NCBI GenBank assembly: GCA_016192135.1
Contig: JACPUR010000003.1
Location: forward strand, 20,543-84,542
Direction: 5' to 3'
Length of the DNA stretch: 64,000 nucleotides
From: Candidatus Tectomicrobia bacterium
Lineage (GTDB): Bacteria; UBA8248
The notes under the pieces are model-generated. The model was not told where the DNA came from, ran no database searches, and saw nothing but the letters and a program-made list of their open reading frames with translations. Every line of letters starts with the position of its first letter. The first letter of the stretch is position 1. Shown here one piece after another: positions 1-64,000 of the stretch. The translations under genes were made by a program, and so were the position numbers.

Positions 1-767
1 CGCTTCATCAGCGGAATCGTGAAGCTGCCGACCACCGCGGCGTTGGCGGCGCCGCTGCCGCTCACCAATCCGAGCGAGGCCGAGGCGAGCACCGCCGTCT
101 GCGTGACCAGCTGCCGCGACCGGCCGGCGAGCCGCCGCATCACCATGACCATCGCATTCTGCGCCTCGAAGCCGCTCGCGGTACCCGCCAGGAGCATGAA
201 AGCCGCGATCAGCGTCAGCGCGATCTGGGCGTAAAGCCCGTAGATGCCGGTGGCGAGCTCGACGGTGCTCGAGGTGACGACCCGGTAGAAGGTGGTCCCA
301 GGGTGCCAGAAGAAATCGATCGGGCTCAGGTACCCCCACATGGTGTAGGCGACCAGCACGACGTTCACCCAGAACAACTCGTTATGGCAGATCCGGGACA
401 GCTCCATCACCAGGAGGAAGACCAGCAGGCCCACGATGAAGTCCTGTGTGGTGTAGGATCCCTGCCGGTAGATCGCAATCTCCTCGTAGTCGAGAAAGAA
501 GTAAATGAAGGCATAAAGGCAGATGCCGACGTAGCACGCGACGATGGCGTTTTTCGTGGGGCCGGAAAGGGAAGGGTAGAGGCCGTTATCCCGGTGGAGA
601 ATCAGGATTTGCAGGATCAGCGCGATCGGCAAGAGGTAGGTGGCGAGCTCGCTCGGGCCGCCAAAGCCCGTGTAGAAGTACCAGATCAGCCAGACGAACA
701 TGATCAACGAGACGGCGAAGATCAGATTCTTGACGTTGGCGAGGCGCTTGATTCGCTCCATCGGCAT
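1..767 (-). CDS. TRAP transporter fused permease (partial, N-terminal part)
   Basis: Inner-membrane permease of a TRAP-type carboxylate importer, of the fused DctQ-DctM type that works with TAXI binding proteins. The reading frame runs off the window edge, so only the first ~255 residues are visible. They show repeated hydrophobic helices, for example LIFAVSLIMFVWLIWYFY near residue 15 and FIVGLLVFLLVMEL near 115, and a polar segment GLVSGSGAANAAVVGSF close to the edge that is characteristic of the family's conserved core. The ATG at 767 has an AGGA box about 7 bases upstream; an in-frame ATG two codons later is possible. The gene for its likely binding protein lies just upstream on the same strand, separated by 158 bases. 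Family assignment is firm; the substrate is unknown. Confidence 0.88.
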   Translation of the reverse strand, partial: MPMERIKRLANVKNLIFAVSLIMFVWLIWYFYTGFGGPSELATYLLPIALILQILILHRDNGLYPSLSGPTKNAIVACYVGICLYAFIYFFLDYEEIAIYRQGSYTTQDFIVGLLVFLLVMELSRICHNELFWVNVVLVAYTMWGYLSPIDFFWHPGTTFYRVVTSSTVELATGIYGLYAQIALTLIAAFMLLAGTASGFEAQNAMVMVMRRLAGRSRQLVTQTAVLASASLGLVSGSGAANAAVVGSFTIPLMK

Positions 768-925
768 GGCGGCGTCCTATCGCGAAGGGTATCCCTTGCT
801 TTTCGGGTTGCCGGGGCGGGGACTCATGGCGACCGGAAATCACCCTCCCGCCGGGGCGGGGAGCCCGCGCCGGCCATGCGCGGGCCTCCCCCCTGGCGAG
901 AATCAGGCGTTTCCGGATATTCCGC

Positions 926-1966
926 TTACTTGGCGATCTTCCACTTGTCGTTCCACGCCTTGTGCTCTTTCAGGAACTTGGCCATCCCGGCGTGCACGGG
1001 GATATGGGGATTGGCGTTGATTCCCTGCACCTGCATGCCCACGAAGTCGCGCGCCATCGGGGTGAAGCCCGGGTCCGCCTTCGCCAGCACCGCGCGCTGG
1101 TTGTAGAACGCGGAGAGCATCTTGTAGACGACGTCCTCCGGCATGTCTGGGCGCACGTTGTAGGCGAAGAGGATGGGCACGCCCAGGACCTTCGCCACGC
1201 CGACGTCCTTGCTGAAGGCCTGCTTCGGGTCGACCTCCGCGATGGCGAGGCCCGCCGCCTTCAGCTTCTCGACCTCGTTCGGGCAGGGGTTGATCAGCTT
1301 CACGTCCGTGCGCAGCTCTGTCTCGCGCCAGTAGGAGGCGAGCGAGCGGCCGGCGGTCGTGTAGGCGACGGCGCCGACGATCGTGCCGGCCTGGAACGCG
1401 TCCGACTGGGTCGCGGGGTCGATCTGCACGTGCTTGAACTGGTAGCCGAGCACCTTGTAGATGCGCTGGAAGTTCAGCCAGTTCATGAAGCCGGCGGTGG
1501 TGAAGAAGACCGGCTTGCCGCTGAAGTCGCCCCAGCACTTGTACTGGCCGGCCTTGGCGGCGGGGGCCGCCATGAACGACTCCATCGGGTAGGAGTACCA
1601 GGCGTGCACCAGCAAGCTCTTGGCCGGCTTGTAGTTCTTGAACCCGCCCTCGCGCGCGTAGAGCTGGGTCATTCCGACGTCGGCCGTGTAGCCGATCTCC
1701 GCCCCGCCATCCATCGCGGCCTTCATGGCGCCGGTGGTCGAGGGATACGGGTTGACGGTGATGGTGTACTGGCCGCCGAGCGCCTCCTCGAGCACCTTGA
1801 CCATCGAGGCCGCCACCTTGTAGCCGTAGGAGCCCGTGTTCGACGTGGCCCAGCGGATTGACTTTCGCTCCTGGGCGGAAGCCGGCCCGGCCGCCGAGGC
1901 CAGCGAGACGGCGGCCAGGGCCGCCAGGATCAGGCCAAATCGATGAATCCATCTCCTGTTTAACAT
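926..1966 (-). CDS. TAXI family TRAP transporter solute-binding protein
   Basis: Periplasmic substrate-binding protein, 346 residues. It opens with a short basic stretch and a hydrophobic helix ending in a likely signal peptidase site (ASAQE, near residue 34). The mature protein starts with the TAXI-type segment RWATSNTGSYGYKVAASMVK, followed by GAMKAAMDGGAEIGYTADVG. The start at 1966 is chosen because AAGGAG lies 8 bases upstream and the signal peptide begins there; the frame stays open further upstream, but that stretch does not look like protein. It is encoded just before the fused permease, so the two should form one importer. Substrates of TAXI systems are mostly unknown carboxylates or amino acids. 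Confidence 0.9.
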   Translation of the reverse strand: MLNRRWIHRFGLILAALAAVSLASAAGPASAQERKSIRWATSNTGSYGYKVAASMVKVLEEALGGQYTITVNPYPSTTGAMKAAMDGGAEIGYTADVGMTQLYAREGGFKNYKPAKSLLVHAWYSYPMESFMAAPAAKAGQYKCWGDFSGKPVFFTTAGFMNWLNFQRIYKVLGYQFKHVQIDPATQSDAFQAGTIVGAVAYTTAGRSLASYWRETELRTDVKLINPCPNEVEKLKAAGLAIAEVDPKQAFSKDVGVAKVLGVPILFAYNVRPDMPEDVVYKMLSAFYNQRAVLAKADPGFTPMARDFVGMQVQGINANPHIPVHAGMAKFLKEHKAWNDKWKIAK

Positions 1967-2054
1967 CAAGCTTCTCCTTGGTTCGGGTAGGACGGCTGCC
2001 GCGGACGTTCGTTCGCCCATCTGCCGGGAGGGCCAAAACCTTGAGATTTCGCGG

Positions 2055-2083
2055 ATTATGAGACATCGGCTCCGTTTTCTCAA
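2055..2083 (-). promoter_or_regulatory. Sigma-70-type promoter for the TRAP-TAXI genes
   Basis: Read on the minus strand the site is TTGAGA, a 17-base spacer and CATAAT, each box one base off consensus. It lies about 90 bases upstream of the binding-protein start. The 301-base gap between this gene and trpF is divergent, so it must hold promoters for both directions; nothing else stands out in it. Prediction by pattern only. Confidence 0.55.
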
Positions 2084-2210
2084 CCCAGGATGGCTTCGTT
2101 CCGCCCGATTTTCCGCCCCCCCCGGCGCCAAGCGGGATACCCCCGAAATGCGCCGGCGGCGCACCGGGAGGGCCCCCGGCCTCCCCCGCGCGCGCCTTTT
2201 CGCCCCGGTG

Positions 2211-2219
2211 TGCTATAAC
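2211..2219 (+). promoter_or_regulatory. Extended -10 promoter candidate for the trp-leu operon
   Basis: TGC followed by TATAAC gives an extended -10 element (TGn-TATAAC) about 50 bases upstream of trpF. No convincing -35 box is seen at normal spacing. I found no T-box or trp leader peptide in this upstream region. Confidence 0.35.
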
Positions 2220-2267
2220 TGGCCCCCTGCCCGCCGGGAAGATTGCCGCCCGGCGCGGGAGGAGGCT

Positions 2268-2912
2268 ATGATTCGGATCAAGATTTGCGGCGTCACCACC
2301 CCGGAGGATGCCCGCTTCGCCCTGGACTGCGGGGCGGACGCCCTGGGCCTGAACTTCGTGCCCGGCACCCCCCGATGCCTGGAGGCCGACGCCGCCCAAA
2401 AGCTGGCCGCTGCGCTGCCTCCCTTCGGCGTCCGGGTGGGCGTCTTCGTGAACGAGGATCCCCGGCGCATCGAGCAGATCGCCCGGAAGGCCGGGCTGGA
2501 CGCCGTCCAGCTCCACGGGGACGAGCCCCCCGGGGACTGCCACTGGCTCCAGGAGCGGGGCCTGCGGGTCATCCGGGCGCTGCGCGTCCGGGGGCCGGAG
2601 ACCCTGGCCGAGGCCGGGCGCTTCCCGGGCTGCGCCATCCTCCTGGACGCTTACGCCGAGGGGAAGCCAGGGGGGACGGGGAAGATTTTCGACTGGTCCC
2701 TGGCCCGGGAGCTGGCCGGGCGGCGCACCGTCATCCTCTCGGGCGGGCTCAGGCCCGAGAACGTGACCCAGGCCATCCAGGAGGTCCGCCCCTACGGGGT
2801 GGACGTGAGCAGCGGGGTGGAAGGAGACGCGCCCGGCCGGAAGGACCCGGAGCGGGTGCGCCGCTTCATCGAGAACGCGCGCGGGGTGTTCGCCGCGATG
2901 GGAGAGGCATGA
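2268..2912 (+). CDS. trpF: Phosphoribosylanthranilate isomerase
   Basis: Third step of tryptophan synthesis: Amadori rearrangement of N-phosphoribosylanthranilate, in the cytoplasm. The 214-residue product is a single TIM barrel of normal length. It starts with KICGVTT (catalytic Cys7), has the catalytic Asp at residue 127 (ILLDAYAEG) and phosphate-binding loops LSGGL (157-161) and GVDVSSGVE (177-185). The ATG at 2268 has GGGAGGAGG just upstream; the frame is open further upstream but has no TrpF sequence there. It is the first gene of a long operon, and its stop overlaps the trpB start (ATGA). Confidence 0.97.
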
Positions 2913-4144
2913 TGGCCACGGCCCCGGCCGAGCCCAAGGGGCGCTTCGGGAAGTTCGGGGGGCAGTTCGTCCCCGAGACGCTGATGCCCGCCCTGGAGGA
3001 GCTGGAGGCGGCCTACGCGGAGGCGCGGAGCGATCCGGCCTTCCACGCGGAGCTCGCCTCGTACCTCAAGGTCTACGTCGGGCGCCCCACCCCGCTCTAC
3101 CACGCGGCCCGGCTCTCGGCGAGGCTCGGGACCCTCAAGGTCTATCTCAAGCGCGAGGACCTCTGCCACACCGGCGCCCACAAGATCAACAACACGCTCG
3201 CCCAGGCCCTGCTCGCGAGGCGGCTCGGCAAGCGGCGCCTCATCGCCGAGACGGGGGCGGGGCAGCACGGCGTGGCCACCGCCACGGCGGCGGCCCTCTT
3301 CGGGCTGGAGTGCGACGTCTACATGGGCGAGGAGGACGTGGCCCGCCAGGCCCTCAACGTCTTCCGGATGCGGCTCCTGGGCGCCCGCGTCATCCCGGTC
3401 ACCTCGGGGAGCCGCACCCTAAAGGACGCGACGAACGAGACACTGCGCGACTGGACGGCCTCGGTCCGCACCACCCACTACATCATCGGCTCGGTGGTGG
3501 GGCCGCATCCGTTTCCCACGATGATCCGCGACTTCCAGTCCGTCATCGGCCGCGAGGCGCGCGAGCAGGCGCAGGCCGCCGAGGGGCGCCTGCCCGACTG
3601 CTGCGTCGCCTGCGTGGGCGGGGGGAGCAACGCCATCGGCCTCTTCCATCCCTTCGTCGAGGATAGGGCCGTCCAGCTCATCGGGGTCGAGGCGGCGGGC
3701 CGGGGCATCGAGACGGGCGAGCACGGCGCCTCCCTCACGGCGGGGCGGCCGGGCGTTCTCCACGGCTGCCGGACCTTCCTCCTCTACGACGACGACGGCC
3801 AGATCATCCCCGCGCACTCGGTCTCGGCCGGGCTCGACTACCCCGGAGTGGGGCCAGAGCACGCCCATCTCAAGGACACGGGCCGGGCGCGCTACGTGGC
3901 GGTGGACGACCGCCAGGCGCTCCGGGCCTTCCGGGAGCTCGCCCGGCTCGAGGGCATCATCCCCGCCCTCGAGAGCGCCCACGCCATCGCCTACCTGGAA
4001 ACGCTGGCGAAGGAGGCGGGCGGCGGCGCCGCGAGGCCCAAGGTCGCCGTGGTGTGCCTCTCCGGCCGGGGGGACAAGGACGTGCAGCAGGCCGAGGGCC
4101 TGCTCCAGGAGATGCTCGACGAGCGGGCGGAGGGGCGGGGCTGA
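2909..4144 (+). CDS. trpB: Tryptophan synthase beta chain
   Basis: Condenses indole and serine to tryptophan with PLP. About 411 residues, the normal length. The family opening [20 protein letters not shown] is at 11-30, the PLP lysine is Lys92 in the motif AHKINN, the catalytic Glu is 114 in AETGAGQHG, and the phosphate-binding loop GGGSNAIG is at 237-244. Two consecutive ATG codons (2909 and 2912) are possible starts. The first overlaps the trpF stop as ATGA; the second has slightly better spacing to GGAGAGG. It is translationally coupled to trpF and trpA, which supports an alpha2beta2 synthase made from this operon. Confidence 0.97.
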
Positions 4145-4992
4145 TGCAGAAATCCTCCCGGCTCGCCGCCTGCTTCGAGCGCCTGCGCGCGGAGGGAAGG
4201 GCGGGGCTTTTTCCCTTCGTGACGGCGGGGGACCCGGACCTCGCTTTCACCCGGAAGCTCCTCCCGGCCCTGGCCCGCGCCGGGGCGGACGGCTTCGAGC
4301 TCGGCGTCCCCTTCAGCGATCCCCTGGCGGACGGCCCGACCATCCAGCGCGCGAGCGCCCGGGCCCTGGAGGCCGGCACCCGGCTCAAGGACGTGCTCGC
4401 CCTCGTGGGGGACGCGCGGAGGGAGCTCCCGGAGGCCCCCATCGTCCTGATGACCTACTACAACCCGGTCATCGCCTTCGGGGAGAAGAACTTCGCCCGG
4501 GAGGCGGCGCGGGCGGGGGCGGACGGGGTGATCGTCCCGGACCTCCCGCCGGAGGAGGGCGGGCCGCTGCTCGAGGCGATGCGGGATTTCCCGCTGGACG
4601 CCGTGTTCATGCTCGCCCCGACGAGCGGCCGCTCGCGGGCCGAGATCGTGAACCGTGCGGGCAGCGGCTTCATCTATTATGTGGGGCAGATGGGAGTGAC
4701 CGGGGCGCGCGACAGCCTGGACGCCGGCCTCCGCGGGGCGCTGGAGGAACTGCGCCCCATCAAGAACCGGCCGGTGCTGGTGGGCTTCGGCATCAAGACC
4801 CCCGAGCAGGCGGCCGACGTGGGCGGGTACGCCGAGGGGGTGATCGTGGGCAGCGCCCTCATCGACGCGATGGAGAAGGAGGCGGGCCGGGCGGCGAAGA
4901 TTGAGGCCGCCTCCCGCTACATCGGCTCCCTTCGGAAGGCCCTGGAGCAATCGGCGGCGGCCCGCCCGGGCGGCGCCGGCCGGTCCTCCTGA
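4144..4992 (+). CDS. trpA: Tryptophan synthase alpha chain
   Basis: Cleaves indole-3-glycerol phosphate to indole, which is channelled to TrpB. The 282-residue TIM barrel shows the catalytic pair Glu52 ([10 protein letters not shown]) and Asp63 (LADGPTIQ), the segment LMTYYNPV near 101 and the phosphate-binding GFGIKTPEQ near 216. The ATG at 4144 overlaps the trpB TGA by one base (TGATG), typical of translational coupling. Only trpF, B and A are here; trpE, D and C must lie elsewhere. Confidence 0.97.
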
Positions 4993-5018
4993 ACATCGAC
5001 GGACGAAAGGAACGGCGC

Positions 5019-6419
5019 ATGTCCGAGCGGACGCTCTACGACAAGGTGTGGGACAGCCATACGGTGGCCAAGCTGCCGACCGGCCAGGACCAGGTCTTCA
5101 TCGGGCTCCACCTCGTCCACGAGGTGACCACCCCCCAGGCCTTCGACATCCTGAAGGAGCGGGGGCTCAGGGTGGCCTTCCCGGAGCGCACGGTCGCCAC
5201 GGTGGACCACATCATCCCCACCCTCGTCCAGATCCGGCCCTTCGAGGACGCGCAGGCGGAGGAGATGTTCGCCGCCCTCGAGAAGAACGTGGACGAGAAC
5301 GGCATCCGCTTCCTCCACCTGGGCACCGGGCGGCAGGGCATCGTCCACGTCATCGGTCCCGAACTCGGGCTGAGCCAGCCGGGGATGACCATCGCCTGCG
5401 GGGACAGCCACACGAGCACCCACGGCGCCGTGGGCTCGCTCGGCTTCGGCATCGGCACGACCGAGGTGGCCCACGTGCTGGCCACGCAGACCCTCGCCCT
5501 GAGCCGGTTGAAGGTGCGCCGCATCAACGTGACGGGGGAGCTCAGGCCCGGCGTCTTCCCCAAGGACGTGATCCTGCGCATCATCCACGACCTCGGCATC
5601 AACGGCGGGCTCGGCCACGCCTACGAGTACGGCGGCGCCGTCTTCGACAAGATGACGATGGAGGGGCGCATGACCGTCTGCAACATGAGCATCGAGGGCG
5701 GCGCGCGCATCGGCTACGTGAACCCCGACGAAGCCACCCTCGCCTATCTGAAGGGCCGGGATTTCGCCCCCCAGGGGGAGGCCTTCGACAAGGCCGCGGC
5801 CTACTGGAAATCGGTGGCCTCCGAGAAGGACGCCGCCTACGACCACGTCTTCGACATCGAGGGGGAATCGATTGAGCCGATGGTGACCTGGGGCATCAAT
5901 CCCGGCCACTCGGTCGGCATCTCGGAGAAGCTCCCCAGGCTCTCGGACTTCGAGGGGGAGGACCGGCGCACGGCCGAGCAGGCCTATGCCTTCATGGGCC
6001 TCAAGGCGGGGGACGCCATCCAGGGCACCAAGATCGACGTGGCCTTCCTGGGCTCGTGCACCAACTCCCGGCTCACGGACCTCCGCGAGGGGGCGCGCAT
6101 CCTGAAGGGGAGGAAGGTGAACCCCAAGGTGAAGATGCTCGTCGTGCCGGGCTCCCAGAAGGTGAAGGAGCAGGCCGAGGCGGAGGGCCTCCACGCGATC
6201 TTCATGGAGGCCGGGGCCGAGTGGCGCGGGGCGGGGTGCTCCATGTGCCTGGGCATGAACCCGGACAAGCTCGTGGGCTCCGAGCGGAGCATCTCCTCCT
6301 CGAACCGCAACTTCATCGGCCGGCAGGGGAGCCCAAAGGGCCGCACCCACCTGGGCAGCCCGGCCATGGTGGCCGCCTCGGCCATCGAGGGCTGCCTCAC
6401 CGACCCGAGGGAGTTCTAG
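5019..6419 (+). CDS. leuC: 3-isopropylmalate dehydratase, large subunit
   Basis: Leucine pathway isomerase that interconverts 2- and 3-isopropylmalate with a [4Fe-4S] cluster, working with LeuD. 466 residues, the normal bacterial length. Cluster ligands are Cys347 in GSCTNSR and Cys407 and Cys410 in the motif CSMCLGMN. Other family segments are the early [18 protein letters not shown] near 127 and the C-terminal [11 protein letters not shown]. The start at 5019 follows GAAAGGAACGGCGC. The gene lies 26 bases after trpA and 2 bases before leuD. Confidence 0.97.
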
Positions 6420-6421
6420 CC

Positions 6422-7060
6422 ATGGGCGCGGAGAAGGGCACCGTCATCCGCCAGATCCGGGGGAAGGCCATCCCCCTGCCGGGGGACGACATCGACACCG
6501 ACCGCATCACCCCGGCACGGTTCCTGAAGGCCATCACCTTCACCGGCATCGAGAAGGCCCTCTTCTGCGACGAGCGGGAGCTCACGCCCGACCACCCTAT
6601 CGACAACCTGGCCCACCGGGGCGCCCGGCTCATGTTCGTGGGCAAGAACTTCGGCTCGGGCTCCTCCCGCGAGAGCGCCCCCCAGGCCATCCAGCGCTTC
6701 GGCATCCAGGCCCTCGTCGGGGTGTCCTTCGCGGAAATATTCGCGGGCAACTCCTTCGCCATCGGGATGCCCCTGGCGACCGCCTCGGCGGAGAACGCCG
6801 CCCGCCTCATCGCCCACGCCCAAAGGCACCCCCAGACGGAGTTCGTCCTGGACCTCGAGAAGCTCACGGTGAGCTTCGGCGGCGAGAGCCTGCCGGTCGA
6901 GATGCAGGAGAACCGGCGCAGGTCCTTCCTGGCCGGCACCTGGGACATGCTCACCAACCTGGAGGCCAACCTGCCCAGGGTGCGGGAGGTGGCCTCTGGG
7001 CTTCCCTACATGGCCGGATTCACCATCGGCGAGAGAGGCGATCGCGTTGGGCGCGTATAA
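6422..7060 (+). CDS. leuD: 3-isopropylmalate dehydratase, small subunit
   Basis: Partner swivel domain of LeuC, 212 residues. It has the typical opening with DDIDTDRITPARFL and the substrate-binding loop GKNFGSGSSRESAPQA near residues 77-92. The ATG follows the leuC stop by two bases. The 3' end overlaps leuB by 14 bases. Length and motifs fit the longer bacterial LeuD type. Confidence 0.96.
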   Translation: MGAEKGTVIRQIRGKAIPLPGDDIDTDRITPARFLKAITFTGIEKALFCDERELTPDHPIDNLAHRGARLMFVGKNFGSGSSRESAPQAIQRFGIQALVGVSFAEIFAGNSFAIGMPLATASAENAARLIAHAQRHPQTEFVLDLEKLTVSFGGESLPVEMQENRRRSFLAGTWDMLTNLEANLPRVREVASGLPYMAGFTIGERGDRVGRV

Positions 7061-8135
7061 TATCGCGGTCCTTCCCGGGGACGGCATCGGGCGGGAGGTG
7101 ACGGTCCAGGCGCGCAAGGTGCTCGAGGCGGCGGGCCGGAGGTTCGGGGTTTCGTTCCGGTTCGAGGAGGCCCTGTGCGGCGGGGCGGCCTGCGACGCCG
7201 TGGGGGAGCCCCTACCCCGGAAGACCCTGGACCTCTGCCGGGCGAGCGACGCGGGGCTCTTCGGCGCCGTGGGCGGGCCCAAGTGGGACAATCTGCCCAA
7301 GGAGAAGCGGCCCGAGCAGGCCATCCTGGGGCTCAGGAAGAACCTCAACCTCTTCGCCAACCTGCGCCCCGCCAAGATGTTCGACCCGCTGGTGGACGCC
7401 TCCTCGCTCAAGCCCCAGTTCGTGAAGGGGCTGGACCTCCTCGTGGTGCGCGAGGGAGTGGGGGACATCTACTTCGGCCAGCCGCGGGGCATCGAGAGGC
7501 TCCCGAACGGGGACGAGCGCGCGGTGGACACCATGGTCTACACCACCCCCGAGATCCGCCGCATCGTGAAGACGGCCTGCGAGCTGGCCCGGGTGCGCCG
7601 CAAGCGGGTGTGCTCGGTGGACAAGGAGAACGTCCTCGACAACAGCCGCCTGTGGCGCCGGGTGGCCTCGGAGGTGGGGAAGGACTACCCCGACGTCGAG
7701 CTCTCCCACATGTACGTGGACAACGCTTCGATGCAGCTCATCCGCAACCCCCTGCACTTCGACGTCATCGTGACGGGGAACATGTTCGGGGACATCCTGA
7801 GTGACGCCGCCTCCATGCTCACCGGCTCCATCGGCATGCTGGCCTCGGCCAACCTGAACGAGACGGGCTTCGGCCTCTATGAGCCGGTGCACGGCACCGC
7901 GCCGGACATCGCCGGGCAGGACAAGGCCAACCCCATCGCCGCCGTCATGTCGACGGCCATGCTCTGCCGGTATACCCTCAAGCGGCCCGACATGGCGGAC
8001 GCCATCGAGGCCGCGGTGGGCGGGGTGCTGGCGGAGGGCTGCCGCACCCCGGACATCTACACCCCGGGCGCCCGGGCGGTGGGCTGCAACGAAATGGGCG
8101 AGTTGATCGCGAAGCGAGTGGGAGGAAGCAAGTGA
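7047..8135 (+). CDS. leuB: 3-isopropylmalate dehydrogenase
   Basis: NAD-dependent oxidative decarboxylation of 3-isopropylmalate, third step of leucine synthesis. 362 residues. It begins with the family signature AYNIAVLPGDGIGREV, has GAVGGPKWDNLP near 73 (substrate loop), Lys and Tyr active-site segments (VVREGVGDIYFGQPRG, SVDKENVL) and the metal and cofactor region ending in YEPVHGTAPDIAGQDKANPI. The start is an unusual TTG at 7047 with GAGAGGCG upstream; it lies inside the end of leuD, so the two are coupled. No leuA is present in this window. Confidence 0.96.
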   Translation: MGAYNIAVLPGDGIGREVTVQARKVLEAAGRRFGVSFRFEEALCGGAACDAVGEPLPRKTLDLCRASDAGLFGAVGGPKWDNLPKEKRPEQAILGLRKNLNLFANLRPAKMFDPLVDASSLKPQFVKGLDLLVVREGVGDIYFGQPRGIERLPNGDERAVDTMVYTTPEIRRIVKTACELARVRRKRVCSVDKENVLDNSRLWRRVASEVGKDYPDVELSHMYVDNASMQLIRNPLHFDVIVTGNMFGDILSDAASMLTGSIGMLASANLNETGFGLYEPVHGTAPDIAGQDKANPIAAVMSTAMLCRYTLKRPDMADAIEAAVGGVLAEGCRTPDIYTPGARAVGCNEMGELIAKRVGGSK

Positions 8136-9160
8136 TGGGCCTGCGGGTGGCCGTGGCCGGCGCGACCGGCGCGGTCGGAAGAGAAATGCTCCGGATCCTC
8201 GAAGAGCGGGCTTTCCCGGCCCGGGAGGTCGTCGCCCTGGCGAGCGCGCGGAGCGAGGGGAAGACGCTCCCCTATAAGGGCGGGGATCTCAGGGTGCGGC
8301 GCCTGACGCACGACGCCTTCGAGGGGATAGACCTCGCCCTCTTCTCGGCGGGGGCCTCGCGCTCCCTGGAGTTCGCTCCCTCGGCCGTGAAAGCGGGCGC
8401 GGTGGTGGTGGATAACTCCAGCGCCTTCCGGATGGACCCGGGCACCCCCCTCGTGGTGCCCGAGGTGAACCCGGACGCCCTGCGGGCCCACAAGGGCATC
8501 ATCGCCAACCCCAACTGCTCGACCATCCAGATGGTGGCGGCCCTCAAGCCCCTCCACGACGCGGCGCGCATCAAGCGCGTGGTGGTGAGTACCTACCAGG
8601 CGGTGAGCGGGGCGGGCCAGGCGGCCGTGGACGAACTCGAGCGCCAGGTCGAGGCCCGGGCGCGGGGAGGAGAGTCCAGGCCCGTCAAGTTCGCCCACAC
8701 CATCGCCTTCAACTGCCTGCCCCAGATCGACGTCTTCCTCGAGGCCGGGGACACCAAGGAAGAGCGCAAGATGGTGGACGAGACGCGGAAGATCATGGGC
8801 CTCCCGGACCTCCCCGTGAGCGCCACCTGCGTCCGCGTGCCCGTCTTCAACGCACACTCCGAGTCGGTGAACGTAGAGTTCGAGCAGCCCATCACCCCCG
8901 AGAAGGCCCGGGAGCTCCTCTCGCGCGCCCCGGGGGTCGAGGTGGTGGACGAGACGGGGAAGTCCGCCTATCCCATGCCCATCCATGCCTCGGGCGAGGA
9001 CCCGGTGTACGTGGGCCGCATCCGGCGCGATCCCTCCGCCCCGAACGCCCTGAACCTCTGGATCGTGGCGGACAACCTCCGCAAGGGCGCCGCCCTGAAC
9101 GCGGTGCAGATCGGGGAGCTCCTGCTGGCGAAGGGCCTCCTCCGGGTGAAGGCGGCTTGA
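8135..9160 (+). CDS. asd: Aspartate-semialdehyde dehydrogenase
   Basis: Reduces aspartyl phosphate to the semialdehyde used for lysine, methionine and threonine synthesis. About 341 residues: N-terminal nucleotide-binding loop VAVAGATGAVGREML, catalytic Cys128 in NPNCSTIQM, and substrate-binding FNCLPQID. The start ATG at 8135 overlaps the leuB TGA (TGATG), with GGAGG nine bases upstream; a GTG three bases earlier is also possible. It belongs to the usual bacterial USG-1/Asd branch. Confidence 0.95.
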   Translation: MGLRVAVAGATGAVGREMLRILEERAFPAREVVALASARSEGKTLPYKGGDLRVRRLTHDAFEGIDLALFSAGASRSLEFAPSAVKAGAVVVDNSSAFRMDPGTPLVVPEVNPDALRAHKGIIANPNCSTIQMVAALKPLHDAARIKRVVVSTYQAVSGAGQAAVDELERQVEARARGGESRPVKFAHTIAFNCLPQIDVFLEAGDTKEERKMVDETRKIMGLPDLPVSATCVRVPVFNAHSESVNVEFEQPITPEKARELLSRAPGVEVVDETGKSAYPMPIHASGEDPVYVGRIRRDPSAPNALNLWIVADNLRKGAALNAVQIGELLLAKGLLRVKAA

Positions 9161-9194
9161 GCCGCCGCTGGCGGTCCGGGGAGGATTCCGGGGC

Positions 9195-10045
<851 letters not shown>

Positions 10046-10049
<4 letters not shown>

Positions 10050-11332
10050 CCGCACGGCCGAAGTCCGAAGCCCTCTTCCAGGCGGCCCAGAAGCGCATCC
10101 CCGGCGGGGTGGACAGCCCCGTGCGCGCCTTCCGCGGGGTGGGCGGCACCCCTTTCTTCGTGGAACGGGGGAAGGGCAGCCGAATCTGGGACGCGGACGG
10201 CAACGCCTACATCGACTACGTCCTATCCTGGGGGCCGCTCATCCTGGGGCACGCCCACCCGCGCGTGGTGGAGGCCCTGCGCGAGGCCGCCGCCCGGGGG
10301 ACGAGCTACGGAGCCCCCACGGCGCTGGAGACCGAGCTGGCCGGGTTGACCCAGGCGGCCTACCCCTCGATGGAGATGCTCCGCTTCGTGAACTCGGGGA
10401 CCGAGGCCACCATGTCGGCCATCCGGCTGGCGCGGGGGTTCACCGGGCGGGACGCCATCGTCAAGTTCGAGGGCTGCTACCACGGCCACGCCGACGGTCT
10501 CCTGGTCAAGGCGGGGAGCGGGGGCGCGACCCTCGGCGTGCCGGACAGCGCCGGGGTGCCGGCCGATTACGCCCGCAACACGTTGACCCTCGCCTACAAC
10601 GACACCGGGGCCGTGGAGGAAATCTTCGAGGTGATGGGCGGGAAAATCGCGGCCGTCATCGTGGAGCCGGTGGCGGGGAATATGGGCCTCGTGCCCCCCC
10701 GGCCGGGCTTTTTGGAGGCCCTGCGGCGGGAGACGGAGAAGGCGGGCGCCCTGCTCATCTTCGACGAGGTGATGAGCGGCTTCCGGGTGGCCTGGGGCGG
10801 CGCCCAGGCTCGCTTCGGCGTCCGGCCCGACCTCACTACCCTGGGCAAGGTGATCGGGGGGGGGCTCCCCGTCGGGGCCTTCGGCGGCCGGCGGGAGGTC
10901 ATGGAGCGCCTGGCCCCCTTGGGCCCGGTGTACCAGGCGGGGACGCTCTCGGGGAACCCCCTCGCCATGACGGCCGGCATCGAGACCCTGCGGGTGATGA
11001 AGGAGGAGGGGCTGCCCGAGGCCCTAGAGGGCCGGACGGCCCGGCTGGCGGAGGGGATGCTGGCCGCCGCCCGGGAGGCCGGGATCCCCGCCTGGGGCGC
11101 CCACTGCGGCACCATGTTCTGCCTGTTCTTTCAGGAAGGGCCGGTGTACAATTTCGCCGACGCCAAGCGGTCGGATACGAAAGCGTACGGGAGGTTCTTC
11201 CACGCGATGCTGGAGCGCGGGGTGGCCCTGGCTCCGAGCCAGTTCGAGGTGGGTTTCCTCTCGAGCGCGCACCAGGAGGCGGACGTGGAGGCCACCCTGG
11301 CCGCGGCGCGGGAGGCCTTCGCCTCCCTCTAG
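10046..11332 (+). CDS. hemL: Glutamate-1-semialdehyde 2,1-aminomutase
   Basis: PLP enzyme forming 5-aminolevulinate in the C5 haem pathway. 428 residues, the normal length. The diagnostic opening [19 protein letters not shown] is at the N terminus, [17 protein letters not shown] is near 148, [10 protein letters not shown] near 238 and the PLP lysine is Lys268 in [17 protein letters not shown]. Its ATG overlaps the mtnP stop. Its place after trp, leu, asd and mtnP suggests co-transcription rather than a haem operon. Confidence 0.96.
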
Positions 11333-11387
11333 GCATCGGCTGTAGGGCTCGAATCCGCCCGCCCGGGCGGGAGGACAAGGCGCTGAC

Positions 11388-11420
11388 CCTTCGACAAGCC
11401 CAGGTTCACGGCGAGCGGGC
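11388..11420. repeat. Partial dispersed repeat of the TTCGACAAGC type
   Basis: The stretch CCTTCGACAAGCCCAGG followed by GGCGAGCGG resembles a short intergenic repeat found in many bacterial genomes (TTCGACAAGCTCAGG...GCGG). It lies between hemL and ftsB. A weaker related copy in the opposite sense is at about 44622-44645. Recognition is from memory of the motif only. Confidence 0.4.
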
Positions 11421-11426
11421 CGAACC

Positions 11427-11753
11427 ATGAGGCTTCTCCGGCTGCCCTGGCTCAAGATCACCGGCGGGGGCTGGCGCCTGTTCACTTGGCTGGCCTTCTC
11501 CCTCTGCCTCCTGATGCTGGGCTCGGCCGTCCTGGGCCGGGACGGCTTTCTCTCCGTCTGGGTGAACCGCGAGCGTCTGGCGGGCCTGCGGGCCGACCTT
11601 GGGGAGATGGAGCGGGCGAACGGACGCCTGCGCCGCGAGGTGCAGTCCCTCCGGGAGGACATGCGGGCCATCGAGCGCATCGCCCGGGAGGAGCTGGGTC
11701 TCGTCAAGCCGGGCGAGACCGTGTACGAGTTCACCCCCGCGGAGGAGCGGTAG
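11427..11753 (+). CDS. ftsB: FtsB/DivIC-type septum formation initiator protein
   Basis: Small bitopic division protein that links FtsL and FtsQ at the septum. 108 residues: a short cytoplasmic N terminus, one membrane helix at about 20-38 (LFTWLAFSLCLLMLGSAVL), a coiled coil from about 48 to 85 (RLAGLRADLGEMERANGRLRR region), and the family ending ERIAREELGLVKPGETVYEF. The order helix-coiled coil-ARxxLGmvkpgE is diagnostic. It lies 94 bases after hemL, last in the plus-strand run before the tRNA. Confidence 0.9.
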   Translation: MRLLRLPWLKITGGGWRLFTWLAFSLCLLMLGSAVLGRDGFLSVWVNRERLAGLRADLGEMERANGRLRREVQSLREDMRAIERIAREELGLVKPGETVYEFTPAEER

Positions 11754-11774
11754 GCCCGCTTCGGGCGCCGCCGC

Positions 11775-11803
11775 TTGACAATGCCCCCGGCGGGACGTAA
11801 AAA
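11775..11803 (+). promoter_or_regulatory. Strong sigma-70 promoter for tRNA-fMet
   Basis: A perfect TTGACA, a 17-base spacer and TAAAAA. The -10 box ends 17 bases before the tRNA, leaving only a short leader, as expected for a stable RNA gene. Confidence 0.75.
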
Positions 11804-11820
11804 AACCAGAGAGATGACGG

Positions 11821-11897
<77 letters not shown>

Positions 11898-11910
11898 ATC
11901 GAAATTCAAG

Positions 11911-11942
11911 GGGTTGCCGGTGATCCGGCAACCCTGTTTTTC
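11911..11942 (+). terminator. Rho-independent terminator after tRNA-fMet
   Basis: A perfect 10-bp stem GGGTTGCCGG / CCGGCAACCC with a TGAT loop, followed by TGTTTTTC. It starts 14 bases after the tRNA CCA end. Confidence 0.9.
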
Positions 11943-12248
11943 TGGTCTAGACAACATTTTAGACAAACATGATTGGGGCTGATGCAAATTCTATAGGCTA
12001 AAATCCGCTCGCCTTCCGTTTCCCCGCCGGCGGCTCCTGAAAGTCTCATCGGCACCGGGAAGACTCAGGCATTGGCCATCTCGCGGCAAGATTCCAGGCC
12101 GGCCGCGCCGCCGCTCTCTTCTTGCTGTAGGCGAGCCAGCCGAAGAGGAGCACCGACGGCGATGACCCCGTCCGATAGCCTTGCGCGCCGCCGCCCCGGT
12201 TGTCCTCCCAAGCCCGCATGAGGTTGGGAAAAGCCGACGGGAATTGCT
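11943..12248. other. Non-coding stretch downstream of tRNA-fMet
   Basis: About 300 bases with no gene I can support. The first ~60 bases are AT-richer than the surroundings and contain the short direct repeat TAGACAA. On the minus strand open frames continue past the end of the neighbouring 89-residue gene but show no recognisable family. No integrase and no repeat of the tRNA 3' end was found, so there is no evidence that this is an attachment site. Confidence 0.5.
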
Positions 12249-12518
12249 TCACCCCAGTCCCGCGCGCCCCTTGGCGCCTTGCCCGACGGCCGACAAGAGC
12301 GCCCGCTTGATGGTTTCGATGGCGCGCCCAGCCTCGCCGAATTTCTCCTCCACATCGGCGAGAAGCTCGCAGAGGTCGCGCAGAAGGGCAGCGACCTCCT
12401 CGGCCGAGGCGCCGGGGAGGCCTGCGGCGCGCTCTTGGATTCGCGCGGCTTCGTCCGCGAAATCGGTGGCGGCGACGCCAAAAACCTTCAGGATCCTCCG
12501 CAATTCGCCGGTGGCCAT
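12249..12518 (-). CDS. Small hypothetical helical protein
   Basis: 89 residues that I do not recognise. The sequence begins MATGELRRILKVFG and is almost entirely predicted helix, rich in Ala, Glu, Leu and Arg, with no signal peptide and no membrane segment. A proline/glycine turn near residues 35-38 splits it into two helical halves, as in small four-helix or adaptor proteins. GGAGGGAGAGG lies just upstream of the ATG at 12518, which supports translation. It stands alone on the minus strand between the tRNA and fdhD. Prediction rests on the ribosome binding site and codon character, not on homology. Confidence 0.5.
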   Translation of the reverse strand: MATGELRRILKVFGVAATDFADEAARIQERAAGLPGASAEEVAALLRDLCELLADVEEKFGEAGRAIETIKRALLSAVGQGAKGRAGLG

Positions 12519-12636
12519 TGGCCTCTCCCTCCGTGTGCGGCCCTTCCGGCGGGTAGGACCATTTTTTCATCGTTGACGCGGCGGATCCGCCGGAATAGAA
12601 TCTTGTAAATCATGATTATAGGCGTAGTTACGGAAA

Positions 12637-12660
12637 TGCACCGGCCGGTGCAGAATTTGC
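12637..12660 (+). promoter_or_regulatory. Palindromic operator and possible sigma-54 promoter upstream of fdhD
   Basis: A perfect 16-bp palindrome TGCACCGGCCGGTGCA spans 12637-12652. Overlapping it, GG at 12647-12648 is followed by 10 bases and GC at 12659-12660 within AATTTGC, matching the GG-N10-GC core of sigma-54 promoters but not the full consensus. It lies 34-57 bases before the fdhD start. Either a repressor site or a promoter; not proven by sequence alone. Confidence 0.35.
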
Positions 12661-12693
12661 CGTTTTTGGCAGTTTCGTGAAGGACGGCGCGCC

Positions 12694-14064
12694 ATGTATC
12701 ACCACGTCTACCATTTCAGCGCCGGCAAATTCTCTCAGAAGAAGATTCATGTGGTGGCCGAGATGCCGTTCTCCATCCGGGTGAACGGGCGCGAGCTGGC
12801 CACCATGATGTGCACTCCGGTGAAACTCCGGGAGCTCACCCTGGGATTCCTCGCCTTCGAGCGGTTCATCGATTCGATTGACGATGTCAAGAGCATCGAG
12901 GTGGATGAAGAGGAAGGCGAGGCGCACGTCGAGCTGAACAAGCCTCTCATCCAAATCGAGCGGCGGGTCTTCACCTCGGGCTGCGGGGGCGGGATCACCT
13001 TCCACCTGGACATTCACGACTACCCCCCGATCCGGACCAGCCGCGTCCTTGATCCTCTGACGATCCCCGGCCTGATCGAGAAGCTGACGGCGGCGGCCGT
13101 GCTTTACCGCCAATCGCGCGGCATTCACACCGCCGCCCTCTCCGATGGGGAGGAGCTGATTGCCGTGGCCGAGGACGTGGGGCGTCACAATGCACTCGAT
13201 AAGCTGCGCGGCGAGACCCTGGAGAAAAGGATCGACACGCGCGACCTCATCCTGGTCGGCACCGGGCGCATTTCCTCCGAAATGCTTCGCAAGGCGGCGC
13301 GCATGAACGTGCCCTTCGTCGTTTCGCGGACGTCGCCGACGAGCCTCTCGATTGCCGTCGCCAAGCGGCTGGGCATCACCTTGGTCGGCTATGCCCGGCC
13401 GGGCCGCTTTACGGTGTATTCCCATCCCGAGAATCTGGCCCTGCCCAAAGCCGGCGGAGAGGAGATGGATGAGAGTCCCCGGCGGGGCGCGGCCCTCCGC
13501 GGAAACGGGATCCAGGGCGAGGGAAGCTCCGGCGGCCAAGCCGGTGCGGGGCGCTTGCCGGAGGCCGGCTCCCCTTCGAACGGGCAGGCCGGGTCCGCCG
13601 CGCCGGCGGTGCGCCGCGGCGAGCGGCGGGGAAAGCGGAAGGGCGGCCAGGCGGGGCGGAAGAAGGAAAAAGAGTTTCTCGACGTCGCGGACCAGGCCTT
13701 CGCGCATCAGGTCGCCGTTTCCACCTGGCGTGAGGCGGAAGAGGTGCTCGCGTCCGCCCCCTCGTTCGAGGAGGGCATCCGTCATTTGCGGGAGTTGGGG
13801 GATTTCGCGGAACGGGGGGAGTACGCGCCCATCTGGAAGCGGCATTGGGGCGAAGCCCTCGGCCGGCTGGAGCCGGCGGCTCCGCCTCACGCGCGCTTGG
13901 AGGTCCTGCGGGAGGCGGTTTTGAAATCGGTGGAGGAAGAGGATGAAGCCCGCCAGCACGAGGGACGGCTCTCCATCATCTATGACAAGGAAGGGCAAGA
14001 GTTCATTGACTACGCGATGCGGCGCTTGCTCGAGGAGGCCAGCGGTGAGATCGAGGATATCTGA
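12694..14064 (+). CDS. fdhD: FdhD-type sulfur carrier with an added C-terminal domain
   Basis: FdhD transfers sulfur from a cysteine desulfurase to the molybdenum cofactor of formate dehydrogenase. Residues 1-248 are a complete FdhD domain, with the conserved EDVGRHNALDK at 160-170 and SRTSPTSLSIAVAK at 211-224. The usual CxxC loop is replaced by SGCGGG with a single Cys97, a variant I believe occurs in some FdhD proteins. The rest is unusual: a basic, Gly/Arg/Lys-rich linker (about 250-325) and a charged helical domain (326-456) that I do not recognise. FdhD is normally about 265-280 residues. It heads the formate dehydrogenase locus and its end overlaps the next gene by 20 bases. Confidence 0.9.
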   Translation: MYHHVYHFSAGKFSQKKIHVVAEMPFSIRVNGRELATMMCTPVKLRELTLGFLAFERFIDSIDDVKSIEVDEEEGEAHVELNKPLIQIERRVFTSGCGGGITFHLDIHDYPPIRTSRVLDPLTIPGLIEKLTAAAVLYRQSRGIHTAALSDGEELIAVAEDVGRHNALDKLRGETLEKRIDTRDLILVGTGRISSEMLRKAARMNVPFVVSRTSPTSLSIAVAKRLGITLVGYARPGRFTVYSHPENLALPKAGGEEMDESPRRGAALRGNGIQGEGSSGGQAGAGRLPEAGSPSNGQAGSAAPAVRRGERRGKRKGGQAGRKKEKEFLDVADQAFAHQVAVSTWREAEEVLASAPSFEEGIRHLRELGDFAERGEYAPIWKRHWGEALGRLEPAAPPHARLEVLREAVLKSVEEEDEARQHEGRLSIIYDKEGQEFIDYAMRRLLEEASGEIEDI

Positions 14065-14338
14065 CGTTCTGCGCGCTGTCCGCACGCCGGGTGCCGCCGG
14101 GGCGGCGTCGCTTTCCGCGGCGGCGCTTCTGGTCTTGCTCCTTTCGGGGTGCGGGCAGGTAGAGAGCGGAGCCCAAGGCACCGGGAGGACCGTCCGCCAG
14201 GAGAAGCACATGAGCGTCAACGGCCTGGGCGGCTATCGTTCCGTGGAGATGCCTGAGCGGGCCCGCCAGAATCTTGTCGAGGCGAAGCCAGACGCGCCTG
14301 GAGCGGCCGCCTACCGGCACACGCTCGCCAACCGCTGA
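14045..14338 (+). CDS. Small predicted lipoprotein
   Basis: 97 residues. After a basic start (RSRISDVLRAVR) comes a hydrophobic stretch SLSAAALLVLLLSGCG, a textbook lipobox with Cys at about residue 36, so the mature lipoprotein has only about 60 residues and no recognised domain. The GTG start at 14045 lies inside the end of fdhD, with GAGGAGG six bases upstream; this was chosen over the longer open frame because it puts the signal peptide at the N terminus. The overlap with fdhD implies coupled translation and a role in formate dehydrogenase export or attachment, which is inference. Confidence 0.65.
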   Translation: MRSRISDVLRAVRTPGAAGAASLSAAALLVLLLSGCGQVESGAQGTGRTVRQEKHMSVNGLGGYRSVEMPERARQNLVEAKPDAPGAAAYRHTLANR

Positions 14339-14438
14339 GAAGGGGAACGAACGGGATTCCCCGCTGACCCGGGGCGCCCGCGTACTGCCATCGGGGCGAG
14401 GCATCCCCTCGTATGGCATTTCCTTGCATGAGGTGGTC

Positions 14439-16625
14439 ATGCCCAAGGATCGATGGGCGGTGCATCTTTGCACGTGCAATGGCGCCCTGCCGGTTTCGGC
14501 GGAGGAGATTGCCCGCCTGTCCGGACTCGATGGCGCGCCTTCCTTTCACCCGATCCTTTCGCGCGCCGGGATAGGCGTCTTTCGGGAAGGGGAGAAGCTT
14601 GGCGCAGACTTCCATCTCGTCTGTTGCTGCAGTCCCAGGGAGTCGTTCGCTCCCGTCCTTCGCGAGGCCGGGATCGACGAGGACAGGGTTGTATATCTCG
14701 ACTTGAAGGGAGACGCCTTCTGGCGCGCGGGGGAGGCCGGGGACGGAAACCGGATGGCCGCCCGGCTGATTCGCTCCGCCATCACCCGCGCGGAGACAGA
14801 GCGCCCTCGCCCCGGGCTCGCTCTCTCCGTGCCCTCGACGGTGCTCGTCTACACGGATCGGCCCGAGGGGCTCCGGCTGGCGAGCCGCCTGGCGGAACAG
14901 ATGGATGTGTGCGTCGTCCTCGATGAGGAGGCGGCGGGCTTCGACGAGTTGAAGCCCGGCCGTGCCTCTTCTTCCCTGACGCGGGGGAAGATCGTCCGGA
15001 TCAAGGGCCATCTGGGCTCCTTCCGCGCCACCCTGCGGACGCGGCAGGCAATCGACCTGGACGTCTGTACCCGCTGCGACCGCTGCATACCCGCATGCCA
15101 CACCCAGGCGATCACCCAGGGGCTCCGCTTGATCGCCTCGAAGTGCGACGAGTGCGGCGATTGCCTGAAGGAGTGCGCCGGAGTCGGCGCCATCCGCATC
15201 CCGCGAGATGAGACGAGAGAGATCGCCGTGGGCCAAATCGTCGCTCTCGTCGAGGGAGCGAGGGCGCCTCAATCCGGCCTGCATACGGGCTATCACCTCG
15301 TGCCGGCGGACGATGGCGCGTTCGACCTGGACGCGATCGCCTATCGGGTGTCCCGCCTCAGCGGCGGGTTCAGCCGGCCCGCCTATGTGAGCTATGAGGA
15401 AGAAATTTGCGCCGGGGGTTCCGCTCAGATCGAGGGGTGCGGGATTTGCCTCAGCCAGTGCCCCTATGACGCCCTCTCCCGGGCGGGCGCGCGGATTCGG
15501 GTGGAGGAGGCCTGCTGCGAGGGGTGCGGCGGCTGCGTTTCGGCGTGCCCGACCTCGGCGCTGCGTTTCCGCAGCCCCTCGCTCGAGGAGGTTGACGCCC
15601 AGCTGCGCGCGTTCCTGGCGCCGCTTCCGGACGAGCCTCCGGGGGGAAACCGCCCGGCGGTCGTCTTCCACTGCGGCGAGCGGGGGGCCGAGGCCCTCCG
15701 CAGGGCGGGGGAGAACCGGTGGCTGCCGGGGAGGAACTTTCTCGCGGTCGAGGTCCCTTGCCTGCGGTTCGTTTCGGAGGCGCTTGTGTTTCGCAGCTTC
15801 CAGCTGGGAGCCGCCGGGGTGGCGCTTTTGGGGTGCGCGGCCTGCCCGAACGGGGAGCGTCCCATGCTTGAGGCGCGCATGGCGTTCTGCCGCGCCACGC
15901 TCGAGGCCTTCGGTTTTGGTGAAGAGCGCCTGTCGCTGATCGCCGTGGAGGCTTCCGAGGAGCCCTACTACCTCGCATCGGCCGCCGGCGAGCTCGGGGC
16001 CTTCCTCGGCGCGCTCGGGCCGGCCCCGCTGCCCCCGTTCGGGGGCGGCGCCTTTTCACCTCCGGGGGAGGATGGAGACGGCCCCGGCGGATCCGCCGCG
16101 AACCGCCGGATGGTGGTCGACGCGTTGCGCGCCTTCCTGGGCGCGACAGGCAGGCAGCCGGGGCGGATACTCGGGGACACGCCCCTGCCTTATGCGGAGG
16201 TCAAGGTACGCAAGGAGGGCTGCACGCTTTGCGCCGGATGCGTCTTCGTCTGCCCGACGAACGCCCTCGTCATGGAGAATCCCGATGGCGCCAAGGCGCT
16301 GGCGTTCAACCATCTGAAATGCGTCGCGTGCGGCATGTGCGAGAAGGCGTGCCCCGAGGGCGTGGTGACGATCGAGCGCGGATTTGCCGTCAGCCGCGCC
16401 GCGCTGGGCTATCAGGACCTCGCCCGGGACGAGATGGTCAAGTGCATCGGCTGCGGGCGCGAGTACATCAATAAGCAGGCGCTCGAGGGCATCCTGGGCA
16501 GGCTGGTGGGGCTGGAGGGGCTCGGCGACACCTTCGCCGGCGGCCGCAAGGATCTGCTGCGGATGTGCCCGGACTGCCGCGGGGCCCAGGCGATGCTGGA
16601 AGTGGAGCGGGGCTGGACGCCATGA
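14439..16625 (+). CDS. Polyferredoxin with MvhD-like domain (formate dehydrogenase locus)
   Basis: 728-residue cytoplasmic iron-sulfur protein. The N terminus has HLCTCNGAL and VCCCSPRES. Classical [4Fe-4S] motifs follow: Cys210/213/216/220, 236/239/242/246, 334/337/341 with further Cys before it, and 359-370. A central part (about 406-505) resembles the delta subunit of methyl-viologen hydrogenase, with Cys441, 466 and 469. Two more ferredoxin motifs sit at 595-605 and 628-638, and the tail has paired CxxC at 669/672 and 710/713. From memory, large ferredoxins of this kind precede torD-like genes in proteobacterial formate dehydrogenase clusters. It probably passes electrons during maturation or links the enzyme to cytoplasmic carriers; this is inference. 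No signal peptide is seen. Confidence 0.8.
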   Translation: MPKDRWAVHLCTCNGALPVSAEEIARLSGLDGAPSFHPILSRAGIGVFREGEKLGADFHLVCCCSPRESFAPVLREAGIDEDRVVYLDLKGDAFWRAGEAGDGNRMAARLIRSAITRAETERPRPGLALSVPSTVLVYTDRPEGLRLASRLAEQMDVCVVLDEEAAGFDELKPGRASSSLTRGKIVRIKGHLGSFRATLRTRQAIDLDVCTRCDRCIPACHTQAITQGLRLIASKCDECGDCLKECAGVGAIRIPRDETREIAVGQIVALVEGARAPQSGLHTGYHLVPADDGAFDLDAIAYRVSRLSGGFSRPAYVSYEEEICAGGSAQIEGCGICLSQCPYDALSRAGARIRVEEACCEGCGGCVSACPTSALRFRSPSLEEVDAQLRAFLAPLPDEPPGGNRPAVVFHCGERGAEALRRAGENRWLPGRNFLAVEVPCLRFVSEALVFRSFQLGAAGVALLGCAACPNGERPMLEARMAFCRATLEAFGFGEERLSLIAVEASEEPYYLASAAGELGAFLGALGPAPLPPFGGGAFSPPGEDGDGPGGSAANRRMVVDALRAFLGATGRQPGRILGDTPLPYAEVKVRKEGCTLCAGCVFVCPTNALVMENPDGAKALAFNHLKCVACGMCEKACPEGVVTIERGFAVSRAALGYQDLARDEMVKCIGCGREYINKQALEGILGRLVGLEGLGDTFAGGRKDLLRMCPDCRGAQAMLEVERGWTP

Positions 16626-17392
16626 CGGGAAATCGGGAACTCCTCGCCCTGAGATCGGAGTATTGCACCTTGCTCTCCCGGCTCTTTCTGGCCGAGGCGG
16701 CCGCGGACTTGATGCGCGTTCTGGCCCAGGGAGCGCGGGAGAGGGGGCGAAATGCGGCGGCGATGGATCCCCTCATCTCCGAGGGCTGGTTCCAGCTGGG
16801 AGAACTCTGCGCCAAAGGAGAGGTTCAGCAGTGGGCGGATGATTGCAGCCGGGAGTACGTGACCCTTTTTGTGGGGCCGGGAATTCCCCGGCTCACCCCC
16901 TGCGAATCGTACTACCGCTCCGGCCGGGCCTATGGCCCTCATCTGGCCCTTGTGCGCGGCTTTATGGAGAAGGCCGGGCTCGAGGCCGCGGAGGATGCCT
17001 CGGAGCCTGCAGACCACATCTCTTTTGAATTTCAGATTCTCCAATGCCTCATCGAGAAGCAGGCTTCCTGCGAGGCTCCCGACGACGAGGCGGAATGGCT
17101 TTCCCTGCAGGGAGAGTTCGTCCGGCGCCACCTGGGAGCATGGGCCCCGCGGTTTTTCGAGGATATCGCCAATGAAAAACCCTTGTTCTTCGGAGCGTTT
17201 GCGAAAATAGGGAGTGGCTATATCGCATGGGAGCGATCCCTGCTCAAGGAGTGGGGGCCGCAGGCCGAGGAGGAAAATCTCGTTCAAATTCGGCTGGATC
17301 GGCCATGGAAAGGCCCTCTTTTCGATCCTTCTCCGCCTCATCCGGAGAGGATCGAGCAGCCTCTCTCCGAGGAAAAGGATTCCAGAAGCTGA
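16622..17392 (+). CDS. TorD/DmsD family redox-enzyme chaperone
   Basis: Cytoplasmic chaperone that binds the Tat signal peptide of a molybdoenzyme and holds it until the cofactor is inserted. 256 residues, all helical. Family motifs are EYVTLFVGPG near 79-88, PCESYYRSGR near 98, and DHISFEFQIL near 137. The ATG at 16622 overlaps the polyferredoxin stop (ATGA). The client is almost certainly the formate dehydrogenase alpha subunit encoded downstream, which carries a twin-arginine signal. Confidence 0.87.
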   Translation: MTGNRELLALRSEYCTLLSRLFLAEAAADLMRVLAQGARERGRNAAAMDPLISEGWFQLGELCAKGEVQQWADDCSREYVTLFVGPGIPRLTPCESYYRSGRAYGPHLALVRGFMEKAGLEAAEDASEPADHISFEFQILQCLIEKQASCEAPDDEAEWLSLQGEFVRRHLGAWAPRFFEDIANEKPLFFGAFAKIGSGYIAWERSLLKEWGPQAEEENLVQIRLDRPWKGPLFDPSPPHPERIEQPLSEEKDSRS

Positions 17393-17407
17393 TACTCCGA
17401 TATTTTT

Positions 17408-17448
17408 TCAGGAATTTTGCAATTGTCCTGAATGTTTTGTCGTATAAT
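17408..17448 (+). promoter_or_regulatory. Promoter and dyad upstream of formate dehydrogenase structural genes
   Basis: A perfect -10 box TATAAT lies at 17443-17448. No good -35 box sits at 16-18 bases; TTGCAA is 20 bases away and TTGTCC 14 bases. The inverted repeat TCAGGA (17408-17413) / TCCTGA (17426-17431) overlaps the -35 region and may bind an activator, which would explain the poor -35. The surrounding ~60 bases are clearly AT-rich. Confidence 0.5.
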
Positions 17449-17505
17449 TTTGCCATCATCCATTTGCCGCACGCATCGTGCCACGAGCCTCCGCCCGGGT
17501 CTTGA

Positions 17506-17565
17506 AACGCGCATCGCTTTTGGCGCGTTCCAGGGGCGGGCTATCCGTGCGGATGGCTTGTGCCC
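17506..17565 (+). promoter_or_regulatory. Structured 5' leader of the formate dehydrogenase operon
   Basis: Two hairpins lie between the promoter and the first gene: AACGCGC / GCGCGTT (17506-17529), and GGGC..GCTATCC / GGATGGC..GCCC (17534-17565). With transcription starting near 17455 the leader would be about 175 nt. I cannot match it to a known riboswitch class; it may be a regulatory or stabilising structure. Confidence 0.35.
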
Positions 17566-17629
17566 TAAGTGAAATTTTCCAGAGCTGAGCATTTCGGATT
17601 TGAAAGGCCTCTTGATAGGAGGGCGGACG

Positions 17630-17872
17630 GTGGTGGAAGCCCAAGTGAAGCAGGTGGACCGCGCGAACAAGGTGCTGGTCGTCCAGACCGCAGACGGCAA
17701 GGAAATTTCGATGCACGTCGGCGAGCACGCGAATGTCGAGGTGCTCGAGCCGGCGACGGCGGGGCTCATAAGCGGCACTCTCGACGACATCGAGGTGGGC
17801 TACCTGGTGAATCTTGAGTACACCGAGGGGGCCGGCGGCTGCAGCTGCAGTTCCCTCGAGTGCATCAGCTAA
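17630..17872 (+). CDS. Small protein with Cys-rich tail, formate dehydrogenase operon
   Basis: 80 residues, not recognised. The body (about 1-65) looks like a small beta-barrel: alternating strands such as KVLVVQTADGKEISMHVG and GYLVNLEYTEG. The C terminus is GGCSCSSLECIS, with three Cys in seven residues that could bind metal or take part in thiol chemistry. No signal peptide is seen. The GTG at 17630 has AGGAGGG six bases upstream; a TTG at 17600 without a good ribosome site is less likely. It is the first gene of the structural operon and ends 16 bases before the next. Confidence 0.6.
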   Translation: MVEAQVKQVDRANKVLVVQTADGKEISMHVGEHANVEVLEPATAGLISGTLDDIEVGYLVNLEYTEGAGGCSCSSLECIS

Positions 17873-17888
17873 CCGAGGAGGCGAGGCC

Positions 17889-18089
17889 ATGAGCGAGGAG
17901 AAAAAGGAAAGCACCCGGAGGGGGTTCCTCCTCGGCCTTCTGGCGGGAGTGGGGGCCATCGCGGCCTTCGGAGGCGCGGCGAAGGGGTCGGCGGCCCCGG
18001 GGCCGTCCGGCGCGAAGCGGCCGCACGACCCGGTCCTGTACCGGAGGACGGAAGAGGCGGAGCGGTACTATCGGACCCTCTATAACTAA
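17889..18089 (+). CDS. Formate dehydrogenase region Tat-target protein
   Basis: 66-residue protein made mostly of a twin-arginine signal: STRRGFLLGLLAGVGAIAAF, then a short tail ending ERYYRTLYN. It matches the small family (TIGR02811 type) encoded next to formate dehydrogenase alpha subunits. The function is not established; a role as a small membrane-anchored or exported subunit of the complex is likely. The ATG at 17889 is preceded by GAGGCGAGG. It lies 24 bases before fdhA. Confidence 0.8.
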   Translation: MSEEKKESTRRGFLLGLLAGVGAIAAFGGAAKGSAAPGPSGAKRPHDPVLYRRTEEAERYYRTLYN

Positions 18090-18113
18090 CCCTTTCTGGG
18101 AAGGGGATGCAAA

Positions 18114-20978
18114 ATGAAGCTCAAGAGGATGTCCGTTGAGAAGAAGGCGGAGATTTCCCCCTCCTGGACCCGTACGCTCGATCCCCTGATCCAGCGGCGC
18201 AGCTTCCTGAAGAAGGCGGGCGCGGGCCTTGGCGCGGGCGCGCTGGCGGCCATTCTTCCGAAGCCCCTTGTCCGCCAGGCGGAGGGGGCCGAGACCCGCA
18301 AGGCGCCCAGCCCGCCCAAGCTTGAGCAGCATAAGACCATCTGCGGCAACTGCTCGGTGGGCTGCGGCTTCATCGGAGAGGTCCAGAATGGCGTGTGGGT
18401 GAGCCAAGAGCCCTGGTTCGAGCATCCCATCAACCGGGGGAGCCTGTGCTCGAAGGGAGCGTCCGCCCGCGAGCATGTCATCAGCGAAAAGCGCCTCCGC
18501 TATCCCATGAAGCTCGAGGGAGGGAAATGGAAGCGCCTGAGCTGGGACCAGGCGATGGGCGAGATCACCCAAAAGCTCCAGGACATCCGCCAAAAGCACG
18601 GCCCCGACGCGCTGATGATCCTCGGCTCGGCCCACCACAACAACGAGACGGGTTACTCCCTCCGCAAGTTCGCCGCCCTTTGGGGGTCGAATAACATCGA
18701 CCACCAGGCCCGCATCTGCCACTCCACCACGGTCGCGGGCCTGGCGAACGTGTGGGGCTTCGGGGCGATGACGAACAGCATGAACGACATCAGGAACAGC
18801 AAATCCATCCTGATGATCGGCGAGAACGCCGCCGAGTCCCACCCCATCTCCATGCAGCACATCCTGCACGCGAAGGAGGTCAACAAAGCGGTCTTCATGG
18901 TGGTCGATCCGAGGTTCTCGAAGACCGCCGCCTTCGCGAACATCTATGTCCGCCATCGCACCGGGACGGATGTGGCCTTCATCTACGGGCTGATCAACAT
19001 CATCCTGGCGAACGGGTGGGAAGACAAGAAGTTCCTGAACGAGCGCACCTACGGTTATGAGCAGTTCCTCCAGATCGTGAAGGACTACACGCCCGAGGCC
19101 GTCTCCGACATCACGGGCGTGAGCGTGGCGGAGCTCAACCGAATCGCGAAGACCATGGCCGACAACCGCCCCGGAACGGTCATCTGGGCCATGGGCGGAA
19201 CGCAGCATACGAACGGTACGGGCGTGGTGCGCTCCTACTGCCTGCTCCAGCTCGTGCTGGGGAACATGGGGGTTCCGGGCGGCGGGACGAACGTGTTTCG
19301 CGGCCACGACAACGTGCAGGGGGCGACCGACATCGGCGTGCTTTCGGATTCCCTGCCGGGGTATTACGGCCTGAGCCAGGGCGCCTACAAGCACTGGGCG
19401 AACGTGTGGGACCTCGACTTCGACTGGCTGAAGGGCCGCTTCAAGAACGAGAAGATGATGGGGAAGTCGGGCTTCACGGTGGCGCGCTGGTACGAAGGCG
19501 TCCTGATGGACAAGAAGGACCTAGGCCAGGATGAGAACATCCGCGCCGTCGTCTATTGGGGTCACGCCAGCAATTGCCAGTCCCAGTACCACCGCGTGAA
19601 GCAGGGTCTCGAGAAGGTCGAGCTCCTGATCGACATCGACCCCTTCGTCACCAACACGCCGATCATCCCGGATCGGAAGGACGGCGTCTACATCCTGCCG
19701 GCGGCCACCCAGTACGAGCAGTACGGGACGGTGACGGACTCCAACCGAGGCATCCAGTGGCGGAACCGGATCGTCGCTCCGGTCTGGGAGAGCCGAACGG
19801 ACCTGGCCATCCTCCTCGATTTGGCCGAGCGGCTCGGCCTGAAGAAGCAGCTTGTTCACAGCAAGAAGGGGGACTGGAAAGGCGTTGCGGCCAGCATGAA
19901 GAACGTGAAGGAACTGCCGGAGGAAACCCTCGCCTCGATCATCGACGAGTGGAATCTCGGCATGCGCTCGGTCGGGATGATCGGCCAGACCTACAAGCGT
20001 CTCAAGCGCCAGCAAGAGTGGGGGCATGCCTTCGGGATCGATGACAAGCGGGCCGAGGGCGGCCCGGTCCACGGCGAATACTGGGGGCTCTCGTGGCCCT
20101 GCTGGAGCGACAAGCACCCGGGTTCGCCCATCCTTTACCGCACCGAGGTCCCCGTGATGGAGGGGGGCGGAGGATTCCGGGCGCGCTGGGGAGCGAAGGC
20201 GCCGGACGGAGCGAACATGCTCGCCTCGCCTGGCTCGGCGCCCAAGGGGAGCTCCATCGAGGGCGGCTACCCCGCGGCGGCGAACTACGCGACTGACCTC
20301 ACCGGGAAGGCCATCGACGACGCTCTCGCGAAGGGGCTCAATCCCTACGGCAACGGCCGGGCCCGCTTCAACGTCTGGAACCTCGCCTTCGAGCCCGTCC
20401 CGGTCCACCGCGAGCCGTTGCACAGCCCGCGGCCCGACTTGCTCGCCAAGTATCCGACGTATGACGACGTGAAGGATCACTACCGCGTCCCGACCCTCTA
20501 CAAGAGCCTGCAGAAGGCCGACTGGAACAAGCAATTTCCGATCATCCTCACCACCGGCCGTCAGGTCGAGTTCGAGGGTGGGGGCGCCGCGGAGCGCGCC
20601 GCCTGGTGGCTCGTCGAGTTGCAGCCCGAGATGTACGTGGAGATTCATCCCAAGCTCGCCAATGACTATGGGGTGAAGAACGGCGAGTTCATTTGGATCG
20701 AAAGCCCGCCCGACTTCCCCGGCAAGCCGTATGGCGGCCGCGTGAAGGTGAAAGCGAAAGTATCCAGGCGCGTGGGACCGGACACGATCTTCCTGCCCTT
20801 CCACTGGGGCGGCAGCTACGAGGGTAAGTCGCTTGCGCAAAAGTATCCGGATGGGACGACGCCGTACGGCGTCGGCGACTCGGCCAACGTAGTCACCAAC
20901 TACGGCTATGACCGGGTCACGCAGATGCAGGAGACCAAGACCGGCCTCTGCAGAATCCGCAAAGTGACGGAGGTGTAA
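18114..20978 (+). CDS. fdhA: Formate dehydrogenase, molybdopterin catalytic subunit (Cys form)
   Basis: Oxidises formate to CO2 at a Mo or W bis-pterin centre. 954 residues. The Tat signal is QRRSFLKKAGAG (27-38), so it is exported folded. The [4Fe-4S] ligands are Cys77, 80, 84 and 112. The catalytic motif is RICHSTTVAGL: Cys202 and His203, where selenoproteins have selenocysteine. The pterin-binding segments and the C-terminal domain are complete. The sequence around Cys202 fits the respiratory FdhA of the Wolinella/FDH3 group better than E. coli FdhF. It is followed after 3 bases by its iron-sulfur subunit gene. Confidence 0.95.
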   Translation: MKLKRMSVEKKAEISPSWTRTLDPLIQRRSFLKKAGAGLGAGALAAILPKPLVRQAEGAETRKAPSPPKLEQHKTICGNCSVGCGFIGEVQNGVWVSQEPWFEHPINRGSLCSKGASAREHVISEKRLRYPMKLEGGKWKRLSWDQAMGEITQKLQDIRQKHGPDALMILGSAHHNNETGYSLRKFAALWGSNNIDHQARICHSTTVAGLANVWGFGAMTNSMNDIRNSKSILMIGENAAESHPISMQHILHAKEVNKAVFMVVDPRFSKTAAFANIYVRHRTGTDVAFIYGLINIILANGWEDKKFLNERTYGYEQFLQIVKDYTPEAVSDITGVSVAELNRIAKTMADNRPGTVIWAMGGTQHTNGTGVVRSYCLLQLVLGNMGVPGGGTNVFRGHDNVQGATDIGVLSDSLPGYYGLSQGAYKHWANVWDLDFDWLKGRFKNEKMMGKSGFTVARWYEGVLMDKKDLGQDENIRAVVYWGHASNCQSQYHRVKQGLEKVELLIDIDPFVTNTPIIPDRKDGVYILPAATQYEQYGTVTDSNRGIQWRNRIVAPVWESRTDLAILLDLAERLGLKKQLVHSKKGDWKGVAASMKNVKELPEETLASIIDEWNLGMRSVGMIGQTYKRLKRQQEWGHAFGIDDKRAEGGPVHGEYWGLSWPCWSDKHPGSPILYRTEVPVMEGGGGFRARWGAKAPDGANMLASPGSAPKGSSIEGGYPAAANYATDLTGKAIDDALAKGLNPYGNGRARFNVWNLAFEPVPVHREPLHSPRPDLLAKYPTYDDVKDHYRVPTLYKSLQKADWNKQFPIILTTGRQVEFEGGGAAERAAWWLVELQPEMYVEIHPKLANDYGVKNGEFIWIESPPDFPGKPYGGRVKVKAKVSRRVGPDTIFLPFHWGGSYEGKSLAQKYPDGTTPYGVGDSANVVTNYGYDRVTQMQETKTGLCRIRKVTEV

Positions 20979-20981
20979 GCC

Positions 20982-21578
20982 ATGGCGACCCTGTCTCCTG
21001 CCCGGATGAAGTTCTACATCGACACCAAACGGTGCATTGAGTGCGGCGGCTGCGAAGTGGCTTGCAAGAACGAGAACAACGTTCCCCAGGGGATCGCCCG
21101 CATCCGCGTCGTGACGGTCAACGAGGGCCAGCCCGGCGAGACGAACGTGGCCATCCCCTGCATGCACTGCTCCAAGGCGCCGTGCGTGGCCGTCTGCCCG
21201 GTGGACGCGCTGTACCACCGCCCCGACGGCATCGTCCACGTGAACAAGGAGACGTGCATCGGTTGCGGCTACTGCCTCTACGCGTGCCCCTTCGGAGCGC
21301 CCCAGTTCCCCAAGGGCTCGCCCTTCGGCGCGCGCGGCGTGATGGACAAGTGCACGTACTGCGCGGGCGGCCCCGAGGAGGCTTTCTCCCCCGATGAGCG
21401 GCGCAAGTACGGATCCAACCGCATCGCCGAGGGCAAGCTGCCCATGTGCGCCTCGGTCTGCTCCACGAAGGCCCTGGTGGCAGGCGACGCGGAGGAAGTG
21501 GCCAGGGTGGTGCGCGAGCGGATCGCGGCCCGCGGCTCCGGCGGCGGGGCCTGGGGGTGGGGCACCGCCTACCGGTAG
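20982..21578 (+). CDS. fdhB: Formate dehydrogenase, iron-sulfur subunit
   Basis: Electron-transfer subunit carrying four [4Fe-4S] clusters. 198 residues. Ligands are Cys18/21/24/28, Cys60/63/68/72, Cys92/95/98/102 and a split set Cys124/127/156/160. It has no membrane anchor helix at the C terminus, unlike E. coli FdnH, and no own signal peptide, so it is probably carried out by the FdhA Tat signal and docks on the NrfD-type subunit encoded next. The start at 20982 follows GGAGG. Confidence 0.93.
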   Translation: MATLSPARMKFYIDTKRCIECGGCEVACKNENNVPQGIARIRVVTVNEGQPGETNVAIPCMHCSKAPCVAVCPVDALYHRPDGIVHVNKETCIGCGYCLYACPFGAPQFPKGSPFGARGVMDKCTYCAGGPEEAFSPDERRKYGSNRIAEGKLPMCASVCSTKALVAGDAEEVARVVRERIAARGSGGGAWGWGTAYR

Positions 21579-21678
21579 GCGGGAGCCTAAATCGGGATTC
21601 GCTTGGGAGGAGGGCCGTTGGCCTAGGAGGGGCGGTCCTCCTCCTTCGTTTCAGGGTTCTGCGAAGCGGGGGGAGTGA

Positions 21679-22728
21679 ATGGAACCCATCGTCCTGATGC
21701 AAACCAAGTGGGGCGCGACCTTCAACATCCCCTGGTACCTGTTCCTGGGCGGGATGTCGGGCGGCATTCTCATCATCGCCGCGTGCGCCGAACTGTTCGG
21801 CGGGAGGAATCCGCGCTTCCAGGCCCTGGCGGGCCTTTCGGCGCTGCTGAACCTCCCCTTCATGGTCATCGGGGGCCTGGCGCTCACGTTTCACCTGGGG
21901 AAGCCCGAGCGAGGCTTCTTTTTCCCCATTTTCATGACGAACTATCACTCCTGGCTGGTCATCGGGGGTTGGATCATCGGGATCTTCGTCCCGGCCAGCA
22001 TCGCGATGGCCATGGCCTGGTATTACGAAGTAAGGCGCAGCCTGAGGATGATTTTGGCCATCGTCTCCCTTCCTCTCGGGGTGGCGATGTGCTTCTACAC
22101 GGGCATCCTGCTCTCCGAGGCCCAATTCGTGCCCCTCTGGGCCTGGCAGTTCCTGCCGGTGCTCTTCCTCCTCTCGGGGCTGTCCACGGGCTTGGCGGCA
22201 TGCGCGATCAACGCCTACGTGGTCAAGTTCCTCCCCTTCCCGGCGCGCGCGCGGGATCGGATCCAGCGCGCCGGCCTGGAGGAGACCGCGCCCCTCCTGG
22301 GCCTCATCGACGTGGCCGTCCTTCTCCTGGAGCTCCTTTGGCTCTTCCTTTTCATCGCGGCCCTGAACAACGGCGCCCCGGGGCACCGTCTCGCGGCCTA
22401 CATGCTGACGAAGGGCGAGTTGTCCCATTGGTTCTGGGTGGGCGTGGTCACGATTGGATTGGTCCTTCCCCTGGCCTTGAGCCTCCTTGAGTCCCTCCTG
22501 AAGAAACTCTTGCGGCGCGAGGAGGGGTGGGCGGTGGGATGGCCGCTCTTCTGCAAGCTTCACTTGGTTCTCCTCGGCGGCATCATCCTCCGCTACGTGA
22601 TCGTCTGGGGAGGGGACATCAAGCAGCCGCTCATATTCCCCTCTCAGCAGGCGCAAGTGCCGATGGTTTCGGGTCAGGGCTCGCCGGAATCGCTCGGCGA
22701 GGCCCTCCGGATGATCAATCGCCGCTGA
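21679..22728 (+). CDS. NrfD/PsrC-type membrane subunit
   Basis: Integral membrane protein, 349 residues with about eight hydrophobic helices, without haem. Family features are the N-terminal NIPWYLFLGGMSGGILIIA and the early HLGKPERGFF on the first loop, typical of quinone-reactive NrfD/PsrC proteins. It replaces the cytochrome b gamma subunit (FdnI) used by E. coli formate dehydrogenase-N. It should anchor FdhAB and pass electrons to the quinone pool. The 100-base gap before it contains an 8-bp stem (GGAGGAGG / CCTCCTCC). Its stop overlaps the cytochrome gene by one base. Confidence 0.88.
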   Translation: MEPIVLMQTKWGATFNIPWYLFLGGMSGGILIIAACAELFGGRNPRFQALAGLSALLNLPFMVIGGLALTFHLGKPERGFFFPIFMTNYHSWLVIGGWIIGIFVPASIAMAMAWYYEVRRSLRMILAIVSLPLGVAMCFYTGILLSEAQFVPLWAWQFLPVLFLLSGLSTGLAACAINAYVVKFLPFPARARDRIQRAGLEETAPLLGLIDVAVLLLELLWLFLFIAALNNGAPGHRLAAYMLTKGELSHWFWVGVVTIGLVLPLALSLLESLLKKLLRREEGWAVGWPLFCKLHLVLLGGIILRYVIVWGGDIKQPLIFPSQQAQVPMVSGQGSPESLGEALRMINRR

Positions 22729-23156
22729 TGCGGAACACTCTCCGCCGCCCGGCCCCGACCGCCGTCGTTTTGTGGGGCTCCGTCCTCTGGGCGGCTTTTT
22801 TCCCGTCCGGCGCGGCTTCGGCGGCGAGCGCGCCCAGGGAAAGCCTGGAGCGGGGAAAGATTCTTTATACGGAGCGTTGCGTCTTCTGCCACGGGAAGGA
22901 TGGCAGGGGATGGGATATGCAATCGAGGATCGCACGCCCTCCCGTGCCGGTTCCGGACTTGACCGATTCCGCTTTCATGCGCGGCTTCACCGAAAAGGAG
23001 CTGTTCCGCGTCATCAAGGAAGGGGGGACGCGTGAGGGGAAGTCCCGTTTCATGCCGCCCTCGGGCCTTTGGCTGAGCGATGAGGACATCCGGGACGTCA
23101 TCATCTACGTGCGAAGCCTGGAGCGGAGGCCCGCCGGTGGCCAAGATGGCCGGTGA
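22728..23156 (+). CDS. Monohaem cytochrome c, formate dehydrogenase operon
   Basis: 142 residues. A signal peptide (1 to about 33, ending ASAASA) exports it. The haem site is Cys51-x-x-Cys54-His55 (CVFCHGKDG) and the likely axial methionine is Met109 (RFMPPSG), so it is a small class I cytochrome. The ATG at 22728 overlaps the nrfD-like stop (TGATG), so the two are made together. This offers a second electron exit from the complex, or a link to a terminal reductase; direction is inference. Confidence 0.88.
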   Translation: MRNTLRRPAPTAVVLWGSVLWAAFFPSGAASAASAPRESLERGKILYTERCVFCHGKDGRGWDMQSRIARPPVPVPDLTDSAFMRGFTEKELFRVIKEGGTREGKSRFMPPSGLWLSDEDIRDVIIYVRSLERRPAGGQDGR

Positions 23157-24333
23157 AGAGAGGCTCCCCGCCCCTTTCGTTTCCTCGGCGCCTCCGCCCA
23201 CGGCTCGTTTTTCCGCCCTTCTAATGTTGTTTCTCGCTCTCTGCTCCGCCTTCCTCCCCGGCGTCTCGGATGCGGCCATCAATTACCTGAAGGCCGGCCG
23301 TTTCCCTCACGCCCTGACCCTCGCCGACATCGATCGCGATGGCAAGCTGGATGTCGTCGTCGCCGCCTCGGCGGCGAGGCAGATCGTCGTCTTGATGGGG
23401 GACGGGAGAGGGGGCGTTTCCCGTACCCTCGAGCTCCCGGTGGGACAGGGGCCGGGCTGGGTGGAGGTGGGCGACCTGGACGGGGACGGCCACGCGGACA
23501 TCGTGAGCGCCGAAACGGGCGCGGGACAAGTGACCATCCAGTATGGGGACGGAGGGGGAGGGTTCCCCCGGCGGCGCACGCTGAAGGTGCCGGCGGCGGC
23601 CTCGGTCGGGGTGGACGATCTGAACGGAGACGGGAAATCGGATCTCGTCGTCTCCCAGGCCGTGCCCGGGAAAATCCTGGTGTTCCTGGGACGGCCGGGC
23701 GGAGATTTCGAGAAGCCCGCGGAGCATGAGCTCTTCCGCGGCCTCCACATCCTGGTGGTGGCGGACGTGGATGGAGACGGGAAGAAGGACATCGCCGTGG
23801 GGGGGCTCGGCCAGCACCACGTATCGGTCCTGCCCAATAAGGGGGATGGTACCTTCGGGCCGCCCCGGCATTACTCCCCCGGCCGCCTGCCCCACTACAT
23901 GGCGGTCCGCGATTTCAACCGGGACGGGCTGCCCGATATCGCCGTGGTCCTCGGAGGGGAGGATGCCGTTCAAATGCTCTGGGGAGACCGGAAGAGCGGC
24001 TTCGCTCCCGGCGCCCGCTGGAAAGTGGGCGCGAATCCCCACGGGATCGCCGTCGGGGATTTCAACGGGGACGGGTTCAGTGACTTCGCCGTGGGGAGCC
24101 GGACCTCACACGATGTGTCCGTTTATCTGGGAAGTCCAGAAGGCGCCTTCCGCCTGGCCAGAGTGTTCCGCGTGCCGGACGACGTCATCACCCTCGCGGC
24201 GGGGGATATGAACGGGGATGGCAGGCTCGATCTTGTCCTTGCCTTTGCCAGCCGCCATGAGGTGGGGATTTATCTCGGCGATGGCAAGGGAGGGTTTTCC
24301 CCCTCCGACGCGCCCCCGAATGGCCGGCGCTAA
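23137..24333 (+). CDS. Secreted FG-GAP/VCBS seven-repeat beta-propeller protein
   Basis: 398 residues. A hydrophobic signal (ALLMLFLALCSAFLPGVSDA) is followed by seven FG-GAP type repeats, each with a calcium-loop motif: DIDRDGKLD, DLDGDGHAD, DLNGDGKSD, DVDGDGKKD, DFNRDGLPD, DFNGDGFSD and DMNGDGRLD. Seven repeats predict a closed seven-bladed propeller, with nothing else in the protein. The GTG at 23137 has GGAGCGGAGG upstream and overlaps the end of the cytochrome gene by 20 bases; an ATG at 23146 is the alternative. The overlap ties it to the formate dehydrogenase operon, perhaps as a periplasmic scaffold. Function is unknown. Confidence 0.82.
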   Translation: MAKMAGEERLPAPFVSSAPPPTARFSALLMLFLALCSAFLPGVSDAAINYLKAGRFPHALTLADIDRDGKLDVVVAASAARQIVVLMGDGRGGVSRTLELPVGQGPGWVEVGDLDGDGHADIVSAETGAGQVTIQYGDGGGGFPRRRTLKVPAAASVGVDDLNGDGKSDLVVSQAVPGKILVFLGRPGGDFEKPAEHELFRGLHILVVADVDGDGKKDIAVGGLGQHHVSVLPNKGDGTFGPPRHYSPGRLPHYMAVRDFNRDGLPDIAVVLGGEDAVQMLWGDRKSGFAPGARWKVGANPHGIAVGDFNGDGFSDFAVGSRTSHDVSVYLGSPEGAFRLARVFRVPDDVITLAAGDMNGDGRLDLVLAFASRHEVGIYLGDGKGGFSPSDAPPNGRR

Positions 24334-24516
24334 GGAGGGTTGGCCGGGAGAGCGGATGCGCTGCCGCCGGGCGGCTGACGGGGAGACCCACATCCGCGTC
24401 ACGCATTTCTTCATCGATCCCGCCGGTGCCCGCGAAGTCGCCCTTGCCTCCGCCCCCCGCCCTTTGGCACCATGTTTTCTTCAAACCACATTCCGGCGAA
24501 GAGAAGGGGGAGGCCC

Positions 24517-25239
24517 ATGGCGTACCGCGTCGAGACGGTCCAGGTGAAAGGCAGCCCGATGGAGGTGTTCCTCTTCGATCCCAAGGGGCCGGGGCCGCAC
24601 CCGGGACTGGTGCTCTGCCAGCACATCCCCGGCCACACGGGAATCGACAAGGACCCCTTCACCCTGAAGACGGGGGAGCGCTTCGCCGAGAACGGCTACG
24701 CCGTCTCGGTGCCCTTCCTCTACCATTGGTGGCCCAAGGAAGCGGACATGCAGGTCAAGCGCGAGGAGTTCCGGGACGACTGGACGGCGCCCGACCTGAG
24801 GGCGGGCTTCGACGTGCTGGCGGCGCAGAAGAACGTGGACGCCGGGCGCATCGGCATCGCCGGCCACTGCTGGGGCGGGCGGGTGTGCTGGCTCGGCGCG
24901 TGCACGGACTCCCGCTACAAGGCCTGCGCCGTGTTCTACGGGGGCGGGGTCAAGGAGGTGCGGGGGAAAGGGAATCCGCCCGCCATCGAGCTCGCGGGAA
25001 AAATCCCCTGTCCTGTCATCGGTTTCTTCGGGAACGACGACACCAATCCCTCCCCCAAGGACGTGGACGACTACGAGGCCGCCCTCGAGAAGGCGGGCGT
25101 CGAGTACGCCTTCCACCGCTACGACGGCGCGGGCCACGCCTTCCAGTGGGCCGATAACCCGGAGCGCTACCGGGAGAAGGCCAGCGAGGACGCCTGGGAG
25201 AAGGTGCTCGCTTTCTTCGCCGAGAAGTTGAAGAAGTAG
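24517..25239 (+). CDS. Dienelactone hydrolase family protein
   Basis: Cytoplasmic alpha/beta hydrolase, 240 residues, the usual family length. The nucleophile elbow is GHCWGG with Cys118, as in dienelactone hydrolases; the acid is in GNDDTNPS (about 172-179) and the base is His207 in GAGHAFQ. The ATG at 24517 follows AGAAGGGGGAGG. It is 25 bases before an FAH-family gene on the same strand, so the pair may act on one ring-cleavage or ketoacid product. The substrate is not known. Confidence 0.88.
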   Translation: MAYRVETVQVKGSPMEVFLFDPKGPGPHPGLVLCQHIPGHTGIDKDPFTLKTGERFAENGYAVSVPFLYHWWPKEADMQVKREEFRDDWTAPDLRAGFDVLAAQKNVDAGRIGIAGHCWGGRVCWLGACTDSRYKACAVFYGGGVKEVRGKGNPPAIELAGKIPCPVIGFFGNDDTNPSPKDVDDYEAALEKAGVEYAFHRYDGAGHAFQWADNPERYREKASEDAWEKVLAFFAEKLKK

Positions 25240-25264
25240 CCACCCTTTCCTGGAGGCGGACGGC

Positions 25265-26242
25265 ATGCGACTGGCGACCTACCGCAATCTCTCCCCCGGC
25301 GCCAGCGGCGACCGGCTGGGGGCGCTCCTCTCGGACGGGCGGCTGGCGGACCTGCGGCTGTGCTACGCGGCCTGCCTGGCGGAGAAGGAGGGGGAGGGCC
25401 GCCCTTACGCCATGGCCCACGCCCGCGTCCCCCGGGACATGCGGGAGTTCCTCCTGGGCGGCGGGCCCGCCCTGGCCGCCGCTCGGAAGGCGCTGGAGCA
25501 CGCCGAGGGCGTCCTGAAGGCGGGGAAGATGCCCTCCGGGCCGGACGGGGAGGCCGCCGCCCTGGCCGCCGGGCAGTACCGGCTGCGGGCCGTCATCCCG
25601 AAGCCGGGCAAGTTCCTGCACACCGGCCTCAACTCCATCAAGCACGTCGAGCACACGGGCAACAAGAAGCCGCCCCAGGTGCCGGGCGCCCCGCGCTTCA
25701 ACACCAGCCTGATCGGCCACGAGGAGCCCGTCGTCTACCCCAAGCAGACGAAGATGCTCGACTACGAGGTGGAGGTGGGGATCGTCATCGGCAAGCGCTG
25801 CAAGGACGTGGCGCGCGAGCGGGCCTTCGACGTCATCGCGGGCTACACCATCTACAACGACGTCACCGCCCGCGATATCCAGCGGGACGCGGCTCGGGGC
25901 GGCGTCTTCCTGGGCAAGAACTTCGACGCGACGAATCCCCTGGGTCCCCATCTCGTGACGGCGGACGAGGTGCCCGACCCGGAGTCGCTGCGGGTGTTCT
26001 GCCGGGTGAACGGCCAGACGCGCCAGGACGAGCGCCTCACCGACATGATCTTCAAGATCCCGGACCTCGTCGCGTTCTACAGCCAGATGACGCTGGAGCC
26101 GGGCGACGTCATCTCCTCGGGCACCTTCTCTGGCGTGGCCATCGAGCAGGCCGACCCCGGGCCCTTCCTCCTCAAGCCCGGGGACGTGGTGGAGTGCGAG
26201 GTGGAACGCCTCGGGGTGCTGCGGAACCCCATCGTGGCCTGA
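25265..26242 (+). CDS. Fumarylacetoacetate hydrolase family protein
   Basis: 325 residues. The C-terminal two thirds is an FAH domain: metal ligands in DYEVEVGIVIG (Glu168, Glu170) and Asp199 in TIYNDVTARD, then GKNFDATNPLGPHLVT and the ending PGDVVECEVERLG. Members hydrolyse or decarboxylate beta-diketo acids or 2-hydroxydienoates; the closest general description is 5-carboxymethyl-2-hydroxymuconate isomerase-like. Preceded by CTGGAGGCGG. The dienelactone hydrolase gene next door supports an aromatic-compound catabolic role. Confidence 0.87.
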   Translation: MRLATYRNLSPGASGDRLGALLSDGRLADLRLCYAACLAEKEGEGRPYAMAHARVPRDMREFLLGGGPALAAARKALEHAEGVLKAGKMPSGPDGEAAALAAGQYRLRAVIPKPGKFLHTGLNSIKHVEHTGNKKPPQVPGAPRFNTSLIGHEEPVVYPKQTKMLDYEVEVGIVIGKRCKDVARERAFDVIAGYTIYNDVTARDIQRDAARGGVFLGKNFDATNPLGPHLVTADEVPDPESLRVFCRVNGQTRQDERLTDMIFKIPDLVAFYSQMTLEPGDVISSGTFSGVAIEQADPGPFLLKPGDVVECEVERLGVLRNPIVA

Positions 26243-26322
26243 GGGCCGGGGTGCCTGCAGCCCGTTGTATCCAGGCCGTTTTCGGCCGAGAACGAATTCG
26301 CTCCCTCGCCTGTTCGGTAGGC

Positions 26323-26643
26323 ATGGTGTTCCGGTCGGCGGCGGCGCGCCTTGGGCGGCCGGGGGGAGCCGTCAAGTCGCTCCGGGCGGTCGAGAAGCTG
26401 GACTTCGAACGCATCATCCCCGGGCACGGGCTGGCGACTGCCCCGGCCCCGGCGGTGCGCGAGACGCGCGAGTATTTCGAGGACCTGATCGCCGCCGTCA
26501 AGGAAGCGATGCAGAAGACGAGGGACGTGGACAAGATCAAGGAGATGGTCAGGCTCCCCAAGTACGAGAAATGGGGAATGTATGACCGGTGGCTCCCGCT
26601 GAACGTCGAGCGAATCGCGGGCTGGCTGAACGTGGGGCAGTGA
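26323..26643 (+). pseudogene. C-terminal remnant of an MBL-fold hydrolase
   Basis: From about 26370 the frame reads like the last quarter of a metallo-beta-lactamase-fold hydrolase: LDFERIIPGHG (the late His motif), RETREYFEDLIAAVKEA and YDRWLPLNVERIAGWL. The part carrying the HxHxDH zinc site is missing; upstream of the ATG at 26323 the frame runs antiphase through the FAH gene. No ribosome binding site precedes it. A truncated remnant is the simplest reading. Confidence 0.6.
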
Positions 26644-26791
26644 GCGGCGGGGACTTCACCGGCGGGAGTTCCGGCCGCTTGCCGGGATTCGCCCCGGAAC
26701 GAAAGGAGGAATTTCGCGGCGAAAATTAGGGTGGTCCCCGGCGCCGCAATTCATTATGATATTCCCCATCGGATTCGTTTGGTCGCCTAAA

Positions 26792-26812
26792 GGAAAACGT
26801 ATTGTGTTTTCC
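26792..26812. promoter_or_regulatory. Inverted repeat upstream of binding-protein gene
   Basis: A perfect 7-bp dyad GGAAAAC / GTTTTCC with a 7-base centre (GTATTGT), 100 bases upstream of the 26912 gene, overlapping a possible -10 (TATTGT at 26800). The rest of the 268-base gap shows only a second possible -10 (TATGAT at 26755). Possible operator. Confidence 0.35.
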
Positions 26813-26911
26813 GGAGTCGCCGCCTACGCGGAGCAGGTGCGCGGCGCAGGAAAACACGGGGGTTCGTTTATGCTTTTGGCCGAAAGATGCTCTGCCGCGT
26901 GGAGGTGACAG

Positions 26912-27901
26912 ATGAAACCGATGGGGAAATGGTGGCTGGGCGCCGCGCTGGCTTTCTGCACGCTCGCCGCGGGATGGGGCGCCGAAAGCGCGGGGAAATT
27001 CCGCATCGGAATCCACCGCTCCGTGTACGGCTCCTATGAAGTGGTGGCCGACCGGATGGGCTACTGGAAGGCCGAGGGGCTGGACTATACCGTCCAGTAC
27101 TTCAAGCAGGGCAAGCTCATGCGCAACGCCGTCATCCAGGACAACCTGGACGTGGGGACGACGGGCTTCTCCCCCTTCGTGACGGCGCAATCCAAGGGCG
27201 CCCAAGTGACGGGCATTGCCGTCACAGCCGACACCTGCGCCCACCAGCGCATCATGGTTTTGAAGAATTCCCCGCTCAAGAGCGTCAAGGAGCTCAGGGG
27301 CAAGACCGTCGCCACGAGCACGGGGACGAGCGTGGACCTCTCGTTCAAGACCTTCATGCTTCCGGCTCACGGCCTGACCGAGAAGGACCTGAAGTGGATC
27401 AGCGTGGTCACCACGGACCGCGTGCCGGCCCTGATGTCGGGCAACGCCGACGCGGCCATCGTGGGGGACCCGCAGGGCGAGATCGCGCTTCAGAAAGGCC
27501 TGGTCCGGGCCATTGACACCTTCTGCCCCTACGATCGGCCCCGGCTGATCCACATCGGCAATCCGCAGACCCTGAAGGAGAACCCCGAACGATACGTGAA
27601 GTTCTTCAAGGGCTGGCTCAAGGCCCAGAAACTGCTGCGGGAGGAACCCGAGAAGTTTGCCAAGAGCTACCATGAGGCCCTGCAGGAAGTGGGCGACAAG
27701 ACGGAATACAAGGTCGCGCTGGCCGTTGTGAAGCGCCTCACGACGGAGCCCCTGATCGGCGACGAGATCCGCAAGAACATGCAGGACATCGCGCGGACGC
27801 AGAAAAAGCTCGGCTGGATCAAGAGCGAGCCCGATTTCATCAAGGGAAAGATGCTGGATGATACCCTCTTGAGGAAGGCGGCCAGCTCGCTGGCCAACTG
27901 A
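26912..27901 (+). CDS. NMT1/SsuA-type ABC transporter substrate-binding protein
   Basis: 329 residues, exported by a signal peptide (1 to about 24). The mature part reads FRIGIHRSVYGSYEVVADRMG, then GYWKAEGLDYTVQYF, typical of the ThiY/SsuA/NMT1 periplasmic binding fold, with GTTGFSPFVTA and TSTGTSVDLSF lining the cleft. It is a close paralogue of the next gene (both share YFKQGKLMRNAVI). No permease or ATPase gene is nearby, so it must work with a transporter encoded elsewhere or act as a sensor. The ligand is unknown. Good ribosome site GGAGGTG. Confidence 0.85.
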   Translation: MKPMGKWWLGAALAFCTLAAGWGAESAGKFRIGIHRSVYGSYEVVADRMGYWKAEGLDYTVQYFKQGKLMRNAVIQDNLDVGTTGFSPFVTAQSKGAQVTGIAVTADTCAHQRIMVLKNSPLKSVKELRGKTVATSTGTSVDLSFKTFMLPAHGLTEKDLKWISVVTTDRVPALMSGNADAAIVGDPQGEIALQKGLVRAIDTFCPYDRPRLIHIGNPQTLKENPERYVKFFKGWLKAQKLLREEPEKFAKSYHEALQEVGDKTEYKVALAVVKRLTTEPLIGDEIRKNMQDIARTQKKLGWIKSEPDFIKGKMLDDTLLRKAASSLAN

Positions 27902-28216
27902 GCCGTCCGGCGCAGCGGTCGGGGCGGGCCGAGGTTCCCGCCGCTTTCCTAGAGGTACCGACGCCGATGACGCCGCACGGTCGCCTCGGCCGGAGTCCCG
28001 AGGGGGCCCTCGCCGGGAAGAAAGGGCGCCCGGACGGAGTGAAAAAAAGAGTAGTCAGCGGCGGCATGCTGGGATAGGATGTTTCCATCTAAAAGAAAGC
28101 GATTGTGGGGTTGCGATATGGGGATTCCGTTCCTCCGAATGGCGGAACAGGGAAGGGCCGGAAAGTCTTCGGTTTTACCCTGCATGGGTGGGATTTTCTT
28201 GAGAGGAGGAGGTTTG
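27902..28216. other. Intergenic stretch between paralogous binding-protein genes
   Basis: 315 bases with no gene I can support. It is GC-rich with short self-complementary pieces (GGGCGCCC, and GGCCGAGG about 60 bases from CCTCGGCC). A weak -10 TAGGAT lies near 28074 without a -35. Nothing repeated from the gap upstream of the first paralogue was noticed. Confidence 0.5.
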
Positions 28217-29209
28217 ATGAATCGAATCGCCAAATGGTTTATCGGTATCGCGCTCGCGGGCGGCATGCTCGCTCCGGGATGGAGCGCCGAGGGCGCGGAG
28301 AAGTTCCGCATCGGCATCCACCGGGCGATCATGGGCTCCTTCGAGGTAATCGCCGACCGGAAGGGCTACTGGAAAGAGGAAGGGCTGGACTACACGGTCC
28401 AGTACTTCAAGCAGGGCAAGCTCATGCGCAACGCGGTCATCTCGGGCGACCTCGACACCGGCACGACCGGGTTCTCCCCCTTCGTGACGGCCGTCTCGAA
28501 GGGCGCCAAGGTGACGGGCATCGCCGTGACAACGGAGATCTGCGCCACCTCGGGACGCATCATGGTGCCGAAGGATTCGCCCATCAAGAGCGTGAAGGAC
28601 CTCAAGGGCGTGACCTTCGCGACCCTCGAGGGGACCAGCACGGACTTCGCCTTCCGGACGAAGGTCCTGCCCCGCTACGGCCTGAAGGCGGACGACCTGA
28701 AGTGGCTTAACGTCGTCGCCACGGACCGGGTGGCGGCCGTCGTGTCGGGCAACGCGGGCGCGGCCCTCATCGGCGATCCGCAGGCCGAGATCGCGGTCCA
28801 GAAGGGGCTCGTCCGGGAGCTCGAGAATGTCTGCGAATACGACCGCACGCGCATGATGCACATCGGGAACCCCCAGACCCTGAAGACGAAAAGCGTGCAG
28901 TACGAGAAGTATTTCAGGGGCTGGCTCAAGGCGCACAAGCTTCTGAAGGAGAACCCCGAGGAGTTCGCGAAGGTCTATCACGCGGCCCTGCAGGAGGTCG
29001 GCGACAAGACGGAGTACAAGGTGGTCCTGTCGGTCATAAAGCGCCTGCCTTCCACGCCTCTCTTCACGGATGTGTCGAGGAAGGACCTCCAGGACATGGC
29101 GAAGATGCAGATCAAGCTCGGTTACATCAAGAAACACCCCGACTTCACCAAGGGCGCGATGATGGACGATTCCATCGTCCGCAAGGTGGCCGGCGCGCCC
29201 AAGAACTGA
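28217..29209 (+). CDS. NMT1/SsuA-type ABC transporter substrate-binding protein (paralogue)
   Basis: 330 residues, the second member of a tandem pair. Signal peptide 1 to about 25 (FIGIALAGGMLAPGWSAEGA). The mature sequence follows its neighbour closely through FRIGIHRAIMGSFEVIADRKG, TVQYFKQGKLMRNAVISG and GNPQTLK. The start at 28217 follows GAGAGGAGGAGG; the frame is open for 46 codons upstream but without a signal peptide. The duplication with divergence suggests two related ligands. A strong terminator follows. Confidence 0.86.
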   Translation: MNRIAKWFIGIALAGGMLAPGWSAEGAEKFRIGIHRAIMGSFEVIADRKGYWKEEGLDYTVQYFKQGKLMRNAVISGDLDTGTTGFSPFVTAVSKGAKVTGIAVTTEICATSGRIMVPKDSPIKSVKDLKGVTFATLEGTSTDFAFRTKVLPRYGLKADDLKWLNVVATDRVAAVVSGNAGAALIGDPQAEIAVQKGLVRELENVCEYDRTRMMHIGNPQTLKTKSVQYEKYFRGWLKAHKLLKENPEEFAKVYHAALQEVGDKTEYKVVLSVIKRLPSTPLFTDVSRKDLQDMAKMQIKLGYIKKHPDFTKGAMMDDSIVRKVAGAPKN

Positions 29210-29225
29210 GTCCGCGCGAAACACG

Positions 29226-29264
29226 AAAGCCCCGGGGGAAGCTCCCCCGGGGCTTTCTCTTTTC
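29226..29264 (+). terminator. Rho-independent terminator (possibly bidirectional)
   Basis: A perfect 14-bp stem AAAGCCCCGGGGGA / TCCCCCGGGGCTTT with a three-base loop, followed by CTCTTTTCC. It sits between convergent genes; the A run on its left side could also serve the minus-strand gene. Confidence 0.88.
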
Positions 29265-29282
29265 CCGCGCGGGCGGCGAAGG

Positions 29283-30143
29283 CTACATCCGCACTTTCCG
29301 GGGGCGCCGCTTCGGGCGATCGTCCGGGAAGGTGACGCCGCTCGCGTTCACCCCCAGCCCCACCAGCATCTTGGCGAGCTGGATGGCGGCGCTGTAGCCC
29401 TCGAGCACGGGAACCTCCCACCCGAGTTCCAGGAGCCTCTCCTGGACGAACGGCTGAAGCCAGAAGGTCCCCGAGCACCCGAACGTGATGACCTCGGCGC
29501 CGTCCTCCTCGAGCGCCGAGACGGCCTCCTTCACCGCGCGCTCCACCGCCTCCGAGCGTTCGCCGCGCCGGGCCTTGTCCCTCTCGTGCTCGAGGACGGG
29601 CTCGCCGCTGTAGCCCGGCCTGGGATGGTAGTAGCCGATGTTCCGGATGGAGGCGCACCGGTGGTCCATGCGGTGCTGGTACACGAGGTTGCGGTAGTAC
29701 ATGTTGTGGGTCTCGGCGAAGTCGATGACGCTGAACTTGTCGCCGAGCATGCAGGCGATGTGCATCTGGGAGAAGGCGCAGGCGGTGACGACGACGCCGT
29801 GCTTGCGGGTGATCTCCCGCGCCTCCAGGAAACCGGGCTCGCCGCCGCCGAGCAGCACGATGCCGTTGTACTTCCCGCTCTCGCACGCCTCCTTCACGAT
29901 GGGCAGGCGCGCCACCGACGCGTAGGCGAACTCCTCGCGGTTCTCGACCTGCCAGTCTCCGTAGGGCGCCAGGGCCCCCTCGTGAAGGTCCCACTCCACG
30001 TCCTCGAGCAGGCTCAGCACGTTGACGTAGCTCCTCACGCGCTGCTCCTTGGTGAGCTTGGGATCGTACTTCACGAAGCGGCCGTTCTCCGGCAACCGGA
30101 ACGCGGGGACGAGCAGGAAGCGGAATTTTCTTGAGTCGGCCAT
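29283..30143 (-). CDS. Asp/Glu/hydantoin racemase family protein lacking one catalytic Cys
   Basis: 286 residues. The fold is recognised from KYNGIVLLGGGEPGFLEA, VVVTACAFSQMHIACMLGD and ITFGCSGTFWLQP. Hydantoin and aspartate racemases use two cysteines. The second is present (Cys223, GCSG). At the first position the usual ACFGDPG-like motif reads LGGGEPG, so the Cys is replaced by Gly near residue 99. That argues against a normal two-base racemase and for a decarboxylase, isomerase or lyase. The ATG at 30143 has AGGAGGG upstream. It is a single gene facing the binding-protein pair. Confidence 0.75.
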   Translation of the reverse strand: MADSRKFRFLLVPAFRLPENGRFVKYDPKLTKEQRVRSYVNVLSLLEDVEWDLHEGALAPYGDWQVENREEFAYASVARLPIVKEACESGKYNGIVLLGGGEPGFLEAREITRKHGVVVTACAFSQMHIACMLGDKFSVIDFAETHNMYYRNLVYQHRMDHRCASIRNIGYYHPRPGYSGEPVLEHERDKARRGERSEAVERAVKEAVSALEEDGAEVITFGCSGTFWLQPFVQERLLELGWEVPVLEGYSAAIQLAKMLVGLGVNASGVTFPDDRPKRRPRKVRM

Positions 30144-30328
30144 ATCGGCCCTCCTGGTTCTGCGAGCGCCGGAAAATGGGGGATGAACGGCCGGCGCGAA
30201 ACCGCGCGCAGTATATGTCTTCGGCCCGGCGGGTGGAATCGCGGAAGGCGCCTCGGGAAAGACGGGAACTCGGGAAGGACGGGAAGGAAAAGCGGGTCTG
30301 AAATCACCCGCCCCGGGGGGAAGGCCGG

Positions 30329-30358
30329 GGGCCGGGCCGCCGGCGGGCGGCCCGGCCC
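30329..30358 (-). terminator. Stem-loop at the 3' end of the family 5 binding-protein gene
   Basis: A perfect 13-bp GC stem GGGCCGGGCCGCC / GGCGGCCCGGCCC with a GGCG loop, 9 bases past the stop of the minus-strand gene. There is no T run, so it may act as an mRNA stabiliser or a Rho-assisted terminator. Confidence 0.6.
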
Positions 30359-30367
30359 GGCCGGGGG

Positions 30368-31951
30368 TTACTTGTCCAGCCAGACGTCCCGCATGTCGAA
30401 GAATAGCTTGTTCAGGTTCTTGTTGCCCTTCACGTAGTCGCGGGTGGCCTGGACGAAGGGCGATCCGGCGAAAGCCGGGTAGTAACCCATCTCGACCATG
30501 TAGCGCTGCATCCGGTGGCTGAGGTCGAGTTGCTTCTTCGCGTCCACCGTGGAGCGCCAATCCTCCAGCCAGTTGTCCAGCTTCGGATCGTTCATCCCCA
30601 GGTAGTTGATGGGGCTCTTCGTGTGCCAGATCTGGGAGGTGGAGTTGATGTCCAGGACGGGCAGGGTGTCCTGCAGGGTCATGTCGAGGGCCTTCCGCCG
30701 CACGAGGAGCCCGATCCAGGCGGCCCGGTCCACCACCTGGATGTCCATCTCCGCGCCCACCTTGGCGTACATGGTCTTGAGGGCCTGGGAAATCTCCACG
30801 AAGGTGGGGTCGGTGTTGTTGATCACCATCGTGAACTTGAAGGGCTTCGAGGGCCCGTAGCCCGCCTCGGCCAGAAGTTGCTTCGCCTTCGCGGGATCGT
30901 AGGGACACATCGAAGTGAGGTCGATGGCGTCGACAGACCCCGGCGCCGAGTAGCTGTTCCAGGGGATGGTGAGCCCGCGGAGGGCGGTGTTCACGATGTG
31001 TTTCCGGTCGATGGCGTAGCAGCCGATGGCCCTGCGGACGCGCACGTCCTTCCAGACGGGGCGCTGGCTGTTGATCGTCGCCACGAAGGTGGTGGCCGTC
31101 TTCCCCGCGTCCACGACGACGCCCTTCGTCTCCTGCAGGGTTTTCACGATGCCCTTCGGCACGTTCAGGATCATGTCGATCTCGCCCGAGCGGAGGGCGT
31201 TCATCCGCTGCGTGGCGTCGGGTATGACGTAGGCCTCGATGCGGTCCAGGTAGGGGCGATCCTTGATGAAGTAGCCCTTGAAGCGTTCCATGATGACGTG
31301 CTGGTTCGGCTTATACTCGACGATCCGGAACGGCCCGCCGTAGACGGGGTGCCGCCGGAACCGCTCAATGTCCTTGTCGTAGGCCTTGGGGGAGACGAGC
31401 ACGGGCCGGTTCCAGTAGCCCCCGAGGGCGGCCAGCGTCATCCCCTTGCCCACGTCGGATTGGTGGAAGCGGACGGTATACTTGTCCACCACCTCTACCT
31501 TCTTGATTTGCATGAGATAGGCGGTGTAGCTGGAGCCCAGCCTTGCCTTCGGGTTCTTCTTCTTTTGCTCCTTCAGCCATGCGGGGTCGAGCCGGCCGGT
31601 GAGCATATCGATGTTCCACTTGACCGCCTCGGCGTCGAGGTCCGTCCCGTCGTGGAACTTGGCGCCCTTGTGGAGATGGAAGGTGATTACCCGGCCCTCA
31701 TCCGCGACCTCCCATTTGTGGGCCAGCTCTCCGATGAGCTTGTAGTCCTCGTTCAGTCCCAGGAGGCCCGCCCCCATCGTGTCCCGGTAGAACTTGATGG
31801 GGATCCCCAGGGCGACGGTACCGTCCATGTGCTCGACGTTGCCCTCAATGGCGATGCGGAGGGTGCCTCCTCTCTTGGCCGCCGAGGCGGCCTGCCCCCC
31901 GATGAGCAGTCCCAGGAACAGGAACGGAAAAATGCGGACGAAACGTCTCAT
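30368..31951 (-). CDS. Family 5 ABC transporter substrate-binding protein
   Basis: Periplasmic solute-binding protein of the peptide/nickel class, 527 residues. A signal peptide (MRRFVRIFPFLFLGLLIGG...ASA) is followed by AKRGGTLRIAIEG, the usual start of mature DppA/OppA-like proteins. Later family segments are HKWEVADEGRVITFHLHKGAKF and DVRVRRAIGCYAIDRK. The ATG at 31951 is preferred over one nine codons upstream because of GAGGGA spacing and signal-peptide geometry. It has its own promoter and no permease or ATPase genes beside it; the importer at 37003-42679 has its own binding protein. Confidence 0.9.
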   Translation of the reverse strand: MRRFVRIFPFLFLGLLIGGQAASAAKRGGTLRIAIEGNVEHMDGTVALGIPIKFYRDTMGAGLLGLNEDYKLIGELAHKWEVADEGRVITFHLHKGAKFHDGTDLDAEAVKWNIDMLTGRLDPAWLKEQKKKNPKARLGSSYTAYLMQIKKVEVVDKYTVRFHQSDVGKGMTLAALGGYWNRPVLVSPKAYDKDIERFRRHPVYGGPFRIVEYKPNQHVIMERFKGYFIKDRPYLDRIEAYVIPDATQRMNALRSGEIDMILNVPKGIVKTLQETKGVVVDAGKTATTFVATINSQRPVWKDVRVRRAIGCYAIDRKHIVNTALRGLTIPWNSYSAPGSVDAIDLTSMCPYDPAKAKQLLAEAGYGPSKPFKFTMVINNTDPTFVEISQALKTMYAKVGAEMDIQVVDRAAWIGLLVRRKALDMTLQDTLPVLDINSTSQIWHTKSPINYLGMNDPKLDNWLEDWRSTVDAKKQLDLSHRMQRYMVEMGYYPAFAGSPFVQATRDYVKGNKNLNKLFFDMRDVWLDK

Positions 31952-32021
31952 GGTGGTTCCCTCAAAGGAGATGTCCAAACGAGCACCCGGGCAGCATGAT
32001 GTTCACGCGTCGAATGGGGAA

Positions 32022-32050
32022 ATTATAGGGGAAAGAGGCGGGGGTGGCCA
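32022..32050 (-). promoter_or_regulatory. Sigma-70 promoter for the family 5 binding-protein gene
   Basis: On the minus strand: TGGCCA, 17 bases, then a perfect TATAAT, about 70 bases before the start codon. It lies just outside the preceding DUF188 gene. Confidence 0.6.
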
Positions 32051-32065
32051 GGCATGCGCGGAGAG

Positions 32066-32521
32066 CTATGCGTCCTTGAGGCGCTTGGTCAGCTCGCGGT
32101 CCAGGGCCGAGGCGAAGCGGTGCCGATCCAGGGGAGAGAAAGGGGCGGGCCCGCCCTGGATGAGCCCCCCGCTGCGGAGATCCTGGTAGAAGTCGCGGAG
32201 GGAGAGCTTCTCCTGCGCGTTTTCGGAGTCGAAGACCTCGCCCCGCGGGCTGATGGAGACGCCGCCTTTCTCCGCCACGGCGGCGGCCAGGGGGACGTCG
32301 GCCGTGACCACGATGTCCCCCGCGCCCATGGCCTCGGCGATGTGCTTGTCGGCGGCATTGAAGTCCCGGCCCACCAGGACGGACCGGATGAGAGGGGATT
32401 CCGGGAGCGTCACCCTCCGGTTGGCCACGAAGCAGACCGGGAGCTGCAGGCGTTCGGAGGCCCGGAAGACGATATCCCGGATCTCCCCCGGGCACGCATC
32501 GGCATCAATCCAGATTTGCAA
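32066..32521 (-). CDS. DUF188 (YaiI/YqxD family) protein
   Basis: 151 residues, the full family length. The opening QIWIDADACPGEIRDIVFRA contains the conserved DADACP motif, and GRDFNAADKHIAEAMGAGDIVV, TADVPLAA and SPRGEVF follow in the order seen in YaiI. The family has a PIN-like fold with acidic residues and is suspected to be a nuclease; no activity is established. It ends 115 bases before the start of the binding-protein gene and is read in the same direction as the next gene. Confidence 0.92.
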   Translation of the reverse strand: MQIWIDADACPGEIRDIVFRASERLQLPVCFVANRRVTLPESPLIRSVLVGRDFNAADKHIAEAMGAGDIVVTADVPLAAAVAEKGGVSISPRGEVFDSENAQEKLSLRDFYQDLRSGGLIQGGPAPFSPLDRHRFASALDRELTKRLKDA

Positions 32522-32568
32522 CGCGCATCCTTTTCAGCGCCCGCGGCGGCCGGGGCGCTGGAAGCCGG

Positions 32569-33312
32569 TCAACTTTTCCCGGCGGGGGCGCCGGGCGCGG
32601 GCGAGTTCACGGACGCCCGGGCGCGGGCCGCCTCGTGGCGGCGCCGCACCGCCTGGATGGCCGCCAGGTTGCTGGTCATGATGGGTAGCCCGGGATAAGC
32701 GGACCGCAGCAGGTGCAGGGCCCGCACGGCGGGAAGATTGGTGCAGGAGATGAACAGGCAGTCGGCCCGGGCCAGGAGGGAGGAGGGGATGGTTTCCCGG
32801 GCGAAGGCGAGAATCTCGGCGCCGCTCAGGCCGCCGATGCGGGTGTTCTCCACGATGCCCATGCCCCGGATGAAGAGGACCTCCAGCCCGTCCTCCTGGA
32901 GGCTTGCCCCCACGGCCTCGGTGAGATCGGGCGTGTAGGGCGTCAGGACGACGAGCCTCCGCGCCCCGAGCAAGCCGAATTCCTCGCCCAGGGCCGAGAG
33001 GATGGTGATGGCTTCGGTCCCGGTGGTGGCCTCGATGGACTCCTGGATGCGGCGGTCGTAATCCCGGCCGAAGAGGGCGCCGCCCGAGGTGCAGCCGAAG
33101 ACGGCGACGTCGGGCTTCATCGTCCGGAGCGCCCGCGCCGCCTCGGGGAGGGAGTCCTCGATCATCCGGATCTCGCCCTCCCGCGTCGTGTCCTCGAGGT
33201 ACATCCGCGCGGTGGCCGTCTCCACCTCCTCCGGCAGGGTGCGGTGGAAATCCACCTCCATCGTCGTGTTGGAGGAGGGGACGATCAGTCCAGCCCGGTA
33301 CGTATCCATCAT
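32569..33312 (-). CDS. Maleate isomerase / arylmalonate decarboxylase-like protein
   Basis: 247 residues of the Asp/Glu racemase superfamily. The N terminus has VPSSNTTMEVDFHRTLP, the substrate-binding stretch of maleate cis-trans isomerases. Both catalytic cysteines are in place: Cys74 (VFGCTSGG) and Cys190 (ISCTNLPA). This makes maleate isomerase or a related 2-carbon-acid isomerase more likely than a decarboxylase, which keeps only one. Two ATG codons in a row start the gene. It is one of two superfamily members within 4 kb, but this one retains the full cysteine pair. Confidence 0.82.
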   Translation of the reverse strand: MMDTYRAGLIVPSSNTTMEVDFHRTLPEEVETATARMYLEDTTREGEIRMIEDSLPEAARALRTMKPDVAVFGCTSGGALFGRDYDRRIQESIEATTGTEAITILSALGEEFGLLGARRLVVLTPYTPDLTEAVGASLQEDGLEVLFIRGMGIVENTRIGGLSGAEILAFARETIPSSLLARADCLFISCTNLPAVRALHLLRSAYPGLPIMTSNLAAIQAVRRRHEAARARASVNSPAPGAPAGKS

Positions 33313-33398
33313 CGCCTCGAACTGAGCGCGCAGCGATCACAGCCCCCGTGGATTCTCGCACGGCACCCCCGCCCGGGCCAACCCGCCGCCGGGGGATG

Positions 33399-33427
33399 TG
33401 GACCGGCCCTCGGTATCGGAATAAAAT
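33399..33427 (+). promoter_or_regulatory. Sigma-70 promoter for the acyl-CoA dehydrogenase operon
   Basis: TGGACC, a 17-base spacer and TAAAAT, 64 bases upstream of the GTG start. It falls in a short AT-rich window inside otherwise GC-rich DNA. Confidence 0.5.
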
Positions 33428-33490
33428 AATTCATCTGACTTTCATTCGAGGCGGAGAATCGGCGGGCCGGGAGCCCGCCGGGAGGGGGAC

Positions 33491-34645
33491 GTGGACTTCC
33501 AGCTCAGCGCCGAGGACCGCCTTCTCCAGCAGACCGCCCGCGAGCTGGCCCTGCGGGAATTCGCGAAGGACGCCTACGGCTACGAGAAGACGGGAGAATA
33601 CCCGCGCCGCTCCATGAAGGTTCTGGCCGCGCACGGGATGATGGGCATGACGGTGGCCGAGCCCCACGGCGGGGGCCGCTCCATCTTCGATGCCTGCCTG
33701 GTGATGGAGGCCGTCTCCCAGGTGTGCCCCCACAGCGGGGACGTGGTGCAGATGGGGAACATGGGTCCCATCCGGATTATCGACGAGCTGGGGACGGAGG
33801 CGCAACGGTCGCTCTTTCTCCCCCCTCTGTGCCGGGGCGAGAAGATCATCTCCATCGCCATGTCCGAGCCCGAGGCCGGCTCGGCCGCGACAGACCTCAA
33901 GACCTCCGCCCGATACGACGGCGAGAGCGCCGTCCTGAACGGCCAGAAGTGCTTCAGCTCGAACGCGCCGCACGCGGACCTCTTCGTGGTCTACGTCCGC
34001 TTCGGCCCCCGGACGCGGGACTGCGGCGCCGTGGTGGTGGAGACGGGGACGCCCGGTTTCACGAAGGGCGGGGCCGAGCGCTACATGAGCGGCGAGGCCT
34101 ACTGCGCCCTCTACTTCGACGAGGCGCGGGTGCCCCGGGAGAACGTCCTCGTCGACGACGACGGTTTCAAGGTCCTGATGCCCATCTTCAACGTCGAGCG
34201 ACTGGGAAACGCCACCCGCTGCCTCGCCCTCGCCCAGGCGGCCTACGACATGGCGGTCGAGCACACCCAGACGCGGCGCCAGTTCGGGCGCCCTCTGTGC
34301 GAGTTCCAGGGGGTGCAGTGGATGGTGGCGGACATGCGGGTGAAGCTGGAGGCGGCCCGGCTCCTCCTCTACCGGGCGCTAGCGAACGCCCGTGCGGGCA
34401 TGCCCTCGGCCCTCGAAACCACCGCCGCCAAGCTCTACTGCAACGAGATGGCCCGCCAAGTGGCCGACGACGCGATCCAGCTCCACGGGGCCTATGGCTA
34501 CTCGACCCAGATGCCGCTGGAGTTCCTCTACCGCAAGATCCGGGGCTGGTCGATCGCGGGCGGCACGACGCAGATCCTCCGCAACCGGATGGCCGACCTC
34601 ATCTACGGGCGCTCGTTCAGCCAGCGCCCGCCGCGCCCGGAATGA
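33491..34645 (+). CDS. Acyl-CoA dehydrogenase
   Basis: FAD flavoenzyme introducing a 2,3-double bond into an acyl-CoA. 384 residues, normal length. Domains in order: helical N terminus (MDFQLSAEDRLLQQTAREL), beta domain with SMSEPEAGS-type motif AMSEPEAGSAATDLKT, and the C-terminal helical domain with TRRQFGRPLCEFQGVQWMVADM and IQLHGAYGYSTQMPLE. The end motif is SIAGGTTQILRN, so the usual IYEGT glutamate is absent; the base is probably the Glu in VERLGNATRC, as in isovaleryl-type enzymes. The start is GTG at 33491 after GGAGGGGGAC. Translationally coupled (ATGA) to the next gene. Confidence 0.92.
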   Translation: MDFQLSAEDRLLQQTARELALREFAKDAYGYEKTGEYPRRSMKVLAAHGMMGMTVAEPHGGGRSIFDACLVMEAVSQVCPHSGDVVQMGNMGPIRIIDELGTEAQRSLFLPPLCRGEKIISIAMSEPEAGSAATDLKTSARYDGESAVLNGQKCFSSNAPHADLFVVYVRFGPRTRDCGAVVVETGTPGFTKGGAERYMSGEAYCALYFDEARVPRENVLVDDDGFKVLMPIFNVERLGNATRCLALAQAAYDMAVEHTQTRRQFGRPLCEFQGVQWMVADMRVKLEAARLLLYRALANARAGMPSALETTAAKLYCNEMARQVADDAIQLHGAYGYSTQMPLEFLYRKIRGWSIAGGTTQILRNRMADLIYGRSFSQRPPRPE

Positions 34646-36777
34646 GCGATCCCTCCGCCACCCGCCAAAGCCTCCGCCGCCTCCTCGCCCCGGCCTCCGT
34701 GGCCGTGGTGGGGGCCTCGGCGGACCTCGAGCGCTTCAACGGCCGGGTCCTCAAGAACCTCCTGCGCCACGGCTACCCGGGCCGCGTCTATCCGGTGAAT
34801 CCCAAGTACAGCGAGGTGGCCGGGGTTCCCTGCTGGCCCTCCCTGGACGTTCTTCCCGAGACGCCGGAGACCGTCTTCATCGCGGTGGGGCGGGAGCATG
34901 TCCTGGGCGTGGTGGAGGAATGCGCGGCGCGGGGAGTCGCGGCCGTCACCATCTACACGGCGGGTTTCTCCGAGACGGGCGGGGAGGGGGCGCGCCTGGA
35001 GCGGGGGATACTCGCCCGCGCCCGGGCCTCGGGAATGCGCGTCTGCGGTCCCAACGCGGCCGGCTACCACAATTTCCACGCGCGGCTCCACCTGGCGGGC
35101 ATCATCGCCCTGGAGATCGACGGCGTGCTCCCGGGCGCCGTGGGGGTGGTGTGCCAGAGCGGGAGCATCGGGGGCGCGCTCCTCTCGCGGGCCACCCGGC
35201 GGGGGATCGGCTTCAGCTACATGATCTCCTGCGGGAACGAGATGGACCTCGAGGCCGCGGATTACGTGGACTTCCTGGTGGAGGATCGCGAGACGCGCGC
35301 CATCGCGCTCTACCTGGAGGGCCTGCGCGACGGCCCGAAGTTCCTGCGGGCGGCCGAGCGGGCCCTGGCGGCGGGTAAGCCCATCGCCGCGCTGAAGGTG
35401 GGCCGCGCCGAAGCGGGCCGCGCCGCCGCGGTGAGCCACACGGGAGCGCTGGCGGGGGAGGATTTCGCCTGCGACGCGGCGTTCCGGCACTGGGGGGTGA
35501 CCCGGGTAGAGGGGCTGGAGGCGCTGTTCGAGACGGCCCACATGTTCGCCTCGACCCCTCTTCCCCGGGGCCGCCGGGTGGGGATCGTCTCCACGACGGG
35601 GGGAGGAGGGGCCCTCGTGGCCGACGCCTGCGGCGCCCTGGGGCTGGAGGTGCCTCCCCCGGGCGAGCGGCTCGAGGCGCGCCTGCGGGAGGCGCTCCCC
35701 GGAGCCGCCCCGGCGGCCAATCCGATGGATACGACCATTGCGGGCATCCAGGCCTTCGGGGCCGTCCTGCGGGCGGCGCTGGAAGAAGGTCCCTTCGATC
35801 TGGCGATCCCGGTGGTGGGTTCGAGCGCCCAGTTCCGGCCCGAGATCGGAGTGGCCCCCATCCTCAAGGCCAAGGAGGAGAACTGGGGCGGGGGGCGTCC
35901 TCTCCTGGCCTATTTCAATCCCCAGGCGGACGAGGCCCACCGCCTGATGGCGGGTGCGGGGATCGCTTCCTTCCAGTCGGCCGAGGGCTGCGCCCGGGCG
36001 GCGGCCCATCTGGCCGCCTATGCGGACCATCCCGCCCGGCGCCGGGGAAGGGCGCCCGTCCCTCCGGTGCCGGCGGGAGCCCGGCCGTTTCTGCAAAAGG
36101 CCGGCCCTCTCGGCGAGGGGGAGAGCCTGTCGCTGGCCGAGATGTTCGGCATCCGCGCCGTCCCCCGCCGCCTGTGCCGGGACGGGGAGGAGGCGGTCCG
36201 GGCCGGGCGGGAGCTGGGCTACCCGGTGGTCCTCAAGCTCTCCTCTCCGGATGTCCCCCACAAGACGGAGGCGGGCCTCGTCTCCGGCCGGCTGGCGGAT
36301 GAGGCCGCCCTCCGCGCCGCGCACGCGGCCATGGCGGAGCGTCTCCGGCGCCTCCCCGGCCTCCGCCGGGAGGGCTTTTTGGTCGAAAGATGGATAGAGG
36401 GGGGGGCGGAGTTCCTGCTCGGAACGGTGTGGGACGCGCAATTCGGCCCGGTGGTGACGGTGGGCCTGGGCGGGCTGGCGGCGGAAGCGCTCGGCGATGT
36501 GAGCGCCCGCCTCGCCCCGCTCGCCCGGGAGGATGCCGAGGCCATGCTCGGCGAGCTTCGGGGCGCCCGCGTTCTCGGCGCCTTCCGGGGGCGGGGAGCG
36601 CTGGACCGGGGGGCGCTGGCGGAGGCCATCGTCGCCCTGGGGACGCTCGCCGCGGCGCTCGGGGGGCGCCTCCGGGAGGCGGACATCAACCCGCTTTTCG
36701 TCCTGCCCGAGGGGGAGGGCTGCCTGGCCGCCGACGCCCTCATCGTGCTGGGAGGGGGGCCCGGCCAGCCCGGATGA
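34642..36777 (+). CDS. NDP-forming acyl-CoA synthetase (fused alpha-beta)
   Basis: 711 residues. The N-terminal half is a CoA-binding and succinyl-CoA-ligase-like part: RLLAPASVAVVGASADLERFNG, GPNAAGYHNFH and QSGSIGGALL. The phosphohistidine should be in the segment VSHTGALAGED near residue 270. The C-terminal half (from about 490) is an ATP-grasp domain: GYPVVLKLSSPDVPHKTEAG, LVERWIEGGAEFLLGTVWD and READINPLFV. Such enzymes make ATP or GTP from acyl-CoA or run the reverse activation. Coupling with the acyl-CoA dehydrogenase suggests one shared acyl substrate. Confidence 0.9.
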   Translation: MSDPSATRQSLRRLLAPASVAVVGASADLERFNGRVLKNLLRHGYPGRVYPVNPKYSEVAGVPCWPSLDVLPETPETVFIAVGREHVLGVVEECAARGVAAVTIYTAGFSETGGEGARLERGILARARASGMRVCGPNAAGYHNFHARLHLAGIIALEIDGVLPGAVGVVCQSGSIGGALLSRATRRGIGFSYMISCGNEMDLEAADYVDFLVEDRETRAIALYLEGLRDGPKFLRAAERALAAGKPIAALKVGRAEAGRAAAVSHTGALAGEDFACDAAFRHWGVTRVEGLEALFETAHMFASTPLPRGRRVGIVSTTGGGGALVADACGALGLEVPPPGERLEARLREALPGAAPAANPMDTTIAGIQAFGAVLRAALEEGPFDLAIPVVGSSAQFRPEIGVAPILKAKEENWGGGRPLLAYFNPQADEAHRLMAGAGIASFQSAEGCARAAAHLAAYADHPARRRGRAPVPPVPAGARPFLQKAGPLGEGESLSLAEMFGIRAVPRRLCRDGEEAVRAGRELGYPVVLKLSSPDVPHKTEAGLVSGRLADEAALRAAHAAMAERLRRLPGLRREGFLVERWIEGGAEFLLGTVWDAQFGPVVTVGLGGLAAEALGDVSARLAPLAREDAEAMLGELRGARVLGAFRGRGALDRGALAEAIVALGTLAAALGGRLREADINPLFVLPEGEGCLAADALIVLGGGPGQPG

Positions 36778-36876
36778 ACCTCCCGCTTTCCATGGGCCTC
36801 CCGAAACACCGTTCCGGATCAGGTTTTCATCTGAAGCAAGGATATTTTCCCCCAAATAGGTCCCCAAAATAGGGCG

Positions 36877-36905
36877 TTGACATAAACTGCGACAGCCGCT
36901 ACGGT
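36877..36905 (+). promoter_or_regulatory. Sigma-70 promoter for the peptide-type ABC importer operon
   Basis: A perfect TTGACA, 17 bases, then TACGGT. It lies about 100 bases upstream of the first ATPase gene in an AT-richer patch of the 225-base gap. Confidence 0.6.
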
Positions 36906-37002
36906 TTACCCATACCAAATTCACGGTTGTCGGCAGAAAAAGCCACCAAACCCTCTGTTTTTGCAGGGGGAGCTTATCCGCCGGCGAGGAGGGAGTGTCC
37001 CT

Positions 37003-37998
37003 GTGGCCCAGCTTCTCCGGATTGAGGACCTCCAGACGCATTTTTTCACGTCCGGCGGGGTGGTGAAGGCCGTCAACGGGATTTCCTATGACGTGGAGGA
37101 GGGCGAAACCGTCGCCATCGTCGGGGAATCGGGCTGCGGGAAATCCGTGAGTGCCCTCTCCATCCTCCGCCTCATCCCCGATCCCCCCGGGCGTATCGTC
37201 GGGGGGAGCATCCAGTTCAACGGCATGAACCTCCTCTCCCTCTCCGACGAAGAGATCCGTAAGGTGCGCGGGCATCAGATCGGGATGATCTTCCAGGAGC
37301 CGATGACCTCGCTCAATCCCATCCTCACCATCGGCCTCCAGCTCACCGAGACGATGGAGGTGCACCTCGGCCTTAAGCGGGCCGACGCGCAGAAGCGGGC
37401 GGCGGAGTACCTGCGGATGGTGGGAATCCCGGAGCCGGAGAGGAGGCTCCAGCAGTACCCCCACCATCTGAGCGGAGGCATGCGCCAGCGGGTCATGATC
37501 GCGATGGCGCTCTGCTGCGAGCCCAAGCTCATCATCGCCGACGAGCCCACCACCGCCCTCGACGTCACCATCCAGGCGCAGATCCTCGAGCTGATGAAGG
37601 ACCTCACCAAGCGCATGGGCGTGGCTCTCATCGTCATCACCCACAACCTCGGGGTGGTGGCCCGCTACGCGGACCGCGTGAACGTCATGTACGCGGGCAA
37701 GATCATCGAGCGGGGGCCCGCCCGGGCCATTTACTCCCGGCCTTCGCACCCCTACACGCTGGGGCTCCTGCGCTCGGTCCCCCGCCTGGACCACCCCCGC
37801 CGGGAGCGCCTCGACCCCATCGAGGGCCAGCCGCCCGACTTGTCCCGCCAGATCGCGGGCTGTTCCTTCCAGCCCCGCTGCCGGTTCGCCTTCGACCGGT
37901 GCGCCGAGTATCCGCCCCTGGAGCCGGCCGAGAGCGGCCATCTCGCGGCCTGCTGGAAGAAGGACGAGCTGCTCCGTCTTTCGGCGAGGGCCTCCTGA
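37003..37998 (+). CDS. Peptide-type ABC transporter ATP-binding protein (DppD-like)
   Basis: 331 residues. Walker A GESGCGKS near residue 40, Q-loop [10 protein letters not shown], signature LSGGMRQR, Walker [13 protein letters not shown] and switch His in ITHNLG. The C terminus has the oligopeptide-type cysteine cluster region [19 protein letters not shown], which in DppD/OppD binds an iron-sulfur cluster or zinc. The GTG at 37003 is chosen because AGGAGGG is nine bases upstream; a TTG at 36961 lacks one. First gene of a five-gene importer operon. Confidence 0.93.
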
Positions 37999-39029
37999 TG
38001 GCGACGGATTTCTCCACCCGCGCCAAGCCGCTGCGCTCCCGGGGAGGGGAGGGGGACGGCGTCCTCCTCGAGGTGAAGGGGCTCAAGAAGCACTTCCCCA
38101 TCACGGAAGGAGTGCTGATCCAGAGGACGGTCGTGACGGTGAAGGCGGTGGACGGAGTGAGCTTCTCCATCCGGAGGGGCGAGACCCTGGGGCTCGTCGG
38201 CGAGTCCGGCTGCGGCAAGACCACCACGGGCCGCTGCATCCTTCAGCTCGAGCGCCCGACGGAGGGGGAGGTGATCTTCGGGGGGACGAACCTCGCCACC
38301 CTGGACCAGAAGGAGCTCCGCTCATGGCGCCGGAGGATGCAGGTGATCTTCCAGGATCCCTACAGCTCCCTCAATCCGCGGATGAAGATCGGCGACATCA
38401 TCGAGGAGCCGATGTACGTCCACGGGCTGGCCCAAGGCGGCCGGGAGCGGCGGGAGCGGGTCCGGGAGCTCCTCACGGTCTGCGGGCTGGGCGCCCGGAT
38501 GGGCGATCGCTTCCCCCACGAAATGAGCGGCGGCCAGCGCCAGCGCGTAGGCATCGCCCGGGCGCTGGCCATGAGGCCGGAGTTCATCGTATGCGACGAG
38601 CCCGTCTCGGCCCTGGACGTCTCGATCCAGGCCCAGATCATCAACCTGCTCGAGGACCTGCGCCAGCAGTACGGGCTGACCTACCTGTTCATCGCCCACG
38701 ACCTCAGCGTGGTGCGGCACCTGTGCCACCGGGTGGCGGTGATGTACCTGGGCCGGATCGTGGAGATGGCGGACTGCGACGAGCTGTACGAGAACCCGAG
38801 GCACCCCTACACCCGCGCCCTCCTTTCGGCGGTCCCCGTCCCGGACCCCGAGGTGGAGCACCGCCGGAAGCTGGAGGTGGTCAGGGGGGAGGTCCCGAGC
38901 CCGATCAACCCGCCGAGCGGCTGCGTCTTCCACCCACGCTGCCCGCTCACCGTGGAAAGCTGCATGAGCGATGTTCCCGCGCTCCGGGAAATCGGCCCTG
39001 GCCACTGGGTGGCCTGCACGGAGGTTTAG
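37998..39029 (+). CDS. Peptide-type ABC transporter ATP-binding protein (DppF-like)
   Basis: 343 residues, partner ATPase. [13 protein letters not shown] opens the domain, followed by Walker [11 protein letters not shown]-loop [12 protein letters not shown], signature [15 protein letters not shown], Walker [14 protein letters not shown] and His switch IAHDLSVV. The C-terminal tail has [14 protein letters not shown], the cysteine set of this subfamily. The ATG at 37998 overlaps the stop of the first ATPase (TGATG), so the two are made in equal amounts as a heterodimer. Confidence 0.94.
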
Positions 39030-39105
39030 GCGTATGCGGCCGGCGCGGCATGGCCGGCGAGAAGGGCAACACGGCCCGTTGCCTTCTGACTGAGGAGGTT
39101 CAATC

Positions 39106-40725
39106 ATGAATCGCTTGTCGATGAGAACGGCCCTGGCGCTCGGGGCGGCCCTGGCGCTCGCGCTGGCTGGCTTCGCGGCCACGGCGGAAGCCGCTCCCAA
39201 GAAGGGAGGAGTGCTCAAGTACATCATCCCCGCGGAGCCGCCAAGCTACGACGGGCACAGGGAAACCACCTTCGGGCTCATCCACCCGATCGCGCCCTTC
39301 TACAGCTTGCTGATCCGGGTGAACCCCGACAACCCCGCATCTCCCACCGATTTCGTGTGCGACGTCTGCACCGAAATGCCCAAGCCCACGGACGGGGGGA
39401 AGAAGTACACGTTCAAGATGCGCAAGGACGTCAAGTTCTGGGACGGCCAGCCGCTCACGGCGAAGGATGTCGAGGCCACCTACAAGAAGATCATCTTCCC
39501 TCCGGAGGGAGTGGCCAGTGCCCGCAAGGGCCAGTTCTCCATGGTGGCGAAGGTGAGCGCGCCGGACGACGGGACGGTGGTTTTCGATCTGAAGTATCCC
39601 TCCGGGGCCTTCCTCCCCGCGCTGGCGACCCCGTATAATTTCCTCTACAGCGCGAAGAAGCTCGCCCAGGACATACACTGGTACGAGAAGAACATCCTGG
39701 GCTCCGGGCCCTTCAAGTTCAAGCAGCACCAGCGGGGGGCCTTCATCGAGGGCGAGCGCAACCCTGACTATCACTTCAAGGGCGTGCCCTACCTGGACGG
39801 CTTCCACGGCATCTTCTCCGACAAGCTGGCGGTGCGCGTGAACGCCATCCGGAGCGGCCAGGCCTACATCGAGTTCCGGGGCTTCCCGCCCAGCCACCGC
39901 AACGACCTGAAGAAGGCGCTGGGGGACAAGCTCACCGTCCAGGAGAGCGACTGGAACTGCTCCCTCCTCATCAACCCGAACCACCTCAAGAAGCCTTTTG
40001 ACGACCCGCGCGTCCGCCGGGCGCTCACCCTCGCGATCGACCGCTGGGGCGGCTCGCAGTATCTCTCCAAGACCGCCATCGTGAAGCCGGTGGGGGGCGT
40101 GGTGTTCCCCGGCCATCCCCTCGCGGCGAAGAAGGAGGAACTGGAGAAAATCGCCGGCTACTGGCCCGACATCAAGAAGTCCCGGGCCGAGGCGAAGCGG
40201 CTCCTGAAGGAGGCGGGCATTCCGGAGGGATTCGAGTTCACCTTGCACAACCGCGGCGTGGACCAGCCCTACAAGATCGTGGGCACCTGGCTCATCGACC
40301 AGTGGCGGCAGGTGGGCCTCAAGGTGAAGCAGTGGGTGCAGCCGACGGGCCCCTTCTATCAGGTGCTCCGCAGCAAGTCCCAGCAGTATGACGTGAGCAT
40401 GGACTTCAACTGCCAGGCGGTGGTGAATCCTTTGGCCGACGTGTCCAAGTACCTGTCCTACGACAAGTCGGGCAGCAACCACGCGAATTACATCAACCGC
40501 GAGGTGGACGGGCTCTACGAGAAGATGAACCGATCGGGGGACGTCGAGGAACAGCGGGCGGTCATGCGGCAGTTCGAGAAGCTCGTGCTGGATGAGCAGG
40601 CCCATTACTTCGTCACCTTGTGGTGGTACCGGATCATCCCGCACCGCTCCATCGTGAAGGGATGGAAGATCAGCCCGAGCCACTACCTGAACCAGGACCT
40701 GTCCAACATCTGGCTCGAGGAATAG
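39106..40725 (+). CDS. Family 5 ABC transporter substrate-binding protein
   Basis: Periplasmic receptor of the importer, 539 residues. Signal peptide MNRLSMRTALALGAALALAL...AEA (cleavage near 29), then APKKGGVLKYIIPAEPPSYDG. The middle has the conserved GSGPFKFKQHQRGAFIEGERN and DDPRVRRALTLAIDR. The start follows GAGGAGGTTC. It is separated from the permease genes by a strong hairpin, which fits the need for more binding protein than permease. The ligand (peptide, opine, sugar or nickel) cannot be told from sequence. Confidence 0.93.
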   Translation: MNRLSMRTALALGAALALALAGFAATAEAAPKKGGVLKYIIPAEPPSYDGHRETTFGLIHPIAPFYSLLIRVNPDNPASPTDFVCDVCTEMPKPTDGGKKYTFKMRKDVKFWDGQPLTAKDVEATYKKIIFPPEGVASARKGQFSMVAKVSAPDDGTVVFDLKYPSGAFLPALATPYNFLYSAKKLAQDIHWYEKNILGSGPFKFKQHQRGAFIEGERNPDYHFKGVPYLDGFHGIFSDKLAVRVNAIRSGQAYIEFRGFPPSHRNDLKKALGDKLTVQESDWNCSLLINPNHLKKPFDDPRVRRALTLAIDRWGGSQYLSKTAIVKPVGGVVFPGHPLAAKKEELEKIAGYWPDIKKSRAEAKRLLKEAGIPEGFEFTLHNRGVDQPYKIVGTWLIDQWRQVGLKVKQWVQPTGPFYQVLRSKSQQYDVSMDFNCQAVVNPLADVSKYLSYDKSGSNHANYINREVDGLYEKMNRSGDVEEQRAVMRQFEKLVLDEQAHYFVTLWWYRIIPHRSIVKGWKISPSHYLNQDLSNIWLEE

Positions 40726-40742
40726 GGGGGCATTTTCGCGGC

Positions 40743-40777
40743 GGCCGGCCCGCCGGCGTGAAGCCGGCGGGCCGGCC
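40743..40777 (+). promoter_or_regulatory. Intercistronic stem-loop between binding protein and permease
   Basis: A perfect 15-bp GC stem GGCCGGCCCGCCGGC / GCCGGCGGGCCGGCC with a GTGAA loop and no T run, 18 bases after the stop and 15 bases before the next start. Likely a 3'-end stabiliser or partial terminator that raises binding-protein output. Confidence 0.65.
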
Positions 40778-40791
40778 CGCGGAGCGTTTGC

Positions 40792-41763
40792 ATGCACAAG
40801 TACATCCTCAAGCGGACCCTGCTCATGATCCCCACGCTCTTCGGGGCGGCGGTGCTCGTATTCGTGCTGCTCCGGCTGATCCCGGGTGACACGTGCGAGC
40901 TCCGCCTGGCCGGGACCGGCGCCTATTTCGACGAAAGCGCGCTCAAGGTGTGCCGGGAGCAGGCCGGCCTGAACCGGCCCATGGCCGCCCAGTTCCTCGA
41001 CTGGATGTGGGGCATCGTGCGCCTCGACTTCGGTTACTCCATGTGGACGGGCCAGCCCGTCACGGCCGAGATCGCCCTCCGCTTCCAGCTTTCCCTCCAG
41101 GTGGCCATCATGGCCACCCTCGCCGCCACGATCCTCGCCATCCCGCTGGGCACCATCTCGGCGATCAAGCAGGACACCTGGGTGGACTACGTGGTGCGCG
41201 GCTTCAGCATCGCCGGCCTGGCGATGCCCTCCTTCTGGCTCGGCATCCTCATCATCCTGGGCCTGCTCATCTCCACCCAGCGCTTCCTGGGGGAGCCGTG
41301 GATGCCGCCGCTCGAATACATCCCCATCTGGGAGGACCCGGGGCGGAACCTCATCCAGCTCGTCTGGCCCGCGCTGGCGACGGGCTACCGCTACTCCGCC
41401 GTCGCCACCCGGATGACGCGCTCGGCCCTGCTCGAGGTTCTGCGCGAGGACTACGTCCGCACGGCCCGCGCCAAGGGCCTCATCGAGAAGCTGATCATGC
41501 GCCGCCACGCCCTCAAGAACGCCCTCCTCCCGGTGACGACGGTCATCGGCCTGGAGTTCGCCTTCCTCATCGGAGGGCTGGTGGTGACCGAGCAGGTGTT
41601 CAACCTGAACGGCGTGGGCAAGCTGTTCGTCGAGGCGGTGTCCCACCACGATTACACCTTGACCCAGGCGCTCGTGATGCTCGTGGCGTTTGTCTTCATC
41701 CTGACGAACTTCGTCATCGATATCTTCTACGCGTGGATCGATCCGCGCATCCGGTACCGCTAG
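40792..41763 (+). CDS. Peptide-type ABC transporter permease (DppB-like)
   Basis: 323 residues with six membrane helices. It begins MHKYILKRTLLMIPTLFGAAVLVF, the usual first helix of DppB, followed by RLIPGD and, after the periplasmic loop, LDFGYSMWTG. The cytoplasmic coupling loop is EVLREDYVRTARAKGLIEK, the EAA motif of this class. It pairs with the next gene as a permease heterodimer. The gap to the next start is 10 bases. Confidence 0.94.
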   Translation: MHKYILKRTLLMIPTLFGAAVLVFVLLRLIPGDTCELRLAGTGAYFDESALKVCREQAGLNRPMAAQFLDWMWGIVRLDFGYSMWTGQPVTAEIALRFQLSLQVAIMATLAATILAIPLGTISAIKQDTWVDYVVRGFSIAGLAMPSFWLGILIILGLLISTQRFLGEPWMPPLEYIPIWEDPGRNLIQLVWPALATGYRYSAVATRMTRSALLEVLREDYVRTARAKGLIEKLIMRRHALKNALLPVTTVIGLEFAFLIGGLVVTEQVFNLNGVGKLFVEAVSHHDYTLTQALVMLVAFVFILTNFVIDIFYAWIDPRIRYR

Positions 41764-41773
41764 GAGCGAGGCC

Positions 41774-42679
41774 ATGGTCGAATTGCGCACCCCGCCGCTC
41801 GCGGCGCCGATGGAAGGCGAGGCCGCTCCGCGCAGCTTCTGGCGCGAGGCCGTCCGGAACGTGACCTTCCGCAAGCCCCTCGGGGCGGCGGGGGCGTTCA
41901 TCATCCTCCTCATGATCGCCATGGCTCTCCTGGCGCCGGTCATCGCGCCCTACAACCCCGTGGCGAACGTCTATGAGAAAATCCATCAGCCGCCGAGTTT
42001 CGAGAATTGGCTGGGGACCGATCAGTTCGGCCGGGACATCCTGAGCCGCATCATCTACGGCGCACGCACGGCGCTTCTGGTGGGCTTCGTCTCCTCTCTT
42101 ATCGGAGCGACCCTGGGCCTGCTCCTCGGCGTGGCCAGCGCCTACTTCGGCGGGCGCTTCGACCTCATCTTCCAGCGGGTGATGGACGTATTCATGGCCT
42201 TCCCGCTCATCATCATGGCGCTGGCGGTCGTGTCGATCTTCGGCACGGGCGTCCAGAACGTCATCATCGCCATCACCATTCCCTTCATCCCCCGTTGCGC
42301 CCGCGTGGTGCGATCGAGCGCCCTCGCCATCCGCGAGATCCCCTACGTGGACGCCGCCCGCGCGCTGGGCTTCCGGCACGGCCGGATCATCGTCCGCCAC
42401 ATGGTCCCCAACGTGATGGCCCCCTACCTGATCATGCTGACCTCCTTCATGGCCCAGGCCATCCTCCTGGAGGCCTCCCTCTCCTACCTGGGGCTGGGCG
42501 TGCAGGAGCCGGTCCCCGCCTGGGGCCTCATGCTCCAGGGCGGGGCCGAGGAATACGCCGAGAGCGCCCCGTGGATCGCCATCTTCCCCGGCTTGGCCAT
42601 CAGCCTCTCCGTCTTCGCCTTCAACCTGTTCGGGGACGCCCTGCGGGACGCCCTGGATCCCCGGCTCCGCTCCGACTGA
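41774..42679 (+). CDS. Peptide-type ABC transporter permease (DppC-like)
   Basis: 301 residues. The N-terminal OppC_N segment (FRKPLGAAGAFIILLMIAMAL) is followed by APYNP and WLGTDQFGRDILSRIIYGART, the signature of DppC/OppC proteins. The coupling loop is PYVDAARALGFRHGRIIVRHM. The C terminus (NLFGDALRDALDPRLR) is complete. It closes the importer operon. Confidence 0.95.
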   Translation: MVELRTPPLAAPMEGEAAPRSFWREAVRNVTFRKPLGAAGAFIILLMIAMALLAPVIAPYNPVANVYEKIHQPPSFENWLGTDQFGRDILSRIIYGARTALLVGFVSSLIGATLGLLLGVASAYFGGRFDLIFQRVMDVFMAFPLIIMALAVVSIFGTGVQNVIIAITIPFIPRCARVVRSSALAIREIPYVDAARALGFRHGRIIVRHMVPNVMAPYLIMLTSFMAQAILLEASLSYLGLGVQEPVPAWGLMLQGGAEEYAESAPWIAIFPGLAISLSVFAFNLFGDALRDALDPRLRSD

Positions 42680-42791
42680 CGCGCCGCTCCATATCATCCT
42701 CCGCCCCCGGCCCGCCCGCGATCCGCCCGCCTCCTATGCGCCCGCCCCGCCTTCGCGGTAGGCTATGTCCTCCTTGAGAGGAAGGGTCCTC

Positions 42792-44624
42792 ATGGCGGCG
42801 CAGATGCGATCGGTGGCCGGGCCCGTCCTGTGCGTCCTCCTGGCCTTCTGGGGGTTCGGCATGGCGGGGGATCGGGACGCGCGCCCCGTGAAAGGGCGGG
42901 CGCCCCTCGAGGCGGTTGCGCCCGCCGGCCCGTGGAGCGCCCCCGGCCCCTACGAGCGCTCGTCCCGCGCCGTCCAAAGCCGGGGGGCGGCCCCCGGGCT
43001 CCGGATCCCCTTTCCCGCGGCGGACGCCTACCGGCTCCGCATCTTCTACAAGCTCGAAGGGAAGGCGCCGGGCGAAGCCCTCATCGGCGGACAGGCCGTG
43101 GCCCAGCTCGAGCCGGGGGGGTGGGGCCGCGCCAGCTTCAAATCTCCCCTGGTCCGGCCGGGGGAACCCCTGCCCGTCGCCTTCCGGGTGCCCGAGGGAG
43201 GCAAGCTGATCCTCCGGCGGGTGGACTTCCAGAACTACCTCGTCCGGGCCGGCTCGCTCGCGCTTCTCAAGCCCGCGGGCGGCCGCGGCGTCCCCCCCTC
43301 GCCCGGGCAGACGGGCCTCTTCCTGTTCGCGCTCGTCTTCCTGGGCGCCTGCCTCTCGCTCGCCGGCCGGGGCCGCCGGGAGGGCGAGGCCCTGGATGGC
43401 CCCTTCTGGCGGTGGTGCGGCGGCGCGGCGGGGCTCCTCGTCCTCCATCAGTGGCTCTCGCCCTATCCCCTCCATGCCCGGCCGCCGGCGCTGGGGGCCG
43501 CCTTCCTGGCCGTCTCCTGCACGGGCGTCCTCGCGCGGCTGGCGGGGGGCGGGAGGGCCCTTCTGCGGCGGGCCGGCCTCGCGGCGGCGGGCGTCCTCAT
43601 CGCGCTGCTGATCGCGGAGGGGGCCCTGCGGATATGGGACCCGCCCATCAGCCGCCCCCGCATCGGGAGCTACGCGGCCTACTCCGAGGACTACGGCTGG
43701 ATGAACCGCCCCGGCGCCGAGGGCTGGCAGGTGGATATCCGGTACCATATCCGGATCAACCGCTTCGGCCACCGGGGAGGGGACTATCCCGAGAAGAAGC
43801 CGGAGGGGGAGTTCCGCATCCTGGGGCTGGGGGACTCCTTCGCCTTCGGCTGGGGGGTGGCGGAGGAGGACACCTTCCTCAAGGTGGTGGAGCGGAGGTT
43901 CCGCGCGGCGGGCCGCCGCGTCCGGGTGATGAACGCGGCCGTCCCCGCCTGGCACAGCTCCCAGTCCCTCCATTACCTTCTCCGCGAGGGTCTGCGCTTC
44001 GAGCCGGACCTCGTGGTGATGAGCTTCTTCATGGACGACGTGTTCCCGGCGCAGGTGGATCGCTTCCACCGGAGCGCCAAGGCGCGGGAGCTTCGGGCCG
44101 AGGAGGCGTCGCTGCGCCGGAAGAAGAATGCGGCCTCCCTCCGGCTCTACAGCCTCTGGTTCAACTACCGGAAGCTCCTCCGCGCCGGCCGGGAGCAGCG
44201 GCGGCTCAACCCCTACCCCACCTTCGAGGCGGAGCGGGAGAGGATCCTCTCCGTCTCCTCCCAGCGGGATTTCGAGCAAATCGGCTCCCTCCGCGAAGGG
44301 CTGGACCGGATGATCGGCGAGTGGGAGAAGGCGCGCGAGGCGCACAGGCTGCCCATCGTCTTCACCTTCATCCCGGCGGGCGGGGCCCTGGGCCATCCCG
44401 AGCTGCAGGGGCACGCCCGCGCCCTCCAGCGGGCGAGCCTGGCGCGCGGCGTCCCCTACGTGGACGCGGTGTCCCGCCTGGAGCGCCAGCCCGACCCGCG
44501 CAGGCTCTACCTCCACCCGCGCGACGGCCACATGAGCGCGGCGGGCCACGCCGTGGTGGGGGAGGCGATCGCCGAGCGGATATTGAAGGAAGGCTGGCTG
44601 AAAGGCGGACCGGCCGACAATTGA
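42792..44624 (+). CDS. Membrane-anchored SGNH/GDSL hydrolase family protein
   Basis: 610 residues. The N-terminal part has a hydrophobic start (VLCVLLAFWGFGMAG), a beta-rich extracytoplasmic region (about 40-165) and then several hydrophobic segments (about 173-285). The C-terminal SGNH domain has block I ILGLGDSFAFGWGV (nucleophile Ser349) and block V DGHMSAAGH (Asp578, His580). It resembles polysaccharide O-acetyl-transfer or deacetylation enzymes, but the donor and acceptor are unknown. The start at 42792 has AGAGGAAGGG upstream; an ATG nine codons earlier lacks this. It lies 33 bases before a GH13 gene. Confidence 0.72.
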   Translation: MAAQMRSVAGPVLCVLLAFWGFGMAGDRDARPVKGRAPLEAVAPAGPWSAPGPYERSSRAVQSRGAAPGLRIPFPAADAYRLRIFYKLEGKAPGEALIGGQAVAQLEPGGWGRASFKSPLVRPGEPLPVAFRVPEGGKLILRRVDFQNYLVRAGSLALLKPAGGRGVPPSPGQTGLFLFALVFLGACLSLAGRGRREGEALDGPFWRWCGGAAGLLVLHQWLSPYPLHARPPALGAAFLAVSCTGVLARLAGGGRALLRRAGLAAAGVLIALLIAEGALRIWDPPISRPRIGSYAAYSEDYGWMNRPGAEGWQVDIRYHIRINRFGHRGGDYPEKKPEGEFRILGLGDSFAFGWGVAEEDTFLKVVERRFRAAGRRVRVMNAAVPAWHSSQSLHYLLREGLRFEPDLVVMSFFMDDVFPAQVDRFHRSAKARELRAEEASLRRKKNAASLRLYSLWFNYRKLLRAGREQRRLNPYPTFEAERERILSVSSQRDFEQIGSLREGLDRMIGEWEKAREAHRLPIVFTFIPAGGALGHPELQGHARALQRASLARGVPYVDAVSRLERQPDPRRLYLHPRDGHMSAAGHAVVGEAIAERILKEGWLKGGPADN

Positions 44625-44657
44625 GCTTGTCGCTGAGCTTGTAGAGGAGTCCATCCC

Positions 44658-46157
44658 ATGACCGCCCCCTGGCCCGCCAACCCCCTCCTCTACGAGATCA
44701 ACACGCGCGTGTGGTTGCGCGAATTGGCGGGCGGCGGGAAGGGCGCGCGGCCCCTTCCGCTGGATCGGGTCCCCGAGGATGCCCTCCTCCGCTTGAAGGA
44801 AACCGGCTGGGACGCCATCTGGCTCATGGGGGTGTGGAAGGGCTCGCCCGAGGGGGTGCGGATCGCCCGGGCCCATCCGGGCCTCCGGGAGGAGTACCGC
44901 CGCGCCCTCCCGGACCTGGCGGAGGAGGACGTCATCGGCTCCCCCTACGCCGTGGGTGCCTATGAGGCCGCTCCCGAGCTGGGAGGGGACGCCGCCCTCC
45001 TGCACCTTCGGGAGCGGCTGGCGGCGCACGGCATCCGCCTCATCCTCGATTTCGTCCCCAACCACCTGGCCCGCGACCACGCCTGGACGGGGGAGCACCC
45101 CGGGGCCTTCATCCAGGGCTCGGAGGAGGACCTGCGGCGCGAGCCCGGGGACTTCTTCCGGGGCCCCGGGGGGCACGTCCTCGCCCACGGCCGGGACCCC
45201 AACTTCCCCGGCTGGACCGACACGGTTCAGCTCAACTACGCCTCCCCGGAGGCGCGGGAGCTGATGCGCGGGGAGCTCGCCCGCATCGCCGGGCTCTGCG
45301 ACGGGGTGCGCTGCGACATGGCCATGCTGCTCCTCCCCCTTGTGATGGAGCGCACCTGGGGCGGCCGGCTGGGGCCCAATCCCGTCCTGGAGAGCTTCTG
45401 GCCCGGGGCCATCGCCGCCGCGCGGGAGCGGAACCCCGGCTTCATCTTCATCGCCGAGGCTTACTGGGGGCTCGAGGGGGCGCTCCAGCTCGAGGGCTTC
45501 GACTACACCTACGACAAGTGGCTCTACGACCGCCTCCGGGCGGAGGACCCGGGCGCGGTGCGGGACCACCTCCGGGCCTCGGTGGACTACCAGCGGCACT
45601 GCGCCCGCTTCGTCGAGAACCACGACGAGGATCGCGCCGCCCGTGCCTTCGGCCCCGCTCGCTGGCTCCCCGCCGCGGCCGTCAGCTTCGGCGCCCCCGG
45701 CCTCAAGCTCTTCCACGAGGGCCAGCTCGAGGGGAGGAAGGTGCGCCCCCCCGTCCAACTCGCCCGGCGCCCGACCGAGCCCCCCGACCCGGAGGTGGAG
45801 GCCGGCCACCGGCGGCTGATCGCCTTCCTGCGGGAGCCGGTTTTCCGCGAGGGGGAGTTCTCGCTCCCCGATGTGAATTCCGCGGGGCCGGAGGATTCCT
45901 CGAACGAGAGAATCATCGCCCTCCACTGGGCCGGGCGCGGCGGAGGCCGCGTCCTCATCGCCGCCAACCTGGGCGAAATCCCCGCATTCGCCCGCATCCC
46001 CCTGCCCGCCGGCACGGGCGCCCCCTCCTGGACCCTCCTCGACCGCTGGGACGGCAGCCGCTACCTGCGCGCGGAGGTGGAGATGGCCGGGCTGGGCCTC
46101 TTCGTCGCGCTCAAGCCCTGGCAGGTGCACCTGTTCGAGATGACGCCGGGGGGGTGA
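44658..46157 (+). CDS. GH13 alpha-amylase family protein
   Basis: 499 residues, cytoplasmic (no signal peptide). The (beta/alpha)8 barrel shows region I DFVPNHLARDH, the nucleophile Asp220 in GVRCDMAM, the acid/base Glu267 in FIAEAYWG and the third acid Asp323 in ENHDED. A beta domain follows (VLIAANLGEIPA...). The opening LLYEINTRVWLREL is as in enzymes acting on alpha-glucans, trehalose or sucrose-like donors. It may form a small operon with the SGNH hydrolase gene. Exact specificity is open. Confidence 0.87.
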   Translation: MTAPWPANPLLYEINTRVWLRELAGGGKGARPLPLDRVPEDALLRLKETGWDAIWLMGVWKGSPEGVRIARAHPGLREEYRRALPDLAEEDVIGSPYAVGAYEAAPELGGDAALLHLRERLAAHGIRLILDFVPNHLARDHAWTGEHPGAFIQGSEEDLRREPGDFFRGPGGHVLAHGRDPNFPGWTDTVQLNYASPEARELMRGELARIAGLCDGVRCDMAMLLLPLVMERTWGGRLGPNPVLESFWPGAIAAARERNPGFIFIAEAYWGLEGALQLEGFDYTYDKWLYDRLRAEDPGAVRDHLRASVDYQRHCARFVENHDEDRAARAFGPARWLPAAAVSFGAPGLKLFHEGQLEGRKVRPPVQLARRPTEPPDPEVEAGHRRLIAFLREPVFREGEFSLPDVNSAGPEDSSNERIIALHWAGRGGGRVLIAANLGEIPAFARIPLPAGTGAPSWTLLDRWDGSRYLRAEVEMAGLGLFVALKPWQVHLFEMTPGG

Positions 46158-46235
46158 GGGGAAGGTTCCTGCGCTTGCCCCGTTTGGGGCGGCCATAGGG
46201 GCCGCGCATGCAGGGCCGTTGGCCGCCTGGGTCTG

Positions 46236-46320
46236 TAGGGGCGACCGGCCGGTCGCCCCTATGAAAAAGGGCCATCGCCCCGTTCGATCTGCAGGGGCGG
46301 GTTTGAAACCCGCCCCTGCA
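46236..46320. repeat. Two GTAGGGGCG-family palindromes
   Basis: Two short palindromes in tandem: a perfect 26-bp one at 46236-46261 (TAGGGGCGACCGG and its complement) and a 31-base one at 46290-46320 (15-bp arms TGCAGGGGCGGGTTT around a single G). They lie between the convergent GH13 and NYN genes and could also fold as terminators. Related copies: 46896-46923, 46944-46971, 54513-54579 and 63358-63419. Confidence 0.85.
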
Positions 46321-46331
46321 GGCATTGGCGC

Positions 46332-46862
46332 CTATAACTTATCCAATCTCCTCTTCCGCTCGCGCTCCTTCTTGGGGAGCTTGCGGGGGTTGCCCTTCTT
46401 CTTCGTCGTGAGGCTTCGAGCGGGAGGCGCTTCCTCTGGCTTCTCCTCGTCCATCCACGGCTCGGCTGAGCTCGCCGGAGCCTGGGCCCGCTCGAGCCGC
46501 CCGGCGAACTCCCCCGAGCGCAGCACGGCGCCCGCCTGCCCCTGCGCCGCGGCGCCGAGGGCCCGGTCCGAGGTGACGAGGACGGCGCCCTTCATCTCCC
46601 CGCGCAGCAGGCGGAGGATCAGCTCGTCCGCCGTCTCGTTCCGCGAGAAGAGCACCCGGATGCCCCCGCCGCCGGGCCCCGCCCCGGCGCCGCCCTTGCC
46701 GTCGAAGGCCACCGTGATGGAGAGGGGCTCCCGCGCCGCGCGGCGGTAGGCGCGGAGCCGGCCGAGCAGCGCCTCCCGGCCCGCCTCCAGGTCCCGGCGG
46801 AGGAGGCGGCCCAGCTCCGGGATGGCGGGGATGAGGTTGTAGCCGTCGATGAGGAGCTTCAC
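46332..46862 (-). CDS. YacP-like NYN domain protein
   Basis: 176 residues. The N-terminal NYN (PIN-like) nuclease domain has KLLIDGYNLIPAI, VAFDG near 55, SRNETADELILRLL near 78 and LVTSDRALG near 102, giving the conserved acidic residues for metal binding. The tail (from about 140) is very basic, ending KKERERKRRLDKL, and could contact RNA. Bacillus YacP/Rae1 is a ribosome-associated mRNA endonuclease of this family. The start is GTG at 46862 with AGGAGA six bases upstream. Confidence 0.85.
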   Translation of the reverse strand: MKLLIDGYNLIPAIPELGRLLRRDLEAGREALLGRLRAYRRAAREPLSITVAFDGKGGAGAGPGGGGIRVLFSRNETADELILRLLRGEMKGAVLVTSDRALGAAAQGQAGAVLRSGEFAGRLERAQAPASSAEPWMDEEKPEEAPPARSLTTKKKGNPRKLPKKERERKRRLDKL

Positions 46863-46895
46863 GGGATTCTCCTGACCGTCAAGATCCGACGCGCT

Positions 46896-46971
46896 GCAGG
46901 GGCGGCCCCCCGTGGCCGCCCTACGCCGACGCCGGATGTGTCTGTAGGGGCGCACGGCCGTGCGCCCCTAC
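46896..46971. repeat. GTAGGGGCG-family palindromes (second cluster)
   Basis: An imperfect copy at 46896-46923 (GGGCGGCC..GGCCGCCC) and a perfect 28-bp palindrome at 46944-46971 (arms GTAGGGGCGCACGG). They flank the start side of the NYN gene. Confidence 0.8.
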
Positions 46972-47014
46972 GGAAAACATGGCCAATTTTTCCCCGGGAA
47001 GAAAACCCCCTTCC

Positions 47015-47839
47015 TCAATACGGCCGGAAGAGGGACTCGATGAGCACATCCGCCTTTGCCTGGTCCCCGTCGACGAGGAGCCGCCCGGCCCGCCTCCGCT
47101 CCGCGATGGGCGCCCGGCCGCACACCAGGAGGATCATGTCGCTCGCCGTGGCGGAGAGGCGGGCGTCGCACCGCCCGTTCTGATCCTTGAAGAGGGCGGC
47201 CTTGTCCCCGCGGGTTTCCACCTCCCACGCCGCCACCGGTGCGGAGGTTTCGAAGCGGAAGCGGCCGTCCATCCGGGGGTGCTCGGTGTTCTCCCAGAGG
47301 AAGGGGAGGCGCTCCTTGAGGATCTCGACGGCCGCGCCCAGGGCGGGGGAGGCGAGCGGGCTCTCCGGCTCGTTCCGGATGTCCCACTCGTGGAGGATGA
47401 GCTCGTAGAGGCGCTGATCGGGGAAGTTGCGGAGGGGAGTGGGGCAGCGCGGGTGCCAGCCCGGGAGGTCCAGCTCATGGGGCATGAGGCTCTCCAGGGT
47501 GCGCTGGAGCGCCCCCACCGCCTCCTCGAAGCGGTCCGCCCGCGCCGCCCCCGGCAGCGCCAGCAGCTCCTCCATCTGCTTCGCCCGGATGGCCCGGAAT
47601 TCGGGGATGTCCTTCGCCCCGAAGGGGGGCGCGAGCAGCCCCTTGCGCCCGTTCTCGATGACGCCGCGGTAGAACCGCGCCCCCGAGGTCATGTGGCTCA
47701 CCACGTGGGCCGCCGTCCAGCCGGGGCAGTAGCTGGGCGCCCGCCACCTCGCCTCGTCGAAGGTGCGGAAGAGGGAGGTGAGGCGGGGGTTCCCCCGCGC
47801 GAGCCAGGATGCCGAGGCGCTCCAGGACAGGTCCGCCAT
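47015..47839 (-). CDS. DinB/mycothiol maleylpyruvate isomerase-like protein
   Basis: 274 residues. The N-terminal part is a DinB-like four-helix bundle: ASWLARGNPRLTSLF, CPGWTAAHVVSHMTSGARFY and, near 155, LYELILHEWDIRN, which supply the metal-binding His residues of this superfamily. The C-terminal ~90 residues resemble the SCP2-like domain of mycothiol-dependent isomerases (GRFRFETSAPVAAW.. DQAKADVLIESL). The ATG at 47839 has AAGGAG upstream. A paralogue lies 570 bases away on the same strand. The true thiol cofactor and substrate are unknown. Confidence 0.75.
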   Translation of the reverse strand: MADLSWSASASWLARGNPRLTSLFRTFDEARWRAPSYCPGWTAAHVVSHMTSGARFYRGVIENGRKGLLAPPFGAKDIPEFRAIRAKQMEELLALPGAARADRFEEAVGALQRTLESLMPHELDLPGWHPRCPTPLRNFPDQRLYELILHEWDIRNEPESPLASPALGAAVEILKERLPFLWENTEHPRMDGRFRFETSAPVAAWEVETRGDKAALFKDQNGRCDARLSATASDMILLVCGRAPIAERRRAGRLLVDGDQAKADVLIESLFRPY

Positions 47840-47861
47840 GCCCGCTCCTTCAAAAAAAGGG

Positions 47862-48150
47862 GTCAATATCCCTCAATAAGCGTCACCAACCGTTACTTCG
47901 GCGGGGGCGGCGGGCCGGAGGGGGGTGGTCGGACCACGCCGCATGGGCTTTATCCATCCTTTATCCCTCAATATCCGCCAATATCCGCGACAAACAAAAA
48001 AGGGGTCTTTTTTGGTCAATATCCGTCAGTATCCGCGACGAGCGACCGGGGGGCGCCTCTTTTCGGCGTGATTATCCGTACTAACCGTTACCAAGCGTGA
48101 CCCCCAATTTGATGCGCTTTTCCCCTCAATTCCCCTCAATTCGCGAGACG
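47862..48150. repeat. Degenerate tandem arrays with exact 10-bp period
   Basis: Five short arrays, each two to four units of a degenerate 10-mer near TCAATATCCG: 47862-47901 (GTCAATATCC, CTCAATAAGC, GTCACCAACC, GTTACTTCGG), 47949-47993, 48014-48047 (TCAATATCCG, TCAGTATCCG), 48068-48103 (TTATCCGTAC, TAACCGTTAC, CAAGCGTGAC) and 48121-48150 (TCAATTCCCC, TCAATTCGCG). They fill most of the 567-base gap upstream of the minus-strand 47015-47839 gene, with A/G runs (AAAAAAGGGGTC) next to several. No coding sense found. They are not CRISPR: units are short, unspaced and diverged. Confidence 0.8.
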
Positions 48151-48222
48151 CCCCCGCCCGAGCAGGGGAAAGGCGGGCTCGCGCCGCCCGCAGGGAATAT
48201 ACGCCCCGGCCCCGGAAAGCCA

Positions 48223-48253
48223 TTTACCGCAAATGACGCCAATTTCGCGCACC
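48223..48253. repeat. 10-bp-period array, CCGCAAATGA type
   Basis: Three units in register: TTACCGCAAA, TGACGCCAAT, TTCGCGCACC. The same series occurs at 60581-60620 and a shorter one at 49260-49284. It lies 23 bases before an inverted repeat copy. Confidence 0.65.
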
Positions 48254-48275
48254 TTCGTGCTGGGGGCGGAAAAAG

Positions 48276-48368
48276 ATGTCATCCTGAGGGAGCAAAGCGA
48301 CCGAAGGATATCGGTGTGCCTTTGTCCAAGGACCAAACCGATATCCTTCGCTTCGCTCAGGATGACAT
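48276..48368. repeat. Long inverted repeat, GTCATCCTGAG family, copy 1
   Basis: Ends ATGTCATCCTGAG and CTCAGGATGACAT, with inner arms CGAAGGATATCGGT / ACCGATATCCTTCG. About 93 bases able to fold into one long hairpin. Resembles REP or MITE-like elements common in environmental bacteria; no transposase gene nearby. Confidence 0.88.
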
Positions 48369-48406
48369 GCCCTGCGGCAGCGCACGGTCGTGCTTCCCCT
48401 TGCCCC

Positions 48407-49225
48407 TCAGATCGGCCGGAACACCGCCCGCATGAGGGCCTCCGCCCTCGCCCGGTCCCCCTCGACGCGGAGGCGGCCCTGCGCCTCGCGCGCGGCCGGA
48501 TCGGCCCGGCCCGTCAGGAGAAGGAGCATGTCCCCCGTCCCCGCCCCCAGGCGGGCGTCGAAGGCATCGCCGGAAACCAAGGCGAGGGCGCCCTCCCGGG
48601 CCTCCAGGGTGAAGGCGTGGGCGGGCTCCGTCACCTCGACGCGGAAGCGGCCCGCGAGCGCCTTGTCCGGCGCCCCCTCGAACTGGCGCGGGATGCGCTC
48701 CTCCAGCACCCGCGCCACGGTGCCGATGGCCTCGGTCTCGACCGGGGCCTCCGGGCCGTTGCCGAGATCGCGGCGGTGGAGGATCACCTCGCAGAGGCGC
48801 TGGCCCGGGAAGAGGCGCAGCGGCAGGCTCCCCTTGCGGTGCCAGGTGGGCCGGTCCAGGTCCCCGGGCCCGAGGCGGGCCAGGGCCTCGTCCAGCCGCC
48901 GGTCCGCCTCGGCGAGCCGCGCGACGCGCTCCGGGCCGGGCAGGGCGAGCGCCTCCTCCATGATGGCCGCGCGCCGGGCGGCGAACTCCTCCGCCGATCG
49001 GGCGCCCAGCCCGAAGATGACCCGGCCCTCCAGGGCGGCCTCCACCCGATCCGCGTAGGAGGCCGCCCCGCCGGTCATGTGGCCCACCACCTGGGCGGCG
49101 CTCCACTCCGGGCAGAGGGTGGGCCCGCGCCAGTCCGCCTCGCTCATGCCGCGAAGGTATTCGTGGAAGCGCGCGTTCTCGCGCTTGAGCCAGGGGATGG
49201 CGATTCTCCAGGGCGCATCCGTCAT
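48407..49225 (-). CDS. DinB/mycothiol maleylpyruvate isomerase-like protein (paralogue)
   Basis: 272 residues, same architecture as the 47015-47839 gene: helical bundle with IPWLKRENARFHEYLRGM, CPEWSAAQVVGHMTGGAASY and LCEVILHRRDLGN, then the SCP2-like tail ending DRARAEALMRAVFRPI (the other ends QAKADVLIESLFRPY). The ATG at 49225 follows GAGG at 7 bases; the frame is open upstream through repeat DNA, which is clearly not coding. Flanked on both sides by copies of the same inverted repeat. Function unknown, presumably related to its paralogue. Confidence 0.74.
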   Translation of the reverse strand: MTDAPWRIAIPWLKRENARFHEYLRGMSEADWRGPTLCPEWSAAQVVGHMTGGAASYADRVEAALEGRVIFGLGARSAEEFAARRAAIMEEALALPGPERVARLAEADRRLDEALARLGPGDLDRPTWHRKGSLPLRLFPGQRLCEVILHRRDLGNGPEAPVETEAIGTVARVLEERIPRQFEGAPDKALAGRFRVEVTEPAHAFTLEAREGALALVSGDAFDARLGAGTGDMLLLLTGRADPAAREAQGRLRVEGDRARAEALMRAVFRPI

Positions 49226-49300
49226 GCCGAATCCTCGACCTCTTTCCCCCCCGGAGGAGCCGCAAATGGCCGTGACTTCCGGCGTGGGAGCAAAAAAGTT

Positions 49301-49396
49301 GTCATCCTGAGGGAACGAAGTGACCGAAGGATATCGGTGTAGAATTCGTCTTTGCTCAAGAACCAAACCGATATCCTTCGCTGCGCTCAGGATGAC
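49301..49396. repeat. Long inverted repeat, GTCATCCTGAG family, copy 2
   Basis: Ends GTCATCCTGAG and CTCAGGATGAC, inner arms CCGAAGGATATCGGT and ACCGATATCCTTCG. Preceded at 49260-49284 by CCGCAAATGG CCGTGACTTC CGGCG, in the same order as the array and repeat at 48223-48368. Confidence 0.88.
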
Positions 49397-49416
49397 ACCC
49401 TTGCGGAGCTTTCTCC

Positions 49417-50283
49417 CTATCCCCCCGCCCGCTTGAGCGCCTCATGGAGCGCCCGCCCGGCGTAGACCCGCGCCAGGTGGGCCCGGAACTCCGCCGAGGT
49501 GTGGAAGTCGTCCAGGGGCTCGATTCCCTCGGCGGCGAGGGCGGCCGCCTTCTGGATGGCCCCGGGCGAGGCCGCCCCCCCGGCCAGGGCCTCCTCGACC
49601 CGGCGGGCGCGGTAGGCCGCGGGGGCCACCCCGGTGATCCCGAGGCGCGCCGAGGCGATCCTCCCGCCGTCCAGGGTCACGATCGCCGCCGCCCCGCACA
49701 CGGCGAAGCCGCTCGCCTGCTGGGCGGCCTTGAGATAGGCCCCGCCGCTCCGGGGGGGGAGCGAGGGAACCTCGACGGCGGTGAGTATCTCGGCCGGCCC
49801 CAGCGCGCTCTCGTAGGGGCCCGTGAAGAAGTCCAGGGCCGGGATGCGGCGCGCGCCCTCCGGCCCGGCGGCGAGCATCACCGCCTCGAGGGCGAGGAGG
49901 GCGGCGGGGTAGTCCGCCGCCGGGTCGGCGTGGGCGGCGCTCCCGCCGAGGGTGCCGCGGTTGCGCACCTGGACGTCCCCGATCCGTCCGGCCGCCTCGG
50001 CCAGGAGGGGGCAGCCCTCGCGGACGAGGGGGGAGGTCTCCACCTCGTGATGCGCCGTCAGCGCCCCGATGAGGAGGCCGCGGGCCGTCTTCGTGATCCC
50101 CGCGAGGCCGGGGATGCGGGCGATGTCGACGAGCACGGCCGGGCGTGCGAGCCGGGCCTTGAGGATGGGCAGGAGGCTGTGCCCCCCGGCGAGGAGCCTG
50201 GCGCCCTCGCCGTGCTCGCGGAGGAGGGCGATCGCCTCCTCCAGCGTGCCGGGGCGCTTGTAGTCGAAGGGGGCGGGGATCAC
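49417..50283 (-). CDS. Molybdenum hydroxylase FAD-binding subunit (CoxM/CutM-like)
   Basis: 288 residues, the medium subunit. FAD-binding motifs ARLLAGGHSLLPILKARL (near 28-45) and RNRGTLGGSAAHADPAADYP (near 106-125), followed by the CO-dehydrogenase flavoprotein C-terminal domain. The N terminus PAPFDYKRPGTLEEAI is typical. The start is GTG at 50283 with GGAGG seven bases upstream, overlapping the stop of the large subunit (GTGA). Passes electrons from the two [2Fe-2S] clusters to an acceptor. Confidence 0.92.
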   Translation of the reverse strand: MIPAPFDYKRPGTLEEAIALLREHGEGARLLAGGHSLLPILKARLARPAVLVDIARIPGLAGITKTARGLLIGALTAHHEVETSPLVREGCPLLAEAAGRIGDVQVRNRGTLGGSAAHADPAADYPAALLALEAVMLAAGPEGARRIPALDFFTGPYESALGPAEILTAVEVPSLPPRSGGAYLKAAQQASGFAVCGAAAIVTLDGGRIASARLGITGVAPAAYRARRVEEALAGGAASPGAIQKAAALAAEGIEPLDDFHTSAEFRAHLARVYAGRALHEALKRAGG

Positions 50284-52628
50284 CGGGCGCCTCCTTTCGA
50301 CTCCCGGATCGCCCGCCAGACCTTCTCGGGCCGGAGCGGCATGTCGAGGTGGCGCACTCCGAAGGGCGCCAGGGCGTCCAGCACGGCGTTCACCACGGCG
50401 GGGGTCGAGCCGATGGTGCCCGCCTCGCCCACCCCCTTGGCCCCGAGCGGGTTCACGTCCGTGGGGGTGGTGGTGTGGCCGAGCTCGAAGCGCGGGAGCA
50501 GGTGCGCCTTGGGGAGGGCGTAGTGCATGAGGGTGGCGTTCAGGGGCTGGCCCCCCTCGCCGTAGATCACCTCCTCCTCCAGCGCCTGCCCGGCGCCCTG
50601 GGCGATGCCGCCGTGGATCTGGCCCCGGACCAGGAGGGGGTTGATCATGTTCCCCACGTCGTCCACCGCGACGTAGCGCAATACCTTCACCTCGCCCGTC
50701 TCCGGGTCCACCTCCACCAGGACGACGTGGGCCCCGAAGGGGAAGGTGAAGTTCGGGGGCTCGAAGAAACGGGTCTCCTCCAGCCCCGGCTCGGCCCCCG
50801 GCGGGAGCTGGATGGCGTCGTAGGCCATGCGGGCGATCCGGGCGAAGGGCGCGGATTTCTCCGGGGCGCTCCGCACGAAGACCTTGCCGCCCTCGAAAGC
50901 GATGTCCGAGGGGTCCGCCTCGAAGCGGAGCGCCGCGAAGCGGGCCATCTTGTCCCGCACCTTGTCCCGGGCGAGGACCACCGCCGAGCCTCCCACCACC
51001 GTGCCCCGGCTCCCGAAGGTGCCCACCCCGTAGGGCACCACGTCGGTGTCCCCGTGGATGACCTCCACGTCGTCGACCGCGACCCCGAGGCCGTCCGCCA
51101 CGATCTGGGCGAAGGAGGTCTCCTGGCCCTGGCCGTGGGGGGAGGCCCCCGAGAAGACCGTCACCTTGCCCGACGGCTCGACGCGCACCCGGGCGCTCTC
51201 CCAGCCCTGGCCCCCCATGGCGGCGGAGGGGCCCATTCCGCAGATCTCGACGTAGGTGGAGAGCCCGATGCCGAGGTAGCGGCCCTCCTTCCGCGCCTCG
51301 GCCTGGCGGCGGCGCATCTCCGGGTAGCCCGCCGTGGCCAGGGCCTTGTCCAATGAGGCGTGGTAGTCCCCGCTGTCGTAGGTCAAGCCCGCCGAGGTGG
51401 GGAAGGGGAACTCCGTCTTGGCCGGGAAATTCTTCCGCCGGATATCCACAGGGTCCATGCCCAGCTCGGCGGCGGCCAGGTCCATCATCCGCTCCAGGAT
51501 GTAGGTGGCCTCGGGCCGGCCCGCCCCGCGGTAGGCGTCGGTCGCCATCTTGTTGGTGAAGACCCCGGTCACCTTCATCTCGATGTTCGGGATCTTGTAG
51601 GGCCCGGGGAGCATGAGGCCGGTCAGGGTGAAGATGCCCACCGTCAGGAGCTGGTAGTACGCCCCGCAGTCCGCCAGGACGTTGTAGCGGAGCGCCGTGA
51701 CGGTGCCGTCGCGCTTCAAGCCCATCTCCACCTCGCCGAGCTGGCCCCGCCCGTGGATGGTGGCGAGGAAGTTCTCGCTCCGGCTCTCGATCCACTTGAC
51801 CGGGCGGCCGAGGGCGCGGCTGGCGTGGGCGGCCAGGGCCTCCTCGCGGTAGACGTTGAGCTTGCTCCCGAAGCCGCCCCCGACTTCGGGCGCGATGACG
51901 CGCAGGCGGTTCTCCGCCATCCCGATCTGCTGGGCGAGGAGGGTGCGCAGCTTGTGGGGCACCTGGGTCGAGGACCAGAGCGTCATCTTGTCCTCGCCCG
52001 GCCGGTAGTGGGCGAGCACCCCGCGCGGTTCCAGCGCCAGGGGGACGACGCGGGGATTGGCGATCTTCCGCTTGATCACCACGTCCGCCGCCCGCAGCCC
52101 GGCCTCGGCGTCCCCGCCCTTGATCTCCCAGCGGAAGGCCGCGTTGTCCTCGAACTGGTCGTGGACTTTGGGCGCGCCCGGGGCGAGGGCCTTCTCCAGG
52201 TCCACCACCGCGTCGAGCGCCTCGTAGTCCACCTCCACGAGATCGGCGGCGTCCCGGGCCTGGTAGCGGGTCTCGGCCGCCACGGCGGCGACGGGCTCCC
52301 CGGCGAAGAGGGCCTTCTTCTCCGCGAGGACCGGCTGGGCGGGCACCCGGGCGTCCGGCACGAGCCCCGCCACGGGCACGGGCCCGATCGCCCCGGCCAG
52401 GTCCGCCCCGGTGTAGACCGCCACCACGCCGGGGGCGCGGCGGGCCTTCGAGGCGTCCACGCCCCGGATGGCGGCGTGGCCGAAGGGACTGCGGACGAAG
52501 GCCAGGTGGAGGGCGCCGGGGAGCTGGATGTCGTCCACGTAGCGGGCCCGGCCCTGGATGAGGCGGGGGTCGTCGCGGCGCTTGATGGGGGCGCCGATGA
52601 ACTTGGGGGCCTCGGGGGCGCGGGCCAT
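50280..52628 (-). CDS. Molybdenum hydroxylase large subunit, CO dehydrogenase form II type
   Basis: 782 residues. Binds Mo-pterin cytosine dinucleotide: APEVGGGFGSKLNVYREEALAA and the C-terminal GAKGVGEAGTIGSTPAV with the catalytic Glu. The active-site loop is AYRGAGR, the form II sequence, instead of AYXCSFR with the Cu-binding Cys of true CO dehydrogenase. So CO oxidation is doubtful and an aldehyde, purine or N-heterocycle hydroxylase is more likely. The ATG at 52628 overlaps the small subunit stop (TGATG), with GGAGGGAGG upstream; a GTG one codon earlier is the alternative. Gene order small-large-medium is consistent with a cytoplasmic heterotrimer. Confidence 0.93.
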   Translation of the reverse strand: MARAPEAPKFIGAPIKRRDDPRLIQGRARYVDDIQLPGALHLAFVRSPFGHAAIRGVDASKARRAPGVVAVYTGADLAGAIGPVPVAGLVPDARVPAQPVLAEKKALFAGEPVAAVAAETRYQARDAADLVEVDYEALDAVVDLEKALAPGAPKVHDQFEDNAAFRWEIKGGDAEAGLRAADVVIKRKIANPRVVPLALEPRGVLAHYRPGEDKMTLWSSTQVPHKLRTLLAQQIGMAENRLRVIAPEVGGGFGSKLNVYREEALAAHASRALGRPVKWIESRSENFLATIHGRGQLGEVEMGLKRDGTVTALRYNVLADCGAYYQLLTVGIFTLTGLMLPGPYKIPNIEMKVTGVFTNKMATDAYRGAGRPEATYILERMMDLAAAELGMDPVDIRRKNFPAKTEFPFPTSAGLTYDSGDYHASLDKALATAGYPEMRRRQAEARKEGRYLGIGLSTYVEICGMGPSAAMGGQGWESARVRVEPSGKVTVFSGASPHGQGQETSFAQIVADGLGVAVDDVEVIHGDTDVVPYGVGTFGSRGTVVGGSAVVLARDKVRDKMARFAALRFEADPSDIAFEGGKVFVRSAPEKSAPFARIARMAYDAIQLPPGAEPGLEETRFFEPPNFTFPFGAHVVLVEVDPETGEVKVLRYVAVDDVGNMINPLLVRGQIHGGIAQGAGQALEEEVIYGEGGQPLNATLMHYALPKAHLLPRFELGHTTTPTDVNPLGAKGVGEAGTIGSTPAVVNAVLDALAPFGVRHLDMPLRPEKVWRAIRESKGGAR

Positions 52629-53119
52629 CACCGCCTCCCTCCACCTGGGGCCGCGGGGGCGCGCATCTGGGCGGCGGCCGCCTGGATGGCGTCCACGATG
52701 TGCTGGTAGCCCGTGCAGCGGCAGAGGTTCCCCTCGATGCCGCGGCGGATGGCCGCCTCATCGGGGTCCGGGTCGCGCCGGAGGAGCTGCCAGGCGGCCA
52801 GGATCATGCCGGGCGTGCAGTAGCCGCACTGGAGGCCGTGCTTCTCCCAGAACTGCTCCTGGAGGGGGTGGAGCGCCCCGTCCCGGGCAAGGCCCTCGAT
52901 GGTGGTGATCTCGGCGCCGTCCGCCTGGACGGCCAGGACGGTGCAGCTCTTCACGGCCTTGCCGTCCATCAGTACGGTGCAGGCCCCGCAGACGGAGGTC
53001 TCGCAGGCGACGTGGGTGCCGGTGAGGGAGGCCTCGTCCCGGAGCAGGTGGACGAGGAGCATCCGCGGCTCGGCGTCGAACTCCCGGGGCTGGCCGTTGA
53101 TCCGGAGGGAAACCTTCAT
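52628..53119 (-). CDS. Molybdenum hydroxylase [2Fe-2S] subunit (CoxS-like)
   Basis: 163 residues, normal length. The N-terminal plant-type cluster is [15 protein letters not shown] with a fourth Cys in VKSC; the C-terminal cluster is CGYCTPGM and CRCTGYQHI. First gene of the three-subunit operon. The ATG at 53119 is chosen because the domain starts there ([10 protein letters not shown]) after GAGAGG; the open frame upstream lacks sense. The 248-base divergent gap upstream shows no clear promoter boxes. Confidence 0.95.
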
Positions 53120-53367
53120 GGCGGCGCCTCTCGACGGGGGAGCCGGGGGCGAGGCGGGACGCCCCCGATCAAGGCTGGGCCCGCGCCTCAAAAAGTGAGG
53201 GAAACGCTTTATCGGGTCTGAATCCAAGCGGCTATGCATCCCAGTATTGAAAACGGGGCCCGGGCTGTCAAGGGAGCCCCGGAGCGGCCCTCCCCGCCTC
53301 GCCACGGGGGGGGATAGCGTGTAAGATGCCCCCCGAAGCCGACAGTCCCGCATCCATGGAGGGCCGC

Positions 53368-54489
53368 ATGGCCTACCCCGGCTGCGCCACGCGGGAGGGG
53401 ACCGCCTCCTACCGGGATTCGCTCTCGGGCAGGGTGGAGCCCCGCCATTTCCGCGAGCTGCAGGATGTCTGGATGTCCTCCGTGGGCATCGGGACCTACC
53501 TGGGCGAGGCGGACGAGGCGGCCGACGCCGCCTACCGGGCCTCGGTGGCCGAGGCCGTGCGGCTCGGCTGCAACGTCATCGACACCTCCCTCAACTACCG
53601 TTTCCAGCGGAGCGAGCGCAGCATCGGGGGCGCTCTGGCGGACCTGGCCCAGACGGACGGGGCGGTGCGCGAGCAGCTCGTCATCTGCACGAAGGGCGGC
53701 TACATCCCCTTCGACGGGGCCGCCCCCCGGACGCGCGAGGAGTACGCCGGCTACCTCCAGTCCACCTACTTCGGGCCGGGCGTCTGCCGGCCGGGCGACA
53801 TCGTGGCCAATTGCCACTGCATGACGCCGGGCTTCCTGCGGCACTCGCTCGAGGCGAGCCTGCGGAACCTGGGCGTCGAGGCGGTGGACGTCTACTATGT
53901 GCACAACCCGGAATTCCAGCTCCAGGAGATCTCGCGCGAGGTGTTCCTGATGCGGCTGCGCCATGCTTTCGCCGAGCTCGAGCGGGCCGTCGAGGAGGGG
54001 AAGATCCGCTGCTACGGGACGGCCACCTGGAACGGCTACCGGGCGGACGCCTCGGCGGCCGACCACCTCTCGCTCGACGAGGTGCTCCAGGCGGCCCTGG
54101 AGGCGGGGGGGCCGGGCCACCACTTCCGGGTGGTGCAGCTCCCCTTGAACCTCGGGATGCCGGAGGCCTTCGCGAACCCCAACCAGCGCATCGGGGACCA
54201 GCGGGTCTCCTTCCTCGCGGCCGCCGCGCGCAACGGCATCACGGTCATGACGAGCGGCTCCATCCTCCAGGGCCGGGCCTCGCGCGGCCTCCCGCCCGTG
54301 GTGGGCGAGGTCTTCCCCGGCTTCGAGACCGACGCCCAGCGCGCCATCCAGTTCGCGCGCAGCACCCCGGGCGTGGGCGTGGCCCTCGTCGGGATGAGCC
54401 GCCTCGAGCACGTCCGCGAGAACCTGAAGGTGGCCGAGCGGCCCCCGGCCACCTTCGAGGAGTTCATCCGGCTGTTCCGGAAGGAATAG
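53368..54489 (+). CDS. Aldo/keto reductase family protein
   Basis: About 373 residues, TIM-barrel oxidoreductase. The catalytic region reads [18 protein letters not shown] (Asp and Tyr) and [11 protein letters not shown] (Lys), then the His position in [11 protein letters not shown]. Further family segments are [26 protein letters not shown] and the C-terminal [19 protein letters not shown] for cofactor binding. The ATG at 53368 has GGAGGG four bases upstream; ATG codons at 53356 and 53326 are possible. An insertion between the Lys and His strands (about 120-150) makes it longer than typical members. Confidence 0.86.
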
Positions 54490-54512
54490 GCGCCGGGGCT
54501 CGCGGCGGCTCT

Positions 54513-54579
54513 GTAGGGGCGAACCTTGTGTTCGCCCCGAACTGGATTCGGAACGGGCGATGACAAGCATCGCCCCTAC
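54513..54579. repeat. Composite GTAGGGGCG-family repeat
   Basis: Outer arms GTAGGGGCGA / TCGCCCCTAC enclose two hairpins: GGGGCGAAC / GTTCGCCCC and GGGCGATG / CATCGCCC. Looks like two palindromic units joined head to tail. It lies between the aldo/keto reductase and LVIVD genes. Confidence 0.8.
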
Positions 54580-54677
54580 GGAAGCGTGTTCAACGCCAGG
54601 CTCTTTCGCAAACCGCTTTGCCAGGGAATCCGCAACATCTTCACATCAACGCCGCAAGGCACCATCAAGGAGAGAAC

Positions 54678-55952
54678 ATGCCCAAGCCTTGGTACCACCC
54701 GAACCCGATCCGCGGCGGCGGCAACGACCAGTACACCGGCGTCGACCACGTCCTCACCGAGCCCTGGAAGGAGGAGAAGCGCAACGTCCGCCTCGTCGCC
54801 CACTCCGAGCTGAACGGCTGGGGCGACGCCTTCCAGATCCAGGTCGGGGGCGGCATCTGCTACGTCGCGGCCTCGGGCGTGAACGGCCACGACGGGATGA
54901 CCATCCTCGACGTGAAGGACCCGAAGAACCCGAAGATCGTCAACCAGATCGTGGACACCCCCGCCGCGCGCACCCACAAGGTGCTGCGGATCAACGACCA
55001 GGTCCTCATCACCAACAGCGAGCTCCGGCCCAAGCTGCGCTCGAAGTACCCCGACGTGATCGGGGGGCTGCGCATCTTCGACAACTCGGACCCCTTCCAC
55101 CCCAAGTTCGTGAACTACGTCGAGACGGAGGGCTTCGGCATCCACCGGCCCATCTACGACCGCAAGCGCAAGCTCATGTACTCCTCCGGCTTCAAGGACG
55201 GCTTCGAGGGCAAGATCCTCCTCGTCCACGACTTCAAGGACCCCTGGAAGCCCGAGCTCATCGGCTGGGGCTGGGTGCCCGGCCAGAAGCAGGGTGAGAA
55301 GCCCTCGTGGGACCCCGGGATCGTGGGCGACGGCGCCTGGCTCCACGAGGGCAACCCCTTCGGCAACTACGTCACCGCGGGCTACTGGGACGCGGGCTTC
55401 GCCATGTTCGACCTGGCCGACCCCGCCGAGCCCAAGCTCATGTGGCGCAAGAACCCGCACGAGACCCACGGCTGGGCGGGCTGCTACCATTCCTTCCTCG
55501 TGCCCGAGGGCTCGGAGTTCGGCATCGTGACGCAGGAGACCACGACGGTGAACTGCGACCACCCGCCGGCGTTCGTCACCTTCCTCGACATGCGGAACAT
55601 CCACGAGCCCCTCGTCTGCTCGACCTTCCAGCCCTACGAGATCGACCCGGTCGAGATGCGGCCCGTGGACAAGCGCTGGTCGCGCACCGGCGCGCGCTAC
55701 GGCGCCCACAACATCTGGCTCGACATGACCAAGGACGACCTGATGTACATCTGCTGGTTCAACGCGGGCCTGCGGGTGGTGGACTGGTCCAACCCCTTCA
55801 GCCCGAAGGAAGTGGGCTACTACATCCCGGCCGGGGACAAGTTCCGGGGCTGCCCCCAGAGCAACGACGTCCAGGTGGACAAGGGCACCGGCCTCATCTA
55901 CGTGGCCGACCGCTGGGGCCTGGGGCTCCACATCCTGGAGTACACGGGGTAG
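54678..55952 (+). CDS. LVIVD-repeat-like beta-propeller protein
   Basis: 424 residues, no clear signal peptide. Repeated blocks of the form D-hydrophobic-x-D-P-x-P (ILDVKDPKNPKIVNQI, IFDNSDPFHPKFVNYV, VHDFKDPWKPELIGWG, MFDLADPAEPKLMWRK, VVDWSNPFSPKEVGYY) are LVIVD-type propeller repeats, about five to seven blades. His- and Trp-rich segments (NPHETHGWAGCYHSF) stand out. The start follows AAGGAGAGAAC. Homologues are usually annotated as hypothetical or choice-of-anchor proteins; function unknown. A strong terminator follows. Confidence 0.75.
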   Translation: MPKPWYHPNPIRGGGNDQYTGVDHVLTEPWKEEKRNVRLVAHSELNGWGDAFQIQVGGGICYVAASGVNGHDGMTILDVKDPKNPKIVNQIVDTPAARTHKVLRINDQVLITNSELRPKLRSKYPDVIGGLRIFDNSDPFHPKFVNYVETEGFGIHRPIYDRKRKLMYSSGFKDGFEGKILLVHDFKDPWKPELIGWGWVPGQKQGEKPSWDPGIVGDGAWLHEGNPFGNYVTAGYWDAGFAMFDLADPAEPKLMWRKNPHETHGWAGCYHSFLVPEGSEFGIVTQETTTVNCDHPPAFVTFLDMRNIHEPLVCSTFQPYEIDPVEMRPVDKRWSRTGARYGAHNIWLDMTKDDLMYICWFNAGLRVVDWSNPFSPKEVGYYIPAGDKFRGCPQSNDVQVDKGTGLIYVADRWGLGLHILEYTG

Positions 55953-55979
55953 GCCGAGCGGGTTTTCGCGAAAGATCGG

Positions 55980-56017
55980 CGGGCGGGAGGGGGCGGCCCC
56001 TCCCGCCCGTCTTTGCT
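55980..56017 (+). terminator. Rho-independent terminator after the LVIVD gene
   Basis: A perfect 12-bp stem GGGCGGGAGGGG / CCCCTCCCGCCC with a GCGG loop (plus one more C-G pair outside), followed by GTCTTTGCTT. Confidence 0.8.
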
Positions 56018-56032
56018 TGGTGTGCGCCGGAA

Positions 56033-56043
56033 TATGATATGAT
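56033..56043 (+). promoter_or_regulatory. Tandem -10 boxes upstream of the toxin-antitoxin pair
   Basis: Two overlapping TATGAT hexamers (56033 and 56038), 30-40 bases before the antitoxin ATG, in a small AT-rich patch. No good -35 at normal distance. The direct repeat ATATGATATGAT could be an autoregulatory site. Confidence 0.4.
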
Positions 56044-56072
56044 TTGCGCGATCAGAGTGGAGGGCTATAGCG

Positions 56073-56264
56073 ATGCCCAGATCGGCGAAAGAGGAAATCC
56101 GGGACATCCTGGACCGGCTGCCGGATGACGCTTCCTTCGAAGATATCCAATACCATATCTACGTTTGCCAAAAGATCGAGAGGGGCCTGGAAGACGCCAG
56201 GGAGGGCCGGACATTGTCGCAGGCCCAAGCAGAGGAAAGCCTGGCCCGATGGCTCGGGAGATAG
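56073..56264 (+). CDS. Antitoxin of a ParE/RelE-type pair
   Basis: 63 residues, helical and acidic: SAKEEIRDILDRLPDDASFEDIQYHIYVCQKIERGLEDA. The layout EEIrxilxxLPdDasfedIqyhiyv is common in small antitoxins placed before ParE/RelE toxins. No clear DNA-binding domain is visible; the second half probably wraps the toxin. The ATG at 56073 is well placed but its ribosome site is weak (GGAGGGC 10 bases away). Overlaps the toxin gene by 16 bases. Confidence 0.78.
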   Translation: MPRSAKEEIRDILDRLPDDASFEDIQYHIYVCQKIERGLEDAREGRTLSQAQAEESLARWLGR

Positions 56265-56536
56265 TCTGGACCCAGGCCGCCCGCCGCGATTTGGAATCTG
56301 TCGCCGAATACATCGCCCGAGACTCAATGGCTTATGCATCTACCTTCGTCCAGGAGGTGATCCATGCCTCCCGTTCGCTTGCGGATTTCGCCGACCGGGG
56401 ACAGATAGTTTCCGAATTTGATGACGAAACTTTGCGGGAGCTTCTGATTCGCTCTTATCGTCTTATCTATCTGGTTGCTGACGATAAAGTGCTCGTCCTG
56501 AGCCTCATCCATGGGGCCAGGCGAAAAAATAGATAG
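56249..56536 (+). CDS. ParE/RelE superfamily toxin
   Basis: 95 residues, the usual toxin size. Family pattern: AREIVWTQAARRDLESVAEYIARDS at the N terminus, then ELLIRSYRLIYLVADDKVLVLSLIHGARR at the C terminus. The C-terminal RSYRLIY and HGAR fit ParE more than RelE, which would make DNA gyrase the target, but this needs testing. The ATG at 56249 lies within the antitoxin gene, so the pair is coupled. Confidence 0.85.
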   Translation: MAREIVWTQAARRDLESVAEYIARDSMAYASTFVQEVIHASRSLADFADRGQIVSEFDDETLRELLIRSYRLIYLVADDKVLVLSLIHGARRKNR

Positions 56537-56545
56537 AGCCCTCCC

Positions 56546-58123
56546 ATGCCACCCCCCACCAAGCGCGCCCGCTACGACGCCGTCGTCGCCGGGGGCGGCC
56601 ACAACGGCCTGGTGGCCGCCGCCTACCTGGCGGGGGCGGGCCTCTCCGTCCTGGTCCTGGAGCGCCGGGAGCGGACGGGCGGGGCCGCCGTCTCGGAGCG
56701 CCTGTTCCCCGGCTTCGAGGCGGAGCTTTCGCCCTACGCCTACCTCGTGAGCCTCTTCCCCCGGAAGATCGCGGAGGACCTCGGGCTCCGCTTCGAGATG
56801 CGCCGGCGCCGCGTCGCCTCCTGCACCCCCTATGAGCGGGAGGGCCGCCGGGGGGCCCTCCTCATCAGCAACGAGGACGAGAGGATCACCGAGGCCTCCT
56901 TCCGCGCCCTGCCGGACGGGAAGGAGGAATACGCCGGCTTCCGCCGGCTCCAGGCCCTCGCCCGGGCCGCGGCGGAGCGGCTGTGGCCCACCCTCCTCGG
57001 GCCGCTCCCCTCCCGGGAGGAGATGAGGGCGCGCTTCCGGGGGCAAGAAGCCGCCTGGGACTTCCTCTTCGAGCGGCCCCTGGGCGAGGGGATCGAGCGC
57101 CACCTGCGGGACGACCTGGTGCGCGGCCTCGTCTTCACGGACGCGACCATCGGGGTGCTGGCCGACCCGCACGACCCGGGCCTCCTTCAGAACCGCACCT
57201 TCCTCTACCACGCGATCGGGAACGGCACGGGGGACTGGTGCGTCCCCGTGGGGGGGATGGGGCGGCTCACGGGGGAGCTCGCGGCCCGGGCGCTCGCGAG
57301 CGGGGCGGAGATCCTCACCGGGGCGGAGGTGACGGGCATCGAGCCCGAGACGGGAGGCGCGGGGGTGAGGTTCCGACACGCGGGGGAAGATCACGCGGCG
57401 GGCGCCCGGTGGGCGCTCGTGAACCTGGCCCCCCGGGAGCTCGCCCGGGTCCTGCCCGGCTACCGCGAGCCCTGGGAGCCCGAGGAGGGGGCCTTCCTCA
57501 AGATCAACATGCTCCTGGAGCGGCTCCCCCGCCTGAAGGGGGGCGTCGGCCCGGCGGACGCCTTCCGGGGCACCTTCCACGCGGAGGAGGGCTACGCGAA
57601 CATCCGCCTCGCCAACGCCGGGGCGCGGGGGGGCGCCTTCCCCTCGGCCCCGCCCGTGGAAGTTTACTGCCACACCCTGACCGACCCCTCCATCCTCTCG
57701 CCGGAGCTTGCCGCCCGGGGCTGCCACAGCCTGGGCCTCTTCGGCCTGGCCGCGCCCCACGGGCTCTTCCTGGAGCGGAACGAGGCGGCCAAGGCGGAGC
57801 AGGCGGGGCGCTGTCTCGCCTCGCTCGAGGCGCACCTGGAGGAGCCGCTCGGGGATTGCCTCCTGCGCGGCGCGGACGGCCGCCCCTGCGTCGAGGTCAA
57901 GAGCCCCCTGGACGTGGAGCGCGAGCTGGGGATGCCTTTGGGGAACATCTTCCACGGCCGCCTGGCCTGGCCCTTCGCCGAGCGGGAGGAGGAGGGGGGG
58001 GCGTGGGGGGTGGAGACGGGCGTTGGGCGCGTCCTCCTCTGCGGCTCGGGGGCGAGGAGGGGCGGCTGCGTGAGCGGCATCCCGGGCCACAACGCGGCCA
58101 TGAAGGTGCTGGGGAGGGGATGA
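56546..58123 (+). CDS. FAD-dependent oxidoreductase, phytoene desaturase-like
   Basis: 525 residues. N-terminal FAD-binding Rossmann motif YDAVVAGGGHNGLVAAAYLAGAG followed by LVLERRERTGGAA; the C-terminal motif GVGRVLLCGSGARRGGCVSGIPGHNAA closes the FAD site. The middle (AIGNGTGDWCVPVGGMGRLT) is typical of the CrtI/PYROXD2 group. No carotenoid genes are nearby, so a pigment role is not supported; related proteins act on varied substrates. It starts 10 bases after the toxin gene with no own promoter visible. Confidence 0.86.
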   Translation: MPPPTKRARYDAVVAGGGHNGLVAAAYLAGAGLSVLVLERRERTGGAAVSERLFPGFEAELSPYAYLVSLFPRKIAEDLGLRFEMRRRRVASCTPYEREGRRGALLISNEDERITEASFRALPDGKEEYAGFRRLQALARAAAERLWPTLLGPLPSREEMRARFRGQEAAWDFLFERPLGEGIERHLRDDLVRGLVFTDATIGVLADPHDPGLLQNRTFLYHAIGNGTGDWCVPVGGMGRLTGELAARALASGAEILTGAEVTGIEPETGGAGVRFRHAGEDHAAGARWALVNLAPRELARVLPGYREPWEPEEGAFLKINMLLERLPRLKGGVGPADAFRGTFHAEEGYANIRLANAGARGGAFPSAPPVEVYCHTLTDPSILSPELAARGCHSLGLFGLAAPHGLFLERNEAAKAEQAGRCLASLEAHLEEPLGDCLLRGADGRPCVEVKSPLDVERELGMPLGNIFHGRLAWPFAEREEEGGAWGVETGVGRVLLCGSGARRGGCVSGIPGHNAAMKVLGRG

Positions 58124-58140
58124 TTATTGGTTGGTTTTGG

Positions 58141-58218
58141 ATGTCATCCTGAGCGAAGCGAAGGATATCGGTTTTAACACCGAGATTCTTCGCTCCCTAT
58201 GGTCGCTCAGAATGACAT
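58141..58218. repeat. Long inverted repeat, GTCATCCTGAG family, copy 3
   Basis: Ends ATGTCATCCTGAGCGA and TCGCTCAGAATGACAT; inner arms less perfect (GAAGGATATCGG / CCGAGATTCTTC). It lies between convergent genes and may also act as a terminator. Shorter than the other two copies and without a 10-mer array beside it. Confidence 0.87.
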
Positions 58219-58233
58219 CTTTGGTTGCCTGAT

Positions 58234-60153
58234 TTACTCCGTCACCTCCGCCGGGCTCTCCTTGGGGTACCCCAGCCCGTGGAGGGCCTGGGCGATCTCG
58301 GCGAGGATGACGGGGTCGTCGATGGTGGCGGGGATGGCGTAGCGCTTCCCGTCGGCGATCCGGGCCATGGTCCCGCGCAGGATCTTGCCCGAACGCGTCT
58401 TGGGGAGCCGCGCCACCACGGCGGCCTGCTTGAACGAGGCGACGGGCCCGATGCGCTCGCGCACCATGCGCACCACCTCGCCCGCGATCTCGGTCTTCTC
58501 CTTGTGGACCCCCGCCTTCAGGACGAGAAAGCCCACGGGCACCTGCCCCTTCAGCTCGTCCGCCGCCCCGATGACGGCGCACTCGGCCACGTCGGGGTGG
58601 GAGGAGAGCACCTCCTCCATCGCCCCGGTCGAGAGCCGGTGGCCCGCCACGTTGATGATGTCGTCGGTGCGCCCCATCACGTAGAAGTAGCCGTCCTCGT
58701 CGAAGTAGCCGGCGTCGCCCGTCTTGTAGTAGCCCGGGTACTCGCTCAGGTAGGCGTCGATGAAGCGCTGGTCAGCGTTCCAGAGCGTCGGGAAGCAGCC
58801 CGGCGGGAGGGGCAGCCGGACCGTGATGGCCCCCATCTGCCCGGGCTTGGCGGGCCGGCACTCCCGGTCCAGCACGTGGAAGTCGTAGCCCGGCACCGGC
58901 TTGGTCGGGGAGCCGTGCTTGACGGGCAGGGGCTCGATACCCACGCAGTTGGCGAGCATGGGCCAGCCGGACTCGGTCTGCCAGTAGTGGTCGATGACGG
59001 GGACCTTCACGTTCCGCTCGGCCCACTGGACGGTGTCGGGGTCCGAGCGCTCCCCGGCCAGGAAGAGGGTGCGGAAGCCGCTCAGGTCGTGCCGCTTCAT
59101 CAATTCGGCGTCCGGGTCGTCGCGCTTGATGGCCCGGAAGGCGGTGGGGGCGGTGAAGAGCACCTTCACCCCGTGCTGGGCGATGACGCGCCAGTAGACG
59201 CCCGCGTCGGGGGTGCCGACGGGCTTCCCCTCGAAGAGGATGGTGGTGCAGCCGTGGAGCAGGGGGCCGTAGACGATGTAAGAGTGTCCCACCACCCAGC
59301 CCACGTCCGAGGCCGCCCAGTACACCTCCCCCGGGTCCACCCCGTAGACGTGCTTCATGGACCACTTGAGGGCCACCATGTGGCCGCCGTTGTCCCGCAC
59401 GATGCCCTTGGGCTCGGCCGTCGTGCCCGAGGTGTAGAGGATGTAAAGAGGGTCCGTCGCGCCCACGGGGACGCACCCGGCGGGAGAGGCGGCCGCCATG
59501 GCCTCCTCCCAGTCCGCGTCCCGGCCCGGCGTCAGCTCCGCCCGGAACTGGGGGCGCTGGAGGATGATGCAGCCCGAGGGCTTGAACTTCGCCAGCTCGA
59601 TGGCCTTGTCCAGCAGGGGCTTGTAGGGGATGACGCCCGCGGGCTCGATGCCGCACGAGCCCGAGACGATGACCTTGGGACGGGCGTCGTCGATGCGGGT
59701 GGCCAGCTCGTTCGCGGCGAAGCCCCCGAACACCACCGAGTGGACGGCCCCCAGGCGCGCGCAGGCCAGCATGGCGACCACCGCCTCGGGCACCATCGGC
59801 ATGTAGAGGATGACCCGGTCGCCCTTGCCCACTCCGCGCGCCCGGAGTGCCCCCGCGAAGCGCGCCACGGCATGGAGCAGCTCCCGGTAGGTGAAGGTAC
59901 GCACCGTGCCGGTGACCGGGCTGTCGTAGACGAGGGCGGGCTGCTCCCCCCGGCCCGCCTCCACGTGGCGGTCGAGGGCGTTGTAGCAGGTGTTCGTCAC
60001 GCCCCCCGCGAACCAGCGGTAGAAGGGCGGGTTCGTGTCGTCGAGGACCCTCTCCCAGGGCTTCTCCCAGTGGATCTCCCGGGCCGCCTCCGACCAGAAG
60101 GCCTCCTTCTCCCGGAGGGAGCGGCGGTGCGCGTCCTCGTAGCGGGCGGTCAT
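58234..60153 (-). CDS. prpE: Propionyl-CoA synthetase
   Basis: Acyl-adenylate-forming enzyme, 639 residues. ACAS-like N terminus with REIHWEKPWERVLDD; AMP-binding motif YTSGTTAEPKGIVRDNGGH, where the VRDNGGH ending is the mark of PrpE; KTGDAGYFDEDGYFYVMGRTDDIINVAGHRLS hinge region; and the catalytic, acetylation-regulated Lys in PKTRSGKILRGTM near the C terminus. The ATG at 60153 has AAGGAG six bases upstream. It acts in the cytoplasm on propionate or a similar short acid. No methylcitrate genes are in the window. Confidence 0.93.
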   Translation of the reverse strand: MTARYEDAHRRSLREKEAFWSEAAREIHWEKPWERVLDDTNPPFYRWFAGGVTNTCYNALDRHVEAGRGEQPALVYDSPVTGTVRTFTYRELLHAVARFAGALRARGVGKGDRVILYMPMVPEAVVAMLACARLGAVHSVVFGGFAANELATRIDDARPKVIVSGSCGIEPAGVIPYKPLLDKAIELAKFKPSGCIILQRPQFRAELTPGRDADWEEAMAAASPAGCVPVGATDPLYILYTSGTTAEPKGIVRDNGGHMVALKWSMKHVYGVDPGEVYWAASDVGWVVGHSYIVYGPLLHGCTTILFEGKPVGTPDAGVYWRVIAQHGVKVLFTAPTAFRAIKRDDPDAELMKRHDLSGFRTLFLAGERSDPDTVQWAERNVKVPVIDHYWQTESGWPMLANCVGIEPLPVKHGSPTKPVPGYDFHVLDRECRPAKPGQMGAITVRLPLPPGCFPTLWNADQRFIDAYLSEYPGYYKTGDAGYFDEDGYFYVMGRTDDIINVAGHRLSTGAMEEVLSSHPDVAECAVIGAADELKGQVPVGFLVLKAGVHKEKTEIAGEVVRMVRERIGPVASFKQAAVVARLPKTRSGKILRGTMARIADGKRYAIPATIDDPVILAEIAQALHGLGYPKESPAEVTE

Positions 60154-60300
60154 GCTCGCTCCTTTCATGAGAGGGCGCGGGGACGGCCCCCGGGACCGGA
60201 ACATCTCTCGGCGTTTTTCGTTGGGAGGACTATACCAAACCGGGCCGGGGCCGGGCGAGGCACGGCCCTCCCCTTCCTCTCGAAGCCTCGCGCGCGCGTA

Positions 60301-60360
60301 AAAAATATCCCTGAATAAGCCTGAATATCCCTTAATATCCCTGAAAACCCCTGAAAACGC
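60301..60360. repeat. 10-bp-period tandem array
   Basis: Six consecutive 10-base units in perfect register: AAAAAATATC, CCTGAATAAG, CCTGAATATC, CCTTAATATC, CCTGAAAACC, CCTGAAAACG. It lies about 150-210 bases upstream of the minus-strand prpE start. The rest of the 594-base gap 60154-60747 has no gene I can support; it also holds the array at 60581 and the tRNA promoter. Confidence 0.8.
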
Positions 60361-60580
60361 GCCAGCCGGTGGTTTCGTACGCCGCGCCACATGGGGGGCG
60401 AAAGGCGCACTCCTTTGGCATCGTCTCCAATAGTCCGCACTTTTGCGGCGCCTCCTGCCTTCATCCCCGTCGGTATTCCATCCATCGGACCGGCCTGCCT
60501 CCGGCGCGGGAGGGGTGCCGCTCCGCCCGGCGGCGGGCGCACGGCCCCGGAGGCCAATCTGGGGCGGGGGAGGGGAAAAG

Positions 60581-60620
60581 CCGTTACCGCAAATGACCGC
60601 AAATGACAGCAATTTCGCGA
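60581..60620. repeat. 10-bp-period array, CCGCAAATGA type
   Basis: Four units in register: CCGTTACCGC, AAATGACCGC, AAATGACAGC, AATTTCGCGA. It shares TTACCGCAAATGAC and AATTTCGCG with 48223-48253. A single related stretch in the opposite sense is at 61515-61535 (GGCGAAATTGCGGAAAAA). Confidence 0.7.
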
Positions 60621-60707
60621 TCGGGGGGATTTTTTTGCGGAAAGGAGGGCTTCGCCGGCGCGGGCGAGGGCAGGAGGGCCGGAGGAGCCGGTATTCAGGG
60701 CGCTCCG

Positions 60708-60736
60708 TTGCTCCCTCCCGCCCCTCCGCCTATCAT
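60708..60736 (+). promoter_or_regulatory. Sigma-70 promoter for tRNA-Leu
   Basis: TTGCTC, a 17-base spacer and TATCAT, the -10 box ending 11 bases before the tRNA. Confidence 0.6.
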
Positions 60737-60747
60737 GCTCGCCGCAT

Positions 60748-60833
60748 GCCCGGGTGGCGGAACGGCAGACGCAAGGGACTTAAAATCCCTCGGGCTCCGG
60801 CCCGTGCGGGTTCGACTCCCGCCCCGGGCACCA
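60748..60833 (+). tRNA. tRNA-Leu (anticodon UAA)
   Basis: 86 nt with encoded CCA. Acceptor GCCCGGG / CCCGGGC, anticodon stem AGGGA / TCCCT around CTTAAAA, a long variable arm CGGGCTCCGGCCCG as in class II tRNAs, and T arm GCGGG / CCCGC. No terminator follows before the convergent gene end at 60854. Confidence 0.97.
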
Positions 60834-60853
60834 GGGAATCCCCCTCCGCCGTC

Positions 60854-61249
60854 CTACGTGAGTCCCGCCTGTTCGCCGCCGCCTCCGCCCACTGGCAACT
60901 CTCGAATTCGGTAACGCCCCTCCTCGGCCACGACGACGCTTCCACGCTCCAAAGCCTCGGGCGAGCTTTCCAAGAGGCGGGAGAGGCGTTCAATCACATG
61001 AGAAGCGCGGGTATTGTGGAGGCGGAAAATGACGACGCCGATGCGCCGCCCGCGGGCGAGGGCGGCGATTTCGCCAAAATCGAGGTCAAAAGTGAGGAGA
61101 ATCCGGTTCTCGGAAACGGCTCGGGAAAAAACCTCTTCGTCGGGGGCGCGCTGCATTCCCATGTCGCGCAGGTGGGCCGCATCGTGGCCGTGCTCCCGGA
61201 GCCAGCGGACGACACGCCCATCCACGCCCATGTCGGCGAGAAAGCGCAC
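60854..61249 (-). CDS. DUF5615 PIN-like toxin
   Basis: 131 residues. The opening RFLADMGVDGRVVRWLREHGHDAAHLRD has the first conserved acid, LLTFDLDFGEIAAL near 52-65 the central acidic pair, and VVIFRLHN near 74 the following strand; this is the Mut7-C/DUF5615 PIN-like fold, usually an RNase toxin. The start is GTG at 61249. It sits 8 bases after the DUF433 gene, the standard partner and order. Confidence 0.86.
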   Translation of the reverse strand: MRFLADMGVDGRVVRWLREHGHDAAHLRDMGMQRAPDEEVFSRAVSENRILLTFDLDFGEIAALARGRRIGVVIFRLHNTRASHVIERLSRLLESSPEALERGSVVVAEEGRYRIRELPVGGGGGEQAGLT

Positions 61250-61257
61250 TCGGCCCC

Positions 61258-61473
61258 CTATGAGATATGGACTTGTTCCTGGGTGAGCCAGGCGGCGTAT
61301 TCAACCGCCTGCTGGATGTCCTCGCGTTCCAGGTCGGGATAGCCTTCCAGGATCTCCTCGAAGGTGGCCCCGTGGGCAATCTGGCCGACGATGACGGAGA
61401 CAGGAATCCGCATCCCGCGTATGCAGGCTTTCCCGCCCAGGATTTTCGGGTCGAAGGTGATGCGCTCGAACAT
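61258..61473 (-). CDS. DUF433 antitoxin
   Basis: 71 residues, normal family length. ITFDPKILGGKACIRGMRIPVSVIV is the family signature (GkPcIrGtRipV), followed by a helical DNA-binding part GATFEEILEGYPDLEREDIQQAVEYAA. The ATG at 61473 has AGGAGG eight bases upstream. A -10 box TAGAAT (minus strand, 61500-61495) with a weak TTCGCC 17 bases upstream is the likely promoter. Partner of the DUF5615 protein. Confidence 0.9.
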   Translation of the reverse strand: MFERITFDPKILGGKACIRGMRIPVSVIVGQIAHGATFEEILEGYPDLEREDIQQAVEYAAWLTQEQVHIS

Positions 61474-61604
61474 CGCCCTTTTCCTCCTTGCCCAATTCTA
61501 CATCAGGCTTCCCGAATGGCGAAATTGCGGAAAAAGGCGGGCCCCAATCCTGGAGCCCGCCTCTTCTTGCGAAGCTTCCGCGCGGCCTGACCGCCAGCCT
61601 CCCT

Positions 61605-62573
61605 CTACAAATCCTGCCAGCGGGCAGGGATGAAGTCGTACTCGCTCCCGCGCCTGGACACGTTCCCGATGCCGGGGAAGCCCAGGTGGGTCCCGGCGAT
61701 GGTCAGGCGCTCCTGGCTCGCCATGTCGAGGATGCGCTTGCGCGACTGAACGGAGAGGGGCTTGTCCAGGTCGAAGGTGGCCGCCCAGTCCGGGCGGAGG
61801 AACTGGAGGGGCTGGATGTTGACGATGTCCCCCCAGATCAGGAGCCTCTCCCGGCCCGAGGAGAGGAGGTAGGCGGTGTGGCCCGCGGTGTGCCCCGGGC
61901 AGGCGATGGCGGTGATGCCGGGCGCCACCTCGCCGTCCTTGGAGATGAGCCGCAGCCGGCCCTTGTAGGGGGAGCCACCCGCCCGCGCGAGCTTGAAGGC
62001 CCCCCGGGCCGCCTCGGGCGCCTTGTTCATGAGCGCGTCGCTGTGCCAGTGCTTCCACTCGTTCTCGTGCACGACCATCTCGGCGTTCGGGAAGAGGGCC
62101 TGGCCCTCGGGGCTGGCGGCGCCGCTCACGTGGTCGGGGTGCATGTGGGTCATGAGGACGGCGCTGACCTGCGCGGGATCAAGGCCCGCCGCCCGCAGGA
62201 GGCTGTGGAAGCGGCCGGCGGTGGGCCCGAGGACGTTGCGGCCGCCGGTGTCCACGGCCAGGAGGCGCCCGCCGGCCGAGATGGCGTGGCAGTTGACGGG
62301 GAACACGAACCGGGTGGTGTCCATGTAGTGGACGGCGAGCAGCTTCTTGCCCTCGTCGGTGTTGCCGTCCGGGAGGACGGCGAGGGGGCGGATCAGGTAG
62401 CCGTCCATGAACGTGGTGACCGTCATGTCCCCCACCTTGTGCCGGTAGACGCTCGCCACCTGGGTCATCTGGGCCGGGGCCTGAGCGGCGGCCCGGGCTT
62501 CCCCGCCGCCGAACAGCCAGGCCGCTCCCGCCGCCGCCGTGCCGATCATGAATTCCCTGCGCGATGGATTCAT
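61605..62573 (-). CDS. Exported MBL-fold metallo-hydrolase
   Basis: 322 residues. Tat signal SRREFMIGTAAAGAAWLFGG at the N terminus, cleavage probably near ARAAA (about 30). The zinc site is MTHMHPDHVSG (HxHxDH near 142-147), with the later His in CPGHTAGHTAY and THLGFPGIG. Similar to AHL-lactonase/quinoprotein-relay-type hydrolases exported folded. The ATG at 62573 has GGGAGG eight bases upstream. A perfect TATAAT (minus strand, 62643-62638) lies upstream without a good -35. Substrate unknown. Confidence 0.88.
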   Translation of the reverse strand: MNPSRREFMIGTAAAGAAWLFGGGEARAAAQAPAQMTQVASVYRHKVGDMTVTTFMDGYLIRPLAVLPDGNTDEGKKLLAVHYMDTTRFVFPVNCHAISAGGRLLAVDTGGRNVLGPTAGRFHSLLRAAGLDPAQVSAVLMTHMHPDHVSGAASPEGQALFPNAEMVVHENEWKHWHSDALMNKAPEAARGAFKLARAGGSPYKGRLRLISKDGEVAPGITAIACPGHTAGHTAYLLSSGRERLLIWGDIVNIQPLQFLRPDWAATFDLDKPLSVQSRKRILDMASQERLTIAGTHLGFPGIGNVSRRGSEYDFIPARWQDL

Positions 62574-62775
62574 GGGCTTGCCTCCCCTGGGCTCTGAATC
62601 GGGTCCGATCCGTCCGGCATTGCGTGGAATGGGGGCGATTATAGCCGAAGGCGGGGGAGGGGCGCACCCGGCGGGTTTCGGGGCGGGGCGGGCCGGAGGA
62701 GGGGTTGGGGCTCGCGTCCCGCCGGTGTAATCTTCCAGCCACGCCACCGCCATTTCCGCCACAGGGAGGAGCCGC

Positions 62776-63327
62776 ATGAGCCGCCTGCCAGTGATCCCCT
62801 TGGAGCAGATGACGCCGGAGCAGCGCAAGCTCCACGACCGGATCGCCTCGGGCCCGCGCGGCGCCTTCCGGGGGCCCTTCACCGTCTGGATCCGGAGCCC
62901 CGAGTACCTCGACAGGCTCGACCCGGTGGGGGAGTACCTCCGCTTCAAGACGGTCCTCCCGCCGAGGCTCTCCGAGTTCGCCATCCTCATCGCCGCGCGC
63001 CTCATGAAGGCGCGGTACCCCTTCCAGGCCCACGAGCCCCTCGCGCTCAAGGGGGGCCTCGCCCCGGCCGTCATCGGCGCCCTGCGCGAGGGGAAGCGCC
63101 CGCCGGACATGAAGGCGGACGAGGCGGCCGTCTACGGCTTCGCCACCGAGCTCCTGGAGACCAAGTTCGTGAGCGACGCGGCCTTCAAGGCCGTGATGGA
63201 CCTCTTCGGGGAGAGGGGCGCCCTCGACCTCACCGTCCTCCTCGGCCACTACGCCATGGTGAGCATGACGGTGAACGCCTTCGAGGTGCCGGTGCCCCCG
63301 GGCGTCGAGCCGCCGTTTCCGCTGTAG
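62776..63327 (+). CDS. Carboxymuconolactone decarboxylase-like protein without catalytic Cys
   Basis: 183 residues, AhpD-like helical fold. The family positions are recognisable (EFAILIAARLMKARYPFQAHEPLALKGGL), but the CxxC or CxxxH redox pair of AhpD and relatives is missing: no Cys occurs in the whole protein. It therefore cannot act as a peroxidase; a decarboxylase-like or binding role is possible. The ATG at 62776 follows AGGGAGGAGCC. Related proteins lacking Cys are often found near catabolic genes. Confidence 0.8.
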   Translation: MSRLPVIPLEQMTPEQRKLHDRIASGPRGAFRGPFTVWIRSPEYLDRLDPVGEYLRFKTVLPPRLSEFAILIAARLMKARYPFQAHEPLALKGGLAPAVIGALREGKRPPDMKADEAAVYGFATELLETKFVSDAAFKAVMDLFGERGALDLTVLLGHYAMVSMTVNAFEVPVPPGVEPPFPL

Positions 63328-63357
63328 GGGAGGGGGATTCGGCGACATCGAGGGGCC

Positions 63358-63419
63358 GTAGGGGCAGGCCCCTGTGCCTGCCCCTTCCGCCCAGGGCGGC
63401 CACAGGGGGCCGCCCCTAC
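63358..63419. repeat. Composite GTAGGGGC-family repeat
   Basis: Outer arms GTAGGGGC / GCCCCTAC enclose two hairpins (GGGGCAGG / CCTGCCCC and GGGCGGCC / GGCCGCCC), the same two-unit design as at 54513-54579. Confidence 0.8.
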
Positions 63420-63447
63420 GCCGCCAGAGGCATGAGAGGGAACCCCG

Positions 63448-63630
63448 GTGAAACAGCTGGCCGGGAACGCCCACGGCTTCGAGAAGAAGGGCCGCGGCCG
63501 CCCCCGCCTCCTGGGCGAGCGCGCCCACATGCTCATGCGCGGGGCCGCCGGGAACATCCACGACTGCCTCGGCGATCACCCCACCGGCGGCCTCCGCGCG
63601 AGAGAAGACCCGCCGTGGGAGAACATCTAA
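63448..63630 (+). CDS. Small basic hypothetical protein
   Basis: 60 residues, not recognised. It begins KQLAGNAHGFEKKGRGRPRL, is rich in Arg, Gly and His, and has no membrane segment. The GTG at 63448 has GAGAGGG seven bases upstream, which is the main support. It follows a repeat element and ends before an AT-rich promoter region. Could be a chance open frame. Confidence 0.35.
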   Translation: MKQLAGNAHGFEKKGRGRPRLLGERAHMLMRGAAGNIHDCLGDHPTGGLRAREDPPWENI

Positions 63631-63698
63631 GGCCTGCTCCTCCCTCGGAATTTCAGTTCCTGTTATCCGATAGGTCCATCTCACCATACGATTTCATA

Positions 63699-63727
63699 TT
63701 GTCGAAAATGATAAAGACAAGTAAAAT
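63699..63727 (+). promoter_or_regulatory. Sigma-70 promoter for the gene at the window end
   Basis: TTGTCG, a 17-base spacer and TAAAAT, inside an AT-rich stretch (63655-63735) unlike the surroundings, about 95 bases before the start codon. Confidence 0.6.
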
Positions 63728-63820
63728 TTCTCCATGAGGTGAGAATGGGAGGGTGTCATGCCTTCGGACCGCCCGGGCCGTTGCGCGCCCGGGGCGGCGC
63801 CGGGAGAGGAGGTGCCTCGC

Positions 63821-64000
63821 ATGGCCATGCGCGGATGGCTCAGGGTGGCCTTGATCTCCGCGGCGGCGTGGGTGGTGGGCGCGGCTCCCGCTTTCGCGCA
63901 CCATTGCGATTCCATCCGGAATCACATCGCCAATGTCGACCGGGCGATGAGCCAGGACACCACAGCGAGCAATCGCAACTACCACATCAACCAGCGCAAC
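63821..64000 (+). CDS. Secreted protein, N-terminal part
   Basis: The first 60 codons of a gene running off the window. Signal peptide AMRGWLRVALISAAAWVVGA ending APAFA, cleaved about residue 26; the mature part starts HHCDSIRNHIANVDRAMSQD, then a His/Asn-rich stretch. AGGAGGT lies seven bases before the ATG, an ideal site. Too little is visible to name a family. Confidence 0.75.
   Translation, partial: MAMRGWLRVALISAAAWVVGAAPAFAHHCDSIRNHIANVDRAMSQDTTASNRNYHINQRN

Follow-up and report, generated by a model that had tools for sequence, protein, structure and literature searches.

The degenerate 10-bp arrays of the window, that is, of the whole 64,000-nucleotide stretch of DNA analyzed here, form one half of a composite locus dispersed over the chromosome, and are homologous to a 39-bp block inside phage small-terminase (terS) genes. 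The other half is a promoter-like module, C, which the noncoding loci have in common with phage operons. The blocks keep a single orientation relative to C, fall into classes matched by individual terS genes and hold their positions between species, and the same block within intact terS genes displays anomalous codons. We give about even odds to the reading that the arrays are pac-like sites for TerS, scattered around the chromosome, and belong to a GTA-like phage system that has been domesticated. TerS binding, promoter activity of C and initiation of packaging at these loci are what we infer from the sequence patterns described below.

The DNA comes from a Candidatus Tectomicrobia MAG (G000; 41 contigs, 96.8% complete), of which ~1.1 Mb was read directly. 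According to the original prediction, five short arrays of 10-base units crowd a 567-bp gap upstream of a DinB-like gene and keep their register despite sequence divergence, which suggests selection for helical phasing rather than recent slippage. The gap does span 47840 to 48406, and five arrays can be delimited in it, all on the minus strand. Array 1 (48117–48142; GAATTGAGGGGAATTGAGGGGAAAAG) is a class-I block that reads SRELRGIEGKSAS (E 1.9e-4) and displays 27/39 identity to a terS block located at the same distance from C. Array 2 (48065–48092; GGTAACGGTTAGTACGGATAATCACGCC), a B-type block, and array 3 (48014–48033; GATACTGACGGATATTGACC), again of class I, are recognized by the array model. 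Array 4 (47958–47986; GGATATTGGCGGATATTGAGGGATAAAGG), also a class-I block, reads SRILADIEG (E 3e-5) and shares 28 of 39 positions with the terS block of C30, and array 5 (47859–47896; GTAACGGTTGGTGACGCTTATTGAGGGATATTGACCCC) consists of mixed B/A-type 10-bp units, with an array model match at 47867–47896 (E 0.0012). The A/G runs said to adjoin the arrays, such as AAAAAAGGGGTC, are present, but rather than being neighbours they are the end of the 39-bp block, corresponding in terS to the G-K codons. Over 47862–48150, identity at lag 10 reaches 0.448 (z = 6.8 versus dinucleotide shuffles), a value that 0 of 500 shuffles attained at any of the lags 4–25; a second elevation is seen at lag 20 (z 3.3), and neighbouring lags are flat. 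Furthermore, when an iterated 10-mer profile was run over 864 kb of the genome, it detected 17 arrays, compared with 0 in the reversed sequence that served as control. Since the period-10 excess is real and the arrays recur genome-wide, neither of the two outcomes named beforehand as speaking against the claim, no excess over shuffled controls or absence of similar arrays in the same genome, was observed.

Two features of the window had been overlooked. First, the five arrays are only the left half of a composite locus that extends to ~48280. Its right part is module C (48188–48280, minus strand; identified by sequence model and alignment), with a −10-like box, TATATT, at 48196–48201 (minus strand; consensus TAnnTT across aligned copies) and four 10-bp units at 48220–48259 (minus strand; CCATTTACCG CAAATGACGC CAATTTCGCG CACCTTCGTG when read on the plus strand). 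Second, another composite locus lies at 60304–60637, with a five-unit array at 60304–60353 (minus strand; AATATCCCTG units on the plus strand) that displays the same lag-10 property as the first locus, and its own module C at 60551–60637 (minus strand), recognized by the C model. The unit class of this second locus (CAGGGATATT, reading SGILRDIQAY) has no counterpart among the terS genes found, and a tRNA gene is located nearby, at 60748–60830. The genes that flank the first locus are host genes and neighbouring paralogs, both on the minus strand: by Pfam, the left one (47015–47839) encodes an MDMPI_N/DinB_2 protein of the DinB superfamily and the right one (48407–49225) an MDMPI_N protein with SCP2 in place of MDMPI_C. 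The original prediction was right to call the neighbour DinB-like, but this neighbour has no special bearing on the arrays, as the majority of loci are found at the 3' end of genes unrelated to one another. A long inverted repeat (GTCATCCTGAGGGAGCAAAGCGACCGAAGGATATCGGT ... ACCGATATCCTTCGCTTCGCTCAGGATGACA), which resembles a dispersed palindromic element, occurs once on either side of the second MDMPI gene, at 48273–48363 and 49301–49398.

Aligned copies of module C cover ~93 columns with invariant features, one 10-bp unit being exactly absent in L037 and L040. On the minus strand, the consensus comprises repeated CGCGAAATTG units (n), GGTAACGGGCTTTC, N12 and C-TAnnTT, followed in most copies by a GC-rich hairpin. 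The module resembles a −10 box preceded by units in helical phase, and no clear −35 is present. The sequence model finds 65 copies in G000; of two congeners, one has 52 and the other, with a genome 67% complete, 22; the rest of the family yields 0–3 weak matches and 43 more distant genomes none. The array model has 49, 14 and 8 matches in the same three genomes. The sequence of the C units shifts coherently by species, from CGCGAAATTG in G000 to GGGAATTTGA in the congener G001.

The placement of the loci relative to genes was read from our own, approximate gene calls. The left gene has its 3' end at the element in 38 of the 57 loci examined, and convergent gaps are over-represented (22/57 loci versus 24/143 background gaps). 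At all 57 loci, arrays within 900 bp of C are on the strand of C and on one side of it. Many C elements of G001 are found beside the same genes and in the same orientation as those of G000, with protein identities mostly of 80–89%. In pairwise alignments of orthologous gaps, C, the −10 box and some of the arrays align and the spacers are largely unrelated; the site class at orthologous loci often switches between species, while C and the locus persist. Regular spacing of loci along the contigs, judged by eye from their positions, was not seen. Other short elements accompany the loci. The spacers that separate C from the arrays often contain insertions of unrelated palindromic repeats, GTAGGGGCGAACC(T)CGTGTTCGCC and GGGCGATGACAAGCATCGCCCCTAC (L018, L011, L013, L136 and others). 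The palindrome at 47927–47935 of the window, GGTCCGACC, is the core of TGGTCnGACCA, a motif enriched at 14/81 loci versus 3/129 control gaps; it is found at the far end of many loci (L018, L027, L034, L136 and others), is kept in the orthologous pair L136/L173 and could be a cut site or the operator of another regulator. G007, which belongs to a different genus of the family, has one more variant of the site, TGACGGATAATGACGGATAATGAAGGATAAA, in a gap where no C is recognized (L200, on C90, ~8001–8043).

The helical register is a property of the loci as a group. Across 47 noncoding element loci, identity is 0.361, 0.315 and 0.296 at lags 10, 20 and 30, compared with 0.27–0.28 in 129 control gaps. 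Moreover, the lengths of class-I sites cluster at ~28–30, 38–40, 48–49 and 59 bp, in steps of 10 and not of 3, although these values come from a crude regular-expression measurement that includes few long sites, and the two short C copies are short by exactly one 10-bp unit. Length steps of 10 bp break a reading frame but keep the helical face, which argues for selection on DNA binding and not on a peptide. The proposal of selected helical phasing is therefore supported, and slippage of tandem repeats was rejected, because the same types of unit reappear from locus to locus with fixed ends and the loci themselves are retained in different species. Intrinsic curvature alone does not account for B-type units (TACTAAGCGT), which lack A-tracts yet hold both the register and a specific sequence. 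An array of the OmpR/PhoB response-regulator type was considered for GTTAC-N5-GTTAC and dropped once the arrays had been found in terS. Rho-utilization sites, which are C-rich with YC at 10-nt spacing, are a poor fit to the B-type units and to loci with a leftward gene, including that of the window. Nor is C in general a promoter of the adjacent host gene, since the left gene faces away in 38/57 loci. The original assessment that the arrays are not REP, CRISPR or iteron elements was right, the link to phage small-terminase genes lying beyond what could be viewed from the window. Mobile MITE or REP insertions are at odds with spacers that cannot be aligned between copies and with positions conserved between species. 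REP/BIME elements are likewise dispersed, intergenic and biased to 3' ends and convergent gaps, but the Tectomicrobia loci are not palindromic hairpin repeats, have unrelated spacers and are connected both with the coding sequence of terS and with a promoter module. A CRISPR array would contain near-identical repeats of ~23–50 bp with unique spacers, whereas these arrays are degenerate 10-bp tandem units without spacers; iterons, bound by Rep beside a rep gene at one origin, do not match dozens of dispersed loci, and neither gene beside the arrays of the window is a rep gene. As for a replication-oriented signal, the orientation of loci relative to GC skew gave conflicting results with no consistent relation.

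The connection to terminases emerges from the array model R2, which was trained on noncoding arrays only and nevertheless matches inside terS genes (E 1.1e-12 on C30 of G000 and 7.9e-10 on C100 of G001), with a weak match in terS of another genus (G007, E 0.0046). The match corresponds to the codons of the first HTH helix after the GG-loop, plus the turn (SRIITDIEGKNVS), and the predicted TerS structure has helices 50–61 and 67–101 at the block (local confidence high, whole-model pTM 0.44). GC-rich terS genes write the block in rare AT-rich codons (ATA ATA, GAT ATT, AAA). The resulting GC3 drop is found in all six intact HTH-bearing terS genes of the genus that were examined (P 3e-4 to 8e-8), is weak in G007 and absent in terS of G008 and G009. 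When noncoding arrays are translated in the direction of the promoter, the terS peptide reappears (SRILRDIEGKSPSK; for the window, ASRELRGIEGKSAS and SRILADIEG), although frames change and stops occur. The link between arrays and terS is well supported by these sequence comparisons, and, like phage pac sites, the block lies within terS, where it falls on the HTH codons, most copies being located elsewhere. The orphan TerS proteins match the family of phage Mu gp27 (PF11985, phrog_426): L160 scores 33.6 bits (Pfam E 6e-8), above the curated cut-off of 28, and the other three of four, L115 (23.5), L131 (26.5) and L174 (23.9 bits), score below it and are only weakly assigned by Pfam, with phrog_426 E-values in PHROGs ranging from 1e-4 to 2e-9. 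The presence of multiple orphan TerS paralogs sets this genus apart from Mu. A sequence search of the PDB and a fold search returned no significant match for TerS, the small terminases of phages G20C and P74-26 appearing only among the insignificant ones.

Individual terS genes correspond to individual site classes, in sets that are specific to the paralog and to the species. We compared each 39-bp terS block with all noncoding loci at a cut-off of at least 29/39 identity, counting matching loci in G000/G001. The C30 block has 13/1 matches, C14 7/0, the terS fragment of C2 9/2, and the G001 blocks of C10, C5, C100 and C28 have 0/7, 0/5, 5/2 and 4/0, respectively; these counts are not independent events, because the sites share ancestry. 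Shuffled blocks have 0 matches to the noncoding loci, as do the terS blocks of the site-less genera G008 and G009. At a looser cut-off, a block is present in 38/47 (G000) and 14/17 (G001) noncoding C loci versus 0/129 gaps without C, with up to five blocks per locus. For two site classes present in G000, those matched by the blocks of C100 and C28 of G001, no matching intact terS was found in that genome. The pairing of terS paralogs with site classes provides indirect support for binding of the blocks by TerS.

The main rival explanation, which we consider unlikely, is that the arrays are relics. Orphan terS cassettes (C plus terS) would have spread long ago and decayed, leaving functionless HTH codons, and their 10-bp period would be a side effect of codons in the pattern F/I-x-x-I-x-G-K. 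Nearly every array flavour indeed has a terS counterpart, the orientation of blocks relative to C is always that seen in terS, and the decayed terS fragment at C2/L140, with an intact HTH and without a proper start, favours such a descent. However, homology ends sharply at the block, identity being 0.79 within it and 0.33/0.32 in the 45 bp on either side (random 0.29). Decay also does not sit well with as many as five blocks per locus in differing frames and with stops, with site lengths that step by 10 and not by 3, or with the persistence of C and the loci between species at 80–89% protein identity when spacers can no longer be aligned, and it leaves the AT-rich codon anomaly of intact terS genes unexplained.

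Block matches all fall on the promoter (sense) strand, with 0 on the opposite strand. This is the best argument for a role at the level of RNA, whereby C would drive short sense-block RNAs that serve as decoys for a binder of terS mRNA or as packaging RNAs. The GC-rich hairpin that follows the −10-like box in most copies would also suit such transcripts. Nevertheless, we consider this reading very improbable, since unstructured RNA offers no evident reason for a period of 10 nt, which equals one turn of DNA, and Rfam has no match in the window. Against the reading as pac-like sites, a pure DNA-binding site requires neither the strict orientation of blocks to C nor a C that no gene follows, and both features could equally come from terS ancestry or from a function of the RNA.

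A subset of C copies lies 34–90 bp upstream of a leftward start codon, and PHROGs identifies genes at this distance as TerL (GpA; E 4e-46) and as capsid/protease (E 2e-123). Others at this distance are a holin-like ORF and several genes for small terminases that resemble Mu gp27, and 189 bp downstream of another C copy lies a gene for an N-acetylmuramoyl-L-alanine amidase (E 2e-27). The same operons then carry portal, neck, minor-tail and tape-measure genes. From its position, C is probably the promoter of a dispersed phage regulon. At L127 (1–1187), L132 and L168, a small hydrophobic ORF (M..IDR.ILALIA..L.VIA.NPW) follows C and a TATAAT-like promoter and lies upstream of tape-measure-like genes; it is duplicated at several places in both species. 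On C10, ordinary host genes lie between the phage operons; by eye, they resemble genes for an ammonium transporter and an F420 ligase. Of 18 family genomes, 14 have TerL and 14 have capsid, the G001 TerL has the same host-gene neighbours as that of G000, and among the matches listed TerL is <27% identical to any phage record. TerL matches in the records MGDP01000060.1 and JACPCT010000114.1 place the genus in Candidatus Tectomicrobia. The TerS of the core cluster (L196:15291–15830) lacks an N-terminal HTH, which the other genera compared retain (e.g. L209:6050–6619); the loss falls in the genus that holds the dispersed HTH-bearing TerS paralogs and the sites. No self-replication or lysogeny genes were seen in the two phage clusters read. 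We call the system GTA-like because its phage genes are split and vertically inherited and its core TerS has lost the HTH. It has in common with GTAs phage-derived structural and packaging genes, vertical inheritance with split loci and a core TerS without the N-terminal DNA-binding domain.

That C is common to phage operons and noncoding loci, and that the blocks lie downstream of it in fixed orientation, might alternatively point to transcriptional control, with orphan TerS paralogs acting at the blocks as regulators of the phage-like regulon and of noncoding transcripts; helical phasing would suit cooperative binding on one face of the helix. We find this improbable. Only 1 of 10 phage-operon loci has a block, so the genes to be regulated mostly carry no operator, and most blocks face the 3' ends of unrelated genes.

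Under the preferred reading as pac-like sites, TerS rings would bind the blocks as they do phage pac sites, each helical turn being contacted by one HTH. Small terminases are HTH rings; for those of SPP1-like phages, a proposed model has the ring contact bent DNA weakly and cooperatively, and the pac region of SPP1 covers promoters and the beginning of the terS gene (PMC4737164). Because a composite of a promoter plus the start of terS is a pac region of the SPP1 type, each dispersed locus may be a chromosomal packaging-start (or terminase-recruitment) site. The pac of SPP1/SF6 likewise combines promoters and the terS beginning with direct repeats in DNA whose bending and reading by an HTH ring have been proposed (PMC4737164), but it is present once per phage genome, compared with ~60 chromosomal copies, mostly without a terS gene, in this genome. 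In P22, pac is located within terS, and DNA recognition by small terminases has been termed unclear and controversial (PMC9611059). The nearest precedent for packaging starts in a host genome is the pseudo-pac of P22, look-alike host sites that initiate packaging (PMC11226127); these merely resemble pac, whereas the Tectomicrobia sites are linked to a promoter, conserved in position and matched in class to several TerS paralogs. Upon activation of the phage-like operons via C, host DNA would be packaged from ~60 places, and as the core-cluster TerS has no HTH of its own, the orphan HTH-bearing TerS would supply the choice of site. We hold more tentatively, at somewhat below an even chance, the fuller scenario in which a domesticated GTA-like phage system has sown ~60 dedicated packaging-start sites over the host chromosome as copies of a pac region made of a promoter and the start of terS, each orphan TerS paralog keeps a cognate subset of them, and specificities and sites turn over together while the loci stay fixed.

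Known GTAs (RcGTA, DsGTA, CcGTA and BaGTA) likewise encode head, tail, terminase and lysis functions of phage type, in clusters that are split and vertically inherited. A core TerS without an N-terminal DNA-binding domain, described for RcGTA, has been proposed as characteristic of GTA small terminases, and no equivalents of cos or pac were known in GTAs (PMC6854486). The Tectomicrobia system differs in its apparent dispersed, terS-cognate chromosomal sites and in its extra HTH-bearing TerS paralogs. The literature searched contained nothing relevant on GTAs or prophages of Tectomicrobia. A confirmed site system would be new, since GTAs have been reviewed as not appearing to need a packaging-initiation site, with the cause of discrete packaging peaks in some GTAs, such as those of D. 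shibae, unsettled (PMC11841831). If the loci are packaging starts, dedicated pac sites that evolve on the chromosome would, to our knowledge, be described here for the first time in a GTA-like system. The system would also offer several matched pairs of TerS and site, each TerS being encoded by DNA that it may recognize, which would be useful for the problem of how small terminases read DNA. Were this true, the host would in effect choose the places from which its chromosome is exported.
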